From: Rhodococcus tibetensis
GTDB lineage: Bacteria > Actinomycetota > Actinomycetes > Mycobacteriales > Mycobacteriaceae
Length of the DNA: 64,000 bases
NCBI RefSeq assembly: GCF_024438035.1
Contig: NZ_JANFQF010000004.1
Coordinates: 1-64,000, forward strand
Direction: 5' to 3'
Made by a program: the position numbers and the translations under genes. Positions within the stretch are counted from its first letter, which is position 1. The number at the start of each line of letters is the position of its first letter. Of the stretch, positions 1 through 64,000 are shown one piece after another. Under the pieces are notes generated by a model. The model searched no databases and was not told where the DNA came from. It was given only the letters and a program-made list of their open reading frames with translations.

Positions 1-129
1 TCGGGGGCGCGGATCACTTTGCATCTGGCGCTCGAGTTGGCGCGTCGCGGCGGCGGTGTGGGTGTGGCTGCGTTGTGTGGCGGTGGTGGTCAGGGTGATG
101 CCCTGATCGTCCGCGTCCCCAAGAAGTAG
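1..129 (+). CDS. Acetyl-CoA acetyltransferase (thiolase), C-terminal end only
   Basis: The first 129 bases read in frame as the last 42 residues of a protein whose start lies outside the window. The segment holds the thiolase C-terminal signature, a cysteine followed by a glycine run ([11 protein letters not shown]), where the second catalytic cysteine and oxyanion-hole glycine of thiolases sit. Thiolases condense two acetyl-CoA molecules or cleave 3-ketoacyl-CoA. In M. tuberculosis fadA4 (Rv1323) precedes the thioredoxin-TPR gene Rv1324, and the same order here makes a FadA4 orthologue likely. The N-terminal active-site cysteine cannot be seen. Confidence 0.88.
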
Positions 130-132
130 GTG

Positions 133-179
133 TACGACAGTTCGTGGTGGTGTATCTCACACCACTACGGACTGTCGTA
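133..179 (+). terminator. Hairpin terminator after the thiolase gene
   Basis: The arms TACGACAGT and ACTGTCGTA pair perfectly. They enclose a second stem in which GTGGTGGTGT pairs with ACACCACTAC through one G-U pair, around a short loop. It lies 4 bases after the thiolase stop codon. There is no U-run, as is common for actinobacterial terminators. Confidence 0.7.
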
Positions 180-193
180 GATGGTCGGGCACA

Positions 194-565
194 ATGGTCG
201 CCATGGCGAACGTCTTCGATCTCAGCACCACGGCCAAGCGCTTCCGATTTGTCGCAATTCTGGAAGCGCTCACCTGGCTCGGCCTTCTCATCGGCATGGC
301 CTTCAAATACCTGCCTGCCGACGGGAACGAGATCGGCGTGAAGATCTTCGGACCTCTCCACGGAGGGGTGTTCGTCCTGTACGTCCTGATAGCACTGTGG
401 ACAGCACGCAAGCTGAGCTGGAATCTGCTCACCACGTTCTGGGCCCTCGTTGCCAGCATTCCCCCCTTCGGCACCGTCGTGTTCGAGGTCTGGGCCGTCC
501 GGTCCGGTCGCATGGCCGAGCTGTCCGACGAGAGCGCTGCGAAGAACACGCCTTCGCTCGTCTGA
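194..565 (+). CDS. DUF3817 family membrane protein
   Basis: A 123-residue protein with three or four hydrophobic helices (about residues 20-37, 52-72 and 78-100) and a hydrophilic tail. The pattern of an early Glu-Ala helix, a PLHGG turn and a late Pro-Phe-Gly-Thr segment is that of small DUF3817 integral membrane proteins, whose function is unknown. ATG codons at 194 and 203 are both possible starts and neither has a clear ribosome site. A second family member lies at 21810-22175, so the family brackets this conserved block. It stands alone between the thiolase terminator and the thioredoxin-like gene. Confidence 0.75.
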   Translation: MVAMANVFDLSTTAKRFRFVAILEALTWLGLLIGMAFKYLPADGNEIGVKIFGPLHGGVFVLYVLIALWTARKLSWNLLTTFWALVASIPPFGTVVFEVWAVRSGRMAELSDESAAKNTPSLV

Positions 566-640
566 GGTCGGAGACGGCCGTCCTCCCTGGGTGGTGCGCC
601 CACTTTCCGGTAGTCCTACAGATCGTGACAAACTGGTGGC

Positions 641-1603
641 GTGACTCGACCAGGTTCTCGTCCTCCCGCGCGTTCCTCTGCAGTGGCCGCTGCCATGACC
701 GGCGCAGTCGATCTCTCCGCACTCAAGGAACGCGCCGCCGCCCCGCCCTCGACCCCCTCCGGCAACGGCGCCGCACCGCCAGCTGCCGGTGGTTCCGGAC
801 TTGCCCCGGTCGTCGAGGTCACCGAAGCTACCTTCGAAGCCGAGGTTCTCGTCCGGTCCCAGCAAGTCCCGGTCGTCGTCGACCTCTGGGCCACCTGGTG
901 CGAGCCGTGTAAGCAGCTCTCGCCGCTGCTCGAGAAGTTGGCGATCGAGGCGGGCGGCGCCTGGGTGCTGGCCAAGGTCGACGTCGACGCCAACCCGCGC
1001 ATCGCGCAGGCATTCGGGGTCCAGTCCGTCCCGACGGTGGTCGCCATCGCGGCCGGGCAGCCGCTGGCGGACTTCCAGGGTGCGCAGCCCGAACCGCAAC
1101 TGCGTCAGTGGCTGGCCGCTATCGCGCAGGCGGTCGAAGGAAAGCTCAGCGGCCCCCCGGCGGATGGCACAGACCCCGACCAGCCCGAACCCGAGGACCC
1201 CCGTTTCGTCGCTGCCGAGGCAGCGCTGGACGAAGGCGACCTCGCCGGCGCAGAGGCCGCATTCCAGACGATTCTCGACGAGGAACCCGCCAACGCCGAG
1301 GCGCAGGGCGCACTCCGCCAGGTCCGTTTCCTCGCCCGCGTGCAATCCGTCGATTCCGCTGCCGTCGCGGCGGCAGATGCTGCGCCGGACGACATCGATG
1401 CTCAACTGCAGGCCGCCGACGTGGAGCTCTATTCGCAGGCGCCGGAAGCTGCGTTCGCCCGGCTGATCGGCGTGATCGCTCGGACCGCCGGCGAAGACAG
1501 GACCAAGGTCCGTACCCGCCTGGTCGAGCTCTTCGAATTGTTCGATCCTGCGGAACCGGTTGTTATGGCGGCCCGTAGGAAACTCGCAGCCGCGCTGTAC
1601 TGA
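641..1603 (+). CDS. Thioredoxin-domain co-chaperone with TPR tail (YbbN/CnoX type)
   Basis: A 320-residue cytoplasmic protein. Residues about 60-165 form a thioredoxin fold with an intact WCEPCK redox motif near residue 88 and the cis-proline segment SVPTV. Residues about 185-320 are alanine-rich paired helices of TPR type. The arrangement matches YbbN/CnoX chaperedoxins, which protect substrates from oxidation and pass them to chaperones. It is the positional equivalent of M. tuberculosis Rv1324. The GTG at 641 is chosen because the MTRP start followed by GAVDLS resembles the mycobacterial N-terminus as I recall it; an internal ATG at 695 is the alternative. It is convergent with the metallopeptidase gene, 18 bases apart. 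Confidence 0.85.
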
Positions 1604-1621
1604 GCGGGCGGTTCGCGGCGT

Positions 1622-3070
1622 TCAGCGGTAGCGGCCCTCGCAAGCCTGCTCGCCGCCCAGTACGCCGGTGCGGAATGCGTCGACCCGGGAGAACCCGCTC
1701 GGGACGGTCTCGCCGTTGACGTCACTGGCGGCGAGCCCGTCGGTGAGCAGCCCCGACACCGCCTCGTCGAGGTCGCCGGGGGAGAGCCACACACTGCCCG
1801 CCTCCAGGGTGGCCGGGTTGTCGGGGCTCAGCGCCGTCGTGATGACGCCGGACAAGCAGGCGGCCCGCAGAGCCGTCTGCGGTGAGTGCAGGTCGTCTCC
1901 GCGATCCTTCTGCAGGGCCAGGGTGTACCGCGACGCCAACAGGACGTACGCGTTGTAGTCGCCGGTCAGGTCGGTCTGGAACAGCTCGCGACGGCCCAGC
2001 CGCCCCGGTGTACCACGGTCGGCAAGAGTATCGACACTGACGCCGATGGTGTTGCTCGCCGGACAGTACGACACCGGCTCGGTGACCTCGGCGTCCCTGC
2101 AGGCGAGATCCGCGCCGCCGAAATTCAGCTCCGGCGGATCGCTGAGGTCGAAGATCTGCTGGAACGACGTGAAGAACGCCTCCAGTGATTCCTCGGTGAC
2201 GGGTAGTTCACCGTCGTCGGTTTCGTCTGCGAAACGCTGCGGGAGGTCGGCACGACGAGAATCGATTTCCTTTTCGTCGATACGGATACAGGGTGCGGGG
2301 CCGTCGGTGAAGCCGATCTGCGTGGCAGTGACCCTCTCGAAAGCCGATCCGTGGACGTTGCCGGGGTCGCTTGGATCGGTGTCACCGATCGCTACCGCCG
2401 AAGCCAGCACCTTGTTCAACCCGTCTGACGTGTTCAGCGTGAAATGGGGTGACTTGTCCTCCGCGATGTGTCGCATGAACGCGCCGCCGAAGCAGTCGGC
2501 CTGCTGCTCGCGAACGATGCCTCCACCCACCTCGACCTCCGCAATTCCCGCTTTGGTCTGAACGGCGTGCCCGTATTCGTGGGCGAGGACGAACACCGCG
2601 GCCACCACACCGAACTTCTCGACGACCTCGGGAAGGAGAAGCGCGCGGTCCCAGCCGATGGTGTGGTCGGTGCTGCAGTACCCGGCGTTGAGCAACTCCT
2701 CGGTGCTGTCCCCGCAGAACCGCGGACTGTCCGAATCCCGGGGATCCCACGAGATCAGTTCTTCGACGGGTTCGAAGGCGCGATGAAACAGCGCCGGGAA
2801 CTGCGTGCGCCAGTAGGCCTCGATGTCGCTGACGGCATTGGCGACCATCGTGTCGATCTCGCCGCCGTCGGTGCCGGTGACTGGAAGGTCGGCGTCCGGC
2901 ACGCCTTTCCGGGCGCCGCTCGGCCCCGACGTGGCGTCGAGGCCGGCGACCTTGAACGGGTCGTCGTAGATGGAGGCGGCGTCACCGTCGATCGATCGTG
3001 CGCAGCCGCACAGGACGACGAGGGCGAGAATGCCCATACCTACAGCCCACTGCCGACGTCTCGTCAACAA
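1622..3070 (-). CDS. Neutral zinc metallopeptidase, predicted lipoprotein
   Basis: A 482-residue protein with a lipoprotein signal: a basic N-terminus, a hydrophobic stretch and a lipobox LCGC with the acylated cysteine at about residue 23. Near residue 165 is the zinc-protease motif HEYGH, followed about 30 residues later by an EQQADCFGG segment supplying a further acidic zinc-site residue, as in the YpfJ-type neutral zinc metallopeptidases. It is likely anchored outside the cytoplasmic membrane; the substrate is unknown. It starts 13 bases after glgB ends, so it may be co-transcribed with glgE-glgB. I do not recall it in the matching M. tuberculosis locus, where a PE_PGRS gene lies nearby. 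Confidence 0.85.
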   Translation of the reverse strand: MLTRRRQWAVGMGILALVVLCGCARSIDGDAASIYDDPFKVAGLDATSGPSGARKGVPDADLPVTGTDGGEIDTMVANAVSDIEAYWRTQFPALFHRAFEPVEELISWDPRDSDSPRFCGDSTEELLNAGYCSTDHTIGWDRALLLPEVVEKFGVVAAVFVLAHEYGHAVQTKAGIAEVEVGGGIVREQQADCFGGAFMRHIAEDKSPHFTLNTSDGLNKVLASAVAIGDTDPSDPGNVHGSAFERVTATQIGFTDGPAPCIRIDEKEIDSRRADLPQRFADETDDGELPVTEESLEAFFTSFQQIFDLSDPPELNFGGADLACRDAEVTEPVSYCPASNTIGVSVDTLADRGTPGRLGRRELFQTDLTGDYNAYVLLASRYTLALQKDRGDDLHSPQTALRAACLSGVITTALSPDNPATLEAGSVWLSPGDLDEAVSGLLTDGLAASDVNGETVPSGFSRVDAFRTGVLGGEQACEGRYR

Positions 3071-3083
3071 CGCCGTGCTTTCA

Positions 3084-5281
3084 TCAACGCTCCAGACTCA
3101 TCCAGATCGCACCGTTGGCCGGCAACGCCACCTCGGCAGACGCAGGCCGCCCGTGCCACGGCTGCGAAGTTGCCGTCACTGCACCGAGATTTCCCCAACC
3201 CGACCCCCCATAGATCTCGGCGTCTGTATTGAGAATTTCACGCCATTTCCCCAATTCGGGCAAGCCCACCCTATAACTGCCGTGGGGCGTACCCGAGAAA
3301 TTGAACAGACACGCCACGATCGATCCGTCGGTGCCGTACCGGAGGAAGCTCAGGACGTTGTTCGCGGTGTCGTTGGCATCGATCCAGGAATAGCCGCCCG
3401 GGGACGTGTCGAGCGTCCACAGCGCCGGATGCCCTCGATAGGTGGCGTTGAGATCGCCGATCAACTTCAGGAGACCGCCGTGCAGGCGCCCCGTGTAGGG
3501 ATCGTCCATCTCGTACCAGTCGAGGCTGTGCTCTTCCGACCACTCTCGCGTCTGGCCGAATTCCTGCCCCATGAACAGCAACTGCTTGCCCGGGTGCGCC
3601 CACATGTACGCCAGCAGAGCGCGGACACCGGCAGCCTTCGCGTAGTCGTCACCGGGCATCCGGGTCCACAGCGTGCCCTTGCCGTGCACCACCTCGTCGT
3701 GACTGATGGGGAGCAGATAATTTTCACTCCACGCATAGACGAGCGAGAAAGTGATCTCATGGTGGTGATAGCTCCGATGGACGGGATCGTGACCGAGATA
3801 CCCGAGGGTGTCGTGCATCCACCCCATGTTCCACTTCATGCTGAACCCGAGACCGCCGATGTTCGTCGGGCGCGTGACACCGGGCCACGCCGTCGACTCC
3901 TCGGCGATCGTGACGACCCCACGATGGTGTTTGTGGACGGTCGCGTTCATTTCCTGGAGAAAGTCGACCGCTTCGAGATTCTCCCGGCCGCCGTGGATGT
4001 TGGGCGTCCAGCCGCCCTCCGGTCGCGAGTAGTCGAGGTAGAGCATCGACGCGACCGCGTCGACGCGAAGCCCGTCCACATGGAACTCGTCGAGCCAGAA
4101 CAGGGCGTTGGCGACCAGGAAGTTGCGGACCTCGCGCCTGCCGAAGTCGAAGACGTAGGTTCCCCAGTCGAGCTGCTCACCGCGTCGGGGATCGCCGTGT
4201 TCGTACAGCGGGGTGCCGTCGAAGCGGGCGAGAGCCCACTCGTCCTTCGGGAAATGGGCAGGCACCCAGTCGACGATCACGCCGATCCCGGACTTGTGCA
4301 GGCGATCTACGAACCACCGGAAGTCGTCGGGCGAGCCGAATCGCGACGTCGGCGCGTAGTACGACGTCACCTGGTAGCCCCAGGATCCGCCGAACGGGTG
4401 CTCGGCGACCGGCAGCAACTCCACGTGTGTGAAGCCGCACTCGGTGACATAGGTGGCCAATTCCTCGGCCATTTCGCGGTAATTCAGCCCAGGGCGCCAC
4501 GAAGCGAGGTGCACTTCGTAGACACTCATCGGGGACTGCGTCGGGTCGGTGCTCGCCCGCTGCTCGAGCCACTCGGCGTCATCCCATTCGTGGGAACTGA
4601 CCGCCACGCGCGACGCCGTCGCCGGCGGCACCTCGGTGGCGAACGCCATGGGGTCGGCCTTGTCGCGCACGCTTCCGTCCCGGCCGTGGACCCGGAACTT
4701 GTACAACTCCCCGACCTCGATACCGGGGATGAACAGCTCCCAGACACCGGTGGAGCCGAGCGCCCGCATGGGGAACGTCTCGCCGCCCCAGCCGTCGAAA
4801 CTGCCGATCACACTGACCCCACGGGCAGCGGGCGCCCAAACGGCGAACGACGTGCCCGTCACCGTTCCGTCCGGGGTGTCGTACGAGCGCCGGTGCGCTC
4901 CCAGAATCTCCCACAGGCGCTCGTGCCTGCCTTCCCCGAACAGGTGCAAATCGAGCTCACCGAGGGTCGGCAAGAAGCGGTAGCCGTCCGCCGCGAGGTC
5001 GGTATGGCCGCCCGGCCACGTCGTCGACAACCGATAGTCGATCGGGTCGCGGTAGGGGACCAACGTTCCCCACAGGCCGCGTGCGATGTGCTCGAGCGGG
5101 AGGCATTTCCCGCCGATCACGGCTTCGACCGACTCGGCCCCAGGGCGCAGAGCACGGATGACGGTGCCGTCGGGGTGCGGGTGTGCCCCGAGGACCGAAT
5201 GCGGGTTGTGGTGGACGCACCGCGCCAGCAGATCGAGATCTGCGTCGTCGGGTGCGATTGCAGTGGGCGGTTGGACGGCCA

Positions 5282-5282
<1 letters not shown>
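3084..5282 (-). CDS. glgB: 1,4-alpha-glucan branching enzyme GlgB
   Basis: This 732-residue GH13 enzyme cuts alpha-1,4 chains and rejoins them as alpha-1,6 branches in glycogen-type glucan. Tandem N-terminal CBM48-like domains (about 20-220) precede a TIM barrel. The three carboxylates sit in [10 protein letters not shown] (nucleophile Asp), TIAEEST (acid-base Glu) and [10 protein letters not shown] (transition-state Asp), followed by a C-terminal beta domain. Length is normal. Its GTG start shares one base with the glgE stop (TAGTG), so translation of the two is probably coupled and GlgB branches what GlgE extends. Orthologue of Rv1326c by position. Confidence 0.97.
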
Positions 5283-7300
<2,018 letters not shown>

Positions 7301-7491
7301 ACTGGGCTCCGTTCCATAGTCGGAAGTTGCCGACGACGCTTCACTCCGCCGCCAGTTTCAACCGTAATGGAGCAGACCGGTCCCTGTCCTTGTTGACGAT
7401 ACGAGGCCGCGTCCCGCGTCAGGGTCGGCGATACCGGCCCGCGTCCTGCGACACGACACGATAGCGCCGAAAGTGCATTATTGTTCGCGAA

Positions 7492-10092
7492 GTGAAAGCC
7501 TTGCGTCGGTTCACTGTCCGAGCCCACCTTCCCGAGCGTCTTGCCGCCCTCGGTCCGCTGTCGACGAATCTTCGCTGGTCGTGGCATACGGCCACACAGG
7601 AACTCTTTTCGTTGCTTGATGAGGACTTGTGGCGGCACGTGCAGTACGACCCCGTTCGAATGCTTGGTGAAGTCGAGCCGGCCCGCTTGGACGAGCTGGC
7701 CGAGGACGTTTCTTTCCTCGCGCGCCTCGACGCTGCCGCCGCCGATCTGGACCAGTACCTGTCGCGGCCACGCTGGTACCAGAACCAGCAGACGAAAGGT
7801 GTCTCCCTCGGAGGTGGGATCGCCTATTTCTCAATGGAGTTCGGCGTCAGCGAAGTACTCCCCAATTACTCGGGTGGACTGGGCATTCTTGCCGGTGACC
7901 ACCTGAAGGCAGCATCGGATCTGGGGCTTCCCCTGATCGGTGTGGGCCTGCTGTACCGCTCGGGGTACTTCCGGCAGTCGCTGACCGCGGACGGCTGGCA
8001 GGCCGAGCACTACCCGGCGTACGACCCCCAGGGATTGCCGTTGCGTTTGCTGACGGAATCGGGTCCGGACGCCGGCTCTGCGGCTCCCATTCTCGTCCAC
8101 GTCGCGGTGCCAGGCGGCCGAGTATTGCGTGCCCGCGTATGGATCGCTCAGGTGGGCCGTGTCCCGCTGTTGCTGCTCGACTCCGACATCGCCGAGAACG
8201 ACGCCGAGATGCGGGGTGTCACGGACCGGCTGTACGGCGGCGACCAGGATCACCGGATCAAGCAGGAAATCCTCGCCGGCATCGGAGGTGTCCGCGCGGT
8301 GCGCGCATACACGCAGGCGCACGGCCTGCCCGATCCTGTGGTCTTCCACATGAACGAGGGACACGCCGGGTTCCTCGGACTCGAGCGGATCCGCGAGTTG
8401 GTCACCGGCGAGGGACTCGCTTTCGACGAAGCGCTGGCCACCGTGCGCGCGGGCACTGTCTTCACCACGCATACGCCCGTCCCGGCCGGAATCGACAGGT
8501 TTCCCGCCGATCTGGTCCGGCACTACTTCGGCGGGGACAACGCCGAGAACGAATCTTCTTTGCTTCCCGGGTTGACGATGGACCGGATTATCGGGCTCGG
8601 CAGTGAGCCGGATCCGTCGGTGTTCAACATGGCGCACATGGGTCTGCGCCTCGGCCAGCGCGCCAACGGCGTGTCCGCACTACACGGGATCGTGAGCCGC
8701 GACATGTTCCGGCCCCTGTGGCCGGGCTTCGACGCAGACGAGGTTCCGATCGGTTCGGTGACCAACGGTGTGCACGCGCCCACGTGGGCGGCGCCGGAAT
8801 GGCTCGACCTCGCCACCCGCATCCTCGGACCGGAGCTGGTCGAAGAAGCCAAGGGCTGGGAGCGGTTGCAGGAACTGTCCGCCGACGAGCTGTGGTCCAC
8901 CCGCAACGCGCTGCGCGCCAAACTGGTCGAGGAGGTGCGCCGACGCGTACGGGCGTCCTGGATCGAGCGCGGCGCCACGTCCGCCGAACTGGGATGGACC
9001 GACGAAGTGTTCGACCCGGGTGTGCTCACCGTCGGTTTTGCGCGCCGGGTCCCCACCTACAAGCGGCTGACTCTGATGCTGCGCGATCCCGACCGGCTGC
9101 GCGCACTGCTACTCGACGAGAACCGGCCGGTGCAGCTGGTCGTCGCAGGGAAGAGTCACCCCGCTGACGACGGCGGCAAGGCTCTCATCCAGCAGATCGT
9201 GCGGTTCGCCGACGCAGCGGACGTGCGACATCGGATCGTGTTCCTGCCGGACTACGACATGTCGATGGCCCGCTACCTGTACTGGGGGTGCGACGTGTGG
9301 CTCAACAATCCGCTGCGCCCATTGGAGGCCTGCGGGACGTCGGGGATGAAATCGGCGCTGAACGGCGGCCTGAACCTGTCGATCCGGGACGGTTGGTGGG
9401 ACGAGATGTTCGACGGCGAGAACGGCTGGGCCATCCCGACGGCGGACGGGGTCGTCGAGGAGACGCGTCGAGACGACTTGGAGGCCAGCGCACTGTACGA
9501 ACTGCTCGAGCGGGCAGTGCTGCCGAGGTTCTACGACCGCGGTCCGGACGGTTTGCCCGTGCGCTGGGTAGAGATGGTCCGCCACACCCTGCAGAACCTG
9601 GGACCTAAGGTGCTCGCCTCGCGGATGGTGCGTGACTACGCCGTCCAGTACTATGCGCCCGCCGCCGAATCGGCGCGTACGGTGGCGGCCGACAGTTACG
9701 CGGGGGCCCGCGAGCTGGCCGAGTTCCGGCACCGCGTCGAGGCAGCCTGGCCGTCGGTCGCGGTGTTGCAGGTGGACGGCGAGGGACTGCCCGACACCCC
9801 GGAGATCGGTGCCAACCTGGTGTTGCGCGCCCACATTCGACTCGGTGCGTTGTCCGTCGAGGATGTCACAGTGCAGGCTGTCATCGGAAAGACGGATCTG
9901 GACGAGGAACTCAGCGACATCGTCACGGTTCCGATGACGCACGACGGGTCGGACGGTGCTACGGAATTGTTCGTCGCAGACACCGCCCTCCCGCTGTCTG
10001 GTTCCGTCGGCTACACGGTGCGAGTACTCCCGAGGCACCGGCTGCTCGTCGACCCCTCCGAATTGGGTCTGGTGGCCGTTCCGGGCGTGTAG
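7492..10092 (+). CDS. glgP: Alpha-glucan (glycogen) phosphorylase GlgP
   Basis: An 866-residue GT35 phosphorylase of the type found in actinobacteria and archaea. It releases glucose-1-phosphate from alpha-glucan using pyridoxal phosphate. The cofactor lysine is in GTSGMKSALNGG (about residue 621), and the N-terminal substrate region SMEFGVSEVLPNYSGGLG is present. Start GTG at 7492; the first residues (KALRRFTVRAHLPERL) are typical of the family. It is transcribed away from glgE, so synthesis and breakdown genes share a control region, and it ends 3 bases from the convergent gene at 10096. Orthologue of Rv1328 by position. Confidence 0.96.
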   Translation: MKALRRFTVRAHLPERLAALGPLSTNLRWSWHTATQELFSLLDEDLWRHVQYDPVRMLGEVEPARLDELAEDVSFLARLDAAAADLDQYLSRPRWYQNQQTKGVSLGGGIAYFSMEFGVSEVLPNYSGGLGILAGDHLKAASDLGLPLIGVGLLYRSGYFRQSLTADGWQAEHYPAYDPQGLPLRLLTESGPDAGSAAPILVHVAVPGGRVLRARVWIAQVGRVPLLLLDSDIAENDAEMRGVTDRLYGGDQDHRIKQEILAGIGGVRAVRAYTQAHGLPDPVVFHMNEGHAGFLGLERIRELVTGEGLAFDEALATVRAGTVFTTHTPVPAGIDRFPADLVRHYFGGDNAENESSLLPGLTMDRIIGLGSEPDPSVFNMAHMGLRLGQRANGVSALHGIVSRDMFRPLWPGFDADEVPIGSVTNGVHAPTWAAPEWLDLATRILGPELVEEAKGWERLQELSADELWSTRNALRAKLVEEVRRRVRASWIERGATSAELGWTDEVFDPGVLTVGFARRVPTYKRLTLMLRDPDRLRALLLDENRPVQLVVAGKSHPADDGGKALIQQIVRFADAADVRHRIVFLPDYDMSMARYLYWGCDVWLNNPLRPLEACGTSGMKSALNGGLNLSIRDGWWDEMFDGENGWAIPTADGVVEETRRDDLEASALYELLERAVLPRFYDRGPDGLPVRWVEMVRHTLQNLGPKVLASRMVRDYAVQYYAPAAESARTVAADSYAGARELAEFRHRVEAAWPSVAVLQVDGEGLPDTPEIGANLVLRAHIRLGALSVEDVTVQAVIGKTDLDEELSDIVTVPMTHDGSDGATELFVADTALPLSGSVGYTVRVLPRHRLLVDPSELGLVAVPGV

Positions 10093-10095
10093 CGG

Positions 10096-10662
10096 TCAGC
10101 GGCCGATGTCGCGGCGGCGGAAACCGGCGGCGCCGCTGAAAACCAGGACGGTCGCGAGTACTGGAAGCATGAACTGTGGGGCGAAGGAGTCGGCCGGCAG
10201 GTTCGGGGTGTGGTGGAACGGTGACAGCACCCCGAACCTCTCCGGAAGCACGTCGGAGAACAGTGCGGCGACGAGAACGTAACCGAGATAACCCCACAAC
10301 AGGGGCAACTCTCGCGGGACGAGCCCGTACACGGCGGCGCCCAGCCCGAGCATCAGAAAAAGTGCGGGAAGGACGTTGAGGGCCGCCCCGACTCCGTCGA
10401 CGAGCAGTGCCGGTTCGAACAGCGGGAATGCCGCGGTGAGGCCCGATCCGATGCCCGCGGCCACTGTTATCGCGGCGGCCGCGCTCGCTATGACGAGCAC
10501 CTGGCTCGCGAACCATGAGGTACGCGACCCCGACGCGGCCACGGCTGCGTCGGCCCTGCCAGAAATTTCCTCCGCGCGCACCGAGGTGAACGCAGCCCCG
10601 TCGAGGGCGAGGACATCGCCGAACTTCTTGGTCAGTGCTCGGACGGAGATCGCTGAGGCCAT
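10096..10662 (-). pseudogene. In-frame remnant joining an ABC ATPase start to an ABC permease end
   Basis: A 188-residue open frame with two unlike parts. Residues 1-25 read like the start of an ABC ATPase (ISVRALTKKFGDVLALDGA), but no Walker A follows. From about residue 28 it becomes an export-permease C-terminus, with a RAEEISGRAD linker typical of actinobacterial ABC-2 exporters, then four or five hydrophobic helices and a GFRRRDIG tail. The simplest explanation is an in-frame deletion that fused the 5' end of an ATPase gene to the 3' end of the next permease gene. It may still make a membrane protein but cannot bind ATP by itself. It lies 54 bases downstream of dinG. Confidence 0.65.
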
Positions 10663-10716
10663 CGGACGAGCATAGGTGCGGACGTAACCGGTGTCCGCGC
10701 CAGTCCGGGCTGCCGA

Positions 10717-12765
10717 TCAGGTACGAGAGTCCCGAATCCTGCCCAGCGCCTTGCGCACCACCTCGGGGTCGGATGTCTCCCAGAACGGCGGCAGCGACGC
10801 GCGGAGATACCCCGCATAGCGGGCGGTCGCGAGTCGTGGATCCAGCACGGCAACAACACCTTTGTCGTCGACGCTGCGCAGCAACCGCCCCACACCCTGA
10901 GCGAGGAGCAGTGCGGCGTGATTGGCCGCCACCGAGAGAAACCCATTTCCTCCGCGCGACTCCACAGCCTTCTGCCTGGCCACCAGGAGTGGGTCGTCCG
11001 GGCGCGGGAAGGGAATCCGGTCGAGGATGACCAGGCTGAGTGACGGGCCCGGAACGTCGACGCCCTGCCACAGTGACAGCGTGCCGAACAGGGACGTCGG
11101 TTCGTCGCCGGCGAAGGCCCGGACGAGGGCGCCGGTGGAGTCGTCGCCCTGGCAGAGGACCGGGGTGTCGAGACGCTCACGCATGGCCTCGGCGGCGGCC
11201 TTGGCGGCGCGCATCGACGAGAACAGACCGAGCGTGCGTCCGCCGGCGGCCGCGACGAGTTCGGCGATCTCGTCGAGGTAGGAAGGAGCCAGACCGTCGC
11301 GACCCGGTGGCGGAAGGTGCTTGGCGATGTAGAGGATCCCGGCGCGTGCGTGATCGAACGGCGAACCGACGTCCAGCGCGTTCCACTTGAGCGTGCCCGC
11401 GTCCGACGGCGCCTCCGTGCCGGTCGCCAATGCCGGATCGATCACCACGGAGGATTCGGCCGGAAGTCCCCAGTTGACGGCCAGACCGTCGAAGGAGCCG
11501 CCGACCGTCAGCGTGGCGGAAGTGAGGACCACCGTCGATTCGGCGAAAAGCCGCGACCGGAGCAAGCCGCCCACAGACAACGGAGCCATCCGCACCACCC
11601 GACGGATCGAACCCCGATTGTCGTCGGCGGCCAGCCACACGACATCCCGGCGCTGGGCCGGATCCGGCTCGTCGAAGGCGCTGAGCACTCGGACGGCGCT
11701 GTCGTGCACTTCCTCAACTGACGCGAGTGCGGTATTGCGCGCCGCGGCTGCCTCGGGGTCGCTCAGCGCCATGCCGGGACGCGAGGGGCCGATGGCCGTG
11801 CGCAGTGCCCAGGCCGCGTCACGGACAGCAGCGAGCGCAGGGGCCGCACCGGGTGGCAACGCCTCCCACCGCTCCGGTCGCAATTCCTCGAGCAGCGCCG
11901 CCCAGCCTTCGCCCGCTGCCTCGAGGCGATCCGCCTCCTGCTCCTCGACCAGCTTGGTGCAGCGGCGGGCTGCGGCGCTGATCGTCGACGCGGCCAGTTC
12001 GGCAGTGGCGACATTGGTGACGCGGTCCACCAACTCGTGGGCCTCGTCGATGACGACGACGTCGTGCTCGGGGAGTATGGCAATGCCGGTGATGGCGTCG
12101 ATGGCGAGCAATGCGTGATTGGTGACGACGACGTCTACCTGGGACGCCTCCGAACGGGCACGCTCGGCGAAGCAGTCCTCACCGACCGGGCATCGGGACT
12201 TTCCGAGGCATTCTCGCGCGGTGACGCTGACCTGCCGCCACGCCTTGTCACTCACGCCGGGGGCAAGATCGTCCCGGTCGCCGGTCTCGGTCTCCGACGA
12301 CCACTCGGTGAGACGCTGCACTTCCCGGCCGAGGCGCGACACCGCGAAGGGGTCGAACAGCTCGTCCGTCGGCGGTTCGTCGGCGGCTCCCGTATGAATT
12401 TTGTTCATGCACAGATAGTTGTTGCGGCCCTTGAGGATCGCGAAGTGCGGGCGCCTGCCGAGAGAGTCCTCGAGGGCGTCGGCGAGACGCGGCATGTCGC
12501 GATCGATCAGCTGGCGTTGCAGTGCGATCGTGGCCGTCGAGACGACGACTGTCTTCCCGCTCCGGACCGCGTGTCGCACGCTCGGCACCAGGTAGGCCAG
12601 CGACTTGCCGGTGCCGGTCCCGGCCTGCACGGCCAGGTGCTCCCCGGTGTCGATCGAATGAGCAACGGCCGAAGCCATCGTGAGCTGGTTCGACCGTTCG
12701 GCACCGCCCAGCGACCGCACCGCCGTGCGCAACAGCTCGGGGACATTGGGGAGGTTTTCCGGCAC
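10717..12765 (-). CDS. dinG: ATP-dependent DNA helicase, DinG/XPD (Rad3) family
   Basis: A 682-residue superfamily 2 helicase. Walker A is AGTGTGKSLAYLVP near residue 43, and the DEAH box is VVIDEAHELVD near residue 220. Between them lie four cysteines, one in NYLCMN and three in CLGKSRCPVGEDC, placed as the 4Fe-4S cluster of DinG/XPD proteins. C-terminal helicase motifs include SLWQGVDVPG and QGVGRLLRS. These helicases unwind forked DNA, R-loops or G-quadruplexes in a 5'-3' direction. The gene starts 9 bases after pncA ends and probably closes a pncB-pncA-dinG operon. Positional equivalent of Rv1329c. Confidence 0.93.
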   Translation of the reverse strand: MPENLPNVPELLRTAVRSLGGAERSNQLTMASAVAHSIDTGEHLAVQAGTGTGKSLAYLVPSVRHAVRSGKTVVVSTATIALQRQLIDRDMPRLADALEDSLGRRPHFAILKGRNNYLCMNKIHTGAADEPPTDELFDPFAVSRLGREVQRLTEWSSETETGDRDDLAPGVSDKAWRQVSVTARECLGKSRCPVGEDCFAERARSEASQVDVVVTNHALLAIDAITGIAILPEHDVVVIDEAHELVDRVTNVATAELAASTISAAARRCTKLVEEQEADRLEAAGEGWAALLEELRPERWEALPPGAAPALAAVRDAAWALRTAIGPSRPGMALSDPEAAAARNTALASVEEVHDSAVRVLSAFDEPDPAQRRDVVWLAADDNRGSIRRVVRMAPLSVGGLLRSRLFAESTVVLTSATLTVGGSFDGLAVNWGLPAESSVVIDPALATGTEAPSDAGTLKWNALDVGSPFDHARAGILYIAKHLPPPGRDGLAPSYLDEIAELVAAAGGRTLGLFSSMRAAKAAAEAMRERLDTPVLCQGDDSTGALVRAFAGDEPTSLFGTLSLWQGVDVPGPSLSLVILDRIPFPRPDDPLLVARQKAVESRGGNGFLSVAANHAALLLAQGVGRLLRSVDDKGVVAVLDPRLATARYAGYLRASLPPFWETSDPEVVRKALGRIRDSRT

Positions 12766-12774
12766 CCGAGCAGG

Positions 12775-13407
12775 TTACTCGGGCCCTACGTCAGAAATCG
12801 CTCCGCCGTCGGGGGCGTCGTCTCCGTCACGGCCCTGCAGGTGCACGCCGGCCGCCCGCATCTCGGTCAGCGCCGACTCGACGGTCGCCGCGGAGACACC
12901 CGCGGTGAGGGGAAGGAGGACCCGGGTGACGAACCCGGCCTGCACGGCGTCCAGTGCTGTGGCCCGCACGCAGTGATCGGTGGCGATACCGACGATGTCG
13001 ACGTCGCTGATCCCGGCTGCACGCAGCCACTTCTCCAACTCCTGACCCTCGGGGTTCTTGCCCTCGAAGCCCGAATAGGCAGCGGAGAACTCTCCCTTGG
13101 AGAACACCGTGTCGATGCGGCTCGTATCCAGGTCGGGGTGGAAGTCGACTCCGGACGTGCCCACTTTGCAGTGCACCGGCCAGGTGTCCACGAAGTCCGG
13201 TTCGTCGGCGAAGTGTTGTCCCGGATCGATGTGGTGATCGATGGTCGCCGCGATCACCTCGTACTCTGCGTCTCCGAGGAAGCGGCTGATCTCAGCCGCG
13301 ACCGCGGAACCGCCCTCGACAGCGAGGGCCCCGCCCTCGCAGAAGTCGTTCTGGACGTCGACGACGAGCAGTGCGCGTAGTGGTCGGTCGCTCTCGGTGT
13401 CGGTCAC
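12775..13407 (-). CDS. pncA: Nicotinamidase PncA (isochorismatase-like hydrolase)
   Basis: A 210-residue cysteine hydrolase that converts nicotinamide to nicotinic acid and ammonia. The catalytic triad is visible: Asp in VVDVQNDF, Lys in VFSKGEFS and Cys in ATDHCVRATA. The metal site D-x2-H-x5-H is in IDHHIDPGQHF. Its start overlaps the pncB stop by four bases (ATGA), so the enzymes that deamidate nicotinamide and ribosylate nicotinate are translationally coupled. In M. tuberculosis pncA lies elsewhere as I recall, so this adjacency is a difference of the present organism. By family knowledge the same enzyme would hydrolyse pyrazinamide. Confidence 0.95.
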   Translation of the reverse strand: MTDTESDRPLRALLVVDVQNDFCEGGALAVEGGSAVAAEISRFLGDAEYEVIAATIDHHIDPGQHFADEPDFVDTWPVHCKVGTSGVDFHPDLDTSRIDTVFSKGEFSAAYSGFEGKNPEGQELEKWLRAAGISDVDIVGIATDHCVRATALDAVQAGFVTRVLLPLTAGVSAATVESALTEMRAAGVHLQGRDGDDAPDGGAISDVGPE

Positions 13408-14729
13408 AACGTCCTCCCTGTGGCATGGCTGTCGGCGAACCGGGTCGGGACGGCCGGGTCTCCGTGGGACAACTTCAACCCCTCCCAGGGCAGACTCACC
13501 AGGCCTGCCGCGAGAAGCGCCCGACTCTCTTCCAGGGTATCGGCGTCCGCGACGGCCTCGCCACCGCGCACGAGTGGAACGAGCAGGTCACTTGCCTCCA
13601 GGCCGTCCTGCTCGGGCCGGGGCCCACGCGCCGGGTAGATCACTTCCTCCACGACGGTCCCGGTGTCGCGGGCGAAACGTACCGCCCGCTTCGCACCACC
13701 CCGGGACGCCTTCAGGCTGCTTCGCTTCTCGACGGGGATCCCGTTCACCTCGACGAGTTTGTAGACCATTCCGGCGGTGGGGGCACCGGAGCCCACGACA
13801 ACGGCGGTGCCGACCCCGTACACGTCGACCGGTTCGGCGCGCAGCGCCGCGACGGCGTACTCGTCGAGATCTCCGGAGACGACGATCTTGGTCTTGGTGG
13901 CGCCGAGGTCGTCGAGTTGACTGCGAACCTGACGGGCCAGGACACCGAGGTCGCCGGAGTCGATGCGGACGCCGCCGAGTTCGGTTCCCGCGACCTCGAC
14001 GGCGGTCTGCACGCCCTTCGTGATGTCGTAGGTGTCGACGAGGAGCGTGGTTCCCGCACCTAGTGCCGCCACCTGACCGCGGAATGCGGCTGCCTCGTCC
14101 GGTCCGTCCGGGGTGGTGTGTAGGAGGGTGAAGGCGTGTGCGCTGGTACCAGCCCCGGGTACACCGTGCCGGCGAACGGCCTCCAGGTTGGAGGTGGCGG
14201 TGAAGCCCGCGAGGTACGCCGCGCGTGCCGCCGCGACGGCAGACTCCTCGTGCGTGCGCCGCGAGCCCATCTCGATCATGGGCCGCCCGTCAGCAGCGCT
14301 GACCATCCGCGCGGCCGCCGAGGCTATCGCGCTGTCGTGGTTGAGGATCGACAGGATCAGCGTCTCGAGCACCACGCACTCGGCGAACGTTCCGGTCACC
14401 GACAGGATCGGCGAGCCGGGGAAGTAGAGCTCACCCTCGCGGTAGCCGTCGATCTCACCGGTGAAGCGGTACTTGCGCAGCCACTGCAAGGTCGCGTCAT
14501 CCAGGAAACGTGAGACCACGTCGATCTCGGCGTCCCCGAAACGAAAGCTCGCCAGGGCAGCGATCAGTCGAGGGGTACCGGCGACCACCCCGTACCGTCG
14601 ACCGTCGGGGAGGCGTCGCGCAAAGACCTCGAAACTGCACCGACGATGCGCAGAGCCGTCGGCGAGGGCCGCCGACAGCATCGTCAACTCGTACTGATCT
14701 GTGAACAATGCGCTGCTGTCGAGGGACAC
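13404..14729 (-). CDS. pncB: Nicotinate phosphoribosyltransferase PncB
   Basis: A 441-residue enzyme that joins nicotinate and PRPP to give nicotinate mononucleotide, the entry step of NAD salvage. Seen are the FTDQYELTM N-terminal signature, the histidine that is phosphorylated in the family within SRRTHEESA, and phosphate-binding segments VRIDSGDLGV and VSGDLDEY. Start is GTG at 14729. It is the first gene of the leftward pncB-pncA-dinG operon and is divergent from clpS across about 55 bases, so the two promoters must overlap or lie close together. Equivalent of Rv1330c (pncB1). Confidence 0.95.
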   Translation of the reverse strand: MSLDSSALFTDQYELTMLSAALADGSAHRRCSFEVFARRLPDGRRYGVVAGTPRLIAALASFRFGDAEIDVVSRFLDDATLQWLRKYRFTGEIDGYREGELYFPGSPILSVTGTFAECVVLETLILSILNHDSAIASAAARMVSAADGRPMIEMGSRRTHEESAVAAARAAYLAGFTATSNLEAVRRHGVPGAGTSAHAFTLLHTTPDGPDEAAAFRGQVAALGAGTTLLVDTYDITKGVQTAVEVAGTELGGVRIDSGDLGVLARQVRSQLDDLGATKTKIVVSGDLDEYAVAALRAEPVDVYGVGTAVVVGSGAPTAGMVYKLVEVNGIPVEKRSSLKASRGGAKRAVRFARDTGTVVEEVIYPARGPRPEQDGLEASDLLVPLVRGGEAVADADTLEESRALLAAGLVSLPWEGLKLSHGDPAVPTRFADSHATGRTL

Positions 14730-14784
14730 CCGGCCACTCTAAGCCGCAGTGTCGCGAGATGTGAGCTCGTCGTACCCTGGTGTC

Positions 14785-15123
14785 ATGGCTTCTCGCTCGA
14801 CGACAGCACCATTCGTGGATGCCGTGCCGGCATCGCCGCAGGTCACTCCTGCAGAATCGGAAGTCGTCGAGGTCGAGGACGTCAGCGATCGACCCTGGGT
14901 GACCGTAGTGTGGGACGATCCCGTGAACCTCATGCACTACGTCACCTACATATTTCAGAAGCTGTTCGGCTACAGCAAGGCCACGGCCACGGAACTGATG
15001 ATGCAGGTGCACTCTGAAGGCAAGGCCGTGGTGTCGAGCGGTTCCCGGGACAAGGTCGAGAACGACGTACGCAAGCTGCATGCGGCGGGCCTCTGGGCCA
15101 CCATGCAGCGAGATGGCAGTTGA
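14785..15123 (+). CDS. clpS: ATP-dependent Clp protease adaptor ClpS
   Basis: A protein of about 112 residues with a disordered N-terminal tail and a ClpS core. The core carries [13 protein letters not shown], which forms part of the N-end-rule peptide pocket, then the long helix [14 protein letters not shown] and the EGKAVV strand. ClpS delivers substrates with destabilising N-terminal residues to ClpC/ClpA for ClpP degradation. The ATG at 14785 is preferred over a GTG at 14749 because it gives a family-like length; neither has a good ribosome site. It begins a rightward series clpS, DUF2017 gene, P1 peptidase. Equivalent of Rv1331. Confidence 0.94.
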
Positions 15124-15159
15124 CTATCCATTCCGACAGTGAGGAATTCGGTACCCGAC

Positions 15160-15747
15160 GTGCGGATGTGGACCAGGAAGAACTCGCTCGGTGGCGTGAA
15201 GCTGCGTTCGGAGATGGATGCCCACGAGGCCACGGTGCTGCGATCGCTGGTCGCGTCCGTCCTCGGGCTCCTCGAGGAACGCGCCCGCTCTGCTCCCCAG
15301 GACGAACTCGCCGCCCTGACCGGGATGCGCACGGGTAACACCGCGCCGCCGGACGAGGAGGTTCTCGCGCGGCTGTTGCCGGACTTCCATCGGCCGAGCG
15401 CCGACGCGCCGGACGACGCAGACGGGCGGGCGGAGGCGAAGGCGGATATCAACGGTGCGCTACGCGGACTCCACGAGCCGGAGATCATCGACGCGAAATT
15501 GACCGCCGGCTCGGTCATCCTCCACACCGTCCCCGAGAACGGCGGCAAGGTGCTGCTGACGCCGGAACAGGCCGACGCCTGGTTGAGTGGGCTCAACGAC
15601 GTCCGATTGGCGCTCGGAACCAACCTCGGCATCGACGCCGACACGCCGGACGAATTGGATCCCGACGATCCGCGGGCGCCCCATCTGGACATCTATCACT
15701 GGTTGACGTGGATGCAGGATTCGCTGGTGCAGGTACTCGCTCCGTGA
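15160..15747 (+). CDS. DUF2017 family protein
   Basis: A protein of about 195 residues whose gene follows clpS as Rv1332 does in mycobacteria. It has a short basic start, then HEATVLRSLVAS, an acidic middle, LLPDFHRP and a C-terminal YHWLTWMQDSLV stretch, all typical of DUF2017. Function is unknown; long-standing linkage to clpS suggests a role in the same proteolysis unit. The GTG at 15160 (VRMWTRKN) is chosen over the GTG at 15139 because it matches the short mycobacterial N-terminus as I recall it. The last four bases overlap the next start as GTGA. Confidence 0.82.
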   Translation: MRMWTRKNSLGGVKLRSEMDAHEATVLRSLVASVLGLLEERARSAPQDELAALTGMRTGNTAPPDEEVLARLLPDFHRPSADAPDDADGRAEAKADINGALRGLHEPEIIDAKLTAGSVILHTVPENGGKVLLTPEQADAWLSGLNDVRLALGTNLGIDADTPDELDPDDPRAPHLDIYHWLTWMQDSLVQVLAP

Positions 15748-16814
15748 CATCGACGACGCCGGGCCGGACCGACTCGCTCGTCGACGTAGCGGGCCTGCGT
15801 GTCGGGCACCATCACGAACTCGATCCCGACGCCACGCTCGGTAGCGGCGCAGCGACCGGATGCACGGTGGTGCTCGCACCGCACGGCGTCACCGCGGCCG
15901 TCGACGTGCGTGGAGCGGGGCCGGGCACCCGAGAAACAGACCTCCTCGATCCCAGCCACAGCGTGCAGAAAATCCATGCGCTACTCCTGTCCGGCGGCAG
16001 CGCCTTCGGTCTCGCCGCTGCGGACGGCGTCATGCGATGGCTCGAGGAACACGGGCACGGAATCGCCATGGGGCAGCCGGGTCAGGTGGTTCCGATAGTC
16101 CCGGGGGCGGTCATCTTCGACCTTCCGGTGGGGGACTGGAACAAGCGTCCCACTGCCGAATTCGGTTACCTCGCATCGGAGTCCGCTTCCTCGTCCGTAG
16201 TCTGTGGATCGGTGGGGGCCGGCGTCGGAGCGCGCGCAGGGGCTGTGAAAGGTGGCGTCGGCACCGCCGGTGTGGTCATCACCGACGGGCCGGCGCAAGG
16301 CGTCGCGGTGTCGGCATTGATGATCGCAAACCCCGTCGGATCGGTTTTCGACCCTCGGACCGGACTCCCGTGGGGTGTTGGCACCGCCGGCGCCGCCGCC
16401 TTCGGGCTGCGAGTACCGGCCGCCGCCGAACTGTCGGCGGCCAACGATCTCGTGGCCAAAGGGACGGTCCTCAACACCACCATCGGTGTCGTCGCTACCG
16501 ACGCCGCCCTCGGTAAGGCTGCCTGTCGTCGCGTCGCCGTCGCCGGCCACGACGGGCTCGCCCGCGCGATTCGCCCCGCGCATTCGCCCCTCGACGGAGA
16601 CACGATCTTCGCCGTGTCCACGGGGTACCACCGGCTAGAACCACGCCAGGGCGTGCCGGACGCGTTCCCGCCGGACCTGCCCGTCGTCGACGCGGTATGC
16701 TCCGCCGCCGCCGACGTAGTGGAAAGAGCCATCGTCGACGCCGTTCTCAGTGCCACTGCCGTGGCGGGAATTCCCACCTACCGCGAACTGTTTCCTTCAG
16801 CATTGCGTTCCTGA
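15744..16814 (+). CDS. P1 family peptidase (DmpA/L-aminopeptidase-like)
   Basis: A protein of about 356 residues of the self-cleaving N-terminal nucleophile P1 family. Family features include the opening LVDVAGLRVGHH, the glycine-rich LLSGGSAFGLAAADG segment, and a strand with the likely autocatalytic site around VLNTTIGVVATDA: in DmpA the scissile bond precedes a catalytic Ser or Thr. The GTG at 15744 is chosen because it overlaps the preceding TGA as GTGA; an in-frame ATG 36 bases upstream would lie inside the DUF2017 gene. Probable aminopeptidase, natural substrate unknown. Equivalent of Rv1333. Confidence 0.88.
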   Translation: MTSTTPGRTDSLVDVAGLRVGHHHELDPDATLGSGAATGCTVVLAPHGVTAAVDVRGAGPGTRETDLLDPSHSVQKIHALLLSGGSAFGLAAADGVMRWLEEHGHGIAMGQPGQVVPIVPGAVIFDLPVGDWNKRPTAEFGYLASESASSSVVCGSVGAGVGARAGAVKGGVGTAGVVITDGPAQGVAVSALMIANPVGSVFDPRTGLPWGVGTAGAAAFGLRVPAAAELSAANDLVAKGTVLNTTIGVVATDAALGKAACRRVAVAGHDGLARAIRPAHSPLDGDTIFAVSTGYHRLEPRQGVPDAFPPDLPVVDAVCSAAADVVERAIVDAVLSATAVAGIPTYRELFPSALRS

Positions 16815-16871
16815 GGCCGGTGGCCGACCGGCCCGTCCGCACTTAGGATGGCGCTCACGGAGGTGGCTGAC

Positions 16872-17324
16872 GTGTTGGTGATTCGAGCGGATCTCGTTGA
16901 CGCAATGGTGGCGCATGCCCGCGCGGACCATCCGGACGAGGCCTGCGGTGTCATCGCGGGGCCCGAGGGCTCCGATCGCCCCGAACGACACATTCCGATG
17001 ATCAACGCAGAGCGGTCCCCGACGTTCTACCGTTTCGATTCGGGGGAGCAACTGAGGGTATGGCGGGCGATGGACGACGCCGACGAGGTTCCCGTGGTGA
17101 TCTATCACTCGCATACGGCCACCGAGGCGTACCCGAGCAGGACTGATATCTCCTTCGCGTCCGAACCGGATGCCCACTATGTGCTGATCTCCACCCGGAA
17201 CCCGAACACCCACGAACTACGCAGTTACCGCATCCTCGACGGTGCGGTCACCGAGGAACCCGTCGACGTGGTGCAGAGCTACAAATTCGCCCACACGTCC
17301 GTGGCAGACGTTCCCGACAAGTGA
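16872..17324 (+). CDS. mec: CysO-cysteine peptidase Mec (JAMM/MPN+ metalloprotease)
   Basis: A protein of about 150 residues carrying a complete JAMM zinc motif, HSHTATEAYPSRTD (H-x-H-x7-S-x2-D), with the upstream catalytic Glu in DEACGV. In the mycobacterial pathway Mec releases cysteine from the CysO-cysteine adduct made by CysM and can also trim CysO to its active C-terminus. The GTG at 16872 is favoured because GGAGG lies about 8 bases upstream; an upstream ATG at 16848 has no such site. It heads the mec-cysO-cysM cluster, which has the same order as Rv1334-Rv1336. Confidence 0.93.
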   Translation: MLVIRADLVDAMVAHARADHPDEACGVIAGPEGSDRPERHIPMINAERSPTFYRFDSGEQLRVWRAMDDADEVPVVIYHSHTATEAYPSRTDISFASEPDAHYVLISTRNPNTHELRSYRILDGAVTEEPVDVVQSYKFAHTSVADVPDK

Positions 17325-17386
17325 CCCCGCCGCCCCCCGCGGACGGGTCCGTGCCGGAAAACATCCCACACTTCGAGGAGCCGACC

Positions 17387-17659
17387 ATGGCTGTCACAGT
17401 TTCGATTCCCACCATCCTCCGCGCCCACACCGGCGGTGAAAAGCGAGTGGAGGCAACAGGTCCCACACTTTCCGCCGTCATCGACCATCTCGACGTCAAC
17501 TACGGCGGCATCAAAGAGCGCCTGATCAACGACGGACGTCTGCACCGATTCGTGAACGTCTACGTCAACGACGAGGACGTCCGCTTCTCGGGCGGACTCG
17601 ACACCGAAGTCGCCGATGGAGACTCGGTGACCATCCTGCCTGCTGTCGCAGGAGGCTGA
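17387..17659 (+). CDS. cysO: Sulfur carrier protein CysO
   Basis: A 90-residue ubiquitin-like sulfur carrier (ThiS/MoaD fold) ending in Gly-Gly, the site of thiocarboxylate formation. The sequence VTILPAVAGG at the C-terminus is diagnostic. The thiocarboxylate donates sulfur to O-phosphoserine bound by CysM. The ATG at 17387 has a GAGG-type ribosome site 7-8 bases upstream and gives the usual length; a GTG at about 17321 would add a proline-rich leader. It lies 9 bases before cysM and was probably co-transcribed with it. Confidence 0.95.
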   Translation: MAVTVSIPTILRAHTGGEKRVEATGPTLSAVIDHLDVNYGGIKERLINDGRLHRFVNVYVNDEDVRFSGGLDTEVADGDSVTILPAVAGG

Positions 17660-18631
<972 letters not shown>

Positions 18632-18650
18632 CGAGAACGGTGCGTGGAGC

Positions 18651-19283
18651 ATGACGTCGTCGATCGATCCGGTGCAGCCGCAGCGGAAGCGGCCGCTGTG
18701 GTTGCAGGCGGCCGTCGTGATCGGCGTCTTCACGATCTTGCTGTACGTGATCGAGGTCGCCGACGTCGTGTCGGGCGATGACCTCCAGAAGAACGGGGTA
18801 GCACCGCGATCTGTCGACGGACTGTGGGGGATTCTCTTCGCTCCCGTGCTCCACGACGACTGGAACCATCTGATCGGCAACACCATTCCCCTGGTCGTCC
18901 TCGGTTTCCTCGTGCTGCTGTCCGGAATAGCCAGGGGACTCGCGGCAACCGGGATCATCTGGGTGATCGGAGGCCTCGGCACCTGGCTGACAGGTGGTGC
19001 CGTCGACAACCACATCGGGTCCTCCATTCTGATCTTCGGATGGTTGGCGTACCTCCTGGTACGTGGCCTGTTCACCCGGCATTTCGGCCAGATTCTTCTC
19101 GGCGTGGTGGTGTTCGTCTTCTACGGCGGCATGTTGTGGGGTGTGCTGCCCAGCCAGCCGCACGTCTCCTGGCAGGGCCACCTCTTCGGCGCGATCGGTG
19201 GCGTCGTAGCCGCCTGGGCACTCTCCGCGGATGCACGTAGAGGGCGCGCCCAGAAGTCGGTCGGCCCGCGTTCGCTCACCTGA
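18651..19283 (+). CDS. Rhomboid family intramembrane serine protease
   Basis: A 210-residue protein with about six hydrophobic helices. The LHDDWNHLIGNTIPL loop after the second segment is the rhomboid H-x3-N-type motif. The serine is probably in HIGSSILIFGW (G-x-S), and the catalytic histidine in WQGHLFGAIGG of the last helix. It should cleave membrane-spanning substrates, none known. It follows cysM by 19 bases as Rv1337 does in M. tuberculosis. The gene expected next in that order, murI, is missing. Confidence 0.88.
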   Translation: MTSSIDPVQPQRKRPLWLQAAVVIGVFTILLYVIEVADVVSGDDLQKNGVAPRSVDGLWGILFAPVLHDDWNHLIGNTIPLVVLGFLVLLSGIARGLAATGIIWVIGGLGTWLTGGAVDNHIGSSILIFGWLAYLLVRGLFTRHFGQILLGVVVFVFYGGMLWGVLPSQPHVSWQGHLFGAIGGVVAAWALSADARRGRAQKSVGPRSLT

Positions 19284-19444
19284 CTGTTGCTCGCCGAGAC
19301 GTCGAGCGCCTCTCGAGGCCCTTCGTGGACGTAGATATCCCGAATCCCGCGGCCAGATCACAGTCGGTCATCAGTTGTGAGGTCGACGCGCCAATTCCGC
19401 CGGAAGCTTTTTCGACGACGGGTCGTCATGGCAGCATGGCGGGT

Positions 19445-20203
19445 ATGCGCATTACCGTCCTGGGGTGTTCAGGCAGCGTCTCCGGACCAGACTCACCTGC
19501 ATCGGGCTACTTGTTGACGGCGCCGGACACTCCGCCGCTGGTACTGGACTTCGGGCCCGGTGTCCTCGGCGCCCTCCAAAAATTTGCTGACCCGGGTCAG
19601 GTATCCGTATGTCTCACCCACCTGCACGCCGATCACTGCCTGGACCTCCCCGGATTACTCGTATGGCGCCGCTACCATCCCCACCCGCCGGAAGGTCGGG
19701 CCCTCGTCTACGGACCCTCCGACACTGCTCGCCGGATCGGAGTGGCCTCCGCAGAATGCGGTGGCGACATCGACGACATTTCCGACACGATCGAACTGCG
19801 ACAGTGGGCGGACGGGGTTCCCGTCACCTTCGGTGACCTCACCATCACCGCCCGCCGTGTGAACCATCCGCCGGAGGCGTACGGACTCCGAGTGACCGAC
19901 GGCGCCGGCCGCACCCTGGTGTACAGCGGGGACACCGGCATGTGCGAAGAGGTCATCGAACTCGCCCGCGGGGCTGACGTCCTACTCGCCGAGGCGTCGT
20001 GGACCCACAGCCCGGACCGGCCGAAGGGCGTGCACCTCTCCGGCACCGAAGCCGGCCAGGTCGCCCGTCTCGCCGAGGTCGGCGAACTGCTTCTCACTCA
20101 CATTCCACCGTGGACGTCGCGGGAAGATGTGATTGCCGAGGCGAAAGCGGAGTTCGCCGGTCCGGTTCACGCCGTGACGGCGAGCGGCGTCTACGACGTC
20201 TGA
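19445..20203 (+). CDS. Metallo-beta-lactamase-fold hydrolase, probable cAMP phosphodiesterase (Rv1339-like)
   Basis: A protein of about 252 residues with the metal-binding motif THLHADHCLDL, a downstream Asp in YSGDTGMC and a terminal-domain His in LLTHIPPWTSRE. The opening RITVLGCSGSVSGPDSPASG matches the M. tuberculosis Rv1339 family as I remember it; that protein has been described as an atypical cAMP phosphodiesterase. An N-terminal extension from GTG 19325 is possible, but the conserved region starts at the ATG of 19445, with another ATG at 19436, so the shorter form is preferred. It lies 45 bases upstream of rph. Confidence 0.85.
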   Translation: MRITVLGCSGSVSGPDSPASGYLLTAPDTPPLVLDFGPGVLGALQKFADPGQVSVCLTHLHADHCLDLPGLLVWRRYHPHPPEGRALVYGPSDTARRIGVASAECGGDIDDISDTIELRQWADGVPVTFGDLTITARRVNHPPEAYGLRVTDGAGRTLVYSGDTGMCEEVIELARGADVLLAEASWTHSPDRPKGVHLSGTEAGQVARLAEVGELLLTHIPPWTSREDVIAEAKAEFAGPVHAVTASGVYDV

Positions 20204-20248
20204 AGCCGTGTGCCCGGACTCCTGCACCAGACGACTAGGCTCTCGGCT

Positions 20249-21034
20249 GTGACAACACGAGATGACGGTAGGGCGGACGACGAACTCCGCGAGGTCAAGA
20301 TCACCCGCGGTTTCACCACACACCCCGCGGGATCGGTGCTGGTGGAATTCGGCAACACCAGGGTGATGTGCACTGCTAGCGTCGAGGACGGCGTGCCCCG
20401 CTGGCGTCAAGGTTCGGGGCTGGGTTGGCTGACCGCCGAATACGCGATGCTTCCCGCTGCCACACACACCCGCAGTGGACGCGAATCCGTGAAGGGGAAG
20501 GTCGGTGGCCGGACCCAGGAGATCAGCCGCTTGATCGGCCGTTCACTGCGGGCGTGCATCGACCTCGCCGCCATCGGCGAGAACACCATCGCCCTCGACT
20601 GCGATGTCCTCCAGGCCGACGGCGGGACTCGCACCGCCGCCGTCACCGGCGCCTATGTCGCGCTGGTCGACGCAGTCACTTATCTGCGTGCGGCGGGGCG
20701 TCTCGCCGATCCGCAACCGATTTCCTGTGGAATCGCTGCAGTGAGCGTCGGCGTGGTCGACGGTCGTGTTCGCCTGGATCTGCCCTACGAGGAGGACTCC
20801 AGGGCCGAGGTCGACATGAACGTGGTGGCTACCGACACGGGCACTCTGGTCGAAATCCAGGGCACCGGTGAAGGCGCCACCTTCCCCCGCAGCACGCTCG
20901 ACAGGCTCCTCGATTCGGCGCTGGCGGGTTGCGAGCAGCTGTTCGAAATCCAGAAGGCCGCACTCGAGTTGCCGTATCCCGGTGTTTTGCCCGAGCCGAA
21001 GGTCGTGGTCCCGAAGAAGAAGTTCGGGAGCTAG
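20249..21034 (+). CDS. rph: Ribonuclease PH
   Basis: A 261-residue phosphorolytic 3'-5' exoribonuclease that trims tRNA 3' ends. Family motifs include [29 protein letters not shown] and the catalytic-site [20 protein letters not shown] with its Asp pair. The C-terminus ends KKKFGS. The GTG at 20249 is chosen over a GTG at 20210, which would add 13 residues not expected in the family. It is followed after 4 bases by rdgB, the same pairing as in mycobacteria (Rv1340-Rv1341). Confidence 0.95.
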
Positions 21035-21038
21035 TCCG

Positions 21039-21653
21039 GTGCCGGGAACACGGGTGCTCGTGGCCAGTCGCAATGCGAAGAAGCTGCGCGAGCTACATCG
21101 AGTACTCGACGCCGCGGGGGTAAACGGCATCGAACTTGTCGGCCTCGATGCGGTGCCGCCTTATCCCGAAGCCCCGGAGACCGGGGCGACCTTCGAGGAC
21201 AATGCGCTGGCGAAGGCACGCGACGGGGCCCGGGCGACTGGATTGGCATGTGTGGCAGACGATTCCGGCCTCGAAGTGGATGCGCTGAACGGGATGCCCG
21301 GCATCTTGTCGGCGCGGTGGTCCGGCAGGCACGGCAACGACGGCGCCAACACGGCACTGGTCCTGGCGCAGCTCGGCGACGTTCCCGACGATCGTAGGGG
21401 GGCGGCGTTCGTCTCGGCGTGCGCGCTGGTTGTGCCCGGCGGGGAAGAGGCGGTGGTCCGCGGCGAGTGGCGGGGGACTATTGCCCGCGAGCCGGTCGGT
21501 GACGGAGGATTCGGTTACGACCCGGTGTTCGTGCCAGAAGGAAGCAGCCGCTCGGCAGCACAGTTGTCTCCGGAAGAGAAGGACGCGGCCTCCCACCGGG
21601 GGCGTGCACTGACCCAGCTCGTTCCCGCGCTGGCCAAGCTCGCCGAGAGCTGA
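21039..21653 (+). CDS. rdgB: Non-canonical purine NTP pyrophosphatase (RdgB/HAM1)
   Basis: A 204-residue house-cleaning enzyme that hydrolyses dITP, ITP and XTP to monophosphates and keeps deaminated purines out of nucleic acids. The N-terminal VLVASRNAKKLRE binds phosphate, ETGATFEDNALAKA and VADDSGLEVDAL supply metal and base contacts, and GGFGYDPVF is the family signature. The GTG at 21039 gives the canonical start; an open extension upstream lies wholly inside rph. It is followed by a small coding candidate at 21693. Confidence 0.95.
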   Translation: MPGTRVLVASRNAKKLRELHRVLDAAGVNGIELVGLDAVPPYPEAPETGATFEDNALAKARDGARATGLACVADDSGLEVDALNGMPGILSARWSGRHGNDGANTALVLAQLGDVPDDRRGAAFVSACALVVPGGEEAVVRGEWRGTIAREPVGDGGFGYDPVFVPEGSSRSAAQLSPEEKDAASHRGRALTQLVPALAKLAES

Positions 21654-21692
21654 CGTCGCCGGTCGCGACGGATGTCGCGAAGGGAGGTTCTC

Positions 21693-21779
21693 ATGTCTCC
21701 GATGATGGTGCCGCAGACACCGCTCGGATGGTTGGTCTACGTGATCGCTCTGATCACCGGTCAACCGGTCATCATGTGA
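21693..21779 (+). CDS. Candidate 28-residue small membrane protein
   Basis: A short frame begins with ATG 5 bases after a strong Shine-Dalgarno sequence (AGGGAGG at 21681-21687). It encodes a 28-residue peptide with a polar start (MSPMMVPQTPLG) and one hydrophobic segment (WLVYVIALITG), ending in VIM. The ribosome site is better than that of most neighbouring genes. It lies 39 bases after rdgB and converges on the DUF3817 gene. No family is recognised, and translation is inferred only from the ribosome site and the peptide character. Confidence 0.5.
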   Translation: MSPMMVPQTPLGWLVYVIALITGQPVIM

Positions 21780-21809
21780 CCGGTTGGCCAGGACCACAAT
21801 CCGTACCGA

Positions 21810-22175
21810 TCAGACCCCGAAGTCGCGGCGGACCTGCTTGGTGCGCTGGTGCTCCACGTAGAACGACAGAAACGGGATGGTGCCGGCGAGGAGGGTTCCG
21901 ACGGTACGACCCGCAGGCCAGCGGACTTTGACTGCCAGGTCAAGCGTGACCAACAGGTACACGAAATAAACCCAACCGTGCACCACCGCAATCCACGTGG
22001 GCAAATTGTCGACCTTGAAGATGTACTTGGCGACCATTTCCGCGGTGAGGACGAGCAGCCACACACCTGTCGCGTAGGCGAGAACCCGGTAGCGCAGCAG
22101 CGCGGGAGCGACCTTCTTCCGTTTCTCGGTGTCGACAACCGCGCCGGATGTGGTCTCGTATTGACCCGTGCTCAC
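21810..22175 (-). CDS. DUF3817 family membrane protein (Rv1342c-like)
   Basis: A 121-residue protein with a basic, polar N-terminus (about 30 residues) and three hydrophobic helices. It carries the family segments VLAYATGVWLLVLTAEMV, VHGWVYFVYLLVTLDLAV and the late TIPFLSFYVEH. It corresponds in position to Rv1342c, downstream of rph-rdgB. Its start overlaps the stop of the next upstream gene by four bases (ATGA), so the two are translationally coupled. Function unknown. A second, shorter DUF3817 protein is at 194-565. Confidence 0.82.
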   Translation of the reverse strand: MSTGQYETTSGAVVDTEKRKKVAPALLRYRVLAYATGVWLLVLTAEMVAKYIFKVDNLPTWIAVVHGWVYFVYLLVTLDLAVKVRWPAGRTVGTLLAGTIPFLSFYVEHQRTKQVRRDFGV

Positions 22176-22573
22176 GTAGTGCTCCTATCGGTCTCGCATG
22201 CTGCCAGCTCGGCGAGATATTCGTTGTACTGCTGAACTTGGAGGGTTTCGAGATCGTTCGAACCGTCTTCGGGGGTGACTACGTCGACCGTGGGACGAGG
22301 GGGAAGTACGTCGGCCGGAATCTCCTTCACCTCGTCGGCCGCCTTCTCCGCCTCCGCCGGATCGGCGTCCTCGAGCTGCACGAAACGCCGGTACGCGTAG
22401 ATGAAGAACGCCGCGAACAATGGCCATTGGAACGCATACCCGAGGTTCTGGCCGTTGCCGCCGACCGCCTCGAAGCGCTCCCACTGCCACCAACCCAGCG
22501 CGAGGCACGTCGCAGCCCCGGCAACCACCAGCAGGACGAGTGCAGGTCGGCTTCGTTTACGGTTTCCGGACAC
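22172..22573 (-). CDS. LprD-like small membrane protein
   Basis: A protein of about 133 residues with two hydrophobic segments (LVLLVVAGAATCLALGWW and the YAFQWPLFAAFFIYAYRRF region) separated by WERFEAVGGNGQNLG, then an acidic cytoplasmic tail. Position next to the DUF3817 gene matches lprD (Rv1343c). The cysteine in the first helix (GAATC) is a poor lipobox, so lipidation is doubtful. The GTG at 22573 (VSGNRKRSRP) gives a sensible positive-inside N-terminus; longer frames upstream add an unlikely polar leader. Function unknown. Confidence 0.75.
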   Translation of the reverse strand: MSGNRKRSRPALVLLVVAGAATCLALGWWQWERFEAVGGNGQNLGYAFQWPLFAAFFIYAYRRFVQLEDADPAEAEKAADEVKEIPADVLPPRPTVDVVTPEDGSNDLETLQVQQYNEYLAELAACETDRSTT

Positions 22574-22620
22574 GACAACGACGGTACCCGAAACGCTGAT
22601 TGCGCTGCTAGGAGAGGTGC

Positions 22621-22652
22621 GCGGTATGGGCGCAGTCACACGCCCATACCGC
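22621..22652 (-). terminator. Perfect 12-bp hairpin downstream of tRNA-Leu
   Basis: GCGGTATGGGCG at 22621-22632 and CGCCCATACCGC at 22641-22652 pair perfectly around an 8-base loop. The hairpin begins 8 bases beyond the tRNA 3' end and is probably its terminator. Confidence 0.8.
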
Positions 22653-22659
22653 TCTCGAT

Positions 22660-22747
22660 TGGTGCGCGAGGGGGGATTCGAACCCCCACGCCCTTTCGGA
22701 CATCAGGACCTAAACCTGACGCGGCTGCCTGATTACGCCACTCGCGC
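22660..22747 (-). tRNA. tRNA-Leu (anticodon UAG)
   Basis: On the minus strand the sequence folds as a class II tRNA of 88 nt including an encoded 3' CCA. The acceptor pair is GCGCGAG/CTCGCGC. The anticodon stem TCAGG/CCTGA closes a TTTAGGT loop with anticodon TAG, reading CUA. The variable arm is long (TGTCCGAAAGGGCG) and the T-loop is GGGGTTCGAATCCCC. It sits at the boundary of the Rv13xx-like block and the accessory HNH operon. Confidence 0.95.
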
Positions 22748-22793
22748 GCGTTGACAGACTACGCCATGAACAAGGCACTCCGGCACACACACG

Positions 22794-23276
22794 TCAACCG
22801 GCGCGCTCGCCCCTGTCGCGCCTCTTTCGCCCCGCCCACGACGCAGTCTGGCTGTGGCAGTTGGGGCACAGGAATCGCACTTCCCGCAAGCGGGAGTCCA
22901 GCGGGTCTCCCCGTATGTGGTCCACGTGCAGGATCAGCGGGAGTCCGCACCACTCACCTTGCACACCGCATATGACGCATTTGTACGCCACTCCTGCCTC
23001 GATCAGGGCCCGTCGCAGTAGGTGGGGTTGAACGCGTCCGCTGCCTGGTGGGCGACGGATCAGTATCTCCTGCCATGTCATTCGATTGCGGGCGGGCTTT
23101 CCCCTGGTATGCGCCCGCCCTGTGAAGTGCGACGTGTCTATTCGGAGCGCTTTAATCCGGCGACTCAGGTGAGCGTGTGTCCCGCCCGCGGGTTTCAATC
23201 CGAGGTAGCGCATAACGCCTGCGTAACTCCTCGATTCTGCGACCGCCCGCTCGAGAACCTCCCGCGTGTACTTCAC
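22794..23276 (-). CDS. HNH endonuclease, second gene of an SOS-box operon
   Basis: A 160-residue basic protein. Residues 1-50 look like a helix-turn-helix recognition module (YTREVLERAVAESRSYAGVM). The C-terminal half is an HNH nuclease: zinc cysteines in CVICG and CPNCH, the catalytic LHVDHIRGDP and the closing N-x-H in LCPNCHSQT. The GTG at 23276 overlaps the stop of the upstream gene as GTGA, so translation is coupled. The ends of the operon and its LexA box point to DNA-damage induction. Related HNH proteins are scattered in actinobacteria, often in accessory regions; the target is unknown. Confidence 0.85.
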   Translation of the reverse strand: MKYTREVLERAVAESRSYAGVMRYLGLKPAGGTHAHLSRRIKALRIDTSHFTGRAHTRGKPARNRMTWQEILIRRPPGSGRVQPHLLRRALIEAGVAYKCVICGVQGEWCGLPLILHVDHIRGDPLDSRLREVRFLCPNCHSQTASWAGRKRRDRGERAG

Positions 23277-23932
23277 CGTGCACCTGCGAGACGTCGTTGA
23301 GCGCGCTGGTACCGCCAGATCGCGTGGGTGAGGGTGGCCGGAGAGACGTCGAGACGGGTAGCGGCGGCAGCAAGAAGTTCGTCGGCCGTCGTGCTCGTCA
23401 CCTCGACCTCCGGTGCGAGAGCGTCGATGACGAAATCCTTTAGGAGCTCCCGACTTTCGGGGATGCAGACCCCGAGTTGCATTGTGAAGCACTCCCAGGT
23501 GGCGTTCCCGAAACCGGCGATCTGGACGAGCGCATTGCGGCGCACTTCCTCGTCGCGCAGTTCGGAGGATTGCCGGCATCCGGCGGCGACCAGGGAGCGG
23601 GCGGCGAGCGCGACGGCCTCCGCCTTGGTGGTGTAGTTGCCCGGGACCCGTTGCCGGTTGTCGAGGACGGCGATCAGCGCCGCCGGTTCGTCGGCGTACT
23701 CGGCCAGCGCGGCGAGGTCGTCGAGTGGCTCGCCCCGGTGGGCACGCCAACGCGCTATGACGGCACGGACACCGGACGTGGGTGTGCCGTAGGTGGCGCG
23801 GGCGGAGAACGCCGCGTCGAGGAGACCTGCCTCTATCTCGCGTGGCCAGCCTTCCGTCCAGTGTGGCCACACCCCCTGCGGCAGTTCCGCCTCGATGTAG
23901 TCGATCAGGTGACGAACGTGCGCCGTGCTCAT
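23273..23932 (-). CDS. Unknown protein with HhH-GPD-like segment, first gene of SOS-box operon
   Basis: A 219-residue acidic, mostly helical protein with no recognised named family. The stretch IAGFGNATWECFTMQLGV, preceded by paired helices and followed by LLKDFVIDAL, resembles the helix-hairpin-helix and following helix of HhH-GPD base-excision proteins, but no catalytic Lys/Asp pair can be assigned with confidence. The C-terminal 45 residues (TADELLAAAATRLDVSPATL) form another helical unit. The start ATG has a GGGGGGA ribosome site. A perfect LexA box lies 38 bases upstream. Its partner gene encodes an HNH nuclease. A DNA-binding or lesion-recognition role is inferred. Confidence 0.7.
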   Translation of the reverse strand: MSTAHVRHLIDYIEAELPQGVWPHWTEGWPREIEAGLLDAAFSARATYGTPTSGVRAVIARWRAHRGEPLDDLAALAEYADEPAALIAVLDNRQRVPGNYTTKAEAVALAARSLVAAGCRQSSELRDEEVRRNALVQIAGFGNATWECFTMQLGVCIPESRELLKDFVIDALAPEVEVTSTTADELLAAAATRLDVSPATLTHAIWRYQRAQRRLAGAR

Positions 23933-23970
23933 AATTTCCCCCCGGAAGAACGAATGGTCGTGCAGTCTGT

Positions 23971-23986
23971 TCGAACGTTAGTTCGA
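23971..23986 (-). promoter_or_regulatory. Perfect LexA (SOS) box
   Basis: TCGAACGTTAGTTCGA matches the mycobacterial/actinobacterial LexA consensus TCGAAC-N4-GTTCGA at all twelve fixed positions. It lies 38 bases before the start codon of the 219-residue gene at 23932, where a repressor would block its promoter. fas starts 400 bases away in the other direction, so control of fas by this box is less likely. Confidence 0.85.
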
Positions 23987-24092
23987 GGGTCCGACAGGTT
24001 TCGAGATCGAGTGGATGGACACGGCCACGTCACGGCCGACGGGCACGACCTCGGGAATTCGTCAAGTGGTAACGAATTGATAACGATTAATA

Positions 24093-24106
24093 TGAGGCTT
24101 TCCTCA
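24093..24106. promoter_or_regulatory. Palindrome TGAGG-N4-CCTCA, distal copy upstream of fas
   Basis: TGAGGCTTTCCTCA has perfect five-base arms around a four-base spacer and shares arms and spacing with the copy at 24244. It lies about 280 bases before the fas start codon. The duplication of the same dyad in one control region suggests a repressor or activator binding twice. Confidence 0.5.
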
Positions 24107-24179
24107 GGTTCTTGGACGTCCTTGCACCGCCACGTCCAGCGACGACGTGACCTACTGAAGAGTCACCTTCCGGGCGGGT

Positions 24180-24195
24180 TGTGATCGACATCACG
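24180..24195. promoter_or_regulatory. CRP/GlxR-like site upstream of fas
   Basis: TGTGATCGACATCACG fits the CRP-family consensus TGTGA-N6-TCACA with one deviation at the last base. It lies about 190 bases before the fas start codon, between the two TGAGG palindromes. A cAMP-receptor-type regulator is the natural candidate. Confidence 0.5.
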
Positions 24196-24243
24196 CGTTC
24201 GAGACGTTCGTCCGGGCTGAGGGAGCCGCGCTCGTCGTGAACG

Positions 24244-24257
24244 TGAGGAATTCCTCA
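24244..24257. promoter_or_regulatory. Perfect 14-bp palindrome, proximal copy upstream of fas
   Basis: TGAGGAATTCCTCA is fully palindromic and has the same arms and spacing as 24093-24106, 151 bases away. It lies about 130 bases before the fas start codon, a normal place for a fas promoter operator. FasR is the known regulator of mycobacterial fas-acpS, but I cannot confirm that this is its site. Confidence 0.55.
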
Positions 24258-24385
24258 TGATTCTGTGTCAACCTAGTACAGCCCGGAAGTGCTGATCAGA
24301 GCCGATGCAGCAGGCACACGATGCCGAGGGCGGCAGACCAGCAATCCCCACCTCCCCGTTGGGGTGACCAGGAGAGGACTTACGC

Positions 24386-27300
24386 GTGACGATTGACGAC
24401 ACGACACCCGCAGGAAATGGAAGAAACTCGAAGGGTTCGCGGCGCATCGGCGTAGACCGGGACGACACTCGGTCGTCGAGCAAGACCACACTCGTCGACC
24501 GTTTGGTCGGCGGCGAGACGTACGCCCTCGCGTTCGGTGGTCAGGGTGCACCCTGGCTGAGCTCGCTCGAGGAGCTGAGCCGGGACAACGGTCTCGAGCC
24601 GGCCCTGACCAAGCTCGTGAACGAGGCCGCCGAATACCTCACACCGGTGGCGCAGGAGCTGCTCGTCGTGCGTCCGGTCGGATTCGACCCCATCGCCTGG
24701 ATTCTCGAACAGGAACTCGCCGATGAAGAAGACGATGCGGCCGCGGCCGGACCTTCTGCAGCTGCTCTCACGTCTGCGGCAGTGTCCCTTCCGGGTGTCT
24801 TCCTGACACAGATCGCTGCGCTGCGTGCGCTGGCTGCCCAGGGCCTCGATCCCACCGTGACTGCACCCGTGTCGGTGATCGGCCACTCCCAGGGACTTCT
24901 CGCTGCGGAGGCCGTCGCGACCTCCGGAAACAAGGACGGCGAACTCCTCGCCCTCGCTCAGCTGATCGGTGCTGCTGCCGGTCTGGTCGGCCGTCGTCGC
25001 GGAGTGATCTCCGCCGCCGACTCCACCCCGATGCTGGCTGTCTCCAACGTCGATCCCGAACGACTCCGTCGGATCGTCGACGAGCTCGCCGAGGGCCTCG
25101 AGCCCGAACGCGCCGCTGTTCTCGGTATCCGCAACGCCCGTCGCCGCGTCGTGCTGTCCGGCCCGCCCGCCCAGCTGGCGCGGGTGCAGCAGCGGTGCGA
25201 GCAGATCGAGGCCGACGAGGCCCGTGAGCGGGACACCAAGAAGCGTGGCGGCTCCATCTTCGCGCCCGTCTTCGAGCCCCTCGCGGTCGAGATCGGCTTC
25301 CACCACCCCGCACTCGCCGAGACGATCGACATCGTCGGCCAGTGGGCCGTCCGTTGCGGCCTCGATGAGGGGAAGGCCCGCGCCCTCACCAGCGCATGCC
25401 TCGTCGATCCCGTCGACTGGGTCGACGCCGTCGACCGCACCATCGACGCCGGTGCTTCCTGGATTCTCGACCTCGGACCGGGTGACCTCCTCACCCGCAT
25501 GACGTCGGCCAGTGTTCGCGGGCAGGGCGTCGGCATCGTCGCTGCTGCTACCCGCGGTGGCCACCGCAATCTCCTTACTCCGGGTGCGGCACCCGAGGTT
25601 CCCGCTGCCTGGACCGAGTTCCTTCCGAAGCCGGTCGCGCTGCCCGGCGGCCGTATCGGAGTCGAGACCGCATTCACCAAGCTGACCGGCCGTTCGCCGA
25701 TCCTGCTCGCCGGCATGACTCCGACCACGGTCGACCCGCAGATCGTCGCCGCAGCTGCCAACGCAGGCCACTGGGCCGAGCTCGCGGGCGGTGGCCAGGT
25801 CACCGAGCAGATCTTCGCCGACAACGTCGAGAAGCTCACCGGGCTGCTCGAGCCGGGCCGCGCCGTGCAGTTCAACTCGATGTTCCTCGACCCCTACCTG
25901 TGGAAGCTCCACGTCGGTGGCAAGCGCCTCGTGCCCAAGGCCCGCGCCGCTGGTGCCCCGTTCGACGGTGTCGTCGTCACCGCCGGTATCCCCGAGCTCG
26001 AGGACGCCGTCTCGATCATCGGAGATCTCACCGACGCCGGCTTCAGCTACGTCGCGTTCAAGCCGGGTACGGTCGCGCAGATCCGCTCGGTCATCCGCAT
26101 CGCGAACGAGGTCCCCTCGTTCCCCGTCATCGCCCACATCGAAGGCGGCCGCGCCGGCGGTCACCACTCGTGGGAAGACCTGGACGACCTGCTTCTCGAC
26201 ACATATGCCGAGCTGCGCACCCGGCCGAATCTGGTCCTGTGCGTCGGTGGCGGCATCGGCACGCCCGAGCAGGCTGCCGACTACCTGACCGGCCGCTGGT
26301 CGGTGGCGCACGGCTTCCCGGCCATGCCGCTGGACGGCATCCTGGTCGGCACCGCCGCCATGGCCACCCTCGAGGCGACCACGTCTGCCGAGGTGAAGCA
26401 GCTCCTCGTCGACACCCCCGGTACTCCGGCCTGGGTCGGTGCGGGCACCGCCGAGGGCGGCATGGCCTCCGGACGTAGCCAGCTCGGCGCCGACATCCAC
26501 GAGATCGACAACGCCGCGTCCCGCACCGGCCGCCTGCTCGACGAGGTCGCCGGTGACGCCGACGCCGTAGCCGAGCGTCGCGACGAGATCATCGAAGCAC
26601 TGAACATCACCGCCAAGCCGTACTTCGGCGACGTCGAGACGATGACGTACGAGCAGTGGCTGCGCCGCTACCTCGAGCTGGCCGTAGGCATCGACGCCGC
26701 GAAGGCTTTCGACTGCGGCTCCGACCTCCAGGACGCCATCACCGAGGCCGCCTCGAGCCCGTGGCTCGACATCACCTGGCGTGCGCGCTTCGGTGAGATG
26801 CTGCAGCGCGCCGAGTCGCGTCTACACCCGGTCGACCGCGGACCGATCCCCACCCTGTTCGCCGACGAGGCGATCCTCGAGCGTCCCGAGGCGGCCATCT
26901 GCGCCCTGCAGGCGCAGTACCCCGACTACGCGACCACGGTTCTGCACCCCGCGGACGTCTCGTTCTTCGTCTCGCTGTGCAAGACCCCCGGCAAGCCGGT
27001 CAACTTCGTGCCCGTCGTCGACGGTGACGTCCGCCGCTGGTGGCGTTCCGACTCGCTGTGGCAGGCGCACGATCCTCGTTACACCGCCGACCAGGTCTGC
27101 GTCATCCCCGGCACCGTCGCCGTCGCCGGCATCACGCGCGTCGACGAGCCGGTCGGTGAGCTGCTCGACCGCTTCGAGAAGGCCACCTACGACGAGCTGG
27201 TCACCGCCGGTGCCGCGCCGCTGTCGCTGCTCGCACGCCGTCACGCGGACATCGCCCGCGGCCTCCTCGACACCGTCCTGTCGGCTCCGGACATCCAGTG

Positions 27301-30300
27301 GGCCTCGCGCCTGACCCTGAACCCGGTTCGCCGGCTCGGTGACCTCGACAAGTGGTCGGTGGAGTCCGACATCCTCGCGGTGCACGAGACCACGGGTGCC
27401 GAGCTCTCCGTGATCGACGACCAACAGGTGCTCCTCACCGTCCCGCTCGTGGCAGGTAAGTCCGTCCAGATCACCATCACCGTTCCCTCCTCCGTGGCGG
27501 ACGGTGGCGCCCCCGTGGTCACCGAGGCCGACGCCGAGAAGTCGATGACCGCACTCCTCGCGGTCGCGGCCGGTCAGGAACTGCCCGCTGTCAAGAACGG
27601 TGTCGCTCGCCTCAACCTGGCTTGGACACCGGACCTGATCGCCGACCACGCCGGTGTCACCGGTTCGGGTCTGCCCAGCGCTCTGAGCGTCAGCGGCAAG
27701 GCGGTCCCGGACGTGGTCGTCGGCGCCTGCTGGCCGGCCGTGTTCGCCGTGCTCGGCGGCGCCAAGACCGAGGATTCGCTCTCGGTGATCGAGGGCATGC
27801 TCGACCTGGTCCACCTCGACCACAGCGTGGACTTCGTGGGTGAACTGCCCTCGGAGACCAGCATTCTCGTGGTGAAGGCCGAGGTCGCCTCGGTCCTCGA
27901 CACAGACCTGGGCCGTGTCGTCGAGGTCAAGGTCGAGGTAGGCGCGATGCTCGGTGAGGGCCTCGACGCCCCTGCCGTCGTCACCCTGTCGGAGCGCTTC
28001 GCGATCCGCGGTCGCACCGGCAAGGGCGAACTGTCCGATCCGGCCCGCGCCGGAGGTTCGCTCAGTGACGAGGCCGTCGACACTCCGCGTCGTCGTCGCC
28101 GCGACACCACGATCGTCGCTCCCCGCAACATGGGCTCCTTCGCCCAGGTGTCGGGCGACCACAACCCGATCCACACTTCCGACAACGCTGCGCTCCTCGC
28201 CGGACTCGGTAGCCCGATCGTGCACGGCATGTGGCTCTCGGCCGCAGCCCAGCAGGTCGTTACCGCCGTGGACCCGGCCGAGACCAAGACGCCGCCGCGT
28301 CGCCTCACCGCCTGGACCGCACGTTTCCTGGGCATGGTTCGCCCCGGCGCCGAGATCGACGTCCGCGTCGACCGCGTCGCCGTGGACCGTGGCGCTGAGA
28401 TCGTCGAGGTCGGGTGCCGCATCGACGGTGAACTGGTGATGGTCGCGACGGGTCGCACCGCCGCCCCGAAGACCGTCTACGCGTTCCCCGGACAGGGCAT
28501 CCAGCGTCCCGGCATGGGTCTCGACGCCCGCGCCCGCTCTAAGGCCGCCCGCGAGATTTGGGACCGCGCCGACAAGCACACCCGCAAGGCTCTCGGCTTC
28601 TCCATCCTCGCCGTGGTCCGCGACAACCCGACGGTCGTCAAGGCCCGTGGTGTCGAGCACAAGCACCCGGACGGTGTCCTGCACCTGACTCAGTTCACCC
28701 AGGTCGCGATGGCGACTCTCGGTGTCGCGCAGGTTGCCGAACTCCGCGAGTCCGGTGCCTTCGTCGAGGGCGCCCTGCTCGCAGGCCACTCGGTCGGTGA
28801 GTACAACGCTCTCGCCGCCGTCGCCGGTGTGCTGCCGCTCGAAGCCGTTCTCGAGGTGGTCTTCCAGCGCGGTTCCGCCATGCACGCCCTGGTGCCGCGC
28901 GACGAGGCCGGCCGTTCCGACTACCGGATGGCCGCTATCCGTCCGTCGCAGATCGGTCTCGCGGACGAGGACGTCGAGTCGTTCATCGGTGATATCGCCT
29001 CGGCCACAGGTGAATTCCTGCAGGTCGTGAACCTGAACCTGCGGGGCTCGCAGTACGCCATCGCGGGCACGGTCGCCGGACTCGACGCGCTCGAGAAGGA
29101 AATCGACATTCGCCGTGAGGCTTTCGGTGGCAAGCGCGCCTACATCATGGTCCCGGGCATCGATGTTCCGTTCCACTCGACTGTTCTGCGCGGCGGTGTC
29201 GACGACTTCCGTGGTCGCCTCGAAGAACTGCTTCCGCAGGACATCGACCCGGCCATCCTCATCGGGCGTTACATCCCGAACCTGGTTCCCAAGCCGTTCT
29301 CGCTGAAGCGTGAGTTCGTGCAGGAGATCGCGGACCTCGTGCCGTCGAAGCCGCTGCAGAAGGTCTTGAAGGACTTCGACTCGTGGGTGGCGCAGCCGTC
29401 CCAGCTCACTCGCGTCGTGCTCACCGAGCTTCTGGCCTGGCAGTTCGCAAGCCCGGTCCGGTGGATCGAGACGCAGGACCTGCTGTTCGCCGACGAATCC
29501 GAGGGAGGACTGGGTGTAGAGCGGTTCGTGGAGATCGGTCTGGGCTCCGTCCCGACCGTCGCGAACCTCGCTGCGCAGACTCTCAAGTTGCCGGGACGCC
29601 TCGGTTACCCGGTCGAGGTCCTCAACATCGAGCGTGAAGCGTCCATCGTGTACTCCACCGACGTCGATCCGGCGCCGGTCGAGGACGACGAGCCTGCAGC
29701 ACCGGCAGCCGAGGCGCCCGCCGCATCGGCAGCCCCCGCCGCCGCTCCGGCACCCGCGGCAGCCCCTTCGGGCGGCCCGCGTCCCGACGACATCGCGTTC
29801 AAGGCAGCCGACGCCACCAAGGTTCTGATCAGCCTGTGGACCAAGCTCCGTCCCGATCAGGTCGGCCCCGTCGACACGATCGAGGCGCTGTGCGACGGTG
29901 TGTCCTCGCGGCGTAACCAGCTGCTCGTAGACCTCGGCTCCGAGCTCTCGCTCGGCGCGATCGACGGTGCCGCGGACGCCGACATGGGCTCGCTGGCCAC
30001 CACGGTCGACTCGCTGGCCCGCACGTACAAGCCGTTCGGCCCGGTGCTGTCCGACTCGATCAACGATCACCTCCGCAAGGTCTTCGGCCCCTCGGGTCGT
30101 CGTCCCGCGGCCATCGCGGACCGGGTGAAGAAGGTCTGGGAACTCGGCGACGGCTGGGCGTACCACGTCACCGCCGAGGTGGCGCTCGGAACCCGCGACG
30201 GTTCCAGCATCCGTGGCGGTGACCTCGGTGGTCTCGCCGGGGGCGGTCTCGCCGACGGCGCTGCAGTGGACGCCGTCATCGACAGCGCCGTGGCAGCAGT

Positions 30301-33300
30301 GGCCTCGCGCCGTGGGATCAGCGTCTCGCTCCCGTCCACGGGTGGCGGAGCCGGTGGCACCGTCGACGCCGCGGCACTGGGTGAATTCACCGAGCACATC
30401 ACGGGCCGCGACGGCGTGCTGGCCTCGGCCGCCCGCCTCGTGCTCGAACAGCTCGGCTTCGCCGGTGACACGGCAACCGCAGCGGCGCCGTCCGACACCG
30501 AACTCGTCGACCTCGTGTCGGCGGAACTCGGTTCCGACTGGCCGCGACTGGTGGCTCCCGCGTTCGACGCCAAGCGGGCGGTCCTGCTCGACGACCGTTG
30601 GGCGAGCGCACGTGAGGATCTGGCCCGTCTGTGGATCGACGCGGCCGGCTCGGGATCCCTCGAGATCGAAGGCTTCGCCGGTGCAGGCAAGTCCGTTGCG
30701 GCGCAGGCCGCATGGTGGCAGGCCCGCGCAACCGACGAGGGTCGCACGGCTCTGGCCGAGAAGTACGGGCGCATCGCGGAGGCGGCAGCCGTCGTCACCG
30801 ACGAGACCCCGGAATGGGCAGACCAGGTCGCCGTCGTCACCGGTGCCAGCAAGGGCTCCATCGCGGCCTCGGTCGCAGGCAAGCTCCTCGCCGGCGGCGC
30901 GACGGTCTTCGTCACCACCTCGCGTCTCGACGACAAGCGTCTCGGCTTCTACCGCGACCTCTACCGCCGCAATGCTCGCGCCGGTGCCGCTCTGTGGGTG
31001 GTCCCCGCGAACATGGCGTCGTACACCGACATCGACGCGCTCATCGAGTGGATCGGTGAAGCCCAGTACGAGACGGCCGGTGGATCGAAGAAGCTCGTCA
31101 AGGAAGCGGTTACCCCGACGCTGCTGTTCCCGTTCGCCGCGCCCCGCGTGGCAGGCGACCTGGCTGACGCCGGTGCCCGCGCCGAAATGGAGATGCGCGT
31201 TCTCCTGTGGTCGGTGGAGCGCCTGATCGGCGGACTGTCGAAGATCGGTTACGACCGTGACGTCGACACCCACCTGCACGTCGTTCTACCCGGGTCCCCG
31301 AACCGCGGTCTGTTCGGTGGCGACGGTGCGTACGGCGAGGCCAAGGCCGCGCTCGACGCAGTGGTCGGCCGCTGGAAGGCCGAGCGCAACTGGGCCGAGC
31401 GCGTCACCCTGGTGCACGCTCTCATCGGCTGGGTCCGCGGAACCGGTCTGATGGGCGGCAACGACCCGCTGGTCGAGGCTGTCGAAGGTGCCGGAGTCCG
31501 TACCTGGTCCACCCAGGAAATGGCCACCGAGCTGCTGCAGTGGTGCGAGCCCGAGGCGCGTCGCCTCGCCTCCACCGAGCCGCTCGCGGCCGATCTCACC
31601 GGTGGGCTCGCCCAGGCGAACCTGGACCTGCCCGCCCTGGCGAAGCAGGCTCAGGAAGCTGCGACCGCTGCGGCCGAGGCCGACGAGGACGCTGCCGAGC
31701 TCGACACCATCGCTGCCCTGCCCGCCCCGCCGCGGGTCTCCGCGTCGGTGGCACCGGCCTGGTCCGGCGTCACTGCCGCTCCGGAGGACCTCGTCGTCAT
31801 CGTCGGCGCCGGTGAGCTCGGACCGTTCGGATCCTCGCGCACCCGCTTCGAGATGGAGGTCGACGAAAAGCTCTCGGCAGCAGGTGTCCTCGAACTCGCC
31901 TGGAACACCGGACTGATCGTCTGGGAGACCACACCGTCCGCAGGCTGGTACGACGCCGAGACCGGGGAACTGGTTCCGGAGGCCGAGATCGCGGAGAAGT
32001 ACCACGACACGGTCGTCGAGCGCTGCGGCATCCGCCGCTACGCGGACGACGGCGCCATGGTCGAGAACACCGCACCGCTCCTCACGTCGGTCTTCCTGGA
32101 CAAGGACCTGAGCTTCGTCGTCAGCACCGAGGCGGAGGCACGGGCCTTCGTCGAGGCCGACCCGGACAACACGGTTGCGGCCCCGGTCCCGGACAGCGCT
32201 GACTGGCAGGTCACCCGCCGCGCGGGAACCGAGATCCGCGTGCCGCGCAAGATGAAGCTCACGCGCAGCGTGGGTGGTCAGATCCCGACCGGATTCGACG
32301 TCACCAAGTGGGGCATCCCCGCCGACATGGCCGACTCCGTGGACCGCGTGGGCCTGTGGAACATCGTCGCCACGGTGGATGCGTTCCTCACCGGTGGGTT
32401 CACGCCCAGCGAACTGCTGCGGTGGGTGCACCCCTCGCTGGTCGCCAACACCCAGGGCACCGGCATGGGCGGCATGTCCTCCATGAGGTCGCTGTACATC
32501 GACACGCTGCTCGGCGAGAACCGGCCGAACGACATCCTGCAGGAAGCTCTGCCGAATGTGATTGCGGCGCACGTGGTCCAGTCCTACGTCGGCGGTTACG
32601 GCGCCATGGTCCACCCGGTTGCGGCATGCGCCACGGCCGCGGTGTCCGTCGAAGAGGGCGTCGACAAGATCAAGCTCGGCAAGGCTCAGCTGGTCGTTGC
32701 CGGTGGCTTCGACGACCTGAGCACGGAAGGCATCATCGGCTTCGGTGACATGTCGGCCACCGCGAAGACCGAGGACATGCATGCCAAGGGCATCGAGGAT
32801 CGCCGCTTCTCGCGGGCCAACGATCGTCGACGCGGCGGATTCGTCGAATCGGCCGGCGGCGGCACGATCCTCCTCGCTCGCGGTGACCTGGCACTCGAGA
32901 TGGGCCTGCCCGTCCTCGGTGTCGTCGCCTACGCCGGCTCGTTCGCGGACGGCGTCCACACCTCGATCCCCGCTCCCGGAATCGGTGCGCTCGGTGCGGG
33001 GCGTGGGGGAGCGAATTCGCAGCTCGCCCAGTCCCTCGGCAAGCTCGGTGTCAGTGCCGACGACATCTCGGTGATCTCCAAGCACGACACGTCCACCGCG
33101 GCCAACGATCCCAACGAGGCGGAGCTGCACGAGCGCCTCGCCGGGGCCCTCGGCCGGAGCGAAGGTGCGCCGCTGTTCGTGGTTTCGCAGAAGAGCCTCA
33201 CCGGACACGCCAAGGGTGGTGCCGCAGCATTCCAGCTGATCGGTCTCTGCCAGGTGCTGGATCAGGGTGTCGTCCCGCCGAACCGCAGCCTCGACTGCGT

Positions 33301-33709
33301 CGACGAGAAGATGGCCGAGTTCGAACACCTCGTGTGGGCTCGGGAGCCGCTCCGATTCGGTGAGCAGTTCCCGCTGAAGGCCGGTCTGCTGACCAGCCTC
33401 GGCTTCGGGCACGTGTCGGGCATGGTCGCCGTGGTGCACCCGCAGGCATTCGTCGAGGCACTCCCGGCAGACAAGCGGGATGCGTACCTCGAGGAGGCAC
33501 GAGGGCGCACCGTCGAGGGTCAGCGTCGTCTGGCGAAGGCCATGGTCGGTGGCGGCAGCCTGTACGAGCGTCCGGCGGATCGACGCTTCGGTGGCGACAG
33601 TGTCCCGGCCGCAGCATCTCGTCAGCTGGAGGCGGACGTCCTGCTCAGCGAGGGCGCGCGCCTGGGAGCCGACGACGTGTACAGCTCGGGTCTGCCCGGC
33701 TGCAAGTAG
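24386..33709 (+). CDS. fas: Type I fatty acid synthase (single-chain FAS-I)
   Basis: A 3107-residue multienzyme, full length for the mycobacterial type. Domains in order: acetyltransferase with GHSQG near 167; enoyl reductase with AGMTPTTVDPQ near 441; dehydratase with GDHNPIHTS near 1257; malonyl/palmitoyl transferase with AGHSVGEYNA near 1466; an Ala/Pro linker near 1770; acyl carrier with the likely phosphopantetheine serine in GVSSRRNQ near 1840; ketoreductase with VVTGASKGSI near 2150; ketosynthase with cysteine in AACATAAVS near 2748 and histidines in KHDTSTAAN and LTGHAKGG. There is no built-in phosphopantetheinyl transferase; acpS follows after 11 bases. It makes C16-C26 acyl-CoAs for membranes and mycolates. 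GTG start with AGGAGAGG upstream. Confidence 0.98.
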   Translation: MTIDDTTPAGNGRNSKGSRRIGVDRDDTRSSSKTTLVDRLVGGETYALAFGGQGAPWLSSLEELSRDNGLEPALTKLVNEAAEYLTPVAQELLVVRPVGFDPIAWILEQELADEEDDAAAAGPSAAALTSAAVSLPGVFLTQIAALRALAAQGLDPTVTAPVSVIGHSQGLLAAEAVATSGNKDGELLALAQLIGAAAGLVGRRRGVISAADSTPMLAVSNVDPERLRRIVDELAEGLEPERAAVLGIRNARRRVVLSGPPAQLARVQQRCEQIEADEARERDTKKRGGSIFAPVFEPLAVEIGFHHPALAETIDIVGQWAVRCGLDEGKARALTSACLVDPVDWVDAVDRTIDAGASWILDLGPGDLLTRMTSASVRGQGVGIVAAATRGGHRNLLTPGAAPEVPAAWTEFLPKPVALPGGRIGVETAFTKLTGRSPILLAGMTPTTVDPQIVAAAANAGHWAELAGGGQVTEQIFADNVEKLTGLLEPGRAVQFNSMFLDPYLWKLHVGGKRLVPKARAAGAPFDGVVVTAGIPELEDAVSIIGDLTDAGFSYVAFKPGTVAQIRSVIRIANEVPSFPVIAHIEGGRAGGHHSWEDLDDLLLDTYAELRTRPNLVLCVGGGIGTPEQAADYLTGRWSVAHGFPAMPLDGILVGTAAMATLEATTSAEVKQLLVDTPGTPAWVGAGTAEGGMASGRSQLGADIHEIDNAASRTGRLLDEVAGDADAVAERRDEIIEALNITAKPYFGDVETMTYEQWLRRYLELAVGIDAAKAFDCGSDLQDAITEAASSPWLDITWRARFGEMLQRAESRLHPVDRGPIPTLFADEAILERPEAAICALQAQYPDYATTVLHPADVSFFVSLCKTPGKPVNFVPVVDGDVRRWWRSDSLWQAHDPRYTADQVCVIPGTVAVAGITRVDEPVGELLDRFEKATYDELVTAGAAPLSLLARRHADIARGLLDTVLSAPDIQWASRLTLNPVRRLGDLDKWSVESDILAVHETTGAELSVIDDQQVLLTVPLVAGKSVQITITVPSSVADGGAPVVTEADAEKSMTALLAVAAGQELPAVKNGVARLNLAWTPDLIADHAGVTGSGLPSALSVSGKAVPDVVVGACWPAVFAVLGGAKTEDSLSVIEGMLDLVHLDHSVDFVGELPSETSILVVKAEVASVLDTDLGRVVEVKVEVGAMLGEGLDAPAVVTLSERFAIRGRTGKGELSDPARAGGSLSDEAVDTPRRRRRDTTIVAPRNMGSFAQVSGDHNPIHTSDNAALLAGLGSPIVHGMWLSAAAQQVVTAVDPAETKTPPRRLTAWTARFLGMVRPGAEIDVRVDRVAVDRGAEIVEVGCRIDGELVMVATGRTAAPKTVYAFPGQGIQRPGMGLDARARSKAAREIWDRADKHTRKALGFSILAVVRDNPTVVKARGVEHKHPDGVLHLTQFTQVAMATLGVAQVAELRESGAFVEGALLAGHSVGEYNALAAVAGVLPLEAVLEVVFQRGSAMHALVPRDEAGRSDYRMAAIRPSQIGLADEDVESFIGDIASATGEFLQVVNLNLRGSQYAIAGTVAGLDALEKEIDIRREAFGGKRAYIMVPGIDVPFHSTVLRGGVDDFRGRLEELLPQDIDPAILIGRYIPNLVPKPFSLKREFVQEIADLVPSKPLQKVLKDFDSWVAQPSQLTRVVLTELLAWQFASPVRWIETQDLLFADESEGGLGVERFVEIGLGSVPTVANLAAQTLKLPGRLGYPVEVLNIEREASIVYSTDVDPAPVEDDEPAAPAAEAPAASAAPAAAPAPAAAPSGGPRPDDIAFKAADATKVLISLWTKLRPDQVGPVDTIEALCDGVSSRRNQLLVDLGSELSLGAIDGAADADMGSLATTVDSLARTYKPFGPVLSDSINDHLRKVFGPSGRRPAAIADRVKKVWELGDGWAYHVTAEVALGTRDGSSIRGGDLGGLAGGGLADGAAVDAVIDSAVAAVASRRGISVSLPSTGGGAGGTVDAAALGEFTEHITGRDGVLASAARLVLEQLGFAGDTATAAAPSDTELVDLVSAELGSDWPRLVAPAFDAKRAVLLDDRWASAREDLARLWIDAAGSGSLEIEGFAGAGKSVAAQAAWWQARATDEGRTALAEKYGRIAEAAAVVTDETPEWADQVAVVTGASKGSIAASVAGKLLAGGATVFVTTSRLDDKRLGFYRDLYRRNARAGAALWVVPANMASYTDIDALIEWIGEAQYETAGGSKKLVKEAVTPTLLFPFAAPRVAGDLADAGARAEMEMRVLLWSVERLIGGLSKIGYDRDVDTHLHVVLPGSPNRGLFGGDGAYGEAKAALDAVVGRWKAERNWAERVTLVHALIGWVRGTGLMGGNDPLVEAVEGAGVRTWSTQEMATELLQWCEPEARRLASTEPLAADLTGGLAQANLDLPALAKQAQEAATAAAEADEDAAELDTIAALPAPPRVSASVAPAWSGVTAAPEDLVVIVGAGELGPFGSSRTRFEMEVDEKLSAAGVLELAWNTGLIVWETTPSAGWYDAETGELVPEAEIAEKYHDTVVERCGIRRYADDGAMVENTAPLLTSVFLDKDLSFVVSTEAEARAFVEADPDNTVAAPVPDSADWQVTRRAGTEIRVPRKMKLTRSVGGQIPTGFDVTKWGIPADMADSVDRVGLWNIVATVDAFLTGGFTPSELLRWVHPSLVANTQGTGMGGMSSMRSLYIDTLLGENRPNDILQEALPNVIAAHVVQSYVGGYGAMVHPVAACATAAVSVEEGVDKIKLGKAQLVVAGGFDDLSTEGIIGFGDMSATAKTEDMHAKGIEDRRFSRANDRRRGGFVESAGGGTILLARGDLALEMGLPVLGVVAYAGSFADGVHTSIPAPGIGALGAGRGGANSQLAQSLGKLGVSADDISVISKHDTSTAANDPNEAELHERLAGALGRSEGAPLFVVSQKSLTGHAKGGAAAFQLIGLCQVLDQGVVPPNRSLDCVDEKMAEFEHLVWAREPLRFGEQFPLKAGLLTSLGFGHVSGMVAVVHPQAFVEALPADKRDAYLEEARGRTVEGQRRLAKAMVGGGSLYERPADRRFGGDSVPAAASRQLEADVLLSEGARLGADDVYSSGLPGCK

Positions 33710-33720
33710 GAACAGAAGCG

Positions 33721-34113
33721 ATGGGAGTTCTGGGAATCGGCTTCGACCTCGTCACGGTGTCGGAGTTCGCCGAGCAGCTGGACCGGCCCGGTACGGCGAT
33801 GCTCGACAACTTCACACCGGGCGAACGTCGGGACGCCGTGACCCGGAGCTCCGATCCGGCTAGGCATTTCGCGGCCCGGTGGGCGGCGAAGGAGGCAGTG
33901 ATCAAAGCATGGTCCACAGCCCTCTTCGCCAGCCCGCCGGTGCTGCCGGAAATGATCCACCACCTGATCGAGGTGGTGACCGATGCGTGGGGACGCCCGA
34001 GTATCCGCCTACGCGGAGACGTCGCCAAGCATCTGACGGACGTCAAGATCCATATCTCGCTCACGCACGACGGCGACACCGCCGGCGCATTCGCGGTGAT
34101 CGAAGCGGCATAG
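33721..34113 (+). CDS. acpS: Holo-[acyl-carrier-protein] synthase AcpS
   Basis: A 130-residue 4'-phosphopantetheinyl transferase. The metal-binding Asp is in GIGFDLVTV, and the Glu and Lys of the second motif are in FAARWAAKEAVIKA. The C-terminal IHISLTHDGDTAGAFAV strand is typical. It activates the ACP domain of the adjacent FAS-I and probably other carrier proteins. It starts 11 bases after fas with an AGGAA ribosome site, so the two are almost certainly one transcript, the same order as Rv2524c-Rv2523c. Confidence 0.96.
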   Translation: MGVLGIGFDLVTVSEFAEQLDRPGTAMLDNFTPGERRDAVTRSSDPARHFAARWAAKEAVIKAWSTALFASPPVLPEMIHHLIEVVTDAWGRPSIRLRGDVAKHLTDVKIHISLTHDGDTAGAFAVIEAA

Positions 34114-34179
34114 GCGCTCCGCGCCCGTGCGTCATTCTGGTAGCAGGAACAACCAGAGGGGCGCACGAGCCCGGAGGGC

Positions 34180-34881
34180 CTAGCCGGCGGGCGTAGTGGT
34201 GCGCGATTCCTTCTCGGCGACGAGCAAATACGCCACCATCAGCCGTTTCAGTTCGGCGACGGCATCGGCGTGGCTCTGGTTGTCCTGCACCGAGAAGTTC
34301 AGCATCGAGTACACGACGTGAACGAGTACCTCGGCCATCATCGTGCGCCGCTCCCGCGTGGTTTGCGGGGTGAGCGGTGCGAGCATGCGCGAGACCTGCT
34401 CCGCGAACGCCTTCTCGTGGATGGCCCCCGTGGCGCGGGTCGACGGGGTCGACTGCATCGCGAGCCAGACCTCGCGCCTAGATGGGTCCGACGTCCACAA
34501 ACCGGACATGTGGTCGACGAAAGCGTTGAGGAAGCGTAACCAGTCGAGAGACGGAACCTCACCGTTGAACTGCGCGAGCTCGTGTTGCACGCCGACGAGG
34601 TCCTGCCTGTTGAGCTCGCACACGATCACATACTTGTTCGCGAAGAACTGGTAGAGAGTGCCGATCGGCACGTCGGCCCGAGCGGCGACCTCCTCGCAGG
34701 TGAACGACTCGAATCCCACGTCCACCAGCAGTTCCCGCGACGCTGCGAGTAGCGCATCGAACTTGCGGCGACTACGTTCCTGGGTCGGACGTCGGCGTGG
34801 CAGGAGCTCCTGCGGGTCCGACTGCAGCTCCAACGCCGGGTCCACACGGCGCGGTGCTTGCTTGCTGGCTGAAGACTCCAC
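34180..34881 (-). CDS. TetR family transcriptional regulator
   Basis: A 233-residue regulator. After a 30-residue polar tail the HTH domain is clear: RSRRKFDALLAASRELLVDV, then CEEVAARADVPIGTLYQFFANK. The C-terminal ligand domain is helical, with W-rich segments (LSGLWTSDPS). It converges on acpS. It is not obviously FasR, whose sequence as I recall differs in the HTH, but position makes a role in lipid regulation plausible. No matching operator is assigned. Ligand unknown. Confidence 0.85.
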   Translation of the reverse strand: MESSASKQAPRRVDPALELQSDPQELLPRRRPTQERSRRKFDALLAASRELLVDVGFESFTCEEVAARADVPIGTLYQFFANKYVIVCELNRQDLVGVQHELAQFNGEVPSLDWLRFLNAFVDHMSGLWTSDPSRREVWLAMQSTPSTRATGAIHEKAFAEQVSRMLAPLTPQTTRERRTMMAEVLVHVVYSMLNFSVQDNQSHADAVAELKRLMVAYLLVAEKESRTTTPAG

Positions 34882-35175
34882 CGCCCCAGGCTATCGGTCT
34901 TTGCTCCGGATTCCGAAGATCCGTCCCGGTGACTCGTCGGGTTTTGCCAGGACGCGGCCACCTATCAAGCGGTTTCATCAGCGAGCAATGTGATGGCCCA
35001 CAAGTAGCCGACGGTAGCGACTCCGTCACACCACAAGGTCCTGCCGATCAGAAGTAGGTCTGTCCGAGGGTGCGAAGGCGCAGATGTGGCGACGGCGTCG
35101 AAGGTTTCACGAAAGAACTGACCCGGCCCTCGTCCAGCGTGCGCTGCGCCGAAGGCCGGGTGGATGGAAATCGGG
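34882..35175. other. 294-bp intergenic stretch, no supported gene
   Basis: Between the TetR start and the bcp stop I see no ribosome site, tRNA or clear hairpin. A leftward frame ending at 34965 could encode about 70 residues (ending YLWAITLLADETA), but it has no good start of its own and runs into bcp. It may be a decayed remnant. Confidence 0.4.
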
Positions 35176-35649
35176 TCACACGGATAGGTCCCGGCGCAGC
35201 TTGGCCACATGGCCTGTCGCGCGAACGTTGTACTGTGCGACCGCGATCTTGCCCTCCTCGTCGACCACGAACGTGGAGCGGATGACGCCCTGAACGGTCT
35301 TGCCGTACATCTTCTTCTCACCGAATGCGCCCCACGCCTCGAGTGTGGACTTGTCCGGGTCCGAGAGGAGGGGGAACGTCAGCTCCTCGGTGTCGCGGAA
35401 CTTGGCCAGCTTGGCCGGCTTGTCGGGGGAGATGCCGATCACGTCGATGCCGGATTCGTTGAGTTCCGCCAGATTGTCGCGGAAGTCGCAAGCCTGCTTG
35501 GTGCACCCTGGGGTGCTGGCCGCCGGGTAGAAGTACACGACGACTTTGCGTCCGCGGTAATCGGCGAGCGACACCTCGTTGCCGTCGGCGTCGGGCAGGG
35601 CGAAGGCGGGTGGAGTGTCTCCGGGGGACAGTCTGCTGTTGTCGGTCAC
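35176..35649 (-). CDS. bcp: Peroxiredoxin Bcp (thioredoxin-dependent thiol peroxidase)
   Basis: A 157-residue atypical peroxiredoxin that reduces hydrogen peroxide and organic hydroperoxides. The peroxidatic cysteine and the resolving cysteine five residues later are in TPGCTKQACDFRD. FYPAASTPGC, SPDKPAKLAKF and RSTFVVDEEGK are family segments. It probably recycles through thioredoxin. GTG start at 35649. In M. tuberculosis bcp (Rv2521) also lies close to fas-acpS. Confidence 0.94.
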   Translation of the reverse strand: MTDNSRLSPGDTPPAFALPDADGNEVSLADYRGRKVVVYFYPAASTPGCTKQACDFRDNLAELNESGIDVIGISPDKPAKLAKFRDTEELTFPLLSDPDKSTLEAWGAFGEKKMYGKTVQGVIRSTFVVDEEGKIAVAQYNVRATGHVAKLRRDLSV

Positions 35650-35825
35650 GACAGGTCACGCTACCGGGGCGCCCGGACAGCGGCGCGAGGTCCAACGGCG
35701 CTAGGTCCAATGGGGGAGACGGAGTCGCAGGTGGCGTGTTCTCGTCTACGGTTGACGCAAGTGTGGGATCTTCGCGGTAGCGTCGCTCTCGCTGATCGAA
35801 CCAGTCGAACAAGTTGGAGGATACG

Positions 35826-36047
35826 TTGCCCAGGGACACCGACAGCATCGAGCGTGAGATCGAGAAGGCGCGCAATGAGCTCGCAAGCACACTCGACGAA
35901 TTGACGGTCCGCACCAACCCGAAGCGTCTCGTGGAGCACACGAAGCAGACGCTGATCGCGAAGTTCAACGAGCCGGCGGTCAAGTACGGGCTGATCGCCG
36001 CGAGTGCTGTGGTGGGACTCCTGGTGCTGCGCAAAGCGTTGCGCTGA
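35826..36047 (+). CDS. DUF3618 family small membrane protein
   Basis: A protein of about 73 residues with an N-terminal amphipathic helix (IEREIEKARNELASTLDEL), a middle KRLVEHTKQTLIAKF helix and one C-terminal transmembrane segment (YGLIAASAVVGLLVL). This is the DUF3618 architecture, found in many actinobacteria and unlinked to a function. The TTG at 35826 is chosen because GGAGG lies 5 bases upstream; the TTG at 35814 overlaps that ribosome site. It is divergent from bcp, as its counterpart Rv2520c is in M. tuberculosis. Confidence 0.85.
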   Translation: MPRDTDSIEREIEKARNELASTLDELTVRTNPKRLVEHTKQTLIAKFNEPAVKYGLIAASAVVGLLVLRKALR

Positions 36048-36139
36048 CCGATCGTGGCGTAGCCGCCGGGACGTGACGCCACATCTCGGCGGCTCTTCGC
36101 GTTTCCGGGGGCCGGGTGTGTACGAACCGAGGTAAGAAG

Positions 36140-36175
36140 AAAGGCCCTCACCTTCCGAAGAAGGTGAGGGCCTTT
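36140..36175 (-). terminator. Strong 16-bp hairpin downstream of tRNA-Lys
   Basis: Two perfect 16-base arms (AAAGGCCCTCACCTTC and its complement) enclose a CGAA tetraloop. On the minus strand the hairpin is followed by a T-rich run (TTTCTTCTT), which makes it a good intrinsic terminator for the tRNA-Lys gene. It could also stop rightward transcription from the DUF3618 gene. Confidence 0.88.
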
Positions 36176-36183
36176 CCTGCAAG

Positions 36184-36256
36184 TGCGCCCACAGGGACTC
36201 GAACCCCGGACCCAGTGATTAAGAGTCACTTGCTCTACCAACTGAGCTATAGGCGC
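36184..36256 (-). tRNA. tRNA-Lys (anticodon CUU)
   Basis: The minus strand folds as a 73-nt tRNA. The acceptor is GCGCCTA/TGGGCGC, the D-loop has AGCTCAGTTGGTAGAGC, the anticodon stem AGTGA/TCACT closes CTCTTAA (anticodon CTT, reading AAG), and the T-arm has GGGGTTCGAGTCCCT. The 3' CCA is not encoded. Confidence 0.96.
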
Positions 36257-36545
36257 TCGCTCTTGCGAGACAGAACAGTAGCGGACCGCTTCTCGGGAAT
36301 GCAAATCGCCTGGTCGGAGGGTCGCTTCGCAACCCGGCGCGGGACACGACACGTAACAACGGCACCGCTGGTCACGATTGATATTCGAACGTTACTGGCG
36401 CGAGCGGCGCTTGGTTGGAACCGGTCTCCGGCGGCTGGCATCATTGGAGACCACACGGTCTCGACGTGCTGATTCGTCTCGCGATGGCGAGGGGCGTGCC
36501 GGCTTGAACGTGAAATCAGAGCGAGGACGTGAAGTGGGGTTAACC

Positions 36546-37784
36546 ATGGGTGTGGGGCGCGGTAGGCGCGTGCGTGCGCAATCGGTGCGATCGGTCTCGA
36601 AGACCGCGACGGTTGTGGCGGCATCACTCGTATTCGCATTGTCGATCGCGGGATGCACGGTGTCCGGCACCGGCACCGTCACCTCGGAGGGGGAGGCGCC
36701 GATCGACTCCAATCCGGTGACCGAGTTGATCAAGCCGAAGGTGACCGCTTCGGCGATCGACGGCGCAGTCGGTTTCTCGCCGGGTCAGCCCGTCACCGTG
36801 TCGGTGGCGGACGGGACGTTGGCAGAAGTCACCATGTACAACCCCGAGGGCGTGCCGGTGGACGGCGCTATCGCGCCCGACGGTCTGTCGTGGATCAACA
36901 CCGAACCGCTAGGTTACGACAAGGAATACCGGCTCGAAGCCAAGGCGAACGGACTCGGTGGCGCCACCACGTCGACGTCGGTATTCACGACCAGCGCACC
37001 CGGTAACGTGACCAAGCCCTACGTGATGCCGGGCGATGGTGACGTGGTGGGCATCGGCCAACCTCTCGCCGTGCAGTTCGACGAGAACATTCCCGACCGG
37101 CGTGCTGCCGAGGCTGCCATCACGGTCACGACGAATCCGCCCGTCGAGGGCGCGTTCTACTGGGTGAACAACAGTGAGGTTCGGTGGCGGCCACAGAATT
37201 ACTGGGCGCCCGGCACGTCCGTCGATGTGAAGGTTGCCGTGTACGGACGCGATCTCGGTGACGGACTGTTCGGCCAGGAAGACGTCCACACAACGTTCAC
37301 CATCGGTGACGCCCTGATCGCGACGGCCGACGACAACACGAAACAGGTCACGTTCGAACGCAACGGTGAGGTCATCATGACGATGCCCACATCGATGGGC
37401 AAGGACGACACTCCCACGGACAACGGCGTCTACATCATCGGTGACCGGTTCGCGAACCTCGTGATGGACTCGTCCACCTATGGTGTGCCCGTCAACTCTC
37501 CGCAGGGCTACAAGACGCCCGTTGATTGGGCTACGCGAATGTCGTACAGCGGCATCTTCTTCCACTCGGCACCGTGGTCGGTGGGGCAGCAGGGGTACTC
37601 CAACGTCAGTCACGGTTGCCTGAATCTCAGCCCTGCCAACGCGAAATGGGTGTACGACAACACCAAGCGTGGTGACATCGTCGTCGTGAAGAACACGCTG
37701 GGCGGCACGCTGTCGGGCACCGACGGCCTCGGCGACTGGAACATCCCCTGGAACGTCTGGAAGGCGGGCAACGCCACCGACTGA
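36546..37784 (+). CDS. L,D-transpeptidase lipoprotein (LdtB/LdtMt2-like)
   Basis: A 412-residue exported enzyme that makes 3-3 crosslinks in peptidoglycan. A long basic N-terminus and hydrophobic segment end in the lipobox SIAGC (cysteine near residue 37). Two immunoglobulin-like domains (about 55-240) precede the YkuD catalytic domain, with the histidine in [10 protein letters not shown] and the nucleophile cysteine in [11 protein letters not shown]-terminal Trp-rich extension (WNIPWNVW) matches the LdtMt2 group. ATG at 36546 is chosen; the frame is open further upstream but non-coding in character. Equivalent of Rv2518c by position. Beta-lactam-type carbapenem sensitivity is known for the family. 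Confidence 0.94.
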
Positions 37785-37808
37785 GTCCCTGGACAGTCCG
37801 CAGATACA

Positions 37809-37840
37809 AGAAAGCCCCCGGCCGAGGCCGGGGGCTTTCT
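37809..37840. terminator. Bidirectional hairpin between ldt and tRNA-His
   Basis: AGAAAGCCCCCGGCC and GGCCGGGGGCTTTCT form a perfect 15-bp stem with a minimal loop. T-rich stem ends on both strands suggest it serves both the rightward transpeptidase gene and the leftward tRNA-His, whose 3' end is 5 bases away. Confidence 0.88.
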
Positions 37841-37844
37841 GTCG

Positions 37845-37918
37845 GGTGAGTGACGGGACTCGAACCCGCGACACCCAGGATCACAACCTGGTGCTCTACC
37901 AGCTGAACTACACCCACC
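37845..37918 (-). tRNA. tRNA-His (anticodon GUG)
   Basis: The minus strand folds as a 74-nt tRNA with the extra 5' G (G-1) opposite C73 that marks tRNA-His. The acceptor is GTGGGTG/CACTCAC, the anticodon stem CCAGG/CCTGG closes TTGTGAT (anticodon GTG), and the T-arm has CGGGTTCGAGTCCCG. CCA is not encoded. Confidence 0.96.
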
Positions 37919-38003
37919 ATTGCGCTTCTGTCATTGCCCGGGGGCAGTAACTTCGGCGAGGAAGATATTAGCGCGTTCGATGCGCAAAACGCCAATCGGT
38001 ATC

Positions 38004-38603
38004 TCAGGCGGGTCCGAGTTCCTCGACAACTGCGGCGATGTCGCTGGTAGAGGGCCCGGGTTCGGCCACGAACGCGGTTTTCCGGTAGTACCGCAGTTCG
38101 CGGATCGACTCCTTGATGTCGGCCAGGGCCCGGTGGGCGAGGCCCTTCTCCGGCTGCCCGAAGTAGATCCGGGGATACCACCGCCGGCACAGCTCCTTGA
38201 TGGAACTCACGTCGATCATGCGGTAGTGCAGGTAGTTGTCGAGGTCGGGCATGTCGCGGGCGATGAATCCGCGATCCGTTGCGATGGAGTTCCCGGCGAG
38301 CGGGGCGGTGCCCGCCACGGGGACATGCTCGCGGATATAGGCGAGCACCTGTTGCTCGGCATCGGCGAGCGTGACCGTCGACTTACGAACTTCCTCGGTC
38401 AGCCCCGAAGTCTGATGCATCTTGGTCACGACGTCCGGCATTGCGGCGAGCGCTGCGTCGTCGGCGTGGATGACGATGTCGACACCCTCACCGAGCACGT
38501 TCAGCTCGCTGTCCGTGACCAGAGCGGCGATCTCGATCAGCTTGTCGGTACCGAGCCGGAGGCCCGTCATTTCACAGTCGATCCACACAAGTTTGTCCTG
38601 CAC
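38004..38603 (-). CDS. orn: Oligoribonuclease Orn
   Basis: A 199-residue DEDDh 3'-5' exoribonuclease that degrades nanoRNAs and the c-di-GMP product pGpG. Acidic residues are in [23 protein letters not shown] and [10 protein letters not shown], with the catalytic His just before ALAD. The GTG at 38603 ([14 protein letters not shown]) gives the canonical short N-terminus; a GTG/ATG extension to 38630 is less likely. Adjacent to tRNA-His, as in M. tuberculosis (Rv2511). Divergent from the HerA-like gene. Confidence 0.95.
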
Positions 38604-38688
38604 CAGGAACACAGTAGTCACGTGGGTCACGGGATAATGTCTGCGGTGGACACTTTCTCCCGACGTTCGTGATCCGAGGAGGGCTTCG

Positions 38689-40353
38689 ATGACCCAGCAA
38701 TCGCAGGACGGCGGTGCAGCTCCGACTCCCGCGCAGAAGGCGGAGGCTGCGGAGAAGGTAGCGCAGGATGCTGCGGCGACGCAGAGCGCGACTTCCGCGC
38801 AGTCCCCGTCGCGGCCTGCCGCGGAGATCGCGCTGGGTTATTCTTTCGGCGGTGCAGCTCTGGAGCTCGGCACCGTCGTCGTCGACGGCGCGGTCGACCC
38901 CGCGGCCAGGGTCCGGATACCGCTCGCGACGATCAACCGACACGGCTTGGTAGCGGGTGCCACCGGGACCGGAAAGACCAAGACCCTACAGGGAATTGCC
39001 GAGCAGCTTTCGGCTGCAGGGGTTCCCGTGGTGATGGCTGACGTGAAGGGCGACCTGTCCGGTCTGTCGAGGCCGGGAGAGGCGAACGAGAAGATCACCG
39101 CTCGCGCCGCCGAAACCGGAGACGGGGACTGGGCGCCGGCGGGTGCGCCGGTGGAGTTTCTCTCGCTGGGCACGGAGGGAATCGGCATCCCCGTCCGGGC
39201 CACCATCACCGCGTTCGGCCCGATCCTGCTCAGTAAGGTGCTCGGGCTCAACGCCACTCAGGAGTCGACGCTCGGGCTGATCTTCCACTGGGCCGATACG
39301 CAGGGGTTGGCGCTACTCGATCTGAAAGACCTGAGGTCTGTCATCGCGCATCTCACCAGCGACGGGGGCAAGCCCGATCTGCTGGGCATCGGGGGAGTGT
39401 CGCCCGCCACGGCCGGTGTGATCCTCAGGGCGCTGGTCAATCTCGAGGCGGAAGGGGGCGACACCTTCTTCGGCGAACCCGAGTTCGAGACCGAAGATCT
39501 GCTCCGCGTCGACGGTGACGGGCGAGGGATCATCACGTTGTTCGAACTGGGCGCGCAGGCCGCGCGTCCGGCCCTCTTCTCCACCTTTGTGATGTGGCTG
39601 CTGGCAGATCTGTTCCAAACGTTGCCCGAGGAAGGCGATCTGGACAAGCCGAAGCTCGTCTTCATCTTCGACGAGGCGCATGTGCTGTTCACCGACGCGT
39701 CGAAGGCGTTTCTGCAGCAAGTGGAGCAGACGGTCAAATTGATCCGCTCCAAGGGCGTCGGTGTCTTCTTCTGCACCCAGCTACCGACGGACGTCCCCAA
39801 TGCGGTGCTGTCACAGCTGGGTGCCCGCATCCAGCATGCGTTGCGCGCGTTCACGCCGGACGACGAGAAGGCGCTGAACAAAACGGTACGCACGTACCCG
39901 AAGACGGAGAACTACGACCTGGAGAAGGCGCTCACGTCCCTCGGGACCGGCGAAGCGATCGTGACGGTGCTCTCCGAGAAGGGTGCACCGACGCCGGTGG
40001 CGTGGACCAGAATTCGACCACCACGTTCGCTGATGGACACCATCGGCAACGATGCCGTCCGGGCTGCGGCAGCGTCGAGCCCGCTGTCGCAGAAATACGG
40101 CCGGACCGTCGACCGCGAATCGGCGTACGAAAAACTCACCGCGAAGGTCGCCGGGGCCCCTGAGACCGATCAGGACATCGATCTGCCACCGCTGCCGGAC
40201 CTGGACGTGCCGGCGCAACCCGAGGGGCCGAACATGGCAGAGCAAATTCTCGGGAACTCGGCGGTCAAGAGCTTCCTGCGGTCGGCTGCCTCGGCCGCAG
40301 GACGAGAGATTTCGCGCAGCATCTTCGGAACGGGGCGCCGCCGGAGGCGCTGA
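38689..40353 (+). CDS. HerA-like ATPase of the DUF853 family
   Basis: A 554-residue protein with an Ala/Gln-rich N-terminal tail (about 45 residues), Walker A in [15 protein letters not shown] (near residue 95), Walker B in [12 protein letters not shown] (near residue 325) and an arginine-finger-like [15 protein letters not shown] segment. It belongs to the HerA/FtsK-like hexameric ATPases. Bacterial DUF853 members are poorly characterised and may act in DNA processing. The C-terminal [20 protein letters not shown] ending is shared with close relatives. Equivalent of Rv2510c. It converges with cmrA, 9 bases apart. Confidence 0.9.
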
Positions 40354-40362
40354 AGTCGGCCG

Positions 40363-41166
40363 CTAGCTGCCCAACTTCTTGTAGAACGTTCCCACAATCG
40401 GTGCGACGACGGCGCGTGGACTGTACTGCCCGGCAACGGACATCGCCTTGCTGATGATGCCCGGCACCACGCGCATCTTGTTCTCGGCCAGGCCGTCGAG
40501 CGACACCTTCGCGGTGTATTCGCTGGAGATCCACAGGAAGTCGGGTACGAGCCTGTCGACGATAGACGCGTCCGCGGGGTCGGGCTCCTCGGTGCGTACC
40601 GGTCCCGGGGCGAGCAGAGTCACGCTGACCCCCGAACCCTTGAGCTCGCCGCGCAGTGACTCGGAGAAGGTGTTGACGAAAGCTTTCGTGGCCGCGTAGG
40701 TGGCGTTGTGCGGGATGGGCATGTTGCCCGCCGCCGAGCCGACCATGAGGATCGCGCCGGACTTGCGTTTCAGCATGCCGGGCAGCACCGCGAGGGTGAG
40801 GTCGTGCACGGCGACGGCGTTCAGTTCGACCTGTGCACGTTCGTAGGCGGCGTCGAGGTCGGCAACCGGGCCGAACGTGGCGATGCCGGCGTTGTTGCAC
40901 AGGACGCTGATCTCCCGACCGGTGATCTCGGTGACGAGGGCTGCGCGTGCGTCGCGATCGGACAGGTCGCACGCTCGCACCTCCACCTCGACGCCGTGTT
41001 CGGCGCGAAGCGTCTCGGCAAGTGACTCCATGACCTCGCCGCGCCGGGCGACGAGGATCAGGGAATGACCACGAGAGGCGAGATCCATGGCCAGCGCCTC
41101 GCCGATTCCGGACGAGGCGCCGGTGACGACGGCGCGGGCACTGGGGGTGGGGTTCGGCAAACTCAC
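40363..41166 (-). CDS. cmrA: Mycolate reductase CmrA (short-chain dehydrogenase)
   Basis: A 267-residue SDR. The NADPH loop is VVTGASSGIGEAL, the NNAG motif is LCNNAGIATFG, and the catalytic Ser and Tyr-x3-Lys are in LMVGSAAGN and YAATKAF. Over its length it resembles Rv2509 as I recall it (YAATKAFVNTFSESLRGEL, NKMRVVPG, FYKKLG end). CmrA reduces the beta-keto group of newly condensed mycolic acids, so the gene marks a mycolate producer. It lies 19 bases after fadH in a padR-fadH-cmrA order. Confidence 0.88.
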   Translation of the reverse strand: MSLPNPTPSARAVVTGASSGIGEALAMDLASRGHSLILVARRGEVMESLAETLRAEHGVEVEVRACDLSDRDARAALVTEITGREISVLCNNAGIATFGPVADLDAAYERAQVELNAVAVHDLTLAVLPGMLKRKSGAILMVGSAAGNMPIPHNATYAATKAFVNTFSESLRGELKGSGVSVTLLAPGPVRTEEPDPADASIVDRLVPDFLWISSEYTAKVSLDGLAENKMRVVPGIISKAMSVAGQYSPRAVVAPIVGTFYKKLGS

Positions 41167-41185
41167 GGTCAGTCAGCGTAGTGCG

Positions 41186-43755
<2,570 letters not shown>

Positions 43756-43767
43756 GGAGAAAGTATG

Positions 43768-43799
43768 TATGCAACGAGGTGCTTATGCAACTGGGTGCA
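43768..43799. repeat. Tandem 16-bp direct repeat upstream of padR (likely operator)
   Basis: TATGCAACGAGGTGCT at 43768-43783 is followed at once by TATGCAACTGGGTGCA, identical at 13 of 16 positions. It lies 12 bases before the padR start codon. PadR proteins often bind repeated or dyad sites at their own promoter. Confidence 0.6.
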
Positions 43800-43878
43800 C
43801 TTACGTTTCGGTGTGTGAACGGGACGCCCGTTGCGTCAGACAGTACGAACGGCACGTTCGCTCACATAGGCTCGCGGC

Positions 43879-45204
43879 ATGAGCACCGAGGTTCGTCCGC
43901 CCGCCGGGATAGGCGAGGCCGCGACGCGCAGGCAGATCGTCGCGTGGGGGCTGTGGGACTGGGGATCAGCAGCCTTCAACGCGGTGATTCTCACGTTCGT
44001 CTTCTCCGTCTACCTCACCGACGCGGTGGGGGAGAACCTCGGAGGATCGATCTCGGCGAGTACCTGGCTCGGGTGGTCGCTGGGGATCGCCGGATTCCTC
44101 ATCGCGGTGCTGGCGCCGGTGACGGGGCAGCGGTTCGATGCCGCCGGACGGCGCAAGCGCGCGCTCGGGGTCCTCACTTTCGCGACCGTGGCCGCTATGG
44201 CGGCCATGTTCTTCGTCCGCGACTCGGTGGAGTACCTCTGGCTCGGCCTGGTGTTGCTCGCTGTCGGTTCGGTGATCTTCGAACTCGCCGGCGTGCCGTA
44301 CAACGCCATGTTGCGGCAGGTGTCGACGCCGTCGAATATCGGGCGGGTGTCCGGGTTCGGTTGGGCAATGGGATATTTCGGCGGAATCGTGCTCCTCCTG
44401 TTGTGTTACTTCGGCTTCATCGCCGGTGACGGTGACACCCGCGGTGCTCTGGGGTTCCCCACGGACGGTGGCCTGAACATCCGGATGGTGGCGCTGCTCG
44501 CGGCGATCTGGTTCGCCGCCTTCGCGATACCTGTGCTGCTCAAGGTTCCCGAATTGCCGAGGCCACAGGCGGATCCAGGCGCCGACAAGGCCGGTTTCGC
44601 CGAGTCGTACCGCATCCTGTGGCGGGATCTGCGCAGTCTCTGGTCCGCCGACCGACGTACCGTGTACTTCCTCGGCGCCAGTGCGCTCTTCCGGGACGGG
44701 CTGGCCGGGGTTTTCACGTTCGGCGCGGTCCTCGCCGTCAATGTCTACGGCATCAGTGCCGGCGATGTGCTGCTGTTCGGTGTTGCGGCCAATGTCCTTT
44801 CAGCCGTCGGCGCGCTCACGGCGGGTCGCTTCGACGACCGGATCGGTCCCAAGACTGTCATCGCGTCGTCGCTGGCCGCGATGATCGTCGTCGGCGTCGT
44901 CTTGATGGCTGTGTCCGGGCCGGGGATGTTCTGGATCTTCGGCCTACTGCTATGTCTCTTCGTGGGACCGGCGCAGTCCTCGTCGCGCACCTTCCTGGCC
45001 AGAATCACGCCGCCAGGCCGCGAAGGTCAGATGTTCGGCCTGTACGCGACGACCGGACGCGCGGTGTCGTTTCTGTCACCGACCCTGTTCGGACTCTTCG
45101 CGTGGTGGTTCGGCGCCGACCGGGCCGGAATCCTCGGTCTGCTGATCGTGCTGGCCCTCGGACTCGCGGCCCTGACCGTGGTGCGCGCTCCCGAGCGGAG
45201 CTGA
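43879..45204 (+). CDS. MFS transporter, UMF1 family
   Basis: A 441-residue protein with about 12 hydrophobic helices. The N-terminal AWGLWDWGSAAFNAVILTFV is the UMF1 (Atg22-like) signature, and the loop DAAGRRKRAL between helices two and three matches the MFS cytoplasmic motif. Members are predicted exporters, substrate usually unknown. It is divergent from padR with about 120 bases between, which also holds the tandem repeat. Start ATG at 43879. It ends 31 bases from the convergent hydrolase. Confidence 0.88.
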   Translation: MSTEVRPPAGIGEAATRRQIVAWGLWDWGSAAFNAVILTFVFSVYLTDAVGENLGGSISASTWLGWSLGIAGFLIAVLAPVTGQRFDAAGRRKRALGVLTFATVAAMAAMFFVRDSVEYLWLGLVLLAVGSVIFELAGVPYNAMLRQVSTPSNIGRVSGFGWAMGYFGGIVLLLLCYFGFIAGDGDTRGALGFPTDGGLNIRMVALLAAIWFAAFAIPVLLKVPELPRPQADPGADKAGFAESYRILWRDLRSLWSADRRTVYFLGASALFRDGLAGVFTFGAVLAVNVYGISAGDVLLFGVAANVLSAVGALTAGRFDDRIGPKTVIASSLAAMIVVGVVLMAVSGPGMFWIFGLLLCLFVGPAQSSSRTFLARITPPGREGQMFGLYATTGRAVSFLSPTLFGLFAWWFGADRAGILGLLIVLALGLAALTVVRAPERS

Positions 45205-45235
45205 CGCTTCCGCGTCAGCTCCCTCGAGGCGAAGA

Positions 45236-46087
45236 TCAGCGGGAGGCTACTTCGGTGCGCTGGAGTATCGCTTTCGCGAGGTCCTCGGGACACTGCTCGG
45301 GAATCCAGTGCGTCGCGTCCTCGAGGACGACGAACTCGTACGGTGCGTCCACGAACTCGACGCACTTTTCGGCTCCGGCGCGGCCCAGCGCCATGTCGCC
45401 GGTACTCCACATGTAGGTGGTGGGCACCGTGACGGCGGGGGTCTGGTCGAGATCGCTTGTCATTGCCCGGTACCAGTTGAGGGCGCCGGTCAGCGCCTTC
45501 GGCTCGGTGAGTAGTGCAACATGCCGGTCGACGAGTTCCGGGGGAACCACATCGCCGAACATTCCACGCAGCGACTGGGCGTTCTCACGCAGGAGCACGT
45601 GCTCGGCCTTGCCCTCCATCCGCAGCAGACGAATGTACGACGACCGTTCCTTCTGGTCGGCGTCCTCCCGCAACGCCCATCCGAACGCGCCGGGATGAGG
45701 CACCGAGACGGTGGTGAGTGAGGTGATCCGGTCGGGGTGTCGCGCCGCTACGACCCATGCCACGATGGCGCCCCAGTCATGGCCCACGAGATGCGTCGTC
45801 TCGAGGTGGAGTGCGTCCAGAAGCCCGATCACGTCCCCGACGAGGTGGTCGATGCGGTAGGAGTCGACCCCTTCGGGGCGCGCACCTGCCGAATATCCCC
45901 GCTGGTTCGGTGCGTAGGTCCGCATACCGGACTGCGCGAGAAGTGCGGTGACAGGCGCCCACGACGCGGCGCTTTCCGGAAACCCGTGCAGGAGAACCAC
46001 AGCTTCGCCGTCGGATGGTCCGCTGACGGTGACGTCGAAGGTCAGGTCGCCGACGGGGATGGTCTCGTGTTCGGAGGTTGGCAGCAT
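45236..46087 (-). CDS. Alpha/beta hydrolase (epoxide-hydrolase-like)
   Basis: A 283-residue alpha/beta hydrolase. The oxyanion HGFPES motif is near residue 34, the nucleophile Asp in VGHDWGAIVAW near residue 106, and the catalytic His in EDATHWIPEQ near the C-terminus. The Asp nucleophile with HGFP and DWG is the pattern of epoxide hydrolases and haloalkane-type enzymes. ATG at 46087 is chosen; the longer frame upstream is arginine-rich noise from the opposite strand of another gene. It lies 23 bases after the TetR gene and is probably co-transcribed with it. Confidence 0.87.
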   Translation of the reverse strand: MLPTSEHETIPVGDLTFDVTVSGPSDGEAVVLLHGFPESAASWAPVTALLAQSGMRTYAPNQRGYSAGARPEGVDSYRIDHLVGDVIGLLDALHLETTHLVGHDWGAIVAWVVAARHPDRITSLTTVSVPHPGAFGWALREDADQKERSSYIRLLRMEGKAEHVLLRENAQSLRGMFGDVVPPELVDRHVALLTEPKALTGALNWYRAMTSDLDQTPAVTVPTTYMWSTGDMALGRAGAEKCVEFVDAPYEFVVLEDATHWIPEQCPEDLAKAILQRTEVASR

Positions 46088-46110
46088 GCCCCCACCGTAC
46101 GGTGGAGTGG

Positions 46111-46752
46111 TCAGCTCCTCCGAGGTTTCCACGCCGCCATTCCGAGCATGATCAACCGCAGCTGGCGTTCGGCGCGAGCAACCACCTCGGCTTCGGATCG
46201 GACACCGGGACGGTCGGCCTCGAGCAGATCGACGACGACGGCGAACATCGTCGAGACGATCAGATCGGCTGCCATCTCCAGGTCGTCGGCGTCCCATGAC
46301 TCCAGGCCGCCGATTCGCGTGAGATCCACTGTCAGCTCGCTGACGAACAGTCGCATCTCGGTAGCGATGGCGCGGCGGATCTCCGGGACACCGCCGTACC
46401 GCTCACGGCTGAGGAACCGGAATTGGGCTTCGTGGGTGCGGACCTGCCGGACGAGGATGTCGAGAGACGCACCTGCGCTCTTGGTACTCGGGTTGCGGCG
46501 GGCGTCGCGCAGCATTTGTCGCAGCATTCGCATGCTCTCCTCGACGAGAACGACGCCGAGTTCCTCGATGGACGCGAAGTGCCGATAGAACGCGGTGGGC
46601 ACGATTCCGGCATGGCGGGTGATTTCTCGCAGGCTCACACCCGCGAAACTCCGGTCCGCCATGAGGTCGAGCGTGCCCTCCAGAAGTGCCTTCCGGGTGC
46701 GTTCCTTGCGTGCTGCCCTGCTCTCGGGTTCCGCACCGGTCGACTGACTCAC
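46111..46752 (-). CDS. TetR family transcriptional regulator near the desaturase operon
   Basis: A protein of about 213 residues. The HTH is clear: RAARKERTRKALLEGTLDLM, then FAGVSLREITRHAGIVPTAF and YRHFASIEELG. The PTAFYRHF form is seen in TetR proteins of fatty-acid metabolism (FadR/FabR-like), which supports a link to the divergent desaturase operon. GTG at 46752 (VSQSTGAEPES) is preferred; a longer frame upstream lacks a ribosome site. The 229-base divergent region is the obvious place for its operator. Confidence 0.87.
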   Translation of the reverse strand: MSQSTGAEPESRAARKERTRKALLEGTLDLMADRSFAGVSLREITRHAGIVPTAFYRHFASIEELGVVLVEESMRMLRQMLRDARRNPSTKSAGASLDILVRQVRTHEAQFRFLSRERYGGVPEIRRAIATEMRLFVSELTVDLTRIGGLESWDADDLEMAADLIVSTMFAVVVDLLEADRPGVRSEAEVVARAERQLRLIMLGMAAWKPRRS

Positions 46753-46903
46753 GTCACCGAGTCTATTCGCGGCGAGGGGGACCTCGACCACGAGGACGTC
46801 CGGGTCCGCCACCGCGACCGCGTAGTGGCCTTGCTGCTCGTCCGTCACGCGTCTTCCGATCTGCGCAAGATGACGGCACTCGGTGGTGTGCCTGCCGTCA
46901 CAT

Positions 46904-46981
46904 TTCGATTGACAACTACCTGTCTGTACCTGTCACACTATTGTCAGTGTACAACCGTGCACTCAAATGGAGGAGGCTGCC
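46904..46981 (+). promoter_or_regulatory. Probable promoter region of the desaturase operon
   Basis: A consensus -35 TTGACA is at 46909-46914. Downstream is a run of TGTC repeats (CCTGTCTGTACCTGTCA and TTGTCAGTGTAC) that may be operator half-sites for the divergent TetR protein. No clear -10 at standard spacing is seen. GGAGGAGG at 46969-46976 is the ribosome site of the next gene. Confidence 0.4.
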
Positions 46982-48091
46982 GTGTCAGTTGCTCATACCA
47001 GTCGTCCGGCGGAGGGACGCAGGTTCTCGCTGCTGTCGTTGTTCGAGGCGATGGCCACTCCGCACCAGCTCGACCGTTACCTCGAACTCGTCACGCCAAT
47101 GGTCACCGTGCGCGATCTGCGCGCCGAGGTGCTCGCCGTCCATCGGTCCACCGCAGACACCGTCACGCTCACACTGCGCCCCACCCGCCAGTGGCGCGGA
47201 TTCCGCGCTGGACAGTTTGTGCAGGTAGGTGTGGTGATCGACGGCGTTCGTCACACGCGCTGCTACTCGCCGGCCAACGCGCAGTCCTCCGCGGACGGCA
47301 CCATCGAGCTGACGATCAAGGCGCATCCCGACGGCCTCGTGTCGCAGTATCTGCACGAGCACGCCCGACCCGGACTGATCCTCGACCTCTCTCAGGCCGC
47401 GGGAGAATTCATCCTGCCGCCTGCCCGGCCCCGTCGGGTCCTCCTGGTGAGTGGCGGCAGCGGCATCACCCCGGTGCTCTCGATGCTCCGCACGCTCGTC
47501 GACGAGAAGTACGCGGGAAGCGTGACTTTTCTGCATTACGCGTACACCGAAAACGATGTCGCCTATCTCGACGAGCTTCGCGACCTCGCCGGGGCCAACC
47601 CGAACGTCAACCTGGTGCTGGCGTACACCGACCAGGAAACGGGCGGGCATCTGCACGGCTTCTTCGGGCAGAAGCACCTCGATGCAGTCGCACCCTGGTA
47701 TGCCGAGGCCGAGACCTTCCTGTGCGGTCCGCCCGGCCTGATGCGCGGAGTCCGGGAGGTATACCGGGAGCTCGGCATCGAGGACCGGCTCCACACCGAG
47801 GAGTTCGCGCCCCCCGCCACGCCGGTCGGGGGCGAGGCCGGTGGTGAGCTCTCCTTCACTGCGAGCGGAGTCACGGCGGACAACTCGGGTGCGACTCTGC
47901 TCGAACAGGCCGAGGCCGCTGGACTTCATCCCGAGTACGGCTGCCGGATGGGCATCTGCTTCTCCTGCACCGCGGTGAAGAAATCGGGATGCACCAAGAA
48001 CGTACGTACGGGCGACACGGACACCGATCAGGACAAGGCCATTCAGCTGTGCGTCTCGGTCCCGGTCGGCGACGTCGCCCTCGACATCTGA
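46982..48091 (+). CDS. Ferredoxin-NAD(P)H reductase for acyl-CoA desaturase (Rv3230c-like)
   Basis: A 369-residue electron-transfer protein. FAD domain RCYSPAN, NAD(P) domain SGGSGITPVLSML and FLCGPPGLM, and a C-terminal plant-type 2Fe-2S domain with CRMGICFSC and a distal cysteine in QLCVSVP. It passes electrons from NADPH to the desaturase encoded 31 bases downstream, as described for M. tuberculosis Rv3230c-DesA3. The GTG at 46982 has an ideal AGGAGG 7 bases upstream; the ATG at 46967 overlaps it. First gene of a three-gene operon ending at 49519. Confidence 0.93.
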   Translation: MSVAHTSRPAEGRRFSLLSLFEAMATPHQLDRYLELVTPMVTVRDLRAEVLAVHRSTADTVTLTLRPTRQWRGFRAGQFVQVGVVIDGVRHTRCYSPANAQSSADGTIELTIKAHPDGLVSQYLHEHARPGLILDLSQAAGEFILPPARPRRVLLVSGGSGITPVLSMLRTLVDEKYAGSVTFLHYAYTENDVAYLDELRDLAGANPNVNLVLAYTDQETGGHLHGFFGQKHLDAVAPWYAEAETFLCGPPGLMRGVREVYRELGIEDRLHTEEFAPPATPVGGEAGGELSFTASGVTADNSGATLLEQAEAAGLHPEYGCRMGICFSCTAVKKSGCTKNVRTGDTDTDQDKAIQLCVSVPVGDVALDI

Positions 48092-48122
48092 CTCACTCGA
48101 CACCACAAGTTTGGAGACCGAC

Positions 48123-49295
48123 ATGTTTGGACTCTCACTCTCGTTCCTTCCGTTTGTCGACGGCTCGGACGACACACGCACCACGGCCCCGGTTGTGCTC
48201 ACCCACGACCAGGTCGAGGAAATCGGCCGGGAACTCGACGCACTTCGTGACCGCACGGTTGCCGATCTGGGCGCCGAGGATCGCGAGTACATCTACAAGA
48301 TCATCAAGGCCCAGAGGGGCTTCGAGGTAGCCGGCCGCGGTCTGATGTACCTCGGCTTCTTTCCACCCGCCTGGCTCGCGGGGGTCGGTGCCCTCGGGAT
48401 CTCGAAGATCCTCGACAACATGGAGATCGGCCACAACGTCATGCACGGCCAGTACGACTGGATGCGTGAACCGGGACTGAACTCGCGGGTCTTCGAGTGG
48501 GACACGGTGTGCCCCGCCGACCAGTGGAAGCACTCCCACAACTACATGCACCACACGTATACGAACATCCTGGGTCGTGACCGGGATATCGGCTACGGCA
48601 TCCTGCGGATCGACGAAGCCCAGAAGTGGAATCCGTACTACCTCGGCAACCCCGTCTACGCCTTCCTGCTGATGATGCTGTTCGAGTGGGGCGTGATGTT
48701 GCACGACCTCGAGGCCGAAAACGTCATCCAGGGCAAGCGGAAGTGGCATGACATCAAGCCCCTTCTCGGGGGGTGGTGGAACAAGGCGGGGCGTCAGGTG
48801 CTCAAGGACTATGCAATCTTCCCCGCACTGACCGGACCGCTGTTCATCCCCACCCTGCTCGGCAATGTCACCGCCAACCTGATCCGCAACGTGTGGGCGT
48901 ACTCGATCATCTTCTGCGGCCATTTCCCGAGCGGCGTGCAGAGTTTTACCGAGGACGAAACTGCCGAGGAAACCCGCGGTGAGTGGTACGTGCGGCAGAT
49001 GCTCGGCAGCGCCAACATCGAGGGCAGCCCACTGTTCCACATCATGTCGGGCAACCTCTCCCACCAGATCGAGCATCACCTGTTCCCGGACCTGCCGGCA
49101 CACCGATACCCCGAGCTGGCTCCCCAGGTGAAGGCGCTGTGCGAGAAACACGGACTTCCCTACAACACCGGTGGCTTCTTCAAACAGATCGGTTCCGTGT
49201 GGGGGAAGATCTTCAAGCTGGCGCTTCCGCCCGGCCTCCTCTCGTCGGAAACCCCTCCCGGTGTTATCGTCGAGCGGCAGAAGACTGCTGCCTGA
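48123..49295 (+). CDS. desA3: Membrane acyl-CoA (stearoyl-CoA) delta-9 desaturase, DesA3-like
   Basis: A 390-residue membrane di-iron desaturase. Three histidine boxes are clear: HNVMHGQ, HSHNYMHHTY and HQIEHHLFPD, with hydrophobic pairs between them. It inserts the double bond of oleate into stearoyl-CoA, using the oxidoreductase encoded just upstream. The ATG at 48123 follows GGAG; a GTG 12 bases earlier is less likely. Equivalent to Rv3229c. The C-terminal basic stretch (KIFKLALPPG) is short. Substrates come from the FAS-I encoded in this window. Confidence 0.95.
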   Translation: MFGLSLSFLPFVDGSDDTRTTAPVVLTHDQVEEIGRELDALRDRTVADLGAEDREYIYKIIKAQRGFEVAGRGLMYLGFFPPAWLAGVGALGISKILDNMEIGHNVMHGQYDWMREPGLNSRVFEWDTVCPADQWKHSHNYMHHTYTNILGRDRDIGYGILRIDEAQKWNPYYLGNPVYAFLLMMLFEWGVMLHDLEAENVIQGKRKWHDIKPLLGGWWNKAGRQVLKDYAIFPALTGPLFIPTLLGNVTANLIRNVWAYSIIFCGHFPSGVQSFTEDETAEETRGEWYVRQMLGSANIEGSPLFHIMSGNLSHQIEHHLFPDLPAHRYPELAPQVKALCEKHGLPYNTGGFFKQIGSVWGKIFKLALPPGLLSSETPPGVIVERQKTAA

Positions 49296-49306
49296 GAGGC
49301 GAAACA

Positions 49307-49519
49307 ATGGTGGGGAAGTTCGAACGGCGCAAGGACACAGTGCAGGAACTGACGGAGTCCGCGGCCACACACGTGGGACACATCGCGACCATCATCGCCG
49401 GCGCCGTTCGCGACGTCACCCGGGAAATCGGTGACTGGGTGTCGGACGGAATCGAGATGCGCGAGGCCGCGAAAAAGGCCCGCGAGGATGAAGGCTTGGA
49501 CGACCAGCCGATCGATTGA
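49307..49519 (+). CDS. Small hydrophilic helical protein in the desaturase operon
   Basis: A 70-residue protein starting 12 bases after desA3 with an AGAGG ribosome site. It has a basic N-terminus (FERRKDTVQEL), a central moderately hydrophobic helix (HVGHIATIIAGAVRDV) and an acidic-basic tail (EAAKKAREDEGLDDQ). No transmembrane segment and no recognised domain. The strong terminator immediately after it puts it in the same transcript, so a role with the desaturase complex (assembly or membrane association) is inferred only from position. Confidence 0.75.
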   Translation: MVGKFERRKDTVQELTESAATHVGHIATIIAGAVRDVTREIGDWVSDGIEMREAAKKAREDEGLDDQPID

Positions 49520-49523
49520 CAAA

Positions 49524-49567
49524 AACAAATGAGGGCACGGCCAATTTCGGCCGTGCCCTCATTTGTT
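49524..49567. terminator. Strong bidirectional terminator
   Basis: A 19-bp perfect stem (arms starting ACAAATGAGGGCACGGCC) encloses a 6-base loop and has A-rich and T-rich ends on opposite strands. It separates the convergent desaturase operon and gdhA. Confidence 0.92.
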
Positions 49568-49585
49568 GTGTGCGGGTGGTCTCGG

Positions 49586-50965
<1,380 letters not shown>

Positions 50966-51026
50966 TTACCTGACATTTACGCGAACTATAGTCGCCGACG
51001 AAATCGTGCGGGTACAGGCACCGTTT

Positions 51027-51518
51027 TCAGGAGTTCCGGCTCTGTGGGCGCGCGTGCATCGCGACGGTGGCATCGTCGACCTCTCGGCCGCAGTGTCGGC
51101 AACGGTGTTCGAGTTCGAGCGTGTGACCACAGTCGTGCACGAGCTCCGACGCCGGTTCGTTCACTGCCCACCTGCTGCCCCACTGGAACAGCGACCGCAG
51201 CAAAGGACGAAGTTCTTCCCCTGCCGCGGTGAGGTGGTACTCGAATCGGGGGGGGCGCTCGGAATACTGCCGGCGTTCGATCACGCCGACCTCCTCGAGC
51301 TTGCGAAGGCGCGCGGTGAGGATGTCGCGCGAGACGCCGACGTATCCCGCGATCCTGTCGAAGCGATGAACTCCGTAACTCAACTCGCGAATGACGAGCA
51401 TGGACCAGCGGTCGCCGATGAGTTCCATGGTTGCGGCAATCGCGCAGGGGCGCGGCGCCAGCGGCATGCGGTCCATGACGATCTTCGGCGTCGTTGGCTC
51501 TGCTCGACCGTTGCTCAT
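51027..51518 (-). CDS. HxlR family transcriptional regulator with C-terminal cysteines
   Basis: A protein of about 163 residues. The HxlR winged-helix is RPCAIAATMELIGDRWSML, then LSYGVHRFDRI and SRDILTARLRKLEEVGVI with the wing PPRFEYHLTAAG. The C-terminus has CGH, CRHCGR cysteines that may bind zinc or sense redox state. It is divergent from an SDR gene and an inverted repeat lies between, the usual layout for an HxlR repressor and its target. ATG at 51518 is preferred over one ten codons upstream, which would overlap the operator. Confidence 0.85.
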   Translation of the reverse strand: MSNGRAEPTTPKIVMDRMPLAPRPCAIAATMELIGDRWSMLVIRELSYGVHRFDRIAGYVGVSRDILTARLRKLEEVGVIERRQYSERPPRFEYHLTAAGEELRPLLRSLFQWGSRWAVNEPASELVHDCGHTLELEHRCRHCGREVDDATVAMHARPQSRNS

Positions 51519-51541
51519 GACTACATCATAGAGGGTTGTGT

Positions 51542-51588
51542 TTTCCAACTCATCGTGGTTACGTTCACCGAACCTAGTTAGTTGGAAA
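51542..51588. promoter_or_regulatory. Inverted repeat between hxlR-type gene and SDR gene
   Basis: TTTCCAACT at 51542-51550 and AGTTGGAAA at 51580-51588 are exact complements 29 bases apart. They flank the divergent promoters and are the likely operator of the HxlR regulator. Confidence 0.6.
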
Positions 51589-51613
51589 TCCAGACTTACT
51601 CGAAGGGGTTGTT

Positions 51614-52330
51614 ATGACCACGATTCAGGATCGAACTGTCCTCGTTACCGGATCAAATCGCGGCCTCGGCCGCGCTTTGGTCACCGAGGCGCTCGCGCGC
51701 GGGGCGCGAACTGTCTACGCGGCGGCACGCGACGCGTCGACGATCGCCGACCATCCGCGGGTGGTGCCGGTGACCATGGATGTGACCGATCCTGAATCCA
51801 TCTATGCCGCAGCGGAGTATGTCGGCGATCTCGGTGTGCTGATCAACAATGCCGGTGTCTTCCTCGGCGAGTCTCCGCTCACCGGTGACCTCGGAAAGAT
51901 GCGCCGCGAACTCGAAACCAACCTCTTCGGCCCCCTGAATGTGACCAGGACGTTCGCCCCCATCATCGCCGCCAACGGTGGGGGTGCGGTGCTCAACGTC
52001 CACTCGGTGCTGTCGTGGCTGGCGGTGGGTGGGTCGTACAGCGTCTCCAAGGCGGCGGTGTGGAGTGCGACCAACGCGATGCGCCTGGAGCTTGCGGAGC
52101 AGAACATTCAGGTGGTCGGGCTGCATCTGGGGTACATGGACACCGACATGACCGCGGGCCTCGACGTCCCCAAGATCTCGGCACTCGAGGTTGCCCGGTT
52201 GGCGTTCGACGGCATGGAGTCGGGCGCCAGGGAGGTGCTGGCCGACGATGTCAGCCGTACTGTGAAGGCGGCACTCGCCGGGGACCTCGAGGCCCTATAT
52301 CCGCAGCTGACGGCTCAGGTCGTTGCGTAG
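51614..52330 (+). CDS. Short-chain dehydrogenase/reductase
   Basis: A 238-residue SDR. The cofactor loop is VLVTGSNRGLGRALV, Asp in VTMDVTDP, NNAG in LINNAGVFLGE, and the catalytic Tyr-x3-Lys in YSVSKAAVWS with the serine in VHSVLSWL. Substrate unknown. Its ribosome site is AAGGGG 8 bases before the ATG. Divergence from the HxlR gene suggests aldehyde, quinone or xenobiotic response, as is common for such pairs; this is inference. A hairpin follows at 52343. Confidence 0.87.
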   Translation: MTTIQDRTVLVTGSNRGLGRALVTEALARGARTVYAAARDASTIADHPRVVPVTMDVTDPESIYAAAEYVGDLGVLINNAGVFLGESPLTGDLGKMRRELETNLFGPLNVTRTFAPIIAANGGGAVLNVHSVLSWLAVGGSYSVSKAAVWSATNAMRLELAEQNIQVVGLHLGYMDTDMTAGLDVPKISALEVARLAFDGMESGAREVLADDVSRTVKAALAGDLEALYPQLTAQVVA

Positions 52331-52342
52331 GACGCGAAATCA

Positions 52343-52381
52343 GGGAAACCCGCCACTCGCGGAGGCAGGTGACGGGTTCCC
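52343..52381 (+). terminator. Hairpin downstream of the SDR gene
   Basis: GGGAAACCCG and CGGGTTCCC pair with one bulged A around about 20 bases. It lies 12 bases after the SDR stop codon. Confidence 0.6.
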
Positions 52382-52415
52382 GAGCATCCGTCCTGTCGGG
52401 TGGGACGGTGCAGAC

Positions 52416-52435
52416 AACAGACTATACGGTCTGTT
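52416..52435. promoter_or_regulatory. Orphan TetR-type palindrome
   Basis: AACAGACTATACGGTCTGTT has perfect seven-base arms around six bases, with TATACG in the middle. Such AGAC-N6-GTCT dyads are typical TetR-family operators. No regulator or regulated gene starts next to it. Confidence 0.5.
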
Positions 52436-52679
52436 TGTTACGCGCGAGTACCGGGCGCCTGGTTCGGAAGCGGGACGGAATACCTACCAGGCGACTGCGC
52501 TGTACTGGCTCGGCCCGCCGCGCGGGGGATTGACGGCTGCGGTGCGCTGACGTCGTCGCATGAGCTGCGGGTTCTCGATCCGCACCTGTTCCGACGGCGT
52601 CGCGCCCCAGCTACATGGTGCGGCGCGCACGCAAACGCCGCGGATTGCGATACCGGCCCCTATCGCCCGCATGTGCGAA

Positions 52680-52713
52680 CACCCGGTTTCCTGCTGGTGC
52701 AGGTAACCGGGTG
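52680..52713 (-). terminator. Hairpin downstream of tRNA-Arg
   Basis: CACCCGGTTTCCTGC and GCAGGTAACCGGGTG pair with one mismatch around TGGT. It lies 29 bases beyond the tRNA 3' end on the minus strand. Confidence 0.75.
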
Positions 52714-52742
52714 CTTTGCCATGCGAGGCCACATGGGTGTCG

Positions 52743-52815
52743 TGCCCCCGGCAGGATTCGAACCTGCGACCAAGAGATTAGAAGGCTCTTGCTCTATCCC
52801 CTGAGCTACGGAGGC
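52743..52815 (-). tRNA. tRNA-Arg (anticodon UCU)
   Basis: The minus strand folds as a 73-nt tRNA. The acceptor is GCCTCCG/CGGGGGC, the D-arm has AGCTCAGGGGATAGAGC, the anticodon loop is CTTCTAA (anticodon TCT, reading AGA), and the T-arm has CAGGTTCGAATCCTG. The base pair next to the anticodon loop is C-T rather than Watson-Crick. CCA is not encoded. Confidence 0.93.
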
Positions 52816-52876
52816 GCGGACGAAATATTACCTGCTGCCGCGAAGCCGACCGAGCACGGCTGCGTAGTCCGTGTCA

Positions 52877-53251
52877 TCAGCTGATCGCAGCGGCCCAAGC
52901 GAGCAGCCCGGCGAGAACGAGCTCCACGACGAAGTAGAACCACACCGGGTAGAACCGCTGTGGTCGATCGACCATCCCCGAGACGACGCGACCCGCGGCC
53001 ATGCCGACGAGTGCCACCCCGACCGCGACCGCGACTACGGATCTGACGCCCTGGGCGTCGAAGGCGGCGAATCCGAGCAACGCAGCCACCGCGACGCCGA
53101 ATCCGCCATATACCGCGCGAACCTCGGCGCGGGCGGTCGGCGACGCGGCGGTCAACCCGAACGGTTCCACCAAGCGGGCAGGCATCACCAGGCCGTACAG
53201 ACCCATTCCTGCAAAGAACAACGCCGCCACGATGATCAGGAATGCGGCCAT
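52877..53251 (-). CDS. DUF4345 family membrane protein
   Basis: A 124-residue protein with four hydrophobic helices. The pattern GMGLYGLVMPARLVEPFG, RAEVRAVYGGFGVAVAAL and YPVWFYFVVELVLAGLL matches the DUF4345 group, whose function is unknown. ATG at 53251 follows AGGAG; an upstream frame adds an arginine-rich stretch that is unlikely to be coding. It is divergent from the CopD-CtaG gene with about 100 bases between. Confidence 0.8.
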   Translation of the reverse strand: MAAFLIIVAALFFAGMGLYGLVMPARLVEPFGLTAASPTARAEVRAVYGGFGVAVAALLGFAAFDAQGVRSVVAVAVGVALVGMAAGRVVSGMVDRPQRFYPVWFYFVVELVLAGLLAWAAAIS

Positions 53252-53352
53252 GTGGGCTCCTCGTCTCCTCGTAACAGGTCCTAGCCGACGGTAGCGGAGC
53301 GTCCGCCGACCCTCGGTCTCCGACACGGCGTCGTAGGTCCTACCCTGGAGGT

Positions 53353-55383
53353 ATGGCTACACCCCAGCTCACGGCGTCCGACTCGACGTCCCAGCGTCCG
53401 GCTCGAGCCGAATCCGCCGCCCTGTTCGTCGTGGCGGGGCTCGTCGCCGGGCTGGTCGCTGCACTCGTCGTCGCTTTGTCCGCCGCTCAGGCCCTCGTGC
53501 TCCTCGGGATTCCTGATCCCGGGCCGGTCACCACCTATGGGCTGCCGGCGCTGCGGGCGGTGTCGGAACTCGCGGCGGTGGTCACGATCGGATCGCTTCT
53601 TCTCGCCGCGTTCTTCGTGCCGCCGCAGAAGTCGGGGGTGCTGGACGTGGACGGATACCGTGCGGTCCGGACAGCGTCCTATGCGGCCATCGTGTGGGCG
53701 GCGTCCGCGCTGGTCCTCGTCCCGCTGACACTGTCGGACACCTCCGGGCAACCGTTCACGGAAGCGGTGAAACCGACAAACCTGTTCGCCGCCGTCGAGC
53801 AGGTGGAATTGGCCGGCGCCTGGCGCTGGACGGCGATCATCGCGATCGTCGTTGCGATCGTGTCCCGGCTGGTGCTGCGATGGTGGTGGGCACCGATCCT
53901 GCTCGTGGCCGGCATTCTGGGGCTGATGCCGCTGGCACTGACAGGTCACTCCTCCTCCGGCGGCTCCCACGACCTGGCGACCAACAGCCTGATCCTCCAC
54001 CTGGTTGCGGCGTCGCTGTGGGCGGGCGGACTGTTCGCTCTGCTCGCGCACGCACGTCGGCGAGGTGCATTCACCGAAGTCGCGGCACGACGATTCTCCG
54101 CGGTGGCCACTGTATGTTTCGCCGTGATGGCAGCAAGTGGCGTGATCAACGCCCTGGTGCGCGTGCCGATCGGCGACCTCGTCGATACCACCTACGGACG
54201 TCTCGTAGTGGCAAAGACGGTCGCGCTCGTCATCCTCGGCGCGTTCGGCTGGGCGCAACGACGCCGGGCACTGCCCGCCCTGCAGAAGGACCCCTCGAAC
54301 CGACGCAACCTGATCAAGTTCGCGGGTGCCGAAGCCATGGTCTTCGCGGCCACGATCGGTCTCGCCGTCGGACTGGGTCGGACGCCCCCGCCCGCACCGA
54401 CAGCAGCACCGACACTCAGCGAGGTCGAACTCGGCTACAACCTCGCCGGACCGCCGACGTTCGCCCGGCTGATGTTGGACTGGCGATTCGACCTGCTCTA
54501 CGGCACCGCCGCAATCGTGCTCGCCCTCGTCTACGTGCTCGGGTTGCGCAAGCTCCGCCGTCGCGGCGACAGCTGGCCGGTCGGACGGACCCTCGCCTGG
54601 ATGTGCGGATGCGTGGTGCTGCTCCTGGCCACATCGTCCGGGGTGGGTCGCTACGCACCCGCGGTATTCAGCGTGCACATGGGCGCGCACATGGCGCTGT
54701 CCATGCTCGCCCCGGTACTCCTGGTTCTCGGCGCGCCGATCACCCTCGCGCTGCGAGCACTCGACCCGGCAGGCAAGGACGGCGTGCCGGGTCTGCGGGA
54801 ATGGATCCTGGCCGCGCTGCACAGCCGGTTCTCTCACTTCATCACCCATCCGCTGGTCGCGGCAGCCCTGTTCGTCGGCGGTTTCTATGCGCTGTACCTG
54901 GGCGGCATCTTCGGTGCCACCGTCGACTCGCACTCGGCCCACCTCTTGATGAACCTCCACTTCCTGCTCAGCGGGTACCTCTTCTACTGGGTGGCGATCG
55001 GCGTCGACCCCTCTCCGCGCCAGCTGCAGCCCGTGACGAAACTCGCGATGGTGTTCGGGTCGCTGCCGTTCCACGCATTCTTCGGTGTCGCCTTGATGAG
55101 CATGGGCGCCGTCATGGGCGAGTGGTACTACCGCTCGCTGGGCCTCGGCTGGAACTCGGACCTGGTGGGTGACCAGAAACTCGGGGGCAGCATTGCGTGG
55201 GCAACAGGTGAGATTCCGCTCGTGCTCGTCATGATGGCGCTCCTCATCCAGTGGTCGCGCAGCGACGACCGCACCGCGCGACGGGTGGACCGCGCGGCCG
55301 ACCGGGACGACGATGCCGACCTAGCCGCCCACAACGCCATGTTCGCCGAGCTCGCGAAACGCGACCGCGAAGCGGGACGCTGA
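53353..55383 (+). CDS. CopD/CtaG fusion: copper-import and cytochrome c oxidase assembly membrane protein
   Basis: A 676-residue protein with about 15 transmembrane helices. The N-terminal half (to about 330) is CopD-like with LTGHSSSGGSHDLATNSLILHL and WAGGLFALL. The C-terminal half is a CtaG/caa3-assembly domain with histidine-methionine motifs (FSVHMGAHMALSML, DSHSAHLLMNLHFLLSG). This fusion is common in mycobacteria and relatives (Rv0102 type) and is thought to move copper for oxidase assembly. The C-terminal tail is charged and cytoplasmic. ATG at 53353. Confidence 0.92.
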   Translation: MATPQLTASDSTSQRPARAESAALFVVAGLVAGLVAALVVALSAAQALVLLGIPDPGPVTTYGLPALRAVSELAAVVTIGSLLLAAFFVPPQKSGVLDVDGYRAVRTASYAAIVWAASALVLVPLTLSDTSGQPFTEAVKPTNLFAAVEQVELAGAWRWTAIIAIVVAIVSRLVLRWWWAPILLVAGILGLMPLALTGHSSSGGSHDLATNSLILHLVAASLWAGGLFALLAHARRRGAFTEVAARRFSAVATVCFAVMAASGVINALVRVPIGDLVDTTYGRLVVAKTVALVILGAFGWAQRRRALPALQKDPSNRRNLIKFAGAEAMVFAATIGLAVGLGRTPPPAPTAAPTLSEVELGYNLAGPPTFARLMLDWRFDLLYGTAAIVLALVYVLGLRKLRRRGDSWPVGRTLAWMCGCVVLLLATSSGVGRYAPAVFSVHMGAHMALSMLAPVLLVLGAPITLALRALDPAGKDGVPGLREWILAALHSRFSHFITHPLVAAALFVGGFYALYLGGIFGATVDSHSAHLLMNLHFLLSGYLFYWVAIGVDPSPRQLQPVTKLAMVFGSLPFHAFFGVALMSMGAVMGEWYYRSLGLGWNSDLVGDQKLGGSIAWATGEIPLVLVMMALLIQWSRSDDRTARRVDRAADRDDDADLAAHNAMFAELAKRDREAGR

Positions 55384-55548
55384 CCGCTAGCACTCATCCC
55401 TGACACGAACGGCCGCTCATTCCCCGTTCTAGACCGGTTGTCCACAGCGTGCCCGTTTCTCCACAGATTCTCCGAGGGCGAGGACTGTGCGCTTCACGGC
55501 GGGCACGCTGTGAACCAATGGCAACCACGAACGACACAGGGGAGTGCG

Positions 55549-55998
55549 ATGTACGAAACACACGGCACGGTGGTCGGCACGGTCATCACTACACCGGTCA
55601 CGCGATCCGGATCGGCCGGCGAGGAGTTTCTCGCCTTCCGGATGGCGAGCACGGTACGCCGCCGCGACTACACGACGGGGGAATGGCGCGACGGCAGCAC
55701 GTTGTACCTCACGGTGACCTGCCGGCGCAGGCTGATGTCCGGTGTCGTGCGGTCGCTGGCGAAAGGGGATCCGGTGATCGTCACCGGTGAACTGCGCACC
55801 AACGAATACACGACGCGAGACGGCGTCGCTCGGACCGATCTCGAGTTGAGTGCCACCGCGATCGGACCCGATCTCGCCCGGTGCACTGTGGTCCTCGACC
55901 GGGAGCCACGAACGGTGGCACCCACCGAACCCACCGAATCTGCCTCCACCGAACCCGACCCCGCAGAACCCACCGCTGCCGAGACGCTCGTCGCCTGA
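55549..55998 (+). CDS. Single-stranded DNA-binding protein paralogue (Rv2478c-like)
   Basis: A 149-residue OB-fold protein (residues 1-105: MYETHGTVVGTVITTPV, LTVTCRRRLM, GDPVIVTGELRTNEY) with an acidic Pro/Glu/Thr-rich tail. The tail lacks the usual DDEIPF-type C-terminal tip, so this is a secondary SSB rather than the replicative one. In M. tuberculosis Rv2478c sits beside the ABC-F gene ettA (Rv2477c), and the first codons of ettA follow here at 56114. ATG at 55549 has GGGGAG upstream. Confidence 0.9.
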   Translation: MYETHGTVVGTVITTPVTRSGSAGEEFLAFRMASTVRRRDYTTGEWRDGSTLYLTVTCRRRLMSGVVRSLAKGDPVIVTGELRTNEYTTRDGVARTDLELSATAIGPDLARCTVVLDREPRTVAPTEPTESASTEPDPAEPTAAETLVA

Positions 55999-56007
55999 TC
56001 GGTGCCC

Positions 56008-56030
56008 GGCACCCGCACAGGCCGGGTGCC
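56008..56030 (+). terminator. Hairpin after the ssb paralogue
   Basis: GGCACCCG and CGGGTGCC pair perfectly around 7 bases, 9 bases after the stop codon. Confidence 0.7.
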
Positions 56031-56113
56031 TGGCCCTCCCTGAAAAGCCTCCGTTCACGTTCCCCACGATCCGCAAATGTGGGTTCGACGCCCTACACCA
56101 TTAGGCTGGCCAC

Positions 56114-56143
56114 ATGGCTGAGTTCATTTACACGATGTTGTAG
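56114..56143 (+). pseudogene. ettA: 5' stump of ettA (ABC-F translation factor), cut by the integrated element
   Basis: ATG begins a frame reading MAEFIYTM, identical to the first eight residues of the EttA/Rv2477c family as I know it, then TTG and a stop. The normal continuation (KKVRKAHGDK in relatives) is missing. It lies downstream of the ssb paralogue exactly where ettA lies in M. tuberculosis. The integrase gene of the element starts 170 bases further on. The break therefore marks the left attachment site, and the rest of ettA should lie at the far end of the element, outside the window. Confidence 0.75.
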
Positions 56144-56312
56144 TGGACCCTATACACAGCTGGTTTGCGTTGTCAACGGTCAATGCCCTTTTTACTGCAT
56201 AGCAAGGGTTTCGTGTCGTCGTATCAAGCGGTATTTCCGGCACAAAGGGCAGGTGTGTTCGGCTTCGCACGGGGGATATGCGGGAGTCCCCCGCACCTAT
56301 AGACTCACGAGA

Positions 56313-57392
56313 ATGGGTTCCATCCAGCGTCGCACCTACACAGAGGGGAAAGCTCCCCGCTATGTGGCACGCGTGCGCGTTGGCGGCAAGGAAATGTCGA
56401 AGAGCTTCGCGAAACAGGGCGATGCACGCGAGTGGATACGTCAGCGTGAAGGGCTCAGCCCGACAGGCACCCGCATGGACAACCGCATGCTGTCCGTGGT
56501 GCTGAAGTCGCATATTGAGCAATCCGCTACGGCATCCACCCGCGGTGTCCGCACTCACTTGGCAGCGAACCTCGGGAACCTGGAATACAAGAAGCTGGCG
56601 GACGTGACCGCTGATGACGTGCGGGAGTGGCGCGCAACGCTAGCCGAGGGCAGACCGTGGGCGGACGGCAAGCCGCTATCCAACAGCAGCATCAGGACAC
56701 TGCTAGGAACGCTGTCAGCGCTCTTCAACGATGCGGTGGCGCAGGGGCAGCTGGTCCGCAATCCGGTGTCGCACGTGAAGCGTAGGAACCCTCCAAACCA
56801 GGCGGTTGAGCCGCACCAGGTGTTAAGGGTTGAGCAAGTGCGAGCCTTGATTGACGCTTCTGAAGAGCCCTTCGCGACGATGATTGAATTCGGTGCTACG
56901 AGTGGTCTCCGCGCCGGCGAACTTGCGGGCTTGCGTGTTCGATCGATCGACTCTGATCGACGGGTTGTGGATGTCACGGAACAGGCGGATGGGCATCACA
57001 CGGCATTCGGTTGGCGGGCGTTGAAGTCTGAGAAGTCGCGGCGCACGGTCCCGCTACCGGATTCCACGTTGGACGCTGTGAGGACGCATCTAGACCGGCA
57101 TGACTACGAGGCCCATACGCCTCTGTTTAGGGCGGCGCAGGGCGGGCAATGGTCGAGCGCGCATGTCGCGAAGGTGTGGCGTGGGGTTGCAAGTGCTGCG
57201 GGTGTTGAGAATCACTCCTGGCATAGCTTGAGGCACTTCTACGCGTCGGCGCTAATCCAGTCGGGTGCATCAGTAACCACTGTTCAGCAACGGTTGGGGC
57301 ATGCTTCACCGATGGTGACGTTGGCCGTGTATTCGCATCTGTGGCCCGGGGAGGATGCGAAGACGAGGGCGGTGTTCGACAACCTTCTGTAG
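56313..57392 (+). CDS. int: Tyrosine recombinase (phage integrase)
   Basis: A 359-residue integrase. The N-terminal arm-binding region (GSIQRRTYTEGKAPRYVARV) is followed by a SAM-like core-binding domain (about 60-165) and the catalytic domain: Arg in TSGLRAGELAG near 204, His-x2-Arg in WHSLRHFYAS near 303, His in RLGHASPMV and the Tyr nucleophile in LAVYSHLW near 340. ATG at 56313 is chosen; the open frame upstream reads through the ettA/att region and is not protein-like. It catalyses integration at the ettA 5' end. Confidence 0.95.
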   Translation: MGSIQRRTYTEGKAPRYVARVRVGGKEMSKSFAKQGDAREWIRQREGLSPTGTRMDNRMLSVVLKSHIEQSATASTRGVRTHLAANLGNLEYKKLADVTADDVREWRATLAEGRPWADGKPLSNSSIRTLLGTLSALFNDAVAQGQLVRNPVSHVKRRNPPNQAVEPHQVLRVEQVRALIDASEEPFATMIEFGATSGLRAGELAGLRVRSIDSDRRVVDVTEQADGHHTAFGWRALKSEKSRRTVPLPDSTLDAVRTHLDRHDYEAHTPLFRAAQGGQWSSAHVAKVWRGVASAAGVENHSWHSLRHFYASALIQSGASVTTVQQRLGHASPMVTLAVYSHLWPGEDAKTRAVFDNLL

Positions 57393-57644
57393 CTATGTGA
57401 GGGGAAGGGGATACCGCAGTCTTCTTTCGGCACCGTTCAGTGCATGAGAGTTCTGTCGAGGATGTGGCGCGCGACACGCCGAAGTGGTGGGAAGCCCGCG
57501 ATTCGGCCGGAACGCTCACCTGCAAGTTTCATCGAAGTGACTCACAACATCTCGGGTTAAGTGTTTCCATCGGCCACTAGGTGTAAAACTATGTGTGCAT
57601 TACCGGCATTGACGGAATAGCGCAAGTAATGGAGAACACCGATA

Positions 57645-57833
57645 ATGGCAACTATAGTGGCAGATTTCTGGACGACGAAAGACCTTGCCAATCGGTGGGT
57701 AATTTCCGAGAGGCAAGTCCGAGACATGGCGGCTGCGGGCGAAATTCCAGCTATGCGCGTGGGGAAGCTGTGGCGGTTCTCGGTGGTTCGGATTACCGCT
57801 TGGGAAAAAGCTAACCAACGGCTCGCCTGCTGA
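57645..57833 (+). CDS. xis: Excisionase-like MerR/AlpA-type DNA-binding protein
   Basis: A 62-residue winged-helix protein of the excisionase/AlpA type: FWTTKDLANRWVISERQVRDM, then AGEIPAMRVGKLWRFS. The position just after int supports a role in excision or in switching on the element. The 252 bases between int and this gene contain no good gene; a possible 38-codon frame (57444-57560) lacks a ribosome site. The stretch may hold integrase arm sites. Confidence 0.85.
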   Translation: MATIVADFWTTKDLANRWVISERQVRDMAAAGEIPAMRVGKLWRFSVVRITAWEKANQRLAC

Positions 57834-57896
57834 TTTGCGAACCATACCCACGGGCGGGCACTTCCGCGCATTTCAGGTTGTCGAACTGATTCACAT

Positions 57897-57908
57897 CGTT
57901 AGGTAACG
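57897..57908. promoter_or_regulatory. Short dyad in the xis-regulator gap
   Basis: CGTTA and TAACG are exact complements around GG, followed by a second CGTTA in direct orientation. It is in the 206-base gap before the double-HTH gene and may be an operator. Confidence 0.35.
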
Positions 57909-58039
57909 TTAAGCCAAAATCCGCTGTCTGGCGGTCGTGTCCGGATTCATCGGCCCGTGTAGGTCTACTTGTCGTGCAATTTTGGGTCCCAGCGCCACGC
58001 TGCGGCCCCAACAGTCGTGTTTGAACAGGAGGGGACGCA

Positions 58040-58438
58040 ATGTCTCCGGAAGAAGTTGAGGCGTGGAAACGCGCCCGCGAGAACACAGTGATGGACGAGG
58101 CAGAGGCGAAGGAATGGCTCGGACCCTGGGGCAGTCGTCTGGTGGCGTTCCGTGAAGCCGGTCTGGTCCGTGCGCAGGCGATCCGTCATCCTGGCGGGTT
58201 CGAGACGCACATGTACATCCAGCGAAATCTGCGTGAGCAGGTTGCAGGGTGGGTGACTGAAGATGAAGCCCAACAGATCACAGGGCGGCAGGCTCGAACC
58301 CTTCGCCGCTGGCGCGCTGAGGGGTTGGTTGAGGCTCGCCCTCTGGGTAGGTCGTGGGTGTACCGCCTTAAATCGCTCAAGGTCGCATACGAGGCGATGG
58401 CGCAGAACGCGGCTGAGTCACGGAAATACGGGTCCTGA
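58040..58438 (+). CDS. Regulator with two tandem excisionase-type winged-helix domains
   Basis: A 132-residue protein. Residues about 18-66 (MDEAEAKEWLGPWGSRLVAF, EAGLVRAQ) and about 72-115 (VTEDEAQQITGRQARTL, AEGLVEARPLGRSWVYR) have the same layout: a short helix, a recognition helix and a wing. This suggests an internal duplication of a MerR/Xis-type HTH. Its ribosome site is AGGAGGGG. It is a probable transcription factor of the element. No closer family is recognised. Confidence 0.75.
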   Translation: MSPEEVEAWKRARENTVMDEAEAKEWLGPWGSRLVAFREAGLVRAQAIRHPGGFETHMYIQRNLREQVAGWVTEDEAQQITGRQARTLRRWRAEGLVEARPLGRSWVYRLKSLKVAYEAMAQNAAESRKYGS

Positions 58439-58471
58439 CCTGCGTGTGGCCGCTAAACCTCCTGGCCCTTT

Positions 58472-58477
58472 TATAAT
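58472..58477 (+). promoter_or_regulatory. Consensus -10 element (TATAAT)
   Basis: An exact TATAAT sits 112 bases before the next gene (58589). The -35 region is weak. It is a likely promoter for the downstream element genes. Confidence 0.5.
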
Positions 58478-58588
58478 CAGAGATGGGTGTTGCGCATCCA
58501 AGCGAGCACCGATTGTGCCCATTCTGGGCTGTTATCCGCCCGATCTTTAGCCATCAACTAGCAAACTCCTGGAAGGGAGTGATTCGCC

Positions 58589-58795
58589 ATGTCCGCTGCA
58601 AACCCAGCAGTGCTGTCTGCCGCTGGGCGCTACAGGGCTGCCACGTTGCACGGTGCACCCGATGACGTAGTCGCTCGTCGCCGCCAAGAACTTACCCTGA
58701 CGAGGGCAGTACATCTCCTCGAACAGTCGGGTGTCCTCCCGCTGGACGAAGACCTCATTACCGAACTGGCAGCCGCCGCGATGGGTTCCCGCTGA
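58589..58795 (+). CDS. Small helical protein of the element
   Basis: A 68-residue, alanine- and leucine-rich protein with two helices (RRRQELTLTRAVHLLEQSGV and EDLITELAAAAMG). It has a GAAGGGAG ribosome site. No domain is recognised. It is followed after 32 bases by another small gene. Possibly a regulator or an accessory replication factor, but nothing in the sequence shows this. Confidence 0.65.
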   Translation: MSAANPAVLSAAGRYRAATLHGAPDDVVARRRQELTLTRAVHLLEQSGVLPLDEDLITELAAAAMGSR

Positions 58796-58827
58796 ACGTG
58801 GACACGCAACCGATCAGGAGAACTGAC

Positions 58828-59010
58828 ATGAACGATCGACCGTATGTTGCAAATGATTTCGTAGTTGCCAAGCGCTGGTCAAAGAATCTGAACATGGATC
58901 TGTACCGCTGCATCTTCACCCAGTCCTCACGTGAGTTCACAGTGAACATGGACGAGTTGCGGCGGTTGGCGGAAGTGCTCGATGACGTGATCGCCAAACA
59001 CGACAAGTAA
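58828..59010 (+). CDS. Small protein of unknown function
   Basis: A 60-residue protein that starts at an ATG 7 bases after AGGAG. It has a likely beta-sheet part (YVANDFVVAKRWSKN, LYRCIFTQSS) and a C-terminal helix (MDELRRLAEVLDDVIAKHD). No family is recognised. The GTG at 58798 is in frame, but the ribosome site decides for 58828. Confidence 0.65.
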   Translation: MNDRPYVANDFVVAKRWSKNLNMDLYRCIFTQSSREFTVNMDELRRLAEVLDDVIAKHDK

Positions 59011-59105
59011 CAACCACGCTCCACCTTCACCACCTCGTATGCAACAAGCCAGAGCCGCCTACGAGTGCGGACGATTCGAACTGATGAGCAGAAGGAACAA
59101 CCCCT

Positions 59106-60365
59106 TTGAGAAAATATGTAGATACGACTGGAGGCTGGGACGAACTCCCGAGCGTCTGGCGGGCAACCGACCTCAAGCAAGCGCAACAAGCGCGCTGGCT
59201 GGCCAAGGGCCGGCTACCGAGGGCGGCAGTAACCATCCTGATCGGTGACGAGGGTATCGGCAAATCCCTTCTGTGGGTGCACATCGCGGCAGCCGTCACC
59301 ACAGGTAGAGCGCTGCCCGAGTTTGGAATCCCGGAACGCGACCAAGCGAACGTCCTTATCGTTGTGACCGAGGATGACTGGTCAACGACTGTTCTGCCCC
59401 GTCTGATGGTGGCCGGCGCTGACCTCGGATTCGTCCACGTCATCTGTGCTGAATCAGACGGCTCAGGTTCCCCGACCTTCCCGAACGATATCCAGTTGGT
59501 GCAGAACGCTGACCCCGCACCGGCCCTCGTAGTTGTGGATGCATGGTTGGACACGGTGCCGACCAACCTGTCAGTGAAGGACCCGCAGGGGGCGCGGCAA
59601 GCCCTCCACCCTTGGAAAGATGTTGCGACCAAGACGGATGCGGCAATCCTCTTGCTCACGCACACCAACCGATCGACCACAGGTAATGCCCGCGACAAGT
59701 ACGGGGCAACGTCTGAGTTGCGCAAGAAGGCGCGTATGACGTTGTTCGCCCAGCGGGACGAGTCCGAGTATCTGACTGTTGGCCCCGAGAAGTCGAACAC
59801 CACGGGGAAGCTGCCGGCGACCATGTTCAAGATCGATCCGGTGCAGCATTTCGACCCGACTGACGACCATGACGGCACAGTGCCGATGTTGGTGTTCGTG
59901 GGTGAGTCCGACAGGACGGCTGGGGAAATACTCACCTCCATGACTGATGTGACATCTGGTGACGGTCACGCGGGTGACGTTGAGGGGTGGTTGCTGTCGT
60001 TCCTCGGGGACAACGAGGATGGTCGGCAGAAGGCGAACGATGTCTATACGGCAGCCGACGCGGTCGGCTACTCCAAGGACATGGCGAAGCGGGCCAAGGC
60101 AAAACTCGGAATCGACGCGGTCAAGGACGGGTCTTCGTGGTTCTGGCAACTTCCACAGCAAGGGAGCGCGCAGGCAAGGGAGCAGCGCAAGGGGGGTATG
60201 TCTGAGGGCCGCTCCCTTACTCCCTTCCAGGTCAGAGATAGTTTTGGTTGTGCTCCCTTGAATGATGATGAGGGCAAGGGAGCAAGGGAGCACGATTCTG
60301 ACACGCCCCCTTCCCGCCCCCTTGGTGTGTGGTTGGGGTCTGGTGAGCCGGTGGTGAGTCGGTGA
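59106..60365 (+). CDS. RecA-fold ATPase, RepA/replicative-helicase type
   Basis: A 419-residue protein of the AAA_25/RepA group. Walker A is LIGDEGIGKSLLWVH (near residue 47), Walker B ALVVVDAWLD (near 143), and a sensor-like ILLLTHTNRS follows. After about residue 290 comes a winged-helix-like domain (EGWLLSFLGDNEDGRQKAND) and a low-complexity, charged tail. Such proteins drive replication of plasmids and integrative elements. No primase domain is seen in this chain. TTG start with AGAAGGA upstream. It overlaps the next gene by four bases. Confidence 0.85.
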   Translation: MRKYVDTTGGWDELPSVWRATDLKQAQQARWLAKGRLPRAAVTILIGDEGIGKSLLWVHIAAAVTTGRALPEFGIPERDQANVLIVVTEDDWSTTVLPRLMVAGADLGFVHVICAESDGSGSPTFPNDIQLVQNADPAPALVVVDAWLDTVPTNLSVKDPQGARQALHPWKDVATKTDAAILLLTHTNRSTTGNARDKYGATSELRKKARMTLFAQRDESEYLTVGPEKSNTTGKLPATMFKIDPVQHFDPTDDHDGTVPMLVFVGESDRTAGEILTSMTDVTSGDGHAGDVEGWLLSFLGDNEDGRQKANDVYTAADAVGYSKDMAKRAKAKLGIDAVKDGSSWFWQLPQQGSAQAREQRKGGMSEGRSLTPFQVRDSFGCAPLNDDEGKGAREHDSDTPPSRPLGVWLGSGEPVVSR

Positions 60366-60613
60366 GTCACATTTGCATGATCTGCTGGCCGCTCTGCAAG
60401 CCTGCGCCTGAGCCACGGCCACCCGAGTACATCGAACGCCAGCCAGCGGACCTTGTGATTAGAGGGAAGTTGCGGCCGGGGCAGATACCGCGCTGTCGAC
60501 TTCCACACCGACCACCAACTAAGTCTTGTTGCCTTGTCGACCGAGACGGCTACCGGCATTGGGACCGCCGAACATGCCACGGGGAGTCTCTGACTGACCC
60601 TGGTTCTCGATAG
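60362..60613 (+). CDS. Small Cys/Pro-rich protein, coupled to the ATPase gene
   Basis: An 83-residue frame starting at GTG that overlaps the ATPase stop as GTGA. The N-terminus has three close cysteines (CMICWPLC), and a later CC and CH might complete a zinc site. The rest is basic and proline-rich. Not recognised. The coupling is the main support. Confidence 0.5.
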   Translation: MSHICMICWPLCKPAPEPRPPEYIERQPADLVIRGKLRPGQIPRCRLPHRPPTKSCCLVDRDGYRHWDRRTCHGESLTDPGSR

Positions 60614-60632
60614 ACCTTATTCCTTATTCGAG

Positions 60633-60662
60633 CGGGCCTTTCCTCTCCGGAGGTGGGGCCCG
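60633..60662 (+). terminator. Nested hairpin in the element
   Basis: CGGGCC and GGCCCG enclose a second stem, CCTC/GAGG with a TCCG loop. It is in the 70-base gap between 60613 and 60684 and may be a terminator or an attenuator. The inner GGAGG could also be masked ribosome-site sequence. Confidence 0.55.
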
Positions 60663-60683
60663 TTCCGCATTCCAAGGAGAACC

Positions 60684-61130
60684 GTGGAATTGGATCTTCG
60701 GACCGTAATCAGGTCCACACCATCAGTCGTTGCCGAACTCCGGTCTATGGCGTCGTCTCGGGCAGCGCAAACGGGGGAGCGGATCAACACGGGGAGTAAG
60801 CCCGGCTCGTCTGTGCCGCTTTGCTTGGTTCCGATGACTGCGGCGGATACCGAGGTCGACTACTTGCACAGCTGGGCTGGCTGGGCGGGCATTGATCTTC
60901 GAGGTTGTGGCCGCTTCTACCGTGTCAACGGATTCGTCCGAGGCGTCATTGACGATGACCTTCGCCCTGTGCGCGAACTGACCCGCCGTGTCCTCGCCGC
61001 GATGGATTCGCCTACTTGGGTGGAGCCGGAAGGCATGCGCGAAAACCTTTGTGAACTGAGGGCTGTGCATATGCGGCGCTGGCCTGAAATCAGTGACTGC
61101 GTGTGGCAAGTGGTGCTCGCCGATGCCTAA
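60684..61130 (+). CDS. Unknown phage-type protein
   Basis: A 148-residue protein that starts at GTG after AAGGAG. An N-terminal helical part (LDLRTVIRSTPSVVAELRSM) is followed by a Trp-containing middle (YLHSWAGWAGIDLRGCGRFY) and a C-terminal helix-strand (MRRWPEISDCVWQVVLADA). It resembles small proteins seen in actinophage early regions, but I cannot name a family. The last eight bases overlap the next gene. Confidence 0.65.
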   Translation: MELDLRTVIRSTPSVVAELRSMASSRAAQTGERINTGSKPGSSVPLCLVPMTAADTEVDYLHSWAGWAGIDLRGCGRFYRVNGFVRGVIDDDLRPVRELTRRVLAAMDSPTWVEPEGMRENLCELRAVHMRRWPEISDCVWQVVLADA

Positions 61131-61473
61131 ACTCCCCGAACTCTGGGTAGGTGTCGACGAGGCCGCACGTGTCGTCAAGCGCACACCCAGAACCATCCGA
61201 TCCTGGGCACACCAGGGGCACATCGAGTACCGCACAAGCCCATCTGGACGGCAATACGAGGTCTCCCAGCTGCTAGCCGCGAAGAAGGCTGCATGGGATC
61301 GACGTGAGTACGGGAACTGGCGAGCTGGTCCGGGACGCCCCCCGCATCCGGCCAGACCACGAATCGCGGAACTACTCACTCAGGGCTGGTCGGTGCCTGA
61401 CATTGCAGACCACCTCGGTTGCACTTCGTCCATTGTCCACACAGTCCGAAAGGGGCTTTCACATGCAGACTGA
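61123..61473 (+). CDS. DNA-binding protein with two HTH motifs
   Basis: A 116-residue protein with a MerR/Xis-like N-terminal HTH (VGVDEAARVVKRTPRTIRSW, wing SPSGRQYEV) and a C-terminal resolvase-like HTH (AELLTQGWSVPDIADHLG). The linker is basic (RRE, RAGPGRPPHPARPR). ATG at 61123 overlaps the previous stop by eight bases. Likely a regulator or packaging-site binder. This is the third HTH protein of the element. Confidence 0.75.
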   Translation: MPKLPELWVGVDEAARVVKRTPRTIRSWAHQGHIEYRTSPSGRQYEVSQLLAAKKAAWDRREYGNWRAGPGRPPHPARPRIAELLTQGWSVPDIADHLGCTSSIVHTVRKGLSHAD

Positions 61474-61729
61474 TCGACCGAGAAAGTATGGGGGACAGGT
61501 CAACCCGATGGCGAACGGTCGAGGACGAACAGGTACGGAATGCGCCGAACCGAACTGCACCGAACTGACCAGATCGACGCAAGGACGTTGCGCGAAGCAC
61601 AGGCCCAAGCCGACAGTCCGTCTACACAACGGCGACTGGCTGAGCCTGGGCCCTATCCAGTTCAAAGCCGACGTTGCGCGGCAGATCGCTGACGAAATCC
61701 ATGACGTCCTCGACCGCGCAGGACTCTAA
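61463..61729 (+). CDS. Small protein with putative zinc site
   Basis: An 88-residue protein overlapping the previous gene by 11 bases, with AAGGGG upstream. The region CAEPNCTELTRSTQGRCAKH has three cysteines and a histidine spaced like a small zinc finger. The C-terminal half (WLSLGPIQFKADVARQIADE) is a strand followed by an amphipathic helix. Not recognised. Confidence 0.65.
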   Translation: MQTDRPRKYGGQVNPMANGRGRTGTECAEPNCTELTRSTQGRCAKHRPKPTVRLHNGDWLSLGPIQFKADVARQIADEIHDVLDRAGL

Positions 61730-61744
61730 CAATGAAAGAGAAAC

Positions 61745-62011
61745 GTGATTGATAGCGAACCGTTGTACCCCGATGCCTGGTGTGTTGGCGGTGCCCCAGA
61801 ACGTCCCGCAGAGAACACGATTTATCCCACTAGCTGGCCACGTCTTGAGGGCAGACGAACTCCATCAGCACCGCAGTCCTCATCTGCGTCGTTCGACGCG
61901 CAAGTCGCCGACCAGGACGACGAACACGGGCGACAGCTACTCGACCACGCGTACCGACTCACAGGCCGACCAGAACTAGCGGACCGATCCGCCCACCCAT
62001 TCAACGTCTGA
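61745..62011 (+). CDS. Small acidic protein, unknown
   Basis: An 88-residue frame from GTG at 61745, AAAGAGAAA upstream. It is acidic and polar with a C-terminal helix (EHGRQLLDHAYRLTGRPEL). An alternative frame one base off gives arginine-rich noise. No family is recognised; the evidence is position and codon use only. Confidence 0.5.
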   Translation: MIDSEPLYPDAWCVGGAPERPAENTIYPTSWPRLEGRRTPSAPQSSSASFDAQVADQDDEHGRQLLDHAYRLTGRPELADRSAHPFNV

Positions 62012-62026
62012 TTTAAGGAACACCAA

Positions 62027-62827
62027 ATGACTCTGACCATTCAGTCCATCCGACGCTTTCATGCCGCAGTCGCCGCCGTTGGGGGCACCATCCCCACCGA
62101 CCTCCAGGCCATCTCGGACAACCTCGCAGCCGTCAACACCTGGCAGCCGGCACCCGCAGGGGCAGCACTCACAGCGGCACTCACCACCGGGAAGTTCAAC
62201 CCCGCTACCGCCGCAAAACACCTCGACGGGGCTTTGGCTGAGGTACACGACCCCGCCACCATCCAGAAGGTACGCGGAACCGCAACCGTCACGCTCCTCG
62301 CGCAGTACGGGCAGGAGATCAGCGGGGAAGGTGGCGACGAACTGATCGAGTCCCTGCGCCCCGCATTCGATGCCGCACTCGAAGGACTGCGAACCGCCGC
62401 CAACCTGTTCAACCTCAATGCAGCCCCGAATCAGATCCTTGAACTCGGTCACGATGCTGTAGACGCATACAACGCCATCCCGAACCACCGTCGCGTTCTC
62501 GACTCGGTCTGGTACGACGTGCTCGATTGGATGGTCAACGACGCACAGGGACCGCTGGTGCTCGGACAGGACCGACTTGACCGGGCCGCTGATTGCCGCC
62601 GCCTGGTAATGGTGATGCCTGCCCCACGTGGCAGCCTCACGGACCTCGCCAGCGCTGTCGAGCCGGTGACGACGAACCGTCTGCGTGCCGGGCATTGGTC
62701 CCGACTCATGGGCATGACCCCGATCCGCCTCAACAGCCCCAGTGAGGCACGGAAGGTGCTTGATGCCTACCTGACCGAACAGCAGGAAAGCATGGCAGCG
62801 CAGCTCGCAGCCAGCCACCCCAGCTAA
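62027..62827 (+). CDS. 266-residue unknown element protein
   Basis: A soluble, alanine-rich helical protein (LTIQSIRRFHAAVAAVGG, TAALTTGKFNPATAAKHL, ESLRPAFDAALEGLRTAA) with a more globular C-terminal part (RLVMVMPAPRGSLTDL, HWSRLMGMTPIRLNSPSEA). It is the largest gene between the ATPase and the packaging genes. Its ribosome site is AAGGA. I cannot assign a family. A role as phage structural, anti-phage or packaging-interference factor can be imagined, but no motif supports one. Confidence 0.75.
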   Translation: MTLTIQSIRRFHAAVAAVGGTIPTDLQAISDNLAAVNTWQPAPAGAALTAALTTGKFNPATAAKHLDGALAEVHDPATIQKVRGTATVTLLAQYGQEISGEGGDELIESLRPAFDAALEGLRTAANLFNLNAAPNQILELGHDAVDAYNAIPNHRRVLDSVWYDVLDWMVNDAQGPLVLGQDRLDRAADCRRLVMVMPAPRGSLTDLASAVEPVTTNRLRAGHWSRLMGMTPIRLNSPSEARKVLDAYLTEQQESMAAQLAASHPS

Positions 62828-62939
62828 CCCACACCAACAGTCTTGGCGTCAACCTCACCCCACCCACCGAGGGAAGGGACAGGATGAACGGCTCACAATC
62901 GCCCACTCGTCGGGTGTAGGCCGTCTCAGCGCCAACCCC

Positions 62940-62978
62940 GAGGGCGGCATCGACTCATCACGAGTTGGTGCCGCCCTC
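62940..62978 (+). terminator. Hairpin upstream of the HNH gene
   Basis: GAGGGCGGCA and TGCCGCCCTC pair perfectly and enclose a nested ACTC/GAGT stem. It lies about 110 bases after the 266-residue gene and 25 bases before the HNH gene, so it may be a terminator or part of a packaging (cos) region. Confidence 0.6.
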
Positions 62979-63002
62979 ACCCGTACCCGAAGGACAACGA
63001 AC

Positions 63003-63302
63003 ATGGCATGGACCAACGGCAACAGCAGAACGTCCACACCAGCATGGAGAAAGCTACGCAAACACGTCATCGAACGAGACGGGAACGTATGCAGACGATG
63101 CGGTGCGGACGGGGCAGTCGTCGCACTCGAAGTCGATCACGTCATGAATGTGACAGAAGGCGGGACAGACGACCCCGCCAACGCACAACTCTTATGTAAG
63201 CCCTGCCACACACCGAAGACGCGGGCAGAAACACTGCGCGGCACACAACGCAGACACGCACGACTGAAGCTACCCACACCCAAGCACCCAGGGCTGAAAT
63301 GA
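63003..63302 (+). CDS. HNH endonuclease of phage packaging type
   Basis: A 99-residue HNH protein: AWRKLRKHVIERDGNVCRRCG, VALEVDHVMNVTEGG and NAQLLCKPCHTPKT give the paired zinc cysteines and the HNH catalytic core. Such small nucleases lie just before the terminase genes in many cos-type phages and are needed for terminase cutting in some of them. The next gene probably overlaps its stop as ATGA. ATG at 63003. Confidence 0.9.
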   Translation: MAWTNGNSRTSTPAWRKLRKHVIERDGNVCRRCGADGAVVALEVDHVMNVTEGGTDDPANAQLLCKPCHTPKTRAETLRGTQRRHARLKLPTPKHPGLK

Positions 63303-63433
63303 ATGCGGCACAACGCAACTGGGGACCTTTTATTGCATGGGTGGGGCGTGCCCCAGGACCGCACGAGTCGGGGACTACGACTGCCATAGCGCTTGACACT
63401 GGCCGCATCGCATTTGGGAAACCCAGAGGGTAG
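63299..63433 (+). CDS. Candidate 44-residue protein overlapping the HNH stop
   Basis: ATG at 63299 overlaps the HNH stop as ATGA and opens a 44-codon frame (starting MNAAQRNWGPFIAWVG, ending GRIAFGKPRG). The next frame continues past this stop with a cysteine cluster (SCWVCECSC) and stops at about 63501. The remaining 160 bases to the next gene show no other feature. Weak support; coupling is the main argument. Confidence 0.35.
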   Translation: MNAAQRNWGPFIAWVGRAPGPHESGTTTAIALDTGRIAFGKPRG

Positions 63434-63597
63434 CTGCTGGGTCTGCGAGTGCTCCTGTGAAGCAGCAGAACGCGCGACAGGTGTACCGGGGTAGGTGAAT
63501 CCGGCACAGGGCCACTCAGGGATCAACCAATGGGTGTGCCGTATCGGTGCAGGTCAGAGGTACCTAGGCGGAACAAATCAACGTAAGGAATGAACAC

Positions 63598-63930
63598 ATG
63601 GGCAGACCCAGGAAATCGGAGGGCATGCGCGTCGTAGAGCAGCTGAACAAGCTCCTGATTGCGCCGGCCGAGTGGGACGAGAGGGAACTATTGGTGCTCG
63701 ATTCGATCCGTAAAGCAGCTGATAGGGGCGCATTACTGGCCGATTTGCTCACGTTAGAGGCCGCGAAGGAACCCGTCAGCACCCGCAGGATTACCGAACT
63801 GGCCGCCGAGGTACGCCAATGTGAGGCGAACATCTTGCGGTGGTCGGCCACGCTGAACCCGGATGCGACGGAGCAGGAGCAGAAGAGTCTGCCTCACCAG
63901 AACGCCGCTCTGCGGAGGTGGCACGGCTGA
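63598..63930 (+). CDS. Candidate phage terminase small subunit
   Basis: A 110-residue helical protein with a basic GRPRKSEG start (an AT-hook-like patch) and helices VVEQLNKLL, LDSIRKAADRGALLADLL and ITELAAEVRQCEANILRW. It lies between an HNH nuclease and a gene whose start is coupled to its stop, the place where a small terminase is expected. The sequence itself does not prove the assignment. Ribosome site AAGGA. Confidence 0.5.
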   Translation: MGRPRKSEGMRVVEQLNKLLIAPAEWDERELLVLDSIRKAADRGALLADLLTLEAAKEPVSTRRITELAAEVRQCEANILRWSATLNPDATEQEQKSLPHQNAALRRWHG

Positions 63931-64000
63931 TGGCACGGATGCCGCGAGGTACCTCGTCAGGCAGATTGCGGGAGTACTTGCTGACGGAGGCCGAAGACTT
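63930..64000 (+). CDS. Start of a further element gene, cut by the window end
   Basis: ATG at 63930 overlaps the preceding TGA by one base (TGATG). Twenty-three codons are visible (MARMPRGTSSGRLREYLLTE), open to the window end. By position it would be the large terminase subunit, but no motif is visible yet. Confidence 0.5.
   Translation, partial: MARMPRGTSSGRLREYLLTEAED

Follow-up and report, generated by a model that had tools for sequence, protein, structure and literature searches.

Introduction

Mycobacterial genes with both PafBC and LexA elements are already known (PMC8223512). The sources cited, in the parts consulted, describe PafBC as an ssDNA-activated partner of RNA polymerase (PMC11804915) and give its promoter core as TGTCGG-10N-TA-3N-T (PMC8151990) or, as a longer consensus, tTGTCRgtg-8nt-TannnT (PMC5656591). 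The dual promoters of the mycobacterial recA type (passages of PMC8223512, PMC5656591 and PMC11804915) likewise have a RecA-NDp core and an SOS box upstream, but in the slot that we describe here, between fas and a tRNA-Leu gene, the LexA box lies across the PafBC -10 or immediately after it, and its presence tracks a nuclease gene. SOS-induced HNH-type genes with LexA boxes, like that of P0002, the nuclease of our slot, are described for M. tuberculosis (Rv3074 and Rv3776), and the cited passages mention no fas slot (PMC7911356, PMC8151990).

P0002 shows kinship over nearly its full length to the free-standing HNH homing endonucleases of phages (PHROG 10822; best identity 53%, Vibrio phage D69). 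Phage HNH genes of this type presumably home, and phage homing endonucleases in general are treated elsewhere; P0002, by contrast, is a chromosomal and at most putative homing enzyme that has host damage-response elements upstream and is linked to a LexA box. The general account cited is PMC10448857, seen in part. The neighbouring protein, P0001, shares its predicted fold and the HhH hairpin with the HhH-GPD glycosylases MagIII, MutY, EndoIII and OGG1 and with S. pombe Mag2, a glycosylase-like protein that the entry PDB 4hsb describes as bound to damaged DNA. Unlike these glycosylases, P0001 lacks the catalytic Asp and matches no Pfam or NCBIfam model at cut-off. Among the titles listed from one open-access library we saw none on the fas slot, on the linkage of box and nuclease or on the P0001 family, nor did we see the cassette exchange in print there.

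The slot ties a phage-type nuclease family to both bacterial damage responses by a rule that can be checked: in the surveyed genomes, which are those of soil bacteria related to Rhodococcus, a nuclease in the slot comes with a LexA lock, and P0001 alone comes with PafBC alone. It offers a natural test of how host repair regulons tame mobile nucleases. P0001 itself is a widespread gene with a damage-response promoter and a predicted glycosylase fold without the catalytic residue, unnamed by Pfam and NCBIfam.

Results

The window, a stretch of 64,000 nucleotides of Rhodococcus tibetensis DNA, holds the slot with the following features.

22660..22747, minus strand: tRNA-Leu (anticodon tag), one border of the slot
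22794..23276, minus strand: P0002, HNH protein of 160 residues with a GTG start (open reading frame)
23273..23932, minus strand: P0001, protein of 219 residues with predicted HhH-GPD fold, without the GPD catalytic Asp (open reading frame, ATG at 23932)
23938..23943, minus strand: GGGGGG, likely ribosome-binding site of P0001 (sequence)
23971..23986, strand not given: perfect LexA (SOS) box TCGAAC-N4-GTTCGA (pattern match)
23975..23996, minus strand: PafBC/RecA-NDp promoter core TGTCGGACCCTCGAACTAACGT (perfect core match, conservation)
24386..33709, plus strand: fas, type I fatty acid synthase, divergent, the other border (open reading frame)

The original prediction, made from the sequence of the window, had placed the two genes at a junction beside tRNA-Leu and coupled by GTGA. 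This is the arrangement that we find: P0001 and P0002 sit between tRNA-Leu and the gene at 24386..33709, which by its sequence we take to be fas, and the GTG start of P0002 overlaps the P0001 stop by GTGA. The P0002 stop lies 46 nt from tRNA-Leu. A G-run also precedes the starts of the P0001 orthologues inspected. The arrangement recurs, as fas is the neighbour of the P0001 orthologue in 69 loci, and ARAGORN, run on 20 loci, places a tRNA-Leu near by in 17 of them, with one near all 15 of the tested loci that have P0001 or HNH. In the phage Felixounavirus SP22 (L404, 1483-2013) only 1 nt separates the end of an HNH relative from the tRNA-Leu that follows it in a tRNA array, compared with the gap of 46 nt in the window.

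The LexA box (TCGAACGTTAGTTCGA, 23971-23986) has 0 mismatches to the consensus and lies 38 nt from the ATG at 23932, exactly as predicted. The 5.81-Mb genome holds 6 perfect boxes against 1 for a reversed-pattern control, and 71 against 4 when up to one mismatch is allowed, a limit that is reasonable because two boxes with one mismatch each lie upstream of the genome's own lexA. Nine sister loci (L008-L016) have a box at the same position, with 0-1 mismatch. On the genome counts against the control, the sister loci and the survey of fas-linked loci given below, we reject a chance match. With SOS box and lexA both present in the genome, the elements of the SOS-type control that had been proposed are borne out at the level of sequence.

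The original prediction overlooked a second element. A PafBC core (23975-23996, minus strand) overlaps the LexA box, and its -10 hexamer, TAACGT (23975-23980), sits inside the box; the core matches TGTCGG-10N-TA-3N-T perfectly and has 3 mismatches to the longer consensus TTGTCRGTG-N8-TANNNT. In the genome a pafA-like gene is followed by a pair of neighbouring WYL genes; the names pafA, pafB and pafC are those that we assume from reading the sequences. RecA-NDp core and presumed pafBC occur together in this genome. The pattern TGTCRGTG-N8-TANNNT gives 18 perfect sites in the genome, and the reading frames behind them include a presumably uvrA-like and a presumably lhr-like gene, both named by sequence; the others are non-repair genes or sites without a convincing reading frame. 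With one mismatch there are 75 and 77 sites on the two strands against 39 and 21 for the reversed pattern, and because these control counts are high, single weak sites mean little and the weight rests on conservation. The strict core is present in 65 of the 69 fas-linked P0001 loci, on the gene strand only (0.17% in shuffles), and near-matches are visible in all four of the others (L020, L037, L048 and L049).

The overall fold predicted for P0001 is that of the HhH-GPD DNA glycosylase superfamily, and the helix-hairpin-helix-like character first proposed for it gains support, at the level of modelling, as a glycosylase-like HhH fold. Comparison by hhalign with four HhH-GPD proteins of its own genome gave E 1e-4 and a probability of 57%, and the outer relatives of P0001 gave E 8e-6 and 83.5%. 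Among the fas-linked orthologues (68 counted, without the shortened L080) the hairpin G-x-G is kept in 68/68 and the catalytic GPD Asp in 0/68; the Asp is present in 14 of the 15 outer relatives aligned, which are those with a fetched locus, L032-L036 and L096 being left out. For P0001, Pfam gave nothing at cut-off (best VapB, E 0.086) and neither NCBIfam nor PADLOC gave a family; PHROGs matched at no better than E 0.23 and 0.25, and the matches to PDB sequences were weak. Five outer relatives have no Pfam family at cut-off, and one of these five has no PDB match. A relative of P0001 occurs in 23 of the 28 genomes of the genus, fas-linked in 22, and in 102 of the 401 genomes of the family; 69 of the fetched loci are fas-linked orthologues. 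The reading of P0001 as a phage or plasmid gene was rejected, with no phage record, one plasmid at 34% and no viral contig by pattern search. From its sequence, the most likely role of P0001 is to bind lesions or unusual DNA and leave the bases in place, as a vertically inherited, probably non-catalytic lesion binder. A longer and more distant paralogue lies elsewhere in the same genome (G000:C8:67701-67955); L031, related to this paralogue and from another genome, carries Asn where the GPD Asp would stand.

P0002 aligns with PHROG 10822 (HNH endonuclease) over residues 2-154 at E 1.1e-52, matches 170 phage records, the D69 gene best, and has relatives on at least 584 viral stretches. Among its five PADLOC matches, all of them confined to the HNH part, a homing-endonuclease model ranks first (E 2.5e-7). 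Against Pfam HNH (PF01844) it scores 14.9 bits, below the cut-off of 21.4, and it has no PDB sequence match at E 1. The PHROG, phage and viral matches make P0002 kin to the phage homing-type HNH genes. Its zinc cysteines are C100/C103/C137/C140, and H120-E132-H141 replaces H-N-H. Both His and the four Cys are kept in 41/41 aligned HNH proteins, and the middle position, E132 in the window, is N in 38, E in two and Q in one. In another comparison, all six intact copies of the R. opacus branch and L028 have E or Q at this position, and L027, L048 and the readable copies of group g27 have N. The change of Asn to Glu/Gln goes together with a change of HIDGN to HIRGD in the R. opacus-branch HNH and in L028, perhaps the mark of a changed or weakened active site.

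In the genus, HNH matches at E 1e-15 map to the P0001 locus in every case but one, L198, which is on a contig of an incomplete genome. Three of the ten R. opacus-branch copies are interrupted (L009, L010 and L011) and L014 is frameshifted near its start, and in these four P0001 remains open. The six intact copies show purifying selection, with dN/dS of 0.04-0.24 over 15 pairs. All 17 of the g27 slots fetched hold HNH, interrupted in L241 and in one of the two L239 copies; tandem pairs of HNH genes occupy the slot in L239, L243, L244, L245 and L248.

The LexA box, allowing one mismatch, is present in 13 of 13 P0001 loci with HNH or its remains and in none of the 56 without; at two mismatches, L042 and L058 would join as boxed HNH-less loci. 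On a FAS tree, built quickly and with a single type of support value, the HNH label requires 3 changes, at least 2 of them forced, so a Fisher p for the linkage of box and HNH is not independent evidence. The original prediction held the two genes to be a sense-and-cut two-part unit, against which homologues lacking both box and HNH were to count. Such homologues are what the relatives contain (56 of the 69 fas-linked P0001 orthologues), and the claim is not supported. An obligate pair, whether toxin-antitoxin or sensor-nuclease, is likewise rejected, since P0001 and HNH are each common alone.

Many of the HNH relatives in other genera lie in the same fas slot. A FAS match was obtained in 220 of 241 genomes, and the fas-divergent region was fetched from 60 further genomes, hand-picked with known HNH holders included on purpose, so that the HNH share of these slots gives no prevalence. 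HNH lies at most 1 kb from fas in 20 of the 60, there without P0001, and not in 40, among which L255, with a distant HNH piece only, was counted (L278 is short). The PafBC core, in the form TGTC[AG]G, is present in 20/20 HNH slots versus 1/40 HNH-less ones, and the LexA box in 18/20 (all except L257 and L270) versus 0/40. Box start minus motif start is 10 nt in L007, L016, L027 and L028, the four loci of Rhodococcus that were measured, 32 in L048, 29-32 in g27 and 21 in L236. As the box positions differ while the partner stays HNH, these data suggest that the box was gained repeatedly. At the level of the class, HNH relatives occur in 42 of 394 genomes, the present one included, and loci were obtained for 29 others, outside the family. 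Nine of these 29 have a PafBC core that starts 28-42 nt before the gene start, which was extrapolated from the alignment (opposite strand 0; shuffles, mean 0.006 of 29). A single family accounts for five of the nine, four of which belong to one genus, and the rest are spread over three more families. A LexA box at one mismatch was found in 0 of the 29. Of the two control elements PafBC is the wider one, with its core before P0001 and HNH alike, and the LexA box accompanies the nuclease.

Comparison of sister loci reveals exchange of the nuclease gene. Between L012 and L016 both flanks are 95-100% identical and P0001 89-95%, and HNH drops to 69-82%. The pairs L015/L014 and L013/L015 show the same picture (HNH 64-76%), the 3' half of P0001 dipping too in L013/L015, and L007 versus L016 shows the reverse pattern. 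The mosaic pattern is most pronounced in a stretch made up of the HNH gene and about 100 bp more. The dS values of the two overlapping genes disagree, with 0.12 for P0001 and 0.52 for HNH in L012/L016, and 1.03 and 0.44 in L007/L016, several HNH values above 1 being rough. Trees of 9 HNH and 9 P0001 proteins gave no resolved topology. In a separate test of groupings, L007+L008 (p 0.004) and L012+L013+L015+L016 (p 0.003) are rejected for the HNH tree, and L007+L013+L016 (p 1e-8), picked after the HNH relations had been seen, is rejected for the P0001 tree. Identity dips, discordant dS and tree rejections together indicate that the HNH gene has moved between species, with P0001 tracking the flanks.

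Discussion

We consider it fairly probable that the slot between fas and tRNA-Leu is a damage-inducible unit in which a PafBC promoter and LexA form a double lock over an exchanged nuclease. PafBC, which senses ssDNA, would activate the slot promoter; P0001, an HhH-GPD protein without the catalytic Asp, would bind lesions or unusual DNA without excising bases; and P0002 would be a free-standing, DNA-cutting nuclease of the homing-endonuclease family, whose gene has been swapped among Rhodococcus species as a cassette within the slot. When the nuclease is present a LexA box as a rule lies over or just after the PafBC -10. Because a box so placed would block polymerase, we infer an AND gate, the promoter firing only if PafBC is active and LexA is cleaved, and the nuclease would stay silent up to full activation of the RecA response.

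We favour a nuclease of the homing family that the damage regulons have tamed. The main rival is plain host processing, in which P0002 would be an ordinary, immobile DNA-processing nuclease of the PafBC/SOS regulons and the mosaicism plain homologous recombination. HNH endonucleases do appear in the mycobacterial SOS regulon in the cited passages of PMC8151990 and PMC7911356, the dN/dS is low, and HNH occupies every g27 slot fetched (17/17), though interrupted in L241 and one L239 copy. However, the mosaicism peaks over the HNH gene and some 100 bp besides, and the full-length kinship is to phage HNH genes, and we regard this rival as possible but doubtful.

A chromosomal homing endonuclease timed to recombination, with the dead-glycosylase lesion binder as an independently useful neighbour, seems to us unlikely. 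PafBC and LexA would silence HNH until ssDNA and RecA filaments appear, and HNH would then cut and copy itself into HNH-less fas/tRNA-Leu slots while homologous recombination is active. On the spread of such a cassette into one fixed place, we see exchange and discordant trees, and no direct homing event.

Still less likely is self-killing or abortive infection, in which an HNH DNase, released by heavy damage, would break down the chromosome. A promoter with two damage-response elements would suit such a device, ZorE nucleases give weak, domain-level PADLOC matches (E 5.8e-6), and there are precedents in MSMEG_1275, an HNH nuclease in the cell death of M. smegmatis (PMC9416677), and in phage P1 Ref, a RecA-dependent HNH nuclease (PMC4713147). 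Against it, the homing-endonuclease model scores better (E 2.5e-7) and all five matches cover the HNH part only, neither partner is obligate, the window copy has H-E-H, and P0001-only slots are the majority of P0001 loci (56/69). A host repair pair, in which P0001 would mark the lesion and HNH incise it as a damage-induced two-part excision system (the repair option of the original prediction), is the least probable reading, for although the genes are adjacent and overlapping under damage-type elements, P0001 has the HhH-GPD fold and the six intact R. opacus-branch copies are under purifying selection (dN/dS 0.04-0.24), each gene is common alone (56/69 P0001 loci without HNH, 20 HNH slots without P0001), HNH is swapped independently of P0001, and it is broken in 4/10 R. 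opacus-branch copies where P0001 is open.

Other genes of this genome carry similar elements. Two near-copies of a protein of more than 400 residues that by eye looks like RuvC/TnpB (G000:C11:98628 and C12:30255; L126 and L127) have an identical PafBC-like motif 166-292 nt upstream of each; the one copy scanned has no Pfam match. A perfect LexA box at G000:C33:38701-38716 (L006) lies 181 nt before an HNH-domain reading frame, just under the cut-off for PF01844 (E 8e-4, 20 bits), which we take to be of the mycobacterial 13E12 type. At G000:C5:132172-132216 (L003, L119) a PafBC core and a perfect LexA box start 29 nt apart, and the gene that follows, HEPN_SAV_6107 (PF18726), is from its upstream sequence possibly dual-locked as well.
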